Shown piece by piece: positions 1 to 32,575 of a stretch of 32,575 nucleotides of DNA. Numbering within the stretch: position 1 is the stretch's first letter; the number at the start of each line of letters is the position of its first letter. Location: the NCBI GenBank assembly GCA_022564515.1, contig JADFLH010000014.1, forward strand, positions 1 through 32,575. The letters are read 5' to 3'. This stretch comes from Nitrososphaerota archaeon. Its GTDB lineage: Archaea; Thermoproteota; Nitrososphaeria; Nitrososphaerales; Nitrosopumilaceae. The notes under the pieces are model-generated. The model was not told where the DNA came from. It saw only the letters and a list, made by a program, of their open reading frames with translations, and ran no database searches. The position numbers and the translations under genes are program-made.

Positions 1-1175
1 GAGTAAAATGATGAACCAACGCACTTAATTCACATTCCTCAGCAAGTTTCGAAAGAATCTTTATCGCATCTAAATTATGTGTTGAAACAAAAAGTTGTGA
101 ATTATTTTCTTTTATGTAGTTCACTACTGTCTTACATAGATAATACAATGATTTGTAATGTTGATGTAACTCAATTTCATCAATTAAAACAATTTTTGGT
201 TTTTCGACAAACATTTTCAAAAGGATGTTTATGCAAGTTCTTGAACCATCCCCTAGATTATCAAATGAAATACTTCGTGATTCTTTACCATCTTCAAAGA
301 AAATTGACCAGCCTCCAAACTCGTGAGGTGAATGTCTTAATTTTGTTAATTTCTTTTCATAGGTTTCACTTAGAATTTTCAAAAATTTATCTTCTTGCTG
401 CAAAATATTTTGAAGCTTATCAAGCATATTAGAAGCTTCATCACTTCGGGTAAGGAAGTTGTAATGATTTAGCAAAATTGATGAGTTCATAGTTTTAAGA
501 AAATTCTTTGTGATTTCATCTATCGAATTTTCAATACGTCCAATTTGTGTGGCCCCTCCATCTATTTTGGCTAAATATTGAAAGAGATTTGTCACTTATG
601 TTCAACACAGAAGTTGGTCCGAGAGTATTAGTTCCATATTTTGAGATTAGTTTGTTAATGGTAGTACTTTCTTTGGCCTCATTAACAGCATTTTCAATTT
701 CAAGTAAAAATTCTTTATAGTCATCAACATCAAATTTAAAATTGTTAATGGCAAGAGGATCAAGATTTGTAAGTTCATTTTTTATTAAAATAGTAGATGA
801 AATTTTTTCTTTCCAAAATTTCCATAATTCTTTTTGATATTTTTCTAAAAAATTCTTGTTCTCTACAAAGTCTTGCGTTTCAATAATTTCAAGTAATTGT
901 GATGATAATTCTCCTTCAATTGTCAACATTATAACTGATGAAATGTTTTCGTGTTGAATTAGAACAATTTTGATCTTTTCACAAAATGCTAGTTCAGATG
1001 GAATTGTTGTTAATGTAAACTCATTACGTTTTCCTTTGGCTATCGGTATGTTCTTCCAAGTTTCTTTCTCTGGAATAAATTTCCCGTCAAGTCTAGAGAG
1101 TTCCTCATCAAATCTTTCTTTATTATTTGATTGTAAAAAATCAAGCAGGTAAATAGAGCATTTTGTTAACTTCAT
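1..1175 (-). pseudogene. AAA/ABC-type ATPase, frameshifted and lacking Walker A, cut by window edge
   Basis: Two minus-strand reading frames form one protein. From 1175 down to about 590 the frame encodes about 195 helix-rich residues ending ...SVLNISDKSL. A second frame then runs open to base 1, continuing ...FQYLAKIDGGATQIGRIE. The join lies at about 570-592 and needs a one-base shift; without it the first frame stops at 531. The second frame has an ABC-signature-like FDNLGDGSR, a Walker B (KIVLIDEIELHQH) and an H-loop (FVSTHN), as in AAA_15/AAA_21/OLD-like ATPases. The usual N-terminal P-loop (GxxGxGKS) is absent from the first frame, and I see none in 1176-1443. A decayed or 5'-truncated gene is the simplest reading; a sequencing indel is the alternative for the frameshift only. 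The 3' end lies outside the window. Confidence 0.72.
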
Positions 1176-1273
1176 TCTTTTTCCAAGTCTTGGAGCAAAT
1201 ATCTATTATACGTTTTTTTCGAAAAATTTCAAAATTTAAGATCTGATTTATCTAAGTATGAACATAATTTAGT

Positions 1274-1408
1274 ATGGTCATTCCAACCAAAACACCTTGT
1301 TCAAAATGTAAACGAGGTACATTTCTGACACATCCATACGGTAAACCTATAAGAAATTGCTCTGGTTGTAGGAAATTTGAAGAAAACTGTAACTGTAGTA
1401 TAGAATAA
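1274..1408 (+). CDS. small Cys-rich zinc-ribbon-like protein (44 aa)
   Basis: An ATG at 1274 opens a 44-codon frame ending in TAA. The peptide has CSKCKRG, then CSGC after a 17-residue loop, then CNC near the C-terminus. Two CxxC knuckles about 20 residues apart are typical of a small zinc ribbon. The partner and function are unknown. It sits alone between the broken ATPase gene and the 3' end of the HtrA-like protease gene. The regular Cys spacing in such a short frame argues that it is real, but there is no other support. Confidence 0.5.
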   Translation: MVIPTKTPCSKCKRGTFLTHPYGKPIRNCSGCRKFEENCNCSIE

Positions 1409-1443
1409 CATCATTAGAAAACTATATTACGCTTGTATAAAAT

Positions 1444-2607
1444 TTAATTTGAATTTGGCCTTTCCTCTAAAATGAGAACAAAACTAGTAATTCTTCCATC
1501 TCTTAGAACTTCTAAAACAATTTCATCTCCTACTGATTTTTCTCTTTGAAGATGGATCAATATATCATCAATTTGTCTAACTTCTTTTCCATCTACAGAC
1601 AAAATAATGTCACCCCCTAATGGGTAATTGATTCCTTCAATTTCTTTAACATCTATAGAACCATGTAGGCCAGCTTTTGATGCTGGACTATTATCAACAA
1701 CGACTACAATTAGAAAACCTCTTGCATCTACAAGTCCAAGAATTTTGGCAAGATCCGGATCAATATTTCTTCCAGAAATTCCTAACCATGGATGATTAAA
1801 TTTTCCATCCTGAATAAGTGTTGGAACGATTTTAGAAACAGTTCTTGATGGAATTGCAAATCCAACACCTGCAAATTCACCAGTTCTAGATTGGATAGCT
1901 GTGTTGATTCCAATCACCTCCCCTCTCATATTTAGTAAAGGCCCTCCTGAATTTCCAGGATTAATTGCAGCATCGGTTTGAATTACATCGGGAATTGAAA
2001 AACCACTATCCTGTACTGGCAAAAGTCTTCCTAATTGACTAACAATTCCGGCTGTCATGGAACCCGACAGGCCGAAGGGATTTCCTATGGCCGCAATTTG
2101 TTCACCAACTCGAAGTTTTGATGAATTTCCAATCGGAAGAGGCCGCAATAAGGTTTCATCTACGTCTACCTTGATAACAGAAATATCTGTGAATGGATCT
2201 TTTCCAACTAATTTGGCATTGTAAGATCTACCATCTAAAAAAGTAACCACAATTTTTTCTGCACCCTCTATAACATGTGTATTAGTGATAATGTGACCGT
2301 TATTATCAAAAACAAAACCAGAACCGACACTGCTTGTATCAAGAACTTGAATTATTCTTTGAACAGTGACTCTTACTACTCCTGCTTCTGACCGTTCGAA
2401 AATCTCCATCAAAGAAAGATTCTTTCTTTCAAAAATCGGCGTGGTTTCTCCAACGATGTTGACACTGTGACCATTAGTTGTAATTAGTCCATTTGGCGGA
2501 ACATCGGGGCGTTGGATGGCAGTTGGTGGCATCAAAACAAAAGCAAATAATAATACAACCACTGTGGCGCCTAATAAACTACCAACAATTACACCTGATT
2601 TATCCAT
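1444..2607 (-). CDS. HtrA/DegP-like serine protease, membrane-anchored, with PDZ domain
   Basis: Trypsin-fold (S1C) protease of 387 aa, expected to act outside the membrane in protein quality control. Residues 5-25 form one N-terminal transmembrane anchor. The catalytic triad is visible: His111 in TNTHVI, Asp141 in FTDISVIKV and Ser220 in NPGNSGGPLL. A C-terminal PDZ domain spans about 275-380 and contains GGDIILSVDGKEV, the usual carboxylate-binding-fold signature. Length and order (TM, protease, one PDZ) match DegS/HtrA-type proteins. It is the last gene of a probable three-gene minus-strand operon, 34 bases after the glycosyltransferase gene. The family assignment is secure; the substrate is unknown. 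Confidence 0.93.
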   Translation of the reverse strand: MDKSGVIVGSLLGATVVVLLFAFVLMPPTAIQRPDVPPNGLITTNGHSVNIVGETTPIFERKNLSLMEIFERSEAGVVRVTVQRIIQVLDTSSVGSGFVFDNNGHIITNTHVIEGAEKIVVTFLDGRSYNAKLVGKDPFTDISVIKVDVDETLLRPLPIGNSSKLRVGEQIAAIGNPFGLSGSMTAGIVSQLGRLLPVQDSGFSIPDVIQTDAAINPGNSGGPLLNMRGEVIGINTAIQSRTGEFAGVGFAIPSRTVSKIVPTLIQDGKFNHPWLGISGRNIDPDLAKILGLVDARGFLIVVVVDNSPASKAGLHGSIDVKEIEGINYPLGGDIILSVDGKEVRQIDDILIHLQREKSVGDEIVLEVLRDGRITSFVLILEERPNSN

Positions 2608-2641
2608 GAGATTTATCCTTGTAATATTTTATCTAAAAGGG

Positions 2642-3850
2642 TTACGATACTTGGATGGAATTTTGTATATATTCTTTCATGGAATAATTCCTTCCTTTCC
2701 ATGTAATTGCATTATCGCTCTTAGCACTTAATATTCCATTTAAAAATCCAAATGCGACAATAAAACCCCCAGCTGGACATAAGAGGGCATTAGAAAAATT
2801 AAGATGCAATATTCTGACCTCAACAATTGCAGCAAGGTAAATTAAGATACTTGCTGATAGCGCTCCTATAAGTAACAATAAAAAAGAATTTGTCATTTGG
2901 AAAAAAAATATTGAATATAGCATGATTGGAAATGGCATAAAGAGCAAAAACAAAACAGCAAAAAATATTCCAACGGCAATTCTATTATTTTGTAAGTACA
3001 TTGGAACCATCAATCTTTTGAGGCCTTGCCACAAGCTCGAAAAATCTCGTGCCCACACTGCATCGATCAAATGATCCCCTCTAACCATTCTTAATTTGTA
3101 ACCTCTTTCTTTTACCTTCTTGCCTAAAGCTCCATCTTCAACAATTTCATGCTTGACCCCATCATGCCGTCCAATAGATTCATACACATCTCTTCTAATG
3201 ATGTAAAAACTCCCGAAAAAGTAAGCTGTTTTTTTATTAGGATTATTTACATTAAGTGCAGAAAACCTAGTGTGGAGAAAAGTTGAAAGCATCGGTAAAG
3301 TGATTTTAGTCCAAATATCCAAACACACCATCTTTGGTGAAACAGTCAGTGCATCAAGATTTTGAGAAAAAAGGTGAGATACGGCCAAAGAAATTGCATT
3401 TCGTGAATGACGGGTATCTGAATCTGTAAACAATAATAGTTCACCTGTAGCTTTTCTGTAACCTTCCATACATGCCCAATTTTTTCCCATCCAATCATCT
3501 GGTTTTGGCTTTGCATTAACGAATATTATCCTAGAATTTTTTTTAGCATACTCGTTAATTATTTTACCAGTATTGTCCTCAGAGGAGTCATCAATAGCAA
3601 CTATTTCGTAATTTTCATAATCTTGGTCCAAAAGTGAATTAAGACATTGTTTTATGAAATTTTCTTCATTTCTTGCAGGTAAAATTACAGAAACCTTTGG
3701 ATTGTTGTGTTGAATTGGATTGAATCTATCTAGATGGGGAGATTTTCTGAAAGATATGATCATTGAGCGAATTAAAATTATCCAAGTTCCAGATATGCCA
3801 ATTAAAATTGCTACTAATGCATAATTAAAAATCTCTAGAGCAATTTCCAT
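2642..3850 (-). CDS. family 2 glycosyltransferase, membrane-embedded
   Basis: GT-A fold glycosyltransferase of 402 aa. An N-terminal membrane helix (about 8-30) precedes the catalytic domain. The latter has VSVILPARNEE (53-63), AIDDSSEDNT (85-94), a DxD-type DSD at about 143-145 for the metal-nucleotide sugar, and VEDG at about 237-240 (catalytic acid region). Three or four membrane helices follow (about 290-375), then a TWKGRNY tail. This layout resembles CrtQ (4,4'-diaponeurosporenoate glycosyltransferase) and HpnB-like enzymes that act on lipid acceptors; the acceptor here is not known. The gene begins 5 bases after the SRPBCC gene and precedes the HtrA gene, so the three are probably cotranscribed. 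Confidence 0.88.
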   Translation of the reverse strand: MEIALEIFNYALVAILIGISGTWIILIRSMIISFRKSPHLDRFNPIQHNNPKVSVILPARNEENFIKQCLNSLLDQDYENYEIVAIDDSSEDNTGKIINEYAKKNSRIIFVNAKPKPDDWMGKNWACMEGYRKATGELLLFTDSDTRHSRNAISLAVSHLFSQNLDALTVSPKMVCLDIWTKITLPMLSTFLHTRFSALNVNNPNKKTAYFFGSFYIIRRDVYESIGRHDGVKHEIVEDGALGKKVKERGYKLRMVRGDHLIDAVWARDFSSLWQGLKRLMVPMYLQNNRIAVGIFFAVLFLLFMPFPIMLYSIFFFQMTNSFLLLLIGALSASILIYLAAIVEVRILHLNFSNALLCPAGGFIVAFGFLNGILSAKSDNAITWKGRNYSMKEYIQNSIQVS

Positions 3851-3855
3851 GATAA

Positions 3856-4284
3856 CTATCTCTCTGCTTCTTGTTTAATGCTTTGAAGGGCTTGCTCTGT
3901 ACCACTTTGGATGTGTTTTTTAACCATTCCAGTGAACATGCTCATCATTCCTGAAAGTTTGATATTCCAGATTGTTTCAAGTTGAACCATATCGCTTTTT
4001 TCGTTAAGATTTATCGTTTTTGTACCTTTGATAATTCCTTTTCTAAACACCGCCTCAATTTTTTCTTTGGGATGAAGCATAACTTTTTGCAGGCATTTTT
4101 GGTTTCTAAATACTATCGTTATTTCTCTATTTACAATATTCTCATCCTTGGATATGTTTCTGACCTCCTTTGTTCCTTTCCAAAATTTTGGCTCATTATC
4201 TAAATCAGAAATAATATTCCATACTTTTTCTATGGATGCATTGATATCCACAGATACTTGAATTATGACCATATTATGTGGCAA
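3856..4284 (-). CDS. SRPBCC (START/polyketide cyclase-like) ligand-binding protein
   Basis: A 142-residue protein with the typical SRPBCC opening: a strand (VIIQVSVDINAS) followed by IEKVWNIISDLDNEPKFW. A conserved C-terminal helix forms the lid of the hydrophobic pocket (MVKKHIQSGTEQALQSIKQ). The family binds hydrophobic ligands such as lipids, isoprenoids or polyketides. The next gene is a glycosyltransferase of a type that often uses lipid acceptors, so a shared lipid pathway is possible; this is inference. The start could also be the ATG at 4272 (MVIIQVSV...), because the TATA-like sequence at 4297-4308 places transcription start near 4278. First gene of the operon. Confidence 0.82.
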   Translation of the reverse strand: MPHNMVIIQVSVDINASIEKVWNIISDLDNEPKFWKGTKEVRNISKDENIVNREITIVFRNQKCLQKVMLHPKEKIEAVFRKGIIKGTKTINLNEKSDMVQLETIWNIKLSGMMSMFTGMVKKHIQSGTEQALQSIKQEAER

Positions 4285-4296
4285 GTTTTTCTCGCA

Positions 4297-4308
4297 TTAA
4301 ATATATTA
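4297..4308. promoter_or_regulatory. nearly palindromic TATA box shared by divergent genes
   Basis: TTAAATATATTA reads as a TATA box on both strands. Initiation about 26 bases away falls near 4278 on the minus strand (SRPBCC gene) and near 4330 on the plus strand (tRNA-binding protein gene, ATG at 4347). Both transcripts would have very short leaders, as is usual in these archaea. One box may serve both genes. Confidence 0.45.
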
Positions 4309-4346
4309 GATTTGGATTTTGATGAATTCTGAGTAAAGGTGTTTTA

Positions 4347-4667
4347 ATGTCAACCATATCATACGATGATTTTGCAAAGATGGATCTACGTGTAGGAAAA
4401 ATTGTTTCAGCAGAAAAAATTTCTGGCAAAACCAGAATCGTGAAGGGTATAATTGATTTAGGCATTGAGAAAAGGGATATCATTATTGGGGGAGCAGAAT
4501 TTTATCACCCAGAAGATCTAATAGGAAAAGTCGTTATAGCCTTGGTAAATCTTGAACCCAAAAAATTAGCTGGGATTGAATCACAAGCAATGCTTTTAGC
4601 AGCAGATGTAGACGGAAAACCTTTTTGGCTTACCGTAATTGAAAAAGTTCCATTGGTAGTAAAATAA
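4347..4667 (+). CDS. tRNA-binding OB-fold protein (MetRS beta-subunit / Trbp111-like)
   Basis: A stand-alone EMAP-II/Trbp111-type OB-fold of 106 aa. Residues 9-20 (AKMDLRVGKIVS) match the family opening strand. The middle reads IIGGAEFYHPEDLIGKVVIALVNLEP, and LAGIESQAMLLAA is the characteristic family segment (kxxGxxSxGMLLAA). Archaea often carry this module as a separate protein, annotated as methionyl-tRNA synthetase subunit beta, which binds the tRNA corner. No MetRS catalytic gene is in the window, so a metG-type symbol is not assigned. It is divergent from the SRPBCC operon. Confidence 0.88.
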   Translation: MSTISYDDFAKMDLRVGKIVSAEKISGKTRIVKGIIDLGIEKRDIIIGGAEFYHPEDLIGKVVIALVNLEPKKLAGIESQAMLLAADVDGKPFWLTVIEKVPLVVK

Positions 4668-4990
4668 GATAATTTAACATGACTATTTTTACTAAATAAA
4701 CATGGTATTTTTTACAGGAATTTTATTGTATCACATCTTAATGAAATAAGAACAATGAGTTTTTTCGGTGATATTTGTGATGAAATGTCACCGAATTTTT
4801 TTATCAAAATTTATTTGGATTATTATTAATGCTTGATCTAGACAGCTGTTTTATTTTTTGATTCATTTCTTTTATATATGATATATGAAGGCAGAAAAAT
4901 TCATTGATTAATAGGAAATTACACTCAACTAAGATAATCTATTTTACCAAAAAATAAGATAAAATAAAAGTTTGATTTTGATCTACGAAA
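4668..4990. other. 323-base intergenic region with one hairpin
   Basis: This AT-rich gap separates the 3' ends of two convergent genes, the tRNA-binding protein and tbp. I find no open frame with codon-like composition. The only clear structure is the inverted repeat at 4764-4795. The rest is A/T-rich with several T-runs. Confidence 0.5.
4764..4802 (+). terminator. 8-bp inverted repeat followed by a T-run
   Basis: TTCGGTGA (4764-4771) and TCACCGAA (4788-4795) pair perfectly around a 16-base loop, and a seven-T run follows. It lies about 100 bases after the stop of the tRNA-binding protein gene, so it could end that transcript. T-runs also precede the left arm, so it could work in either direction or be an operator. 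Confidence 0.4.
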
Positions 4991-5551
4991 TTAATCATAG
5001 ATCATTAATTTTTTTTCTTCCAATAAACAATGTAGGTTGTTAACAGATCTGTAAACGTCTTCTTCTTTTTTAGCTCCAGTACATACCAATTTTCCTGATG
5101 AAAATAAAAGTATCACTGTTTTTGGATCTAACATTCTATGAATTAAACCTGGAAATTGTTCTGGTTCATACATACTTCTAGGTAATGTTCTTGCAGCTTG
5201 CTCTAAGTGAATTTTTCCTTGCAAGTTTATAGAAGCTACAATGTTTTGAATTATCACGGTTGCATCTTTCTTTACCTTGATCCCACCTTTTCTCAACTTT
5301 TGCACTACTGTTTTTACTGCCTTTCTTGCCAACTCTTCTGATTTTGAACCTGTGCAAACCATTTTTCCAGAAGTAAAAATTAGTGTTGCAGTTTTTGGGC
5401 TTTTCAACCTGAACACTAATCCTGGGAATTGATCAGGGTGGTATTCTACATCCGGAAAAGTTCTTGTAATTTCATTTAGATCCATTTTTTGGTCTACAGA
5501 TGCAGACGCAACTACATTTTCTATACTAACAATCGGTTTGGTTTGAGGCAT
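4991..5551 (-). CDS. tbp: TATA-box-binding protein (TBP)
   Basis: A 186-residue archaeal TBP, the general transcription factor that binds and bends the TATA box. Two imperfect repeats form the saddle. Repeat 1 (about 8-90) has DQFPGLVFRLKSPKTATLIF and SGKMVCTGSKS. Repeat 2 (about 99-180) has EQFPGLIHRMLDPKTVILLF and SGKLVCTGAKK. The paired Phe residues of FPGL are the intercalating residues. The length equals a full TBP core with only a short tail. A tfb gene lies 9 kb away in the same window. The gene has its own promoter in the 196-base gap after map. Confidence 0.98.
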   Translation of the reverse strand: MPQTKPIVSIENVVASASVDQKMDLNEITRTFPDVEYHPDQFPGLVFRLKSPKTATLIFTSGKMVCTGSKSEELARKAVKTVVQKLRKGGIKVKKDATVIIQNIVASINLQGKIHLEQAARTLPRSMYEPEQFPGLIHRMLDPKTVILLFSSGKLVCTGAKKEEDVYRSVNNLHCLLEEKKLMIYD

Positions 5552-5578
5552 TTTACAAAACTTCCCTAGTCTAACTGT

Positions 5579-5586
5579 AATAAAAG
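5579..5586 (-). promoter_or_regulatory. TATA box of tbp
   Basis: On the minus strand TTTTATTA lies 26-28 bases before the tbp ATG, the distance expected for a leaderless archaeal transcript. Assignment is by position and composition only. Confidence 0.4.
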
Positions 5587-5747
5587 CACTGCCAATTTTA
5601 CACGCACTGTAGTATTTTTTGTTATTTTTTCACAGGATAACCACTTTTAACCAAATTTCAATTATGGTTTTGTTTTAATGAATAATTTAATTTACCTGTG
5701 CGAAACTGTGATTTTTACAAATTTTGATTTTGGTGAATTTTTGGAAA

Positions 5748-6635
5748 CTAAGTAGTAATGGTGACATCGGTATCAGTAGGAATAAACGTGTGTTCTGCTT
5801 GTGCTACTGGTTGCGCCCTTGCTTCAAGTAACACAGGGTAAGCCTTTACAACCTTCTTCTTAATTAAAAATTCCAGTAACTCTCTTGCTTTTCTCTCCTC
5901 CCATTTTTTCAGAAACCATCTTAAGGTAAATGGCAATTGGTTGAAATTCTCCCATATGAAATCTAACATTTCATCAGATTCTGAATTTTTTGTTTTTTTT
6001 CTTGAAACAAGAGAAAAAATGTTCTTTATCTTCCCTTCTCTAACAATTCCTAAACCTTTTTCCAAAGTCACAAATGGCTCGCAAGCATATGCAGTATTTC
6101 CAGAAAGAGAAAATGATCCAATTGACCATATATTTGGAATTGATTTCCCCGCATGAATAGTATATTGATCAAGAGAATGGCCGCTAAGATTCACAATAGG
6201 TTTGAAACCCAATTGTCTGATAGTTTTTTCAATAATTCTTCCAATATCGCTTGCTTTAACTCCAATTTTTATCATTGACATGGCATTTTGAAGTGCATCT
6301 TCTGCAGCATTTACTAAACTGTCATACCGTGGATCATAACAAACTGTTACAGCAGTATCTGCGATATAACCATTAATTTGTACCCCAAGATCAATTTTTA
6401 CTAAATCTGTTTCTAAAATTGTTTTTTGATCGTCAGGTTCTGCAGTATAATGTGCGGCAACTTCATTCAAACTTGTATTGACTGGGAATGCACACTTGGC
6501 ACCTCGTTTGATAATTTCACTTTCAATTTCTTCACAAATTTCAAAAACTGTTTTCCCAACCCAATTTTTTTTTCGTACATTCTCTCTAACTTCAGCAGCT
6601 ATTTTACCTGCGTTAATGTAATCTTCAACTTGCAA
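5748..6635 (-). CDS. map: methionine aminopeptidase, type II
   Basis: Removes the initiator methionine from nascent proteins (M24 pita-bread fold, two metal ions). All five metal ligands are visible: Asp82 and Asp93 (KIDLGVQINGYIADTAVTV), His153 (LSGHSLDQYTIHAGKSIPN), Glu186 (CEPFVTLEKG) and a Glu near residue 281 (QAEHTF). His62 in AAHYTA matches the substrate-binding His. A helical insert at about 205-265 holds KKTKNSESDEML and RWFLKKWEERK; it marks type II enzymes. The 295 aa length is standard for archaea. The start at 6635 gives the usual N-terminal helix MQVEDYINAGKIAAEV. Confidence 0.97.
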   Translation of the reverse strand: MQVEDYINAGKIAAEVRENVRKKNWVGKTVFEICEEIESEIIKRGAKCAFPVNTSLNEVAAHYTAEPDDQKTILETDLVKIDLGVQINGYIADTAVTVCYDPRYDSLVNAAEDALQNAMSMIKIGVKASDIGRIIEKTIRQLGFKPIVNLSGHSLDQYTIHAGKSIPNIWSIGSFSLSGNTAYACEPFVTLEKGLGIVREGKIKNIFSLVSRKKTKNSESDEMLDFIWENFNQLPFTLRWFLKKWEERKARELLEFLIKKKVVKAYPVLLEARAQPVAQAEHTFIPTDTDVTITT

Positions 6636-6714
6636 TAACCCAATGCACTAAGTTCGTTATTTAAAATCATCATTTGTCTAGCTTAAATTGGGGTTAAGAT
6701 TTTGCTGATTCGTT

Positions 6715-6788
6715 GGGATTGTGGTCTAGCTTGGTATGATTCTGGTTTTGGGTACCAGAGGTCGTAGGTTCAAATCCTGCCAATCCCA
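6715..6788 (+). tRNA. tRNA-Pro (anticodon UGG)
   Basis: A full cloverleaf can be drawn. The acceptor stem pairs GGGATTG (6715-6721) with CAATCCC (6781-6787), and A is the discriminator. The anticodon stem is CTGGT/ACCAG around the loop TTTGGGT, giving anticodon TGG. The T arm is GTAGG-TTCAAAT-CCTGC. The D arm contains TAGCTTGGTA. No intron is present and CCA is not encoded. A T-rich run follows at once. Confidence 0.95.
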
Positions 6789-6790
6789 CT

Positions 6791-6806
6791 TATTTTTTAT
6801 TTTTTA
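6791..6806 (+). terminator. T-rich terminator after tRNA-Pro
   Basis: Two six-T runs (TTTTTTATTTTTT) begin a few bases after the tRNA. Archaeal RNA polymerase commonly terminates at such runs without a hairpin. Confidence 0.5.
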
Positions 6807-6846
6807 TGACAGGAAATATTATTATCTGATAATTTGATATTACATT

Positions 6847-6916
6847 TGCCAGGCGATGAAGAAGAGTTAGAGTAATGAATTGAAATGAAGTATACCCATG
6901 GCTCTGAGCTTTGGCA
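6847..6916 (+). ncRNA. candidate C/D box sRNA (2'-O-methylation guide)
   Basis: A 70-base segment has the layout of an archaeal C/D guide. The terminal stem is TGCCA (6847-6851) pairing with TGGCA (6912-6916). A box C-like GCGATGA lies at 6853-6859, one base off the RTGATGA consensus. Box D CTGA lies at 6904-6907. Internal ATGAAT/ATGAAG sequences could be box C', but no clear D' box is seen. The D guide would be the bases just before 6904 (ATACCCATGGCT). T-runs follow at 6920-6941. The box C mismatch and unclear D' keep confidence low. It may be cotranscribed with tRNA-Pro. Confidence 0.33.
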
Positions 6917-6951
6917 TATCTTTTTATCAAATTTTTTTTTATTATTAATAA

Positions 6952-7200
6952 ATGAGTTTTGAAAAACGTGATCTAATACTTGTTGCAGGAGTTTGTCTTC
7001 TTATGTTAGGATTAATTCCTTTTATGAAAACAATTTACGCTGTTATCATTGCAGCAGCAATTTTTTTTGGAATAAAGGTATTTGTACGAAGTCGACAAAA
7101 ATATTTGAAAAGTAAAATAGGGGAGGGGTTTTGTGCTAATTGCGGCGAAAAAATAATTTTTAAAAAATGCCCAAATTGTGACAAACCCGAAAAAATTTAG
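6952..7200 (+). CDS. small membrane protein with C-terminal zinc ribbon
   Basis: An 82-residue protein with two adjacent hydrophobic helices (about 8-25 and 28-45), a basic segment (RSRQKYLKSK), and a C-terminal CANCGEKIIFKKCPNCDKPEK zinc ribbon with two CxxC pairs. The ribbon would face the cytoplasm if both helices form a hairpin. The function is unknown; similar TM-plus-ribbon proteins are common in archaea. The ATG lies right after a T-rich and A-rich stretch, consistent with a leaderless or very short leader transcript. Confidence 0.72.
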   Translation: MSFEKRDLILVAGVCLLMLGLIPFMKTIYAVIIAAAIFFGIKVFVRSRQKYLKSKIGEGFCANCGEKIIFKKCPNCDKPEKI

Positions 7201-7348
7201 GATAATTTCTACGCAGGGCTTAATTACGTAAAAAAAGAAATTTACGAGTGATTAACTCAAGATATACGACTTTAACAATTTGCTCAACTTTTCCTCAATC
7301 CCAATCTAAAATTCCTGCTTTAACTAAACTGGGTAGAAACGTGAGGAT

Positions 7349-10300
7349 ATGAAATCTGAGATACTATTAGCAATTTTTGCATTTCTTCTATTGGGAACTA
7401 TTCCTTTCTCAGCAATAGGCCAATCAGGCTCTATTGCAGACCATGTTGTAATTAATGAAGTTGATACCAATCCTCCTGGCTCTGATTATGAGAAAATATC
7501 AGAATGGGTAGAGCTATACAATCCTACAGATGAAGAAATACACGTTGGTGGTTGGAAGATAGCTTCAACAACGGTTTTGAAGAAAACTCTTATCATACCA
7601 GAGGGCACAACAATTAAACCACAACAATTTTTGAAATTTCAATACCAAAGTGTTTGGTTTACTGATGTTGGTGAACGTGTAGAATTACGTGATGATGCTG
7701 GAATTGTAATTGATGCAACACCAAATATTACTGATTTAAATAATGATTTCCTTTCATGGCAACGAGTATACGATGGTTTTGATACTAATTCATTTGATGA
7801 TTGGAAATTTGAGACATCCACCGCAGGATCTACTAATGGAAAATTAGTTATTGAAGAAGAAGAAGAAAGAGTTTCAGTAACTGTTATTGTAGACAAGCCA
7901 AATTATCTTTTTGATGAAACTGCAACAATTAGTGGAACGGTGTCAAAACAAATTTTCGTCGAAATTCCATTTTTCTACCAAGAAACAGTTGATGTAGTTG
8001 TATCTGGACCAAATTATTACAAAAAACTTACACTGTATCCTAACTTGAATCTCGAATTCGAAACTTCGTTAAAATTACAAAAATTACTTGGAATCAATGA
8101 GGGAGTTTATAATGTAAGGGTAGATTATGCAGGAACAACTACTGAAACGCAATTTTCCGTTGGAGAAGAAATAATTAAAATTGAACAAAAAGAAGCAGAT
8201 ATACTCAAAATCACAACAGATAAGGAATTTTATATTCCTGGTGAAACTGCCACAATTTTTGGAGAAACTTCTAAAATAATAGAGTTTGAAGGACTAACAT
8301 TTAAAGTGATTAATCCTAATGGAATTAAAATCTATCAAGGAACTTTATTTCCAAATATTGGCAGCGTTAATTTTGCTGTAAGAGGTGGGGAGCTAAACGC
8401 AAATCCAGATGCACAGTTTTCCACCAATATATTTTTGAATACTATTTCCCCCAGTTTTGGAACCCATACAATAATCGCTCAATATGGAGCACAAACAGCA
8501 ACTGGAACTTTCGTTCTTAATGAAGATGTTAAAGAGGAAAAGCCGATTTCGTTAAGAACTGATAAACCAGCATATGGGTTAGGAGAAACAGTTGTAATCT
8601 CTGGTAGATTAAACAATTTGTTCATTGATTCTATGGACCTTGAAATTCTTCAGGTTGGTACTGATCTCTCAACGGATCCACTAGGTAGAGGTTCTTTGGA
8701 CCAAAACACGATTGGAGTTCTAAAGATATTGGATGTAGTAAGATTAGAAGGAGATAGTTCATTTAGTTACGAATTTACTATTCCCAATGGACCTGATAGA
8801 TTTGGTGATTACAGAGTAACTGTTTCCAAAGAAGTTGGTTCAGAAACAATCTTCTTCAAGGTGGTAGAAAACCCAGAAGAGTTTGTCGATATTTCAGTTC
8901 CGTTTTCCATCTTCACTAATAAATTAATTTACGACATAGGTGAAAGAATGGTTATTTTTGGAAAGGTTGCCAACCTCCAATCGAGATCCAGCTTTGAAAC
9001 TCTTGTTGTTTCTATCTTTATAACCGATGAAGATGACAATCCTCTAACAATCCTTGCATTGTTAGAAGGTTCAAAGGCACAGAGTAGAATAACTGACAAT
9101 GCTGTTGCTTGCTATACCCTGACAGGAATTCCTGATATTGCAGGAAACTTTAGGGTTGAGCAATCTATATCCCCTTCATTGTACAAGCAAGGAACCTACC
9201 ATCTTAAAGCAATCTATTCTGACGCAAAACAAGGCATATGGGCTACAGAAGTTTCGGGCTGTCCTAATTTTGATCAAGTTAGATCTGATGTTAAGGCAAC
9301 TACATCTTTTTCAGTGATAGACCCTCTAAAGATTGAGGGACAATTTCTTGTTCAATTAAACAAGGAAGTTTTTGGTTTAGGCGAGACGGTTTTACTTGAT
9401 GGAATAATTCCAAATATTTCCCAAGGGAGTGGAATATCGATCACATTGATAAAGCCAGATGGGGATACGGACAAATTTGGCACTTTGGCAGATAATTCAA
9501 AATTCTCTTGGAGCTGGGAAACACCACGTGCTGAAAAAGTAAGTGCGGTTACAAATGAAAGAGTTGTTACTTCAAGCAACTATGGAATTTATCAAATAGC
9601 AATAGGAACAGATTCTATTAGTACAAACATTTTCTTTAAAGTTTCACCAAATCCCGAAGAGGATACACTTGAAATTGCTCCCTTGCAAGTTACAACTGAT
9701 AAGGCAATTTACAACGCAGGCGAAACTCTAACTGTTCTGGGAACCGCGATGAAAAGACCTCAGGGAATGGAAGGACTGGTAGTACAAGATAGGGCACAAA
9801 TCATTGTTAGTTCCACAGGCTTTCCAATCAAACAAATCTATGAGGCCTTTGTCTATTTGGATAATGGAGGCAATTTCAAAAGTACCTTTGACCTACCTGT
9901 AACAATTTTCAAGGATGGCAACTACAAAGCAACTGCAATTTATCAAAAATTGAGGGCTGAATCTTTGTTTGCAATAAATAATGAGTTTGTCTTTGGTGGC
10001 GATATGCCTCTAATCCTATTATTGGATACTGACAAAGATGAATACCAATTAGGTGAAACAGTTCAAATTTCTGGCAGACCGAGTAAGATAGTATATCTAG
10101 AAAATATACATATCAATGTTGTTCATGAGGATGAATTGCAATTAACATGTGGATCCTTCATTTGCGGACGACCTGGCACATCCTTATCAGTAACTCCATC
10201 GCCTTCAGGAACATTTTCCAATGAATACACAATTCCCATTTCAAGTGATGCCATTGGAAAGTATGAAGTAATTGCAGATACTGAATTTGGATTATATTCT

Positions 10301-10774
10301 ACTTCATTTTCTGTAATTTCCAAACCTGTTCAAGTGGGAAAAAGAATGACTGAGAAATTTAATAGAATTTCTGATTCTTTTGTACCAATTTCTGTAGCTG
10401 AAAAAACTTTTGATGATAAGGTATTGCTTCCAAGAGTACTTCAAGGCTCACTTATCACTTCAACACGTGGTGAAGAGGCCAATGTAAATATCAAAATCAC
10501 CACACAGGATGGCATTTGCATTATTGGCCAAGAAGCTGAATGTCTTATCAAGGATTTAACTCGTAGTCCTGGAACAATTTATCAAGTTGTTGAGATAGAT
10601 GGCTTTAACTACAAAATTCGCTACAGCGGACCCAATGCTAAGTTAGAAAAATTCACAATCTTGCCAGAATCATCAATTGTACCCTTGCCTGATTCTACAT
10701 GGAATCTAGAAGTAATCAAAGATGAACAACCTTCTAGATTATACTATAGGATAACATACATCACTTCAGAGTAA
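7349..10774 (+). CDS. giant secreted surface protein: lamin-tail domain plus seven Ig-like repeats
   Basis: A 1141-residue exported protein. Residues 1-25 form a signal peptide ending near AIGQSG. A lamin-tail-like domain follows at about 30-165 (HVVINEVDTNPPG, EWVELYNPTDEEI, VELRDDAGIVIDA). Seven tandem beta domains then start near residues 176, 285, 399, 518, 665, 779 and 889, each opening with a version of TDKxxYxxGETvxIsG. Examples are TDKPAYGLGETVVISG and TDKDEYQLGETVQISG. This resembles Ig-like/macroglobulin-type surface modules. No C-terminal membrane helix or sorting signal is seen. A GTGAGG ribosome-binding sequence lies a few bases before the ATG. It is probably part of the cell envelope; adhesion or S-layer association is inference. 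Confidence 0.85.
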   Translation: MKSEILLAIFAFLLLGTIPFSAIGQSGSIADHVVINEVDTNPPGSDYEKISEWVELYNPTDEEIHVGGWKIASTTVLKKTLIIPEGTTIKPQQFLKFQYQSVWFTDVGERVELRDDAGIVIDATPNITDLNNDFLSWQRVYDGFDTNSFDDWKFETSTAGSTNGKLVIEEEEERVSVTVIVDKPNYLFDETATISGTVSKQIFVEIPFFYQETVDVVVSGPNYYKKLTLYPNLNLEFETSLKLQKLLGINEGVYNVRVDYAGTTTETQFSVGEEIIKIEQKEADILKITTDKEFYIPGETATIFGETSKIIEFEGLTFKVINPNGIKIYQGTLFPNIGSVNFAVRGGELNANPDAQFSTNIFLNTISPSFGTHTIIAQYGAQTATGTFVLNEDVKEEKPISLRTDKPAYGLGETVVISGRLNNLFIDSMDLEILQVGTDLSTDPLGRGSLDQNTIGVLKILDVVRLEGDSSFSYEFTIPNGPDRFGDYRVTVSKEVGSETIFFKVVENPEEFVDISVPFSIFTNKLIYDIGERMVIFGKVANLQSRSSFETLVVSIFITDEDDNPLTILALLEGSKAQSRITDNAVACYTLTGIPDIAGNFRVEQSISPSLYKQGTYHLKAIYSDAKQGIWATEVSGCPNFDQVRSDVKATTSFSVIDPLKIEGQFLVQLNKEVFGLGETVLLDGIIPNISQGSGISITLIKPDGDTDKFGTLADNSKFSWSWETPRAEKVSAVTNERVVTSSNYGIYQIAIGTDSISTNIFFKVSPNPEEDTLEIAPLQVTTDKAIYNAGETLTVLGTAMKRPQGMEGLVVQDRAQIIVSSTGFPIKQIYEAFVYLDNGGNFKSTFDLPVTIFKDGNYKATAIYQKLRAESLFAINNEFVFGGDMPLILLLDTDKDEYQLGETVQISGRPSKIVYLENIHINVVHEDELQLTCGSFICGRPGTSLSVTPSPSGTFSNEYTIPISSDAIGKYEVIADTEFGLYSTSFSVISKPVQVGKRMTEKFNRISDSFVPISVAEKTFDDKVLLPRVLQGSLITSTRGEEANVNIKITTQDGICIIGQEAECLIKDLTRSPGTIYQVVEIDGFNYKIRYSGPNAKLEKFTILPESSIVPLPDSTWNLEVIKDEQPSRLYYRITYITSE

Positions 10775-10809
10775 ACTCAAATAACTATAACTTGTAAAAA
10801 ATACTGCAG

Positions 10810-11307
10810 TTGAGAATTCAAGTTTTAATGTTCAAGCAGGATGAACCAAAAAAGTGTACCGCTGCAAAACTAGTAAAGTTCGGCCTAGCAAAAGATGTTA
10901 ATAAAACAACGAATAAAACCTTAATTCTAGATCCTTTTGCAGAAAAAACTCTCTTAAATAAAGACAAAAAACTGATTAGTTCAATAACTGGGATAGATTG
11001 TTCTTGGAATCTTGCAGGTCAAACATTTACAAAAAAGTTTATTGGACTTAAAAGAAAACTCCCTCCTCTGTTTGCTGGAAATCCTGTAAATTATTCCAAG
11101 TTAAACAAACTGACAACAGTTGAAGCCGTTTCTGCGGCACTTTACATTTTGGGGCATCGGGACCATTCATTAAAGATGCTTGAGAAATTTAAGTGGGGTC
11201 ATACATTTTTTGATTTGAATAAGCAACTATTAGATGAGTATTCAAAAATAGAGTCAGAAAATGAAGTTGATCAAATTTTGCATGATTATGGTATTTCAAT
11301 AAAATAA
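10810..11307 (+). CDS. tsr3: Tsr3-type 16S rRNA aminocarboxypropyltransferase (former DUF367)
   Basis: Tsr3 transfers the 3-amino-3-carboxypropyl group of SAM to a hypermodified uridine in small-subunit rRNA. The 165 aa match the family: DEPKKCTAAKLVKFGLA near the N-terminus, LDPFAEKTLL, GIDCSW, RKLPPLFAGNPVNYSK, and LTTVEAVSAALYILGH in the SAM-binding part. A TTG start at 10810 is chosen because it keeps the first strand (RIQVLMFKQD) that the family has before DEPKKCT; the next ATG (10828) would cut that strand. The gene lies just upstream of the RNase P RNA gene, so two RNA-processing functions sit side by side. Confidence 0.9.
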   Translation: MRIQVLMFKQDEPKKCTAAKLVKFGLAKDVNKTTNKTLILDPFAEKTLLNKDKKLISSITGIDCSWNLAGQTFTKKFIGLKRKLPPLFAGNPVNYSKLNKLTTVEAVSAALYILGHRDHSLKMLEKFKWGHTFFDLNKQLLDEYSKIESENEVDQILHDYGISIK

Positions 11308-11329
11308 AAAATGCTTACAGTAAAATTGA

Positions 11330-11338
11330 AATTTAACT
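11330..11338 (+). promoter_or_regulatory. TATA box of rnpB
   Basis: AATTTAACT lies about 24 bases before the first paired base of RNase P RNA stem P1. It fits an independent promoter after the tsr3 stop codon. Assignment is by position only. Confidence 0.4.
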
Positions 11339-11355
11339 AAATGTATTCTAAACAA

Positions 11356-11640
11356 GGTGCGAGCTGGAGCACGAAAGGCTGCTACGGCAGAGGAAACTCC
11401 TCCCTCCATACAGGAAATGTGATTCAGAGATGAATAATCAGAGATGGTTGGCAACAGTTCAGAAATTAATCCAATCTGGAGCACAATGATGGCAAAACCT
11501 GAGATTCCCAGTGAAGGAATGAAAAATCTGACCCACATGGAGCAAGGCCAAATAGAGCCCTAGGATCCTGTACTTGGCTCAGGTAGGCTGCAAAGCGAAA
11601 TATCGTGAAAACAGAAGGAGGGTTACTACCAGCACGCACT
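11356..11640 (+). ncRNA. rnpB: RNase P RNA
   Basis: This stretch has no convincing protein frame but shows the conserved RNase P core: CAGAGGAAACTCCTCCCTCC near the 5' end (universal GAGGAAA-TCC element, P4 5' strand) and ACAGAAGGAGGGTTACTAC near the 3' end (ACAGAA element, P4 3' strand). The ends pair as stem P1: GTGCGAGCTGG (11357-11367) with CCAGCACGCAC (11629-11639), ten of eleven pairs. Total length near 285 fits archaeal type A RNA. It is the catalytic subunit that matures tRNA 5' ends. Its 3' end abuts or overlaps by one or two bases the stop codon of the convergent gene. Exact ends are inferred from P1. Confidence 0.93.
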
Positions 11641-12901
11641 ATTCTGGCTTCCAACCCTTTGGAAGGGCACCTTTTGTACTTTTAGCTTCAGTTTTGGTTT
11701 CAGAAGGCTTTTGCTCATCATAGACACTTCGAGATTTTTGATAATCACTATCATCAATTAACTGTGATTCTCCTCTAACTGTTTGATAACCTCCAGCACC
11801 AACACTAGTCTGATAAACTCTCAATCTTGATGGGTCAATTCCCGTCTGTCCTTTACCTTCATCTTGTTTCAGCTTCCTCTTGCTAATAATGAAAAGTGCT
11901 CCTCCTCCAACTGCAGCCATTCCAGCCATTCCATAAATGATTGAAACGGGAAATTCTCCAGTAGAAGTTGTTGCATATCCCGCTGGTGCCCTTGGAGTGA
12001 CACCAAAAATTTCTAGCCCTCCTAAATTATCAATATTAGCAAATCCAATCAGTGACACACTGGCAATATCGGCAGATTGAATCGATCTTACAGTATAGAG
12101 TTTATCAACTGTAAATTGCGCTTCTTGAATTTTTTCAACCTGCCTTCCTTCTCTAATACTACTTTCTCCCATCGTATATGCTGAGACAACAAAACCCAAA
12201 ATTTCTTCAGCAAGGCCAAAGGTGGCTGCATCAACATTAATACCAGTTGGATCAAACAAAAAGTGCCAATTTGAAAGAGGTTGGTTCTTGACACCTTCTG
12301 AATTAATGAGACTTTGAGAAAATAATTCATCAGCTTCTGATCCAACAATTTTAGAATATACATTGAGGTCATTTTCTTTGATTGCAGAGATTGGTATATT
12401 GATTTCAACACCATCAATGACAACAGGGCCATCTACAGATATTCCACGCCAGCCTGCATCTACAAGTGCAGGGGTCTGATCTTGTCTTTCACGAATTAAA
12501 TAATCCGACAACTCTGCATCTAGAATCAATTTGTAATCAATAGTGGCGCTTAATTCTCTGCCAGTCAACTTTGCAGAATAGTCTACATTCAAATCAGAAA
12601 GTCTAGCCCCGCTACCATCTCTAGCTATTTTTTGATTAATTCTATTCATCAAGTCTACAACACCGGGACTTGATATGTCGGCAGAAACCTGACTAAGCCA
12701 AGTTTTGTTTCTCAGCTCATCTGCAATTTGTCCGCCCTTCTCATATTCTATGAAAATCGTTCTTTGAAACCTGATTTCTATGGGGGAAGAATTTGCATCA
12801 GGGTTTATGTTCACACTAAGTTGAACTGCCAACGCGGGATAACTAGTCCCAAAAATGATTAATCCAGTAATTAATACGATAATTACTGAAGTTTTTCGCA
12901 C
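11639..12901 (-). CDS. exported membrane-anchored protein of unknown function
   Basis: A 420-residue protein with a signal peptide (about 1-26, ending PALAVQ) and an external region of about 290 residues. One transmembrane helix follows at about 321-339 (GMAGMAAVGGGALFI), then a charged cytoplasmic tail of about 77 residues. The tail ends KGALPKGWKPE. The outer part has alternating strands (LTGRELSATIDYKLILDAEL) and a helix-rich part, with no enzyme motif that I recognise and no cysteines. I do not recognise the family beyond a likely archaeal conserved surface protein. It converges on rnpB, with the stop codon inside the P1 3' strand region, and diverges from cofD. Confidence 0.8.
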   Translation of the reverse strand: MRKTSVIIVLITGLIIFGTSYPALAVQLSVNINPDANSSPIEIRFQRTIFIEYEKGGQIADELRNKTWLSQVSADISSPGVVDLMNRINQKIARDGSGARLSDLNVDYSAKLTGRELSATIDYKLILDAELSDYLIRERQDQTPALVDAGWRGISVDGPVVIDGVEINIPISAIKENDLNVYSKIVGSEADELFSQSLINSEGVKNQPLSNWHFLFDPTGINVDAATFGLAEEILGFVVSAYTMGESSIREGRQVEKIQEAQFTVDKLYTVRSIQSADIASVSLIGFANIDNLGGLEIFGVTPRAPAGYATTSTGEFPVSIIYGMAGMAAVGGGALFIISKRKLKQDEGKGQTGIDPSRLRVYQTSVGAGGYQTVRGESQLIDDSDYQKSRSVYDEQKPSETKTEAKSTKGALPKGWKPE

Positions 12902-12986
12902 AAAAATTAACTTATTCGTGATTGTATTAAACCTATCCTATAAAAACTTAACAATATTTTCTAACTTTTGAAAAAGTAATATTTAG

Positions 12987-12999
12987 TGACAGTCTGTCA
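12987..12999. promoter_or_regulatory. 13-bp palindrome before cofD, possible operator
   Basis: TGACAGTCTGTCA is a perfect 5-3-5 palindrome 27 bases before the cofD start, between a TATA-like AAGTAATATTTA (about 12974-12985) and the ribosome-binding AGGAG. Archaeal repressors often bind between TATA box and start site. No regulator is known from the window. Confidence 0.3.
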
Positions 13000-13025
13000 A
13001 TTGTTAGTTTTAGGAGCTGAATAAA

Positions 13026-13946
13026 TTGATAACAATTCTTGCAGGAGGAACCGGATCTGTTAAACTAGTCCGAGGCTTTGCCTCTCAGGTAAATGATCTA
13101 AGAGTGATAAGCAATGTTGGTGACAATTACTGGCTTTATGGAATGTATGTATGTCCTGACATAGATACCATAATTTACGGCCTTGCGGATATACTAGACT
13201 ATGAGAGAGGTTGGGGTATAAAGAATGACACATTCAATTTTCTGAGACAAATGGAAGTTTTTGGTGAGGAAACTTGGTTTAGAATTGGAGACAGAGACGC
13301 AGCTACTCATCTAATACGAACGAACATGTTGAAGAACGGAATGAATCTAAGCGACATTACAAAATGGATGTGTGAAAAATTTGCAGTTGCAATAAAAATA
13401 ATTCCTGTAACTGACAATAGTGTGGAAACTAGAATCACCACCAACAAAGGTGAACTTCATCTTCAGGAACACTGGGTAAAGTATAGGGGCAAGGACAAGG
13501 TTGAGGGAATTCAATATATTGGAGCAGAAAAAGCAAGGCCTAATCCAGAAGCTGTAAACTCAATTCATGATTCAAAACTGGTAATTTTGGCACCAGGTAA
13601 CCCATTAACAAGTATTGGACCCATGTTACGAATCAAAGGAATTCGAAAAGAATTATCAAAATCAAAGAAAAAAGTTGTTGCAGTAAGTCCATTGATTGGC
13701 GATAAAGCAATTAGCGGCCCTGCAACACAGTACATGGAAGCTGCAGGTATTGATGTTAGTGCATATGGATTGGCACAAATGTATTCTGATGTCTGTTCAA
13801 ATATTGTCATAGATACAAAAGATAAAGCACTTGCAAAAAAAATCCAGAATTTGGATGTGACGGTATATGAAACAAAAATTATCATGAAAAATAAACAAGA
13901 CGAAGATGCATTAGCATCTTTTATTTTAAAGCAAGTTCACGTCTAA
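13026..13946 (+). CDS. cofD: 2-phospho-L-lactate transferase (F420 synthesis)
   Basis: CofD joins the phospholactyl (or phosphoenolpyruvyl) guanosine donor to Fo, giving F420-0. The 306 aa show the family opening MITILAGGTGSVKLVRG with its glycine loop, SNVGDNYWLYGMYVCPDIDTI (nucleotide/Fo pocket), GDRDAATHLIRT, and LAPGNPLTSIGPMLRIKGIR near the middle. Length matches known CofD. The start is TTG at 13026, chosen because it gives the full first strand and an AGGAG ribosome site 9 bases upstream. cofC starts one base after the stop, so both are probably one operon. F420 is expected in Nitrososphaeria. Confidence 0.96.
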   Translation: MITILAGGTGSVKLVRGFASQVNDLRVISNVGDNYWLYGMYVCPDIDTIIYGLADILDYERGWGIKNDTFNFLRQMEVFGEETWFRIGDRDAATHLIRTNMLKNGMNLSDITKWMCEKFAVAIKIIPVTDNSVETRITTNKGELHLQEHWVKYRGKDKVEGIQYIGAEKARPNPEAVNSIHDSKLVILAPGNPLTSIGPMLRIKGIRKELSKSKKKVVAVSPLIGDKAISGPATQYMEAAGIDVSAYGLAQMYSDVCSNIVIDTKDKALAKKIQNLDVTVYETKIIMKNKQDEDALASFILKQVHV

Positions 13947-13947
13947 T

Positions 13948-14580
13948 TTGAAAACCTCTGCCATTATTCCTGTGAAAACCTTTTCAAATGCAAAAATGCG
14001 ATTAGATCTTAATGAAGAAAAGAAAATTGATATTTGTAAATTAATGTTGGAGGAAGTTTTACAGATACTTTCAACTTCAAACCACATTGATAAAATTGTT
14101 ATAGTCTCAAAAGACGAATCAGCTTTTCAAATTTCAAAAAAATTCAATCCAATTCAAATTACTGACAATGAAACAGGCGTTAATAATGCAGTTGCATTAG
14201 CGGACACTTTCCTTGGGGAAAATGGTTTTGATACGTCAATAGTAATTCCACAAGATATTCCATTCATTAAAACTCAGGATATCGATTTTCTAATGAAGTT
14301 TCAACGTCCTACCAAATTTGCGTTAATTGTACCATCAAGACAGTTTGATGGAACAAATGCTTTAGTTCGTATGCCAGTAGATCTTATGAAGACACACTAT
14401 GATGAGGACAGTTACAAAATTCATTTGACCACAGGAAAATCTCAGACGGCAAATACATCGTTGGTATTTGTTAAAAGAATAATGATGGACGTTGATAACA
14501 TGGATGATCTGATGTTTTGTATTGCACAAAGTGAGAAAAAAGATTTTTGCCAAAAAATTCTAGATTTAATTGGAACTTGA
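13948..14580 (+). CDS. cofC: 2-phospho-L-lactate guanylyltransferase (F420 synthesis)
   Basis: CofC activates 2-phospholactate (or PEP) with GTP to form the donor used by CofD. The 210 aa belong to the nucleotidyltransferase GT-A fold: SAIIPVKTFSNAKMRLDL at the N-terminus (P-loop-like substrate site), VVIVS-type strand (KIVIVSKDES), DNETGVNNAVALA, VIPQDIPFIKTQDI (metal-binding Asp) and LVRMPVDLM. The TTG start at 13948 lies one base after the cofD stop TAA. The order cofD-cofC gives the last steps to F420-0 from one transcript; cofE, cofG and cofH are not in the window. Confidence 0.93.
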   Translation: MKTSAIIPVKTFSNAKMRLDLNEEKKIDICKLMLEEVLQILSTSNHIDKIVIVSKDESAFQISKKFNPIQITDNETGVNNAVALADTFLGENGFDTSIVIPQDIPFIKTQDIDFLMKFQRPTKFALIVPSRQFDGTNALVRMPVDLMKTHYDEDSYKIHLTTGKSQTANTSLVFVKRIMMDVDNMDDLMFCIAQSEKKDFCQKILDLIGT

Positions 14581-14624
14581 ATTAATAGTGGGCTCGCAAC
14601 TTGATAGAACCTAATGGTGCTAAA

Positions 14625-14634
14625 CTTATATATG
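14625..14634 (+). promoter_or_regulatory. TATA box of tfb
   Basis: CTTATATATG is the strongest TATA-like sequence in the gap before tfb. Initiation about 26 bases downstream falls near 14655, leaving a leader of about 11 bases to the ATG at 14666. Confidence 0.55.
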
Positions 14635-14665
14635 ATGGATTAGTAACGGTTAAATACGACCAATT

Positions 14666-15601
14666 ATGGCTTGGTCGAGTTGCTGTAAGATGGTAAAAAA
14701 AATTATTCCAAAGGAAAAATGTCCTCGATGTGGAAAGGGCATAGTTGTCACAGATGCAAATACTGGAGAAAACTTTTGCGGTAAATGTGGTTTTGTTCTT
14801 ACTGAAAAAGTAGCTGATTCAGGACCAGAATGGAGATCATTTTCAAAGGAAGAACATGAAAGTCGAAGTCGTGCGGGTGTACCAACCTCCTTAGCTATGC
14901 ATGACATGGGTCTTGCAACAATAATAGGTCCAGCTGATAGAGACGCAACTGGCAAACCATTATCAGCATCAATGAGAAGTACTATTGAAAGACTAAGAAC
15001 GTGGGATAATAGAAGCCAAGTACATGAACCCGTTGACAGAAACTTCAGACAGGCTTTTAGCGAACTTGACAGACTGAAGGATAAACTTGTAGTTGGTGAT
15101 GCGGTGATTGAAAAAGCCGCCTACATATATAGAAAAGCCCTTGAAAAAGGCCTGGTCAGGGGTCGTTCCATTTCTGCTCTAATTGCATCAGCTCTTTATG
15201 CAGCATGCCGTGACACTGAAACTCCAAGGAATCTAAAAGATATTGGCCATGCAAGTAATATCAAAAGAAAAGACATTGCAAGATGTTATCGTCTGCTTTT
15301 AAGAGAATTAAATCTGAAGATGCCAGTGGTGAATCCTGTTAACTGTGTATCCAGAATTGCAAGTCTAGCTAATCTTTCCGAAAAAACTAAACGAGAGGCA
15401 ACTAGAATTCTACGAGCAGCTGAGGAGGTAAAAATTTCTGCTGGAAAAGATCCAATGGGTTTAGCAGCTGCCGCACTTTATGTGGCATGTGTTTCAAATG
15501 GTGAAAATAAAACCCAACGAGATGTTGCTGAGGCAGCTGGTGTGACCGAGGTTACTATTCGTAACCGATATAAGGGTCTCAAAATCGCTTTAAATCTTTA
15601 A
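14666..15601 (+). CDS. tfb: transcription initiation factor B (TFB)
   Basis: The archaeal TFIIB homologue, which binds TBP-DNA and recruits RNA polymerase. The N-terminal zinc ribbon has Cys19, Cys22, Cys38 and Cys41 (CPRC, CGKC). The B-reader region follows with DSGPEWRSF. Two cyclin-like repeats are at about 115-200 and 210-300. The second contains DPMGLAAAALYVACV, and a recognition helix TQRDVAEAAGVTEVTIRNRYKGL lies near the end. The 311 aa length is standard. The ATG at 14690 (MVKKIIPKEKC) is an alternative start; the first ATG is nearer to the TATA-derived start site. The last codons and the stop lie in a dispersed repeat. Thaumarchaea usually have several TFBs. Confidence 0.97.
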   Translation: MAWSSCCKMVKKIIPKEKCPRCGKGIVVTDANTGENFCGKCGFVLTEKVADSGPEWRSFSKEEHESRSRAGVPTSLAMHDMGLATIIGPADRDATGKPLSASMRSTIERLRTWDNRSQVHEPVDRNFRQAFSELDRLKDKLVVGDAVIEKAAYIYRKALEKGLVRGRSISALIASALYAACRDTETPRNLKDIGHASNIKRKDIARCYRLLLRELNLKMPVVNPVNCVSRIASLANLSEKTKREATRILRAAEEVKISAGKDPMGLAAAALYVACVSNGENKTQRDVAEAAGVTEVTIRNRYKGLKIALNL

Positions 15602-15640
15602 TCTGACTTTTTTGTAAAAGCACTAAAGCAAATTTAGTTT
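15590..15640 (+). repeat. 51-bp repeat B, copy 1, overlapping the tfb stop
   Basis: This segment begins with TTAAATCTTTAATCT, includes the final codons and stop of tfb, then a six-T run and the mini-hairpin CTAAAgcaaaTTTAG. It matches 16135-16185 at 49 of 51 bases. The T-run and hairpin could end the tfb transcript. Confidence 0.85.
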
Positions 15641-15716
15641 CTTAACCGACTATTTAGAAAGGTAATAGAGATAATGGAATTTTTATTTGACAAATAGATC
15701 CAGCTGAGTAATAAAA

Positions 15717-16037
15717 TCAGGGCCCGGCTACGCCTACGCCATCCTCAAGTTCTATGGAAAAGTGCTTCCCCTCATCCATCATTGTTGCTTCTTTTTCTAA
15801 TTTCCAATCTTTACCTTCTAATTTTTTAACAGAAACTTCTTTTACACAAGCTGCATCGCCAGAGGGACGAATCATTAATGCTAATCCAGATTTACAAACA
15901 ACATCTTCAGCAGTTATACCGTCTTCCATTTGTTGTCTAGGAGATATTATCATATGATGATCAGCAAGAGAAATTGGGACGAGTCCAATTGAAAGAATTA
16001 GAGGAATTAATACAAAAGTTGTAAAGTTATGTACCAT
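15717..16037 (-). CDS. secreted protein with EDVVC domain (106 aa)
   Basis: A signal peptide (1-25, ending ISLADHH) precedes a short mature protein. Its core, QMEDGITAEDVVCKSGLALM followed by IRPSGDAACV, shares at least fifteen positions with the N-terminal domain of the hydrolase at 28112-29257. The two Cys residues are about 18 apart and could form a disulfide or bind metal. The tail is acidic and Lys-rich. I recall this motif as frequent in thaumarchaeal exported proteins, but its role is unknown to me. On the minus strand an ATTAAATAT box lies about 26 bases before the ATG, so the mRNA is probably leaderless. It converges with tfb. Confidence 0.75.
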   Translation of the reverse strand: MVHNFTTFVLIPLILSIGLVPISLADHHMIISPRQQMEDGITAEDVVCKSGLALMIRPSGDAACVKEVSVKKLEGKDWKLEKEATMMDEGKHFSIELEDGVGVAGP

Positions 16038-16097
16038 GAAAATTGTCTTTTTTTTACATATTTAATCATATTCGGTAGACAGAATGACCAAGCAGTC

Positions 16098-16147
16098 GAT
16101 TAAATTCAAAGTGATTTTTAGCTGAAAATAGTTGTTAAATCTTTAAT
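16098..16147. repeat. 50-bp direct repeat A, copy 1
   Basis: This stretch starts GATTAAATTCAAAGTG and ends AAATCTTTAAT. It is identical over 50 of 50 bases to 16772-16821. Its right end overlaps repeat B copy 2. It lies in the promoter-side gap upstream of the 106-residue secreted protein gene. Confidence 0.9.
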
Positions 16148-16185
16148 CTAATTTTTTTGTAAAAGCACTAAAGCAAATTTAGTTT
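16135..16185. repeat. 51-bp repeat B, copy 2
   Basis: Matches 15590-15640 with two substitutions, near the T-run. Its last bases contain the final Asn codon and stop of the minus-strand gene at 16179-16526. It overlaps repeat A by 13 bases, sharing TTAAATCTTTAAT. Confidence 0.88.
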
Positions 16186-16526
16186 ACAATTACAATAATT
16201 GATGTAGGATTTGATTCATTTAAAGGATATACCACTCTTCCACTTTTTGCATCAGCTGAAGTGCAGTAAACAGTGGCTACTGTAGCTTCTTTAACGGTTA
16301 ACGTTTTGGCAACTCCTCCTTTGTTTGTTTGTAAGACTTCTATTCCACTAGCATCTGTGAAAATCATACAAGTTGCTTCCACTGGCTTGTTTGAATCATT
16401 TTTTACATGAATTGTAATTCGTTTAATCAAAGAAGCCTCTGATTCTTGTACCTCAAATAAGAGAGCAAACAAACCTGCTGCCAGAATAACTGACATTAAG
16501 ATGCCAGAAACTTTTCGACTTTTCAT
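16179..16526 (-). CDS. small secreted or single-anchor protein of unknown function
   Basis: A 115-residue protein with a hydrophobic N-terminus (about 8-25, ILMSVILAAGLFALLF) that acts as signal peptide or anchor. The outer domain has beta-strand character: RITIHVKNDSNKPVEATCMI, GGVAKTLTV, ATVATVYCTS and a C-terminal SIIVIVN strand. Two cysteines (TCMI, YCTS) could pair. It looks like a small Ig/CARDB-like beta sandwich, but I do not recognise a family. It is bounded on both sides by the 50-bp repeat A, and its stop codon lies in repeat B. An ATAAATATAC box sits just upstream of the start on the minus strand. Confidence 0.68.
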   Translation of the reverse strand: MKSRKVSGILMSVILAAGLFALLFEVQESEASLIKRITIHVKNDSNKPVEATCMIFTDASGIEVLQTNKGGVAKTLTVKEATVATVYCTSADAKSGRVVYPLNESNPTSIIVIVN

Positions 16527-16614
16527 ATAAATATACTATAATGATTAAAAATAAAATTCACTGAGTGTATTGACATATTACAGACAACTAGATTTCATAA
16601 CTAGCTAGTTTTTT

Positions 16615-16636
16615 TTGTAACATCATTTTGTTACAA
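16615..16636. repeat. 8-bp inverted repeat with 6-base loop
   Basis: TTGTAACA and TGTTACAA are perfect complements around TCATTT. It is in the gap between the 115-residue protein gene and the CPBP gene, directly after an eight-T run, so it could be a terminator of the minus-strand CPBP transcript or a regulator site. Confidence 0.5.
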
Positions 16637-16722
16637 TTGAACCATGTTTTATTCACATCAAATAGAGATTAATCCTATATTCAAGAGACAAAATTGTAGC
16701 TTAATCGTAAATTATGGGTTCT

Positions 16723-16745
16723 GGGTAATCATAGTAAGATTACCC
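16723..16745. repeat. 8-bp inverted repeat with 7-base loop
   Basis: GGGTAATC (16723-16730) pairs perfectly with GATTACCC (16738-16745); one further T-A pair extends it. It is about 65 bases past the stop of the minus-strand CPBP gene, so a stem-loop in that 3' UTR is possible. Confidence 0.5.
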
Positions 16746-16771
16746 AAGTTCTACAGAATTACCGAATTGTA

Positions 16772-16821
16772 GATTAAATTCAAAGTGATTTTTAGCTGAA
16801 AATAGTTGTTAAATCTTTAAT
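16772..16821. repeat. 50-bp direct repeat A, copy 2, overlapping CPBP stop
   Basis: Identical to 16098-16147. The final 13 bases encode the end and stop of the CPBP gene on the minus strand (…KLKI-stop). The two copies are 674 bases apart and enclose one gene and two inverted repeats. Confidence 0.9.
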
Positions 16822-17819
16822 TTTTCTTCCTTTTTGCAATAATGATTTGAAATCATTATTGCAATAGATATGATGCCTAATACCATAAACAAAATCTGAA
16901 AAGTCATTAATAGTGGATGTGAAAATGCCTCTTGAATTGGAACCATGTTAATATCGGCAATCAAATAGACATATGAAAAAATAAAATAATTTGTAGCCCA
17001 GTGAATTAAGATTGCTGGAACTAATCCGCTCCTAAAATATACCCAACCAATAATCATCCCTCCAGCCATTGCTTGTGCAAATTTCCCACTACTCCAAGGC
17101 TCACCAAACATAATGTGAGCAAATCCAAAAAACACGGCAACACCAACAATCAAACTTATGGCCTTCCATGATTCTTCTATGTTCAAGTTTTCACTAGGGT
17201 TCCATAACGATTTAAAAAAATTTCTAAAACAAATTCTTTCAGAATAAATTGCATAAAGTGGAATGCCAATTAATAAAACCCTAAACCCAATTTCTTCTGA
17301 AAGCGAGGCAACGCTTACACTGAAAAATTGAATTAAATTATTTTCAATAGTTGGGGCCTTGATACTTATGCCAACTCCTTCTTGAACATAAATGATAATT
17401 CCCGAAATTAGAATCAGTATACTAAACCACTTTATCGTTGTGATCAAATAGTTAGTTTCAATGACTGATTTTCCTTCCGCCATTGTTAAAAATAGAGTTT
17501 TAAGAAAATCTTTTTTTGGACCCAGTATTGAAATTGAAAATAAAATTACAAAAATGGCCCAAATTACAATAAATGCATCCCCAAGCTCAATGTCGAATGG
17601 TATTTCATACCCAAAATAATCATTAAAAAATTCCAAACCATTTAATGGATACTCAAAATTTATTTCTTGACCAATATCAGAATTGAAAACAATAAAGACT
17701 CCAATAGGAAAGGAAAACACCATCATGCCAAAGATGATTGAAATTAATGCAGAATATGGGATTCCTAATCCTTGTAGAACTTTGTTTGATTTTTCCAAGT
17801 TCTTTCTAGTGTAATTCAA
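16809..17819 (-). CDS. CPBP-family intramembrane metalloprotease
   Basis: A polytopic membrane protein of 336 aa with about eight hydrophobic helices. The CPBP (CAAX protease/Abi) motifs are in order: Glu175-Glu176 and Arg180 in SEEIGFR, His235 in FFGFAHIMFG, and His273 with Asn277 in IHWATN. These residues bind the metal and activate water in family members such as Rce1 and MmRce1. The substrate is unknown; prenylated or membrane-bound proteins are likely by family. It follows aIF1 with a 14-base overlap, so it is translated from the same message. The C-terminus lies inside repeat A. Confidence 0.92.
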   Translation of the reverse strand: MNYTRKNLEKSNKVLQGLGIPYSALISIIFGMMVFSFPIGVFIVFNSDIGQEINFEYPLNGLEFFNDYFGYEIPFDIELGDAFIVIWAIFVILFSISILGPKKDFLKTLFLTMAEGKSVIETNYLITTIKWFSILILISGIIIYVQEGVGISIKAPTIENNLIQFFSVSVASLSEEIGFRVLLIGIPLYAIYSERICFRNFFKSLWNPSENLNIEESWKAISLIVGVAVFFGFAHIMFGEPWSSGKFAQAMAGGMIIGWVYFRSGLVPAILIHWATNYFIFSYVYLIADINMVPIQEAFSHPLLMTFQILFMVLGIISIAIMISNHYCKKEEKLKI

Positions 17820-18114
17820 TACTTGATTCAGAAAACCCCAATTTAACTAATGATTCTTTTATGGTTTCTCTATGGTCGCCTTGAAGAAATATGTATCCAT
17901 CTTTTGCTGTACCACCACACGCATATTTGTTTTTTAATTCCTTTGCGACCCCTTGCAGATTGTTTAATTTTGGGTCTAAACCTTCAATCATAGTTCCTTT
18001 TTTCCTGAATCGCCTAGTTTCTATTCTGATAATAATCTTGGTACTATCTTTAGCAAGGTCACCACATGCGCATAAATCTTCAGGAAGGCCACATGTGTTA
18101 CAAATTACTACCAT
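17806..18114 (-). CDS. translation initiation factor aIF1 (SUI1 family)
   Basis: aIF1 binds the small ribosomal subunit and monitors start-codon choice. The 102 aa have the SUI1 core: TKIIIRIETRRFRKKGTMIEGL, then KLNNLQGVAKELKNKYACGGT and KDGYIFLQGDHRETIKESLVKLGF. The N-terminus carries a Cys cluster (CNTCGLPEDLCACGD) that is typical of archaeal SUI1 proteins and could bind zinc. The length matches the family. It is the first gene of a pair with the CPBP protease, overlapping by 14 bases. Confidence 0.96.
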   Translation of the reverse strand: MVVICNTCGLPEDLCACGDLAKDSTKIIIRIETRRFRKKGTMIEGLDPKLNNLQGVAKELKNKYACGGTAKDGYIFLQGDHRETIKESLVKLGFSESSIELH

Positions 18115-18220
18115 TCGTTCTTAGTCATTTCTATATACACACTATTAAGCTTTGTCTGTAAGAGTATGCATAATCAAATTCTAAAATGGTTTTTTTAAAA
18201 GAAGTTTGGTTGAAAGAGTG

Positions 18221-18562
18221 ATGTCAAAGGATCTTACCAAAAAAGCAGTAGAAATGCTGTTGAAAGGTGCTACATTGCTTAGTGAACCATGTCCGTACTG
18301 TAAGGGAGTAAGGGTAATGATTGATGGTAATGCATTATGTGTGAGCTGTGGTAAAGAACCAAAAAAAGATCAAAAAATTGAATTTGTTGAGGATGAAGAG
18401 ACCAGAAAATCGAAACCATCAATAATCGAAATTTTAGATAAAAAACTTGAGACTCTTTCTAAAGAGTTAGAGGGGGAATCCGACCACGAAAAACAGCAAA
18501 AAATCCTAAAATCCATAAACTCCCTCATTGAGACCATATCAAAATTAAAAAACCTACAATAA
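18221..18562 (+). CDS. SSSCA1/p27-type zinc ribbon protein
   Basis: Homologous to the Sjogren's syndrome/scleroderma autoantigen 1 family, small archaeal and eukaryotic proteins with one zinc ribbon. Starting from the ATG at 18221 the protein is 113 aa. The helix LTKKAVEMLLKGATLLSEP leads into CPYCKGVRVMIDGNALCVSC with two CxxC pairs. A charged coiled-coil tail follows (KLETLSKELEGESDHEKQQ). TTG at 18206 or GTG at 18218 could also start it; 18221 fits the family N-terminus and gives a leaderless mRNA after the A/T-rich box near 18191. It is followed by Sec61-beta 37 bases later. The biochemical role is unclear. Confidence 0.88.
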   Translation: MSKDLTKKAVEMLLKGATLLSEPCPYCKGVRVMIDGNALCVSCGKEPKKDQKIEFVEDEETRKSKPSIIEILDKKLETLSKELEGESDHEKQQKILKSINSLIETISKLKNLQ

Positions 18563-18599
18563 AGTTTTTATGTTGATCTTTTTGCTTTGAAAAATAACC

Positions 18600-18767
18600 A
18601 TGAGTAGCAAAAATAAAGGCGCACCGCTGCCGGCATCAAGCGCAGGGCTGTTGCGATTCTTTGAGGATGAAACAAAAGGTTTCAAAATCGATCCAAGAAT
18701 CGTGGTAACTATCCCAATTAGTCTAATCATAATTTCATGGCTAATGGATATTATTCTAATTCCGTAA
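18600..18767 (+). CDS. Sec61-beta subunit of preprotein translocase (55 aa)
   Basis: An ATG at 18600 opens 55 codons. The protein begins MSSKNKGAPLPASSAGLLRF, the archaeal Sec61-beta (SecG-like) signature of a basic start, small residues and SAGLxRFFEEE. FEDETKGFKIDPRIVV follows, then one C-terminal membrane helix (TIPISLIIISWLMDIILI). It binds SecYE at the translocon. Its stop is 7 bases before the DUF2070 start, and the SSSCA1 gene ends 37 bases upstream, so the three are probably one transcript. Confidence 0.92.
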   Translation: MSSKNKGAPLPASSAGLLRFFEDETKGFKIDPRIVVTIPISLIIISWLMDIILIP

Positions 18768-18774
18768 AGAAACT

Positions 18775-20517
18775 ATGACACCTTCTTCTGATTATGTATC
18801 ACGCATACATAAAAGATATTCACTTACATTAATCAACCCCTCATCATTTTACCACTCGTTAATAGCTTCTGTCATTATTGTTTTATTACTTGTAATCACA
18901 ACAAACTTTCAATACCTTCAAGACTATAACATCTTATTCGGTCTTTTTGGCGTAATTGCAGTATTACTATCAACACAATACATAGATTCTCGTTTAATCA
19001 AACACCAAGAATATTCAAAGGCAATTCACATGTCACTTTTTGGTAATGCGATATGGCTACTAGTAATACTCGTTGGATTACTATCAGTAACGATTTTCTC
19101 TAAACCCGAGACATCATTATTTTATATAACCGAAGGAATGTTCCTTTTTGCTAGCTTTAGGATAGGGCTTCTTACAACAACACTTGGCACAAGTCTAAGA
19201 AAAGCTTGGTTAATTTGCTTCATTCAACCATTGGCAATGTTTTTGGTATTGATTCCTCAAAATATGTGGGTGTCTACTCTAGCCGATCCAGAAACATTAG
19301 TCTATGGTTTTACCTTTTTAATTATCGCATCAGCATGGTCTGTTTTAACTGACAAGGCCGGTAGACCAGGTGTAAAAAGCACACACAAAGTTATACAAGC
19401 CTATCTTGCGTCTATTGGGGGAAAGAATTTATCTGAAGTAGAAACAATGATTGCGGAAAGCTCAAAACCATCCAATGTTTCTACTTCACAGATTAGATTC
19501 AGCTCGTATGATAAAGAAACTGACTTTAGATTAATTTTGCCAGATATACACCCAGGTCCATATCATCCTGTGGGCGGTAGTAACATCCCATATCTAATCT
19601 ACAAAAAAATGAATTCGTCAGCAATGGTGTTGCATAGTGTTTCAGATCATTCTCTTAACTTGCCTTCACAACAAGAAGTTGATAATTATCTGATGAGTTT
19701 AGTCGATAGTACTGTTTTTCAAGAAGGGTTGAGCTGTACTGAGCCGGTTGTGGTTCAGATAAACAAGGCAAGAGTAACGGGAATGCTATTTGGTAAAATT
19801 TCACTTTTGTTTTTATCATTATCCCCACATGGTATGGAAGATCTCCCAAGTTACATCAAAAAGGAAATTGAACAATTTTCAAAAAATCGAAAGTTTGAGA
19901 GAGTAATGGTCGTTGATTGCCACAATGCGATGGGAAGAGAGATTTCCAAAATTGATTCAGAAGATATGATAAAAGCCGCAAAATCATGTCTTGATTCTTT
20001 AATTGCAAAGAAACACTATCAATTTGTATTTGGTTATGCCAACTCTGATGAAATGAATTTGAGCACTCCAGATCTAGGATTAGGCGGATTAGGTGTTTTA
20101 TGTTTGAAAATTAATGAGAAAAAATATTTTCTTGCTTGGGCAGATGCAAACAACTTGGAAAATGGTGTGAGAGAACATGTGGTAAATCATTTCTCCAAAA
20201 ATGGATACACTCTATTAGAAATTTGTACTTCTGACACTCATTACACACAAACAAAGGTCAGAACACGAATGGGTTATTATCAATTCGGCGTTCTTACAAA
20301 GATACAAAAGATTGCTGATTGGTATTTGAAATTAGCAAAAATAGCAGAAAAGAACATGACTCCTGCAAAATTTGAAATTTTAGAAAAAGAATCCAATGTA
20401 AGAATTATGGGCCCAACAATTATACAAAATTATTCTACTGCACTTGACAAGTCAATGAAAATCTCAAAAGGGTTTATGATTGGAAGCTTTATTTTATTTA
20501 TAATTAGTATGATTTGA
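18775..20517 (+). CDS. DUF2070 family membrane protein
   Basis: An archaeal-specific protein of 580 aa. The first 195 residues hold about six membrane helices. The large C-terminal part is soluble and rich in conserved His/Asp motifs: LPDIHPGPYHPVGGSNIPY, SDHSLNLPSQ, LSLSPHGMEDLPSY, VVDCHNAMG, and ICTSDTHYTQT. The motif set suggests a metal-dependent enzyme, but no reaction is established that I know of. It starts 7 bases after the Sec61-beta stop. Its 3' end overlaps the convergent nuclease gene by 14 bases. The family call is firm, the function unknown. Confidence 0.9.
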   Translation: MTPSSDYVSRIHKRYSLTLINPSSFYHSLIASVIIVLLLVITTNFQYLQDYNILFGLFGVIAVLLSTQYIDSRLIKHQEYSKAIHMSLFGNAIWLLVILVGLLSVTIFSKPETSLFYITEGMFLFASFRIGLLTTTLGTSLRKAWLICFIQPLAMFLVLIPQNMWVSTLADPETLVYGFTFLIIASAWSVLTDKAGRPGVKSTHKVIQAYLASIGGKNLSEVETMIAESSKPSNVSTSQIRFSSYDKETDFRLILPDIHPGPYHPVGGSNIPYLIYKKMNSSAMVLHSVSDHSLNLPSQQEVDNYLMSLVDSTVFQEGLSCTEPVVVQINKARVTGMLFGKISLLFLSLSPHGMEDLPSYIKKEIEQFSKNRKFERVMVVDCHNAMGREISKIDSEDMIKAAKSCLDSLIAKKHYQFVFGYANSDEMNLSTPDLGLGGLGVLCLKINEKKYFLAWADANNLENGVREHVVNHFSKNGYTLLEICTSDTHYTQTKVRTRMGYYQFGVLTKIQKIADWYLKLAKIAEKNMTPAKFEILEKESNVRIMGPTIIQNYSTALDKSMKISKGFMIGSFILFIISMI

Positions 20518-21136
20518 TTGTTTTAAGTTCATCAAGATTTCCATAAAATTCATCCACAAATGAAGAAAATTTTTGGATTGGGACTATTGGTACTTTTTTT
20601 ATAAAATCCACCTTTTCTTGATATAAGGTCACAATTGTTGGAATTGCGATGCTGTCCTTTGTATGAGAGATATACCGTTTTGTTCGTTCAATCTGCTTGT
20701 CAACTGCTGTTTGAAGTGACGAAATACTTGTTCTTTTCCAATGTTTACAATCAATCACTATAGATACCCCCATCTTTGTGCCTACCACATCTATTTCCCT
20801 TCTGGGATTTTTTAAAATCAAATTTCTTATTGTCTCAAAGCCCTTAGATTCTAACATGCCTGAAACAAGGCTTTCAAAATCCTTCCAATTTATTTGAGCG
20901 GAAACCTCATCAATGGCAGCTCCTCTTTGCAAAACTAAAAGTGCTGACTTGAGTTTATCGCTTGAATTAAAATTAAATGAGTTTCTTTTCTTTATCCCAA
21001 TTCCATTTTTAATTAATTCATCAAGAATTTTTTCTGCAGTTGATAGATCAGTCTCAGCTACGTGGGCATAATCTTTAATTGAAATTCTGCCTGGAATTAT
21101 ACCGTTTAGCCCTTGGATGAAAGGTTTAAAGAACAA
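20504..21136 (-). CDS. HTH domain fused to PD-(D/E)xK nuclease (Mrr-like)
   Basis: A 210-residue protein. The N-terminus (about 15-60) looks like a winged helix (ISIKDYAHVAETDLSTAEK, LIKNGIGIKKRNSF). The nuclease-fold domain spans about 80-190: WKDFESLVSGMLESKGF (helix with Glu88), REIDVVGTKMG with Asp116, then VIDCKHWK with Asp129 and Lys131, and a conserved helix LQTAVDKQIERTKRY. This matches archaeal restriction-endonuclease-like proteins of the Mrr/HJR kind. There is no methyltransferase partner nearby, so a repair or DNA-processing role is as likely as restriction. Its end overlaps DUF2070 by 14 bases. Confidence 0.82.
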   Translation of the reverse strand: MFFKPFIQGLNGIIPGRISIKDYAHVAETDLSTAEKILDELIKNGIGIKKRNSFNFNSSDKLKSALLVLQRGAAIDEVSAQINWKDFESLVSGMLESKGFETIRNLILKNPRREIDVVGTKMGVSIVIDCKHWKRTSISSLQTAVDKQIERTKRYISHTKDSIAIPTIVTLYQEKVDFIKKVPIVPIQKFSSFVDEFYGNLDELKTIKSY

Positions 21137-21233
21137 TACAAGAATTTTATTTTTATTTTTATTTTAATGTTAATCAAAGATGAAATTCTCGCTAATTGAT
21201 GACCTTTAATTATATCTGTATGAAACAAATTTC

Positions 21234-23732
21234 ATGAAACTATTGCTAGTCTGTCTACTAGCAATCATATTAGGAATTTCTAGTATCGATTCAGCTTTTG
21301 CAGACAAGGGTTCATTTGTTAATGAAATTAAATTCATTCAATATCTTGATGAGAATACTGCTTTAGAAGAAGTAAGAAACGGTAATTTGGATATGTATTA
21401 TTATAGAATTTCTTCAGATAGGATTAAAACTTCTTTATCAAGAGAAGGACTTCAAGTTTTCGAGTCAACTGGCGGTTCATATAGTATACTTGTAAATCCT
21501 GCAGAATCAGAAAAATTTAATCCCTTTTCGATCAAACAAGTACGTTTTGCGCTAAACTATCTCTTTGATAGAAAATTTATTGTAAATGAATTAATGGGCG
21601 GGTATGGTGCAGAAATGATTTCATATTATGGCCCACATGATCCTGAATACATGTCCATACTGAATCAATTGGAATCATTTCATTTTAGATATAATCCAAC
21701 ACTAGCTGATTCCATGATTTCAGAAGCACTTGTTGATTATGGAGCTGTAAAAAGGAATGGTATTTGGACAGCTGATGATGAACCTATTGAACTAACAATT
21801 CTCATACGAAGCGATGATCCTGTGAGAAAATCAATCGGTGAAATTCTTTCATCGGAACTCCAAAAAATTGGATTCAAGATAAACAAAGACTATGGAGATT
21901 TAAACAAAGCATTTGTTGTTGTTTATGGTTCTGACCCAGCTGACCTCAAATGGAGTCTTTACACTGAGGGTTGGGCACAGTCTGCGTTTGTACGATATGA
22001 TTCTATTGGCCTCAGCCAGATGTATGCTCCTTGGTTTTCAAGCATGCCTGGATTTAACGATCCTACCTATTGGAATTACAAAAATGATTTTCTTGATTTG
22101 CTTACTCAAAAAATCTATACTGGTGATTTTACTTCTGCTGAAGAAAGAATTGGTCTCATCCAACAAGCCATTGTTGAGGGATTAAATGAATCGGTGAGGA
22201 TTTTTCTTGCCAGTAAAATAGATCAATATGTTGTAAATGAAAAAGTTGAAGGTGTGATCAATGACTTTGGAGCAGGAGTTCCTACCAGATTTACTCCAAT
22301 AAATTCAAGGAGTGATGACGACACTCTTGTAATTGGAGTCAAACAAATCTATCAAGGGGCTTGGAATCCCATTATGGGATTAAGTGATAGTTATAGCAGA
22401 CATATATGGGGAGTTATTTCTGATCCAGGTGTTTTCAAACATCCATACAATGGATTAACGATTCCAATCAGGACTACATGGAATGTAGAAACAGAAGGAC
22501 CAGAAGGCAGAATTAATTTGCCAGATGATGTCATTATCTGGGATCCTTCTCAACAAAAATGGAAAAATGTTCAAGAAGGAACTCAATCTATTAGCAAAGT
22601 AACGTTTGATCTTTCCTTTAGCAACTGGCATCACGGGGAAAAAATGGACATGAATGATATCCTTTATTCTCTTTATTTCACATATGAATGGGGTACAGTT
22701 TCTGGAGAAGATGATAAGACGTTTGATACAGAGTATACTCCAAGAGCTAGCCAAGTGGTAAATACACTAATTGGTGTAAAACCAATTGATGATGATATCA
22801 TAGAGGTCTATGTAGATTATTGGCATTTTGATGAATCTGAAATAGCCGATTGGGCTTCTGTGTGGAGTGTAATGCCATGGGAATTAATTTCTGCAATGGA
22901 ACAAGCAGTTATTGATGGAAAAGTTTCATTTTCACGCTCAGGAGCAACAAGCAAGAATGTTAACTGGCTCTCTTTAATAGTTCCAAACGATGCAAAAATC
23001 ATCCAAGAATATCTTTTAGAATTTCAAAATTCAGATTATGTTCCATTTGCTCTAAAAACTTTTGAAACAGATTCAAATTATTATGATTCCAGATACGAGG
23101 CTGCGATAAATTGGATTAAAGAAAACAATCATGCAATAATTAGTAATGGCCCTTTTATACTCGATGGATATTCCCCAGAATCTCGTACTATCACCATCAA
23201 GGCGTTTTCAGATCCGACCTATCCAATTGACATGGGAACTTGGTCAGAATTTGAGAGTGTCAGATTTCCTCAAATTATTGATATAGGGTTGCCTGAGATC
23301 GTTATAAAAGGTAAAAAACTAACGATTCAGCTCACAACCAAAGATTCTTCAAATATACAATACTTTCTTATAAATTCTGAAGGAAAGTTGGTGGGCACAG
23401 GAATTGAACAAGTAAAAGATGATCAAATCATTTTTTCTTTACCTGAAGAGCAAACAGATCAATTATTGATTGGTGCCAACGATCTTAAAATATTTGCAAT
23501 GTCAGATTCTGTTTTAAAGCCTGACATTTTTAGTACAAGCATTCTGGTAGTTGATAATCCATATCAAGCTTTACCAGAACCAAAACTTTCTGAATCGGAT
23601 CAACGTACAGTGTCCGATAACAATTATGGATATCTCGCAATAATGGTCGGTGCCATCATACTTGGAATAATTTTGTATGTTAAAGCTAAAAAAAATTCAA
23701 GAAGAAAGGCAAAGTCTATTTTGTTCCTATAA
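21234..23732 (+). CDS. membrane-anchored ABC-type solute-binding protein (family 5)
   Basis: An 832-residue SBP_bac_5-like protein. It has a signal peptide (1-23, ending DSAFADKG). The first lobe includes NEIKFIQYLDENTALEEVRN and NPFSIKQVRFALNYLFDR, a segment typical of the dipeptide/oligopeptide-binding family. The second half has FDLSFSNWHHGEKMDMNDILY, again family-typical. A short beta domain follows (about 700-780), then a stalk and one TM helix near 799-816 with a basic tail (KAKKNSRRK). No ABC permease or ATPase gene is nearby. It overlaps the convergent methyltransferase gene by 17 bases. The ligand is unknown. Confidence 0.87.
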   Translation: MKLLLVCLLAIILGISSIDSAFADKGSFVNEIKFIQYLDENTALEEVRNGNLDMYYYRISSDRIKTSLSREGLQVFESTGGSYSILVNPAESEKFNPFSIKQVRFALNYLFDRKFIVNELMGGYGAEMISYYGPHDPEYMSILNQLESFHFRYNPTLADSMISEALVDYGAVKRNGIWTADDEPIELTILIRSDDPVRKSIGEILSSELQKIGFKINKDYGDLNKAFVVVYGSDPADLKWSLYTEGWAQSAFVRYDSIGLSQMYAPWFSSMPGFNDPTYWNYKNDFLDLLTQKIYTGDFTSAEERIGLIQQAIVEGLNESVRIFLASKIDQYVVNEKVEGVINDFGAGVPTRFTPINSRSDDDTLVIGVKQIYQGAWNPIMGLSDSYSRHIWGVISDPGVFKHPYNGLTIPIRTTWNVETEGPEGRINLPDDVIIWDPSQQKWKNVQEGTQSISKVTFDLSFSNWHHGEKMDMNDILYSLYFTYEWGTVSGEDDKTFDTEYTPRASQVVNTLIGVKPIDDDIIEVYVDYWHFDESEIADWASVWSVMPWELISAMEQAVIDGKVSFSRSGATSKNVNWLSLIVPNDAKIIQEYLLEFQNSDYVPFALKTFETDSNYYDSRYEAAINWIKENNHAIISNGPFILDGYSPESRTITIKAFSDPTYPIDMGTWSEFESVRFPQIIDIGLPEIVIKGKKLTIQLTTKDSSNIQYFLINSEGKLVGTGIEQVKDDQIIFSLPEEQTDQLLIGANDLKIFAMSDSVLKPDIFSTSILVVDNPYQALPEPKLSESDQRTVSDNNYGYLAIMVGAIILGIILYVKAKKNSRRKAKSILFL

Positions 23733-24375
23733 TAAACAAAGTCCCAAATTCTCTTTTCCATTTTTTTCTATTTTTAGGATCTTTAATTTGCCTAGTTTTT
23801 GTTTTAAAACCATGAGCTTTGAATAATTCTCTCCATTCTGTTTTTGATTTCAAATGCATCGGAATTTTCATTTGAATAGACCATCTTGCAGTTGCTTTAT
23901 TTTCTTTGTAAAAATCAGTTCCACAAAAAAATTGTCCCCCGGATTTTAAGAGTTTGTATACTTTTGATAGTGCCAGATCTAATGATTCTAAGTAATAGAT
24001 TGACTCCATTGAAAAAATAAAATCAAATTTTCCTTTATAATTCCATGATTGAATGTCTGCTTGAAAATATTGTTCTTTGGGAAATTTTTTCTTTGAACGA
24101 GAGTTTTTTATCATGTTTTTACTTTTGTCTATCCCAACAGCTTTTTTACATGATTTCTTTTCAGCAATTTTTCTAACGACCCAACCATTTCCACATCCAA
24201 TATCAAGAAACGAGAAAGATTTTTCAAATGAAATTGATTTTAAAAATTTTAGAACTGTTTTTGCATGTTCTTTTTCCATTAATTCGTCTTTTCCAATTAA
24301 TGCCCATTTGTCAAATGTTTCCTTAACTTTATCCATGGCAAATTTTTCACTTTTTTCAATTTTAGATCTTTTCAC
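23716..24375 (-). CDS. class I SAM-dependent methyltransferase
   Basis: A 219-residue Rossmann-fold methyltransferase. Motif I is FLDIGCGNGW (56-65) and is followed by AVGIDKSKNMI (79-89), where Asp contacts the ribose of SAM. Motif II/IV is KFDFIFSMESIYYL, and LLKSGGQFFCGTD is the post-motif strand. The C-terminal part is very basic (KTKTRQIKDPKNRKKWKREF), which could suggest an RNA or other acidic partner; the substrate is unknown. It converges on the solute-binding protein gene. Confidence 0.87.
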   Translation of the reverse strand: MKRSKIEKSEKFAMDKVKETFDKWALIGKDELMEKEHAKTVLKFLKSISFEKSFSFLDIGCGNGWVVRKIAEKKSCKKAVGIDKSKNMIKNSRSKKKFPKEQYFQADIQSWNYKGKFDFIFSMESIYYLESLDLALSKVYKLLKSGGQFFCGTDFYKENKATARWSIQMKIPMHLKSKTEWRELFKAHGFKTKTRQIKDPKNRKKWKREFGTLFIIGTK

Positions 24376-24444
24376 TGAGCTTTGATATGAACAACTTGTA
24401 CGTTTTATTTATATTCAAATTTTGAAACGCCTTATTGAAAAGAA

Positions 24445-24642
24445 TTGCCCAATGAATTATGCAGAATTTGTGGCGGAGTGTTGGTAAATTGTTCTCAATG
24501 TGCTGAATGTAAGGAAGTAATTAGCATGATTTGTCAAAAGTGTGGTAGAAGGACAGGGGAACAGTTCCATGATTATTGTATGTATAATGTAAATTGTATT
24601 CAGATGACCACGGACCAAAAAATCAAGGTTATGACAGCTTGA
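24445..24642 (+). CDS. small Cys-rich zinc-binding protein (65 aa)
   Basis: A TTG at 24445 begins a 65-residue frame. It carries CRICGG, CSQCAEC, CQKCGRRTG and DYC, so at least seven cysteines in zinc-knuckle spacing plus a His. The first CxxC starts six residues from the start, so a later start would lose it. A TTTATATT box at 24407-24414 lies about 26 bases before a likely start site near 24436, supporting this start. The function is unknown. It precedes a very large surface protein gene by 105 bases. Confidence 0.68.
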   Translation: MPNELCRICGGVLVNCSQCAECKEVISMICQKCGRRTGEQFHDYCMYNVNCIQMTTDQKIKVMTA

Positions 24643-24747
24643 ATGTAATATCTGCCTGATTTCTTGATAATCTGATTCGTATTTTTGTATCTTCTGGATG
24701 ATTACTGCCAAATCCTTAAGTACAATTCTAAGAATTTTTTGATCCCT

Positions 24748-27741
24748 GTGAAAAAACCATTCATTGTCGCATTATTTTCCCTAATCCTATTGATGCCTGC
24801 TCTTGGTAATGCACAAAACTCGGATAGAATTTCACTTTTGGATAATTTTGGCTCTTTTGACAAGGGAGAAAGTCTTTTTATCTTTGGAAGTCTTGCAATG
24901 GTGCTTCCTGACGCATTCTTAATTTTGCAAATCATTAATCCCAACGGAGATCTTTGTCAGATTCAACAATTAACCCCCTTACCCAACGGCTTGTTTGTTA
25001 CAGAATCAATACCTCTAAAAGGCAAGGTTTGTGGCAAAAGCGGTGAATATGAAATAAAAATCTTTTATGGTGATTATTTTAAACAATCATCTTTTACAGT
25101 TTCTTCCTCAATTTACCAAGAACCTGATGGTTCAAAATATTTTGATTTGGCTACTAATTTAGTTTCTGAAAAAATCAATTCAGTTCAAGAAAAAACAAAT
25201 GCAAGCTTGGAAGAATTTACGGCTAAATTAGAAACTTTGAATTCTACTCCTTCCACTAACACCATAAATGAATTGGAAGAACTTTATGTTGACTTGTGGA
25301 GTTCGTTTTTTGTTGAAGAGGATCTTTTTGAACTTGATCCAGCATTTAGGCCACCTATTACATCTTTCTTAGACTCTACTTCTGAATTGATTGAAAACGG
25401 AAAAATCTCTTTTGATGTTGCAAAGGCTATTGATGAGGAAATATTTTCATCTGTTTTCTATTATGAAATTGGTAACACCAATACTGCTATCCATAAATTA
25501 AACGACGTTTTTGTGTCTATAAAGAATGTTAATCCCATTAAAATTGAAACAAAACACACTCTTACATTTCAAGAATTAGAAGACCTTCTTCTAAATTTGA
25601 TGACAAAGAATTTTTCTCTAATGAATAGAAACGTCAAAGAAGAAATTGCTTTTATCTTTGCCCGTGGGACTGGTCCAATTTACTCTGCTGAATTAAATGA
25701 GCTAGTAGATCTTCTTTCTAAATCAAGATATCTTGATGTCATTACAAGAAAACAAAGCCCGCTTTTCAAACTTGTTCAAATAGAGTGGGAATCGACCAAA
25801 TCCTCTCTGACAAAAAAAGACTCGATTGAAGAATTAGTGGAACCAATAGACAAGGTTTCAAAACTTCATCAGGCAGCCTTGCTTCTCAGGGAACTTGAAA
25901 ATGTTGACCGATTCATTACATCTGATAAGAAAAGTAACTCTGAGCTTGCAAATCTCATTATGCCTGAATGGAAAAATCTGGCCTCTAGTTTAGAACAGGC
26001 AACATCTGTAGACAATATTTTGGATTCTGAGATAGAAATCAAAAACATGAAAAATGTAATTGATGCTTCGTCAAGAATATCTAAAGCAGTTGAAATTTCT
26101 CAAAAAAGTAATATTGGTTCTTACTTGATTGATGGATGGGAATCACTTCTAGTCAAAGTAGAAAACGCAAACTCTGTAAATGAAATCTTGGAAATCGTTT
26201 CGGAATTTGATAAATCCATTAACGAAATGAGAGAAAAACGAAGCCCAATATCGATTTTAAAATTTGAATATGAAACAATGAAACATAAAGCCGAAATTCA
26301 AGCTGATCAAAAAAATCTATTTCTCATAAACAATGCTTTGAAAATTCTAGATACTGCTAAAAAAATGGCAGATGGCAATCCTACTGTTAGTAGAATTGAT
26401 AGAATTGAAGTATTGTTAACTTGGGCTAGTGAAATAGCTCCTGAAATTAAACAAGATTTGAATTCATATTCAAAAGATGCATTCAAAGTTAGGGCTAGTG
26501 ACATTTTACAACGAGCTAAATCAATTGAAAACTTGGCTGATCTAAGCTTACGTAAGAACAGATTCCTACCCGGATATATTGACTATATTGATTCAATGAA
26601 AGAAAGAATTAACGTTGCAAGAGATCTCGTAATAAGAAATGATCTTGATTCTGCAGACAATATGGTACGTGATTTATTTTCAGAATGGCGTCAAGTCTCA
26701 AATGCATATGTAGATGATCCATTTGGTTCTGATGTTGGTTATAATGCAGATGAACTTAAAAGAATTGAATATCGAAAACAACTTGATTATCTTTCTGAAA
26801 CTGTTTCCAATTTCTATAATGCTGATTTTGCTCAATATTCCGATGAATTTGTAAAGATGACTAATGATGCATATGAGCTAATTGATTATAGTAACTTTAT
26901 AGATGCAGAATCAAAGCTCAGCGAAATTCGCCAATATCTGAGTGAATATCTTCCACTGAATAATGCCAATATTTTCTATGATATCAGATATGACCAGGAA
27001 AAAGACATTTGGATAATTGACGGTGCTGTAAACAAACCTGATGGTTTAAGGAAAAAAGACAGGAGGCAAAATTTGTATTTGACAATTAATGATGGAGCGG
27101 GCGAAATTCACAGCACACTAAAATTTACAGATAACAGAGATGGTGAATTTTTTACACAGTGGCAAGCACCAACTAAACCTGGATTGTATGTCGTAACTTT
27201 GCAATTTATGAATTATAAAGCCTCCCAAATTGTTAACATTGAAGAGAAAATTGAAAGGAGCTATTCTGATATAGAACTTGATAGTGTGGAACTCGCAAGA
27301 GAATTTGAGGAGCTTGAAGTATTCATTGAAAAATTTGGCGGCGAAAAATACAAAGGCAATTCAAAATTTGAATCCATTATTAACGAAATTAAAATTGGCC
27401 TAGCTGATAGAGATTCTGAAACTGTCAAGAAAAACCTTCAAGAACTTAGGAAATTCATTGAACGACATCTGCCAATAAGATCAAAATATGCTGTCATTAA
27501 AGCCGAATACTCTGATGACAAGTTGATAATTTCAGGCCAAGTGTACAAACAACTTTCCTTCAGAGAAGACCTGTTTGTAGATATTTTTGACCAAAAAGGA
27601 AATCACATAGAAGAAATTGCCTTTGATGATCAGGGCGGGCGCTTTAATGAGGTTTTGTCCATTCCCCTTACTCGTGGGACCTATGTTGCACAGTTAGAAT
27701 TCCATGATCTTATTGTTACTGATTTTTTTACAGTACTTTAG
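24748..27741 (+). CDS. giant secreted protein with Ig-like domains and long helical region
   Basis: From the GTG at 24748 the protein is 997 aa and begins with a clear signal peptide (VKKPFIVALFSLILLMPALG, cleavage near NAQN). The frame is open further upstream to 24685, but that would put 21 polar residues before the signal. Residues about 28-105 form an Ig-like domain (FDKGESLFIFGS). A helix-rich region of about 600 residues follows (about 110-690). Then come two helix-plus-Ig modules: helical to about 740 with Ig 741-834 (with start at 24748, about 720-813), then helical with a final Ig ending at the C-terminus. The domain order suggests a long filamentous surface protein. There is no TM at the end. 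Confidence 0.82.
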   Translation: MKKPFIVALFSLILLMPALGNAQNSDRISLLDNFGSFDKGESLFIFGSLAMVLPDAFLILQIINPNGDLCQIQQLTPLPNGLFVTESIPLKGKVCGKSGEYEIKIFYGDYFKQSSFTVSSSIYQEPDGSKYFDLATNLVSEKINSVQEKTNASLEEFTAKLETLNSTPSTNTINELEELYVDLWSSFFVEEDLFELDPAFRPPITSFLDSTSELIENGKISFDVAKAIDEEIFSSVFYYEIGNTNTAIHKLNDVFVSIKNVNPIKIETKHTLTFQELEDLLLNLMTKNFSLMNRNVKEEIAFIFARGTGPIYSAELNELVDLLSKSRYLDVITRKQSPLFKLVQIEWESTKSSLTKKDSIEELVEPIDKVSKLHQAALLLRELENVDRFITSDKKSNSELANLIMPEWKNLASSLEQATSVDNILDSEIEIKNMKNVIDASSRISKAVEISQKSNIGSYLIDGWESLLVKVENANSVNEILEIVSEFDKSINEMREKRSPISILKFEYETMKHKAEIQADQKNLFLINNALKILDTAKKMADGNPTVSRIDRIEVLLTWASEIAPEIKQDLNSYSKDAFKVRASDILQRAKSIENLADLSLRKNRFLPGYIDYIDSMKERINVARDLVIRNDLDSADNMVRDLFSEWRQVSNAYVDDPFGSDVGYNADELKRIEYRKQLDYLSETVSNFYNADFAQYSDEFVKMTNDAYELIDYSNFIDAESKLSEIRQYLSEYLPLNNANIFYDIRYDQEKDIWIIDGAVNKPDGLRKKDRRQNLYLTINDGAGEIHSTLKFTDNRDGEFFTQWQAPTKPGLYVVTLQFMNYKASQIVNIEEKIERSYSDIELDSVELAREFEELEVFIEKFGGEKYKGNSKFESIINEIKIGLADRDSETVKKNLQELRKFIERHLPIRSKYAVIKAEYSDDKLIISGQVYKQLSFREDLFVDIFDQKGNHIEEIAFDDQGGRFNEVLSIPLTRGTYVAQLEFHDLIVTDFFTVL

Positions 27742-27765
27742 GCATTCCTTTTTGATACGCTAAAT

Positions 27766-27975
27766 TTACTTTTTTAGAATTGGTTTGCCTTTAGCATCGT
27801 CTTCACGTTCTTCATCAAATGGATCTTGGTGAGAAGCATCTTTGTGCATATAGCTATGAATCTCTCCCTCCTTTTTTCTACAGAATTTTTTATGAACCGC
27901 TTCTTCAATTTTCAAGGTATCTTCATTTTCGTGAAACAGTCGTTTTCCACAATCTTTACAAATAATTTCAGGCAT
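27766..27975 (-). CDS. small Cys/His-rich protein (69 aa)
   Basis: A 69-residue protein starting MPEIICKDCGKRLFHENEDT, with CKDCG, then HKKFCRKK after a 20-residue helix. The CxxC-H-C spacing could bind one zinc. A hydrophilic acidic tail (DPFDEEREDDAKGK) follows. I do not recognise a family. It converges on the 997-residue surface protein gene and diverges from the alpha/beta hydrolase gene. Confidence 0.65.
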   Translation of the reverse strand: MPEIICKDCGKRLFHENEDTLKIEEAVHKKFCRKKEGEIHSYMHKDASHQDPFDEEREDDAKGKPILKK

Positions 27976-28007
27976 GGGCCTTGTCTGCCTTCAAATATAT
28001 TTAGATG

Positions 28008-28027
28008 TTAACATTTGATACGAACTG
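28008..28027 (+). repeat. intergenic 20-mer repeat, copy 1
   Basis: TTAACATTTGATACGAACTG occurs here, at 29314-29333 and at 29623-29642, always on the plus strand and in gaps between genes. This copy is in the divergent gap before the hydrolase gene. Confidence 0.88.
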
Positions 28028-28075
28028 TAAGAGTTTTAATGAAATAATAATCAAATATTGAAAATTACGATCATG

Positions 28076-28086
28076 CTTAAATAAAA
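28076..28086 (+). promoter_or_regulatory. TATA box of the alpha/beta hydrolase gene
   Basis: CTTAAATAAAA is centred about 31 bases before the ATG at 28112, placing transcription start within a few bases of that ATG. This is also why ATG 28112 is preferred over TTG 28106. Confidence 0.45.
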
Positions 28087-28111
28087 ATCTCCGATCTAAT
28101 GTATCTTGGGC

Positions 28112-29257
28112 ATGAGACTAAAACAATTATCCTTCAAGAATTATCTGGTACCTTTCTCTTTCATTCTTCTAATTCTATCAATTGGAATTATACCGACTTT
28201 ATCATTTGGTGGCCTCATAGATTTTCCATTAAAACAGATGAAAGCTGGTGTAGCACCAGAAGATGTGGTATGTAGATTTGGACTAACTATGATGATTCGT
28301 GATACAGGAGCAGCAGCATGCGTTTTTCCAACATCAGAGGACAGATTAGTTGATGTTGGATGGACAGTGATTGCTGAAGGTCTTCCAATGATTAAAGAAA
28401 TGGTGGAAGAAAAAACAATAGAAATTGATGGACTTACTATTTCCTACAAAGAAGGAGGCTCACCAGATTCCCCAACTATACTTTTGCTGCATGGTTTTCC
28501 TACATCATCATACATGTTTCGAAATCTAATTCCAGCTCTTGAAAACGAGTTTCACCTAATTGCGCCAGACTATATAGGTTATGGAAAAAGCTCCATGCCT
28601 TCAGTTGATGAATTTGAATATACATTTGATAATCAAGCAGATATTGTAGACAAGCTCACTGAGAAACTAGGTCTTTCAGAGTACAGCATATATGTTATGG
28701 ATTATGGTGCACCAGTTGGATTTCGACTTTTCGACAAACACCCTGAAAGAATTCAAGCAATTATAGTACAAAACGGTAATGCCTATGAAGAAGGACTAGA
28801 AGAATTCTGGGATGATTGGAAAGTATGGTGGAATGATAAAACAGATGAAAACGAGAAAAAACTGCACTACCTTGTGGCTCCAGACACAACAAAATGGCAG
28901 TACACTTTTGGAATGAGTAATCCAAATTCAATTGATCCATCCACTTGGATTACTGATCAAGCAGGATTAGACAGACCTGGTAACGTAGCAATTCAGCTTG
29001 CAATGGCCTATGACTACAGAACTAACCTTTCATTATATCCTCAATGGCAAGAACAATTCAGAGAGCATCAACCGCCCATGTTAATTGTGTGGGGCGCAAA
29101 CGACTATATCTTTCCCGAAGCAGGTGCTCATCCATACGAACGCGACTTGAATGATGTTGAAAAACATATTCTTGATACAGGTCACTTCGCCCTAGAAGAC
29201 CACCTTGATTTTATAGCTGAAAAAATTTCCAACTTTTTGAATTCAAGATTGCAATAA
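28112..29257 (+). CDS. exported alpha/beta hydrolase fused to an EDVVC domain
   Basis: A 381-residue protein with three parts. A signal/anchor sequence comes first (about 10-32). A short domain follows with QMKAGVAPEDVVCRFG and TGAAACVFP, shared with the secreted protein at 15717-16037. Then comes an alpha/beta hydrolase (about 100-381). It has an HGFP oxyanion motif (LLLHGFPTSSYMFR), a nucleophile elbow VMDYGAP with Asp near 197, an acid Asp near 331 (WGANDYIFP) and His near 358 (DTGHFALEDH). An Asp nucleophile is the mark of haloalkane dehalogenases and epoxide hydrolases, not Ser esterases. The substrate is unknown. Located on the cell surface or outside, by its signal. Confidence 0.87.
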   Translation: MRLKQLSFKNYLVPFSFILLILSIGIIPTLSFGGLIDFPLKQMKAGVAPEDVVCRFGLTMMIRDTGAAACVFPTSEDRLVDVGWTVIAEGLPMIKEMVEEKTIEIDGLTISYKEGGSPDSPTILLLHGFPTSSYMFRNLIPALENEFHLIAPDYIGYGKSSMPSVDEFEYTFDNQADIVDKLTEKLGLSEYSIYVMDYGAPVGFRLFDKHPERIQAIIVQNGNAYEEGLEEFWDDWKVWWNDKTDENEKKLHYLVAPDTTKWQYTFGMSNPNSIDPSTWITDQAGLDRPGNVAIQLAMAYDYRTNLSLYPQWQEQFREHQPPMLIVWGANDYIFPEAGAHPYERDLNDVEKHILDTGHFALEDHLDFIAEKISNFLNSRLQ

Positions 29258-29308
29258 TTACTGAAAGGCGTTCCCTTAGAATGAATTTGTTGCTATAATA
29301 CTATTGTA

Positions 29309-29333
29309 AATAATTAACATTTGATACGAACTG
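29309..29333 (+). repeat. intergenic 20-mer repeat, copy 2 (25-base identity with copy 3)
   Basis: Contains the 20-mer at 29314-29333 plus five extra bases, AATAA, upstream that are also present in copy 3. It lies about 50 bases past the hydrolase stop and about 108 bases before the small Cys-rich gene at 29441. Confidence 0.88.
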
Positions 29334-29440
29334 TTAATTGTAATTATTCGTAAAATCAAAATACTGATTGAGACATCTGGTTAAGTGACCATCGTTAGTC
29401 AATGTGAACCAATAATAGTAACTTGGTCCATCAGAAAGAT

Positions 29441-29575
29441 ATGGGTAATATGATAGAAGGCGATGTATATCGTTGCGAAGAATGTGCTCTTGAACTTAAA
29501 GTCACAAAGCCGTGTGACGAAGAAGATTGTGACCTAATTTGTTGTTCAAAACAAATGAAAAAAGCTGGATCATAG
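29441..29575 (+). CDS. small Cys-rich protein (44 aa)
   Basis: An ATG at 29441 gives 44 codons ending in TAG. The peptide MGNMIEGDVYRCEECALELK has a CxxC, followed by PCDEEDCDLICCSKQMK with four more cysteines. The pattern resembles small rubredoxin/desulfoferrodoxin-N-like metal sites (YRCEECxLELxV ... CCGKPM). I do not claim iron binding, only a likely metal site. The Cys spacing supports a real gene. It lies between repeat copies 2 and 3. Confidence 0.68.
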   Translation: MGNMIEGDVYRCEECALELKVTKPCDEEDCDLICCSKQMKKAGS

Positions 29576-29617
29576 AATAAACTCTAACTGATAGTTGAAA
29601 TATTCGACAAAATTGAT

Positions 29618-29642
29618 AATAATTAACATTTGATACGAACTG
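29618..29642 (+). repeat. intergenic 20-mer repeat, copy 3
   Basis: Shares 25 bases with copy 2 and 20 with copy 1. It lies 43-48 bases past the stop of the 44-residue Cys-rich protein and about 78 bases before the start at 29720. Confidence 0.88.
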
Positions 29643-29719
29643 ATTTACTAGATAACTAGCATGGGTTAAATTCACTTTTTTTAACACATTTAGATGTTTA
29701 ACTTTATCTAGATAATAAT

Positions 29720-29845
29720 ATGACCGAATCTTATCTAATCCCATTTGCTTTTTGGTCGGCAGTAACTGGAATTTTAATAGTAATTTCTGGTTTAAGTTAT
29801 AGAACTTATCTTAGGAGAAGGAAAAATGAGACATCTGCGCCTTGA
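29720..29845 (+). CDS. single-helix membrane mini-protein (41 aa)
   Basis: An ATG at 29720 opens 41 codons: MTESYLIPFAFWSAVTGILI, a hydrophobic helix ending VISGL, then a basic tail RTYLRRRKNE. The frame overlaps the start of the DUF99 gene (ATG 29826) by 20 bases, which suggests translational coupling. A TATCTAGATAATA sequence lies just before the ATG. No family is recognised; the positive-inside tail indicates the C-terminus is cytoplasmic. Confidence 0.5.
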   Translation: MTESYLIPFAFWSAVTGILIVISGLSYRTYLRRRKNETSAP

Positions 29846-30392
29846 GAAAAAAGGATTAAGAGGACTTGCAATAGCGGAAAGTTTCAAACAAAATTCTGAA
29901 AAGTCAATTTTAGCCGGCATAGTAATGAGACGAGATTTTATGATTGATGGTTTTGTTTTAGGAACTGCCACTCTATCTGGAAATGATGCAACAGATGAAA
30001 TTATTCGAATGTATGAAAAATTGGCAAGACCCGATATTAGCTATGTTCTGATTTCTGGAATAATAATTTCAATGTACAATATGGTGGATATAAAAAAAAT
30101 TCATGAAAAATTGCAGTTGCCAGTTATTGGAGTAACCTATCAAGATTCGGCCGGTATTGAAACAGCGATAAAAAAACACTTTTCTGATCCGGCAGAAAAA
30201 ATTGAAGAATACAAAAAACTTGGACAACGAGATAAGATCACTCTAAAAACTTCACATGATATCTTTGTGCGAAAAGAGGGATGCACATTATCTGAAACAA
30301 CACAACTGCTAAACACCTTGACTATTCAAGGATCGCTTCCAGAGCCAATAAGGGTTGCACAATTGCTCGCAAAAACATTACTTAAAAACTAG
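29826..30392 (+). CDS. DUF99 family protein (UPF0215, endonuclease V-like fold)
   Basis: An archaeal 188-residue protein of the DUF99 family, which is related by fold to endonuclease V (RNase H-like). Conserved family segments are KKGLRGLAIAESF, AGIVMRRDFMIDGFVLGTAT, YVLISGIIISMYNMVDIKKI, LPVIGVTYQDSAGIE and a C-terminal IQGSLPEPIRVAQLLA. The exact reaction is not established. The start overlaps the mini-protein gene, and the end overlaps the SDR gene by 4 bases in the convergent direction. The AGGAGAAGG just upstream of the ATG is a good ribosome site. Confidence 0.9.
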   Translation: MRHLRLEKKGLRGLAIAESFKQNSEKSILAGIVMRRDFMIDGFVLGTATLSGNDATDEIIRMYEKLARPDISYVLISGIIISMYNMVDIKKIHEKLQLPVIGVTYQDSAGIETAIKKHFSDPAEKIEEYKKLGQRDKITLKTSHDIFVRKEGCTLSETTQLLNTLTIQGSLPEPIRVAQLLAKTLLKN

Positions 30393-31150
30393 GCCTCAGA
30401 AGCAGATTTTCCACCATCGACATCAAGTATTGTTCCAGTTATCCAGTTGGCTTCATCAGAGGCCATAAACAAAACAGCATTAGCAACATCAACTGGTTCA
30501 CCAATTCTGTTTAAAGGCAATCTATCCTCAAGCACCCTTCTTGCGTTTAGATCCTCAAGATATGGTTTTATCATTCCCGAATTGATGATCCCCGGATTAA
30601 TACAATTACAACGAATGTTTCGTCTTGCATATTCTACTGCAATTGATTTTGTGAACATACTTACTGCAGCTTTGGTGGCAGAATACACTGCCAAGTGAAC
30701 TCTAGGAATGGCCCTCTCACTAGAGATTGAGCCAATATTGATGATAACGCCATTTTTGACCTCACTCATTTTTGTTAATACTGCTTTAGTTGGTTTAAAA
30801 ACACCAAGAATATTTACATTAATCAAATTATTGACTTCACTTTCTGGCATTTCATGAAAATGAATTGGATCATTTAATGCGCCTGCGCCATTTACCAAAA
30901 TATCTATCTTGCCGTATTTGTCCATAACCTGATCTACCGTTTGAATAATCTGAGCTTCATCAGTAACATCACAGGTAATTGCAACTGTATTTTTCTCGTT
31001 ACCTACATCATTTCGTACCTTCTCCAGACTTTCAAGATTTCTTCCCAAGAGAACAACCTTTGCTCCCTCTTCTACAAAACGCCTAACAATGCTTTCTCCA
31101 ATGTCACTAGAAGCACCAGTTACAATTGCAACCTTATCCTGTAACCGCAT
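30389..31150 (-). CDS. short-chain dehydrogenase/reductase (FabG-like)
   Basis: A 253-residue classical SDR. The NAD(P) site is VAIVTGASSDIGESIVRRF (8-26, TGxxxxIG) with the second-strand VVLLGRN; an Arg after the Gly suggests NADPH preference. NGAG (NAG-like) and INIGSISSE hold the conserved Asn and Ser, and VYSATKAAVSMF has the catalytic Tyr and Lys. The end has ITGTILDVDGGKSA, the usual C-terminal motif. The substrate cannot be read from the sequence. It diverges from the integrase gene. Confidence 0.94.
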   Translation of the reverse strand: MRLQDKVAIVTGASSDIGESIVRRFVEEGAKVVLLGRNLESLEKVRNDVGNEKNTVAITCDVTDEAQIIQTVDQVMDKYGKIDILVNGAGALNDPIHFHEMPESEVNNLINVNILGVFKPTKAVLTKMSEVKNGVIINIGSISSERAIPRVHLAVYSATKAAVSMFTKSIAVEYARRNIRCNCINPGIINSGMIKPYLEDLNARRVLEDRLPLNRIGEPVDVANAVLFMASDEANWITGTILDVDGGKSASEA

Positions 31151-31186
31151 ATTCTATGCCTTCATTTCTTGTCTTAAATTAATTTT

Positions 31187-31252
31187 GCATACTTGTTTAT
31201 ATGTGTCCAATTAACCACAATCTTTAAGTATGCTAAGTATGCTAAGAATACC
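31187..31252 (+). promoter_or_regulatory. integrase promoter flanked by AAGTATGC boxes
   Basis: An inverted box GCATACTT (31187-31194) lies just upstream of a TATA box TTTATATG (31196-31203). Downstream are two direct copies of AAGTATGC (31226-31233 and 31235-31242) in 9-base steps, with a degenerate third (AAGAATAC, 31244-31251). The direct copies overlap the integrase start region. A regulator or the integrase itself could bind here. Confidence 0.45.
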
Positions 31253-32513
31253 AATGATGGAACAAAAAAACATACAAAAAATAGTGCAGGGTAGCTTAGA
31301 AGCACAATTCTTAGATGAGAAATATCTTAGAACTAGGAGTGCTACAGGGCGAAAAACCAATCATAGCGCCATGAATAAATTCAAAATCTTTCTTAGAATT
31401 GAAAAAAACCTTGAAGAAAACAGGGAATTAGAACAGGTAAAATTTTTGCTTGTAGAAAGAAAAAATCTAGATCCTTTGGTTTTGTTAAAAGAGTATTACA
31501 AATACTTACGAAACTGTACGACTTCAAAAGGCAAACCACTAAGAAATGGGCCAGTTAGAACCTACATAATTATAGCAAAAGAGATTCTTCGATTCTTAGG
31601 CTGTAAGATATACAATGAGGACTTTAAGCAAGCTATTAGATTACCACCAAAACAAGATACAGCAGAAGAAGAAATTGAAAAGGAAGAATTAAGAATCCTT
31701 CTAAGAAATTCGCCTTTAGACCTTCAAGCTGTAATACTTGAAATTTTATCGGGAGGAATGAGAATAGAAGAATTAGTCCAGATAACACTAGATGATATTG
31801 ATTTTACCACAAACCCGATAACAATCAGTCTAAGAGAAGAAATCGTTAAAGGAAAAATAAAACCTAGAAAAACTCAGATTACTGGTGAAGCTGGTAACAT
31901 CTTAAAGGAATACCTGACAAAAGAATTTAGCTGGCCTAATTGGACAAAGCCAAACAAGTTTATTTTCATGCGAACGCATCAAGAAAGAATACAAATCTAT
32001 GAACGAATGATAAAAGATGAGAAAGTAAAACTAGTTCGAAGAAACAGCATAAAAAATCAAACATTACCCAAAATAAAAGACCATCTCAAAAATCTAAACG
32101 AACAACAGCTTTATGATAAGTGCGTTGAAAATGCAAAAAACAATCTTGAGCATAAGCTAGAGAGGGTTGTTGATAGCATCCCAACACTTTCGGGCAGACT
32201 TAACAACAACGTAAGAAAAATACACTTTCACGCATTAAGAGCCTGGTTTAAGACTACTATTTCTGATCAAGGTTACAGTAATTTTGGTGAAGCTTTAGAG
32301 GGCAGGGAAAGCGTAGAGTTAAGATATTACAGAAAAAACGACAAGAAAAGGAGAGCTTTGTATCTTAAGGTTGAAACAGCTTTAACAATCTCAGATTATT
32401 CGAGCATTGAAAAAAACATAACAAAAACTACGGAAGATTATAACGAGTTAAAAGAACAGTTCAATGATCTAAAAGAAAAATTTGAGAAATACGTACTAGC
32501 TAAAAACTCCTAA
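31230..32513 (+). CDS. tyrosine recombinase (integrase), archaeal
   Basis: A 427-residue site-specific recombinase. An N-terminal SAM-like DNA-binding domain (about 10-135) precedes the catalytic domain: Arg178 in LSGGMRIEELVQIT, a beta-hairpin Lys region (KPRKTQI), His334 and Arg337 in HFHALRAW, and Tyr366/Tyr367 in ELRYYRKND. The usual second His of the GH motif is replaced (LEGRES). A long insert (about 250-325) separates the Arg and the HxxR boxes. The C-terminus ends in a predicted coiled coil (IEKNITKTTEDYNELKEQF). Starts at 31230, 31239, 31254 or 31257 are possible; 31230 fits a leaderless mRNA from the TATA at 31196. Confidence 0.88.
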   Translation: MLSMLRIPMMEQKNIQKIVQGSLEAQFLDEKYLRTRSATGRKTNHSAMNKFKIFLRIEKNLEENRELEQVKFLLVERKNLDPLVLLKEYYKYLRNCTTSKGKPLRNGPVRTYIIIAKEILRFLGCKIYNEDFKQAIRLPPKQDTAEEEIEKEELRILLRNSPLDLQAVILEILSGGMRIEELVQITLDDIDFTTNPITISLREEIVKGKIKPRKTQITGEAGNILKEYLTKEFSWPNWTKPNKFIFMRTHQERIQIYERMIKDEKVKLVRRNSIKNQTLPKIKDHLKNLNEQQLYDKCVENAKNNLEHKLERVVDSIPTLSGRLNNNVRKIHFHALRAWFKTTISDQGYSNFGEALEGRESVELRYYRKNDKKRRALYLKVETALTISDYSSIEKNITKTTEDYNELKEQFNDLKEKFEKYVLAKNS

Positions 32514-32575
32514 CCCTTTTTTATTTTGGCTTCAAAAAATTACAATACTGGAAAATATTCAGGCGAATGGGGCTG

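Follow-up and report, generated by a model that had tools for sequence, protein, structure and literature searches.

WING-49, a catalogued domain of ammonia-oxidising archaea, on a putative exported alpha/beta-hydrolase and its possible role in the cell envelope

By what means archaea that have an S-layer and no rigid wall prevent their soluble exported proteins from drifting away is largely an open question. One possible surface-holding route in ammonia-oxidising archaea (AOA) is offered by PEF-type C-terminal tails, which we take to be those of the PEFG-CTERM surface sorting of thaumarchaea. The gene considered here joins a small two-cysteine domain to an enzyme whose best PDB sequence matches are the haloalkane dehalogenases (DhaA, LinB and kin; E = 5e-25 in a single-sequence search and 7e-31 in a profile search). 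In haloalkane dehalogenases the Trp beside the nucleophile and the Asn of the HGNP motif stabilise or bind the halide, while in epoxide hydrolases two lid tyrosines activate the epoxide. The small domain is not new, as it is already catalogued as NCBIfam NF058652, "WING-49"; the description of that model gives no function, and a literature search found no published account of the domain.

The fusion gene and the WING-49 domain

The window, i.e., the whole stretch of 32,575 nucleotides that was analyzed, carries two genes encoding WING-49. Their features are as follows.

28112 to 29257, plus strand: gene for a putative exported fusion of WING-49 and an alpha/beta-hydrolase, 381 aa with ATG 28112 as start
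28112 to 28210, plus strand: signal-peptide-like leader, Lys/Arg followed by a hydrophobic core (translation and hydrophobicity heuristic)
28226 to 28366, plus strand: WING-49 domain, residues 41-87 numbered from 28106 (NCBIfam match)
28271 to 28273, plus strand: first invariant Cys, C56 in EDVVC (family alignment)
28319 to 28321, plus strand: second invariant Cys, C72 in AACV (family alignment)
28418 to 29254, plus strand: alpha/beta-hydrolase domain, about residues 105-383 (Pfam match, PDB and homologue alignments)
28700 to 28702, plus strand: putative nucleophile D199 in YVMDYGAP, aligned with the Asp of haloalkane dehalogenase, invariant in 6/6
29102 to 29104, plus strand: putative acid D333 in WGANDYIF, past strand 7, invariant in 6/6
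29183 to 29185, plus strand: putative base H360 in DTGHFALE, aligned with the dehalogenase His, invariant in 6/6
15717 to 16037, minus strand: gene for a small putative exported protein of 106 aa (leader, WING-49 and acidic tail; open ORF)
15804 to 15941, minus strand: WING-49 domain of the 106-aa protein, residues 33-78 (NCBIfam match)

An alternative in-frame start (TTG at 28106) gives an ORF of 383 aa (28106-29257) that is also open in translation. A first-pass annotation, made from the sequence alone, had claimed that these two genes share one short domain with a Cys pair, and this was confirmed: both proteins match NF058652.1 above its curated cut-off of 22 bits (58.9 bits, E = 4e-16 for the fusion; 59.6 bits, E = 2.3e-16 for the 106-aa protein), and the two domains are 45% identical in a search of their own genome (E = 1.4e-9). 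Both copies contain the two Cys, with the fusion-borne copy ending in GW and the copy of the small protein in DW. No Pfam family scored above its cut-off in the WING-49 stretch of either window protein; the remainder of the fusion protein matches Abhydrolase_1 (117.3 bits against a gathering cut-off of 25.8; E = 1.2e-33).

The domain set used for further analyses was drawn from 154 loci, in which 134 domain hits were found in 134 ORFs representing 123 distinct proteins, each with a single copy of WING-49 and never two. Alignment A3 held 110 of 118 distinct domain stretches and the two window copies, and alignment A6 held 37 of 38 further proteins, with one fragment omitted. The consensus of the 49-residue domain is SPLKQ-F/I/M-xxG-I/V-xxx-D/E-V/I-x-C-xxGLxLxxK-xxx-SPACVKPxTxxKL-I/V-xRGW. 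The first Cys is present in 122/122 domains in which that column is filled and the second in 123/123; a Pro (115/119), a Gln (118/119), a Gly (110/120) and a Trp (101/119) are also conserved. The resemblance noticed in the window thus survives alignment of 123 true homologues. As for the conserved core that had been proposed from the two copies, the Cys are invariant family-wide, whereas the EDVVC string is peculiar to these two copies, the family consensus at that place being [DE][VI]xC.

AlphaFold2, given 112 sequences, predicts the order helix, two strands, helix and short strand (mean pLDDT 86.5; pTM 0.67). A search of the PDB with this model returned no confident match (best Foldseek E = 1.7; best VIA-align Z = 2.9, rmsd 2.1, 38 aligned), a result that does not show a new fold. 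As both Cys are invariant and the proteins are exported, the two Cys probably form a disulfide that closes the mini-domain.

Distribution, architecture and partners of WING-49

In a survey of 400 genomes of the class, WING-49 was matched at E <= 0.01 in 181 genomes (180 above cut-off), with 174 of these 181 in the family of the window (f1), six in family f3 and a single one in f5; the 14 control genomes gave no match at E <= 0.01. A draw of 300 genomes from the phylum yielded 41 with a match at E <= 0.001, all in f1. The number of copies per genome holding the domain ranges from one to more than 20. The window's own genome has six copies above cut-off, and the four that lie outside the window include one on a serpin and one on a DM13 protein (assigned by eye). 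Among the best 80 of 141 confirmed stretches in a named collection (79 loci), all hosts but one are thaumarchaeal by name, including Nitrosotalea, Nitrosopumilus, Nitrosarchaeum and Nitrosotenuis, along with one Nitrososphaeraceae. WING-49 is a module of AOA, of the family Nitrosopumilaceae going by named relatives. Searched viral contigs contained neither the domain nor the hydrolase.

The remaining host in the named collection is an "Alphaproteobacteria" MAG (OFTM68). Because the genes next to this copy look by eye like the F420 genes cofC and cofD, we did not accept it as a bacterial WING-49; it is probably a misbinned archaeal contig.

The domain starts no more than 75 residues from the N-terminus in 50 of the 123 proteins (N-terminal), ends no more than 25 residues from the C-terminus in 33 (C-terminal) and lies in the middle in 40. 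By a simple rule, 115/123 proteins have a signal-like hydrophobic N-terminus, and four of the eight exceptions are cut by a contig end. Small proteins such as the one at 15717-16037 are rare (5/123 are shorter than 140 aa, and these include truncated sequences and ones whose start is doubtful).

Partner domains were tallied in 85 proteins taken from 98 matches in ten closed genomes, the remaining matches being weak or partial (unfetched or below our own HMM) or duplicates; the NCBIfam model confirmed WING-49 in 85/85. The Pfam partners were Kazal (6), MG2 (4), metallo-beta-lactamase (4), DLH (3), DUF4377 (3) and cupredoxin (2), with single cases including peptidylarginine deiminase and ANF_receptor with HATPase. 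A further 37 proteins added Abhydrolase_1 (7), DLH (6) and one each of serpin, GSDH, ice-binding and DM13; families of one fold may match the same protein. The survey, the partner tallies and the floating position bear out the earlier suggestion of a thaumarchaeal, export-related module attached to unrelated proteins, and occurrences beyond the window run to the hundreds. The joining of an Asp-nucleophile hydrolase to WING-49 adds one architecture to its known range, and the window domains are no different from the family.

Three AOA fusions with dienelactone hydrolase (L015, L033 and L037) have the same order as the window protein, i.e., leader, WING-49 and alpha/beta-hydrolase, but their enzyme belongs to a separate hydrolase family (Pfam DLH); hydrolases have therefore been joined to WING-49 at least twice. 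A literature search found no paper on an exported dienelactone hydrolase of AOA.

One sensor-kinase-like protein (L146:2620-5097) combines an N-terminal WING-49 with an ANF-receptor domain, one TM segment, a very long PEPTPEPE repeat and HATPase, a layout whose predicted topology places WING-49 on the outside of the cell.

The hydrolase and the origin of the fusion

The first-pass annotation had called the enzyme an Asp-nucleophile hydrolase of dehalogenase or epoxide-hydrolase type. The first part of this assignment held up, as D199 and H360 align with the nucleophile Asp and the catalytic His of haloalkane dehalogenase, and D333 is presumably the acid, by analogy with DhlA and epoxide hydrolases. 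The name dehalogenase did not: the enzyme differs from haloalkane dehalogenases at the halide positions (HGFP for HGNP and DYG for DWG), and it scores below the cut-offs of NF002938 (119.5 against 241) and NF002873 (76.5 against 466). By these sequence criteria it is not a haloalkane dehalogenase.

Bacterial hydrolases of the HGFPTSS/DYGAP/QNGNAY type share the putative catalytic residues of the window enzyme, for example a Fischerella plasmid protein (BAZ70922.1; 61.7% identity) and an Agrobacterium pAt protein (WP_112361532.1; 51.3%). Identity is about 62-64% for relatives on cyanobacterial plasmids and 51-53% for those on rhizobial ones. The two rhizobial homologues examined have signal-like leaders of their own, and no bacterial homologue examined carries WING-49.

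Hydrolase homologues were found in 22 of the 400 class genomes. WING-49 is fused to the hydrolase in six f1 genomes, namely that of the window, G396, G161, G327, G372 (truncated where its contig stops) and G063 (with a frameshift dividing the gene). In three other genomes the hydrolase has a different exported N-terminus bearing a CGDVLC motif (G219, of f1), is stop-bearing and without WING-49 (G205) or is present as a fragment only (G341). The copies in 13 f3 genomes have no WING-49, with the N-terminal part visible in 11 of the 13 (all but L060 and L063), and in these 11 no signal-like segment was found by the rule used. A tree of 19 rows places the six fused hydrolases in a single group (100/99) that adjoins a bare f3 copy, G183 (86/89), with G219 outside. 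Among the sequences seen, the fusion therefore has one origin, in a family of bare enzymes that soil archaea and bacteria also have.

Between the window and G396 the two parts of the fusion differ in divergence. The hydrolases are 95% identical at the amino acid level (dN 0.02, dS 0.28; NG86), as compared to 57% for the WING-49 domains (dN 0.39, dS 0.45; a rough NG86 estimate from 51 codons), which gives dN/dS of about 0.07 and 0.9, respectively. In this pair constraint is thus far weaker on WING-49 than on the enzyme.

Stops or a frameshift interrupt the hydrolase gene in L049 (G205) and L047/L069 (G063); it seems that the enzyme is dispensable in those relatives or that these are assembly errors.

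Membrane anchors, charge and the possible function of WING-49

By a single hydrophobicity rule, among the 117 complete WING-49 proteins (the six of the 123 that are cut by a contig end being left out), 112 have a leader and no other TM segment, one has a C-terminal TM segment, two have inner TM segments and two lack a leader. For genomes G042 and G040, a C-terminal TM segment was present in 1/32 WING-49 proteins as compared to 45/156 other exported proteins (P = 0.0012, Fisher's exact test), in a comparison that uses a hydrophobicity rule and crude gene calling, sets aside multi-TM proteins and includes proteins of the same family, which are not independent. When the 40 evenly spaced stretches alone were considered, the numbers were 0/8 and 45/156 (P = 0.11). 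PEF-type tails were present on 19 of the same 156 other exported proteins; the one complete WING-49 protein with a C-terminal TM segment (L077) has a PEF-like tail.

Net charge was compared in the 107 of 123 proteins that are complete and long enough. The mean per 50 residues is +1.1 for WING-49 and -3.2 for the remainder of the same proteins, with WING-49 being the more positive part in 104/107. In the window fusion, WING-49 has a net charge of -2 and the hydrolase part one of -28 over 296 residues, so that this copy is less negative than its enzyme without being basic. The S-layer of N. maritimus is described as a negatively charged cation trap (PMC11153153).

The scarcity of anchors and the charge contrast are compatible with a retention module taking the place of a membrane anchor, and our preferred, still tentative reading is that WING-49 is a disulfide-stabilised envelope-docking module, in which we infer the docking, its target and the substrate of the hydrolase alike. 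In this sense of envelope retention, the targeting role suggested by the first-pass annotation may hold. The gene at 28112-29257 would then encode an exported Asp-nucleophile alpha/beta-hydrolase with one WING-49, and AOA of the Nitrosopumilaceae would graft this domain onto many soluble exported proteins, so that proteins without an anchor would be held non-covalently in the cell envelope. In the simplest form, a relatively basic surface of WING-49 would dock on the acidic S-layer lattice, and the retained enzyme would act at the surface of the cell or within the pseudo-periplasm rather than diffusing off. Counted in favour of docking are the identity of the domain, the leaders, the single copy, the floating position, the Cys pair, the range of partners, the few C-terminal anchors, the charge contrast, the outer position of the domain in the sensor-kinase-like protein and the negative charge of the N. 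maritimus S-layer. Several observations weigh against it. The net charge of -2 makes simple electrostatic docking weak for the hydrolase-borne copy; the sensor-kinase-like protein, with a TM segment of its own, would not need WING-49 for retention; conservation of a small fold could by itself produce the charge contrast; and the absence of a TM anchor, together with the charge contrast, fits free secretion as well, the former equally so. Moreover, as the domains of the window and G396 are 57% identical and their hydrolases 95%, strong sequence-specific binding is not indicated there.

The main alternative, doubtful in our view and still to be taken seriously, is that WING-49 serves freely secreted proteins in a structural or stabilising way, as a disulfide mini-domain that acts as spacer, folding nucleus or protease shield and binds no ligand specifically. 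Such a role agrees with the single copy, the floating position, the lack of anchors, the fast divergence of the domain within the hydrolase fusion and the absence of a confident PDB fold match. It accounts less well for the conservation of the Pro, Gln, Gly and Trp positions, which exceeds what a scaffold needs, and a spacer would not be expected to retain a polar Gln almost invariantly or to have been joined to so many partners inside a single archaeal family. That the domain joins exported proteins to one another, or to a dedicated membrane receptor rather than the S-layer, is unlikely; the functionally mixed partners and the one copy per protein would suit a plug-and-socket scheme, and a copy number that varies from one to more than 20 among genomes having WING-49 speaks against it. 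A role in processing or secretion, whether as propeptide or as sorting tag, which is another sense in which the first-pass annotation's targeting role might be taken, is very improbable: the N-terminal place soon after the leader in 50/123 would agree with it, but the domain is found in the middle or at the C-terminus of the other proteins, and its compact predicted fold is unlike short sorting tags. The metal-binding or redox unit that had also been suggested is the least credible reading, since the two invariant Cys form no CxxC, no invariant His, Asp or Glu offers a third or fourth ligand, and in exported proteins a disulfide is the plain interpretation of such a pair.

If the docking reading is extended from this protein to the family, WING-49 would be a general envelope-retention module of Nitrosopumilaceae, through which exported enzymes, protease inhibitors and sensors would dock on the S-layer by the tens and make up the pseudo-periplasmic proteome of AOA; we regard this extension as somewhat unlikely as it stands. 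Under it, WING-49 would play in these archaea the part that cell-wall-binding domains play in bacteria. A small domain that abundant ammonia oxidisers carry on exported proteins, more than 20 of them in some genomes, offers a concrete way into the question of protein retention; for the window itself the significance is modest, as the domain had been catalogued before and the hydrolase that bears it is of bacterial type.

A second two-cysteine motif, VCGD[RKV]LC, follows the leader in five exported AOA proteins (L050 of G219, L032, L041, L015 and L126); in G219 a motif of this type takes the place of WING-49 ahead of the same hydrolase. Elsewhere in the window, the plus strand encodes a 1141-aa protein with lamin-tail and MG2 domains (7349-10774), a 1018-aa protein that has a signal-like leader and matches no Pfam or NCBIfam family above cut-off (24685-27741) and, close to the contig end, a protein of the phage-integrase family (31230-32513).
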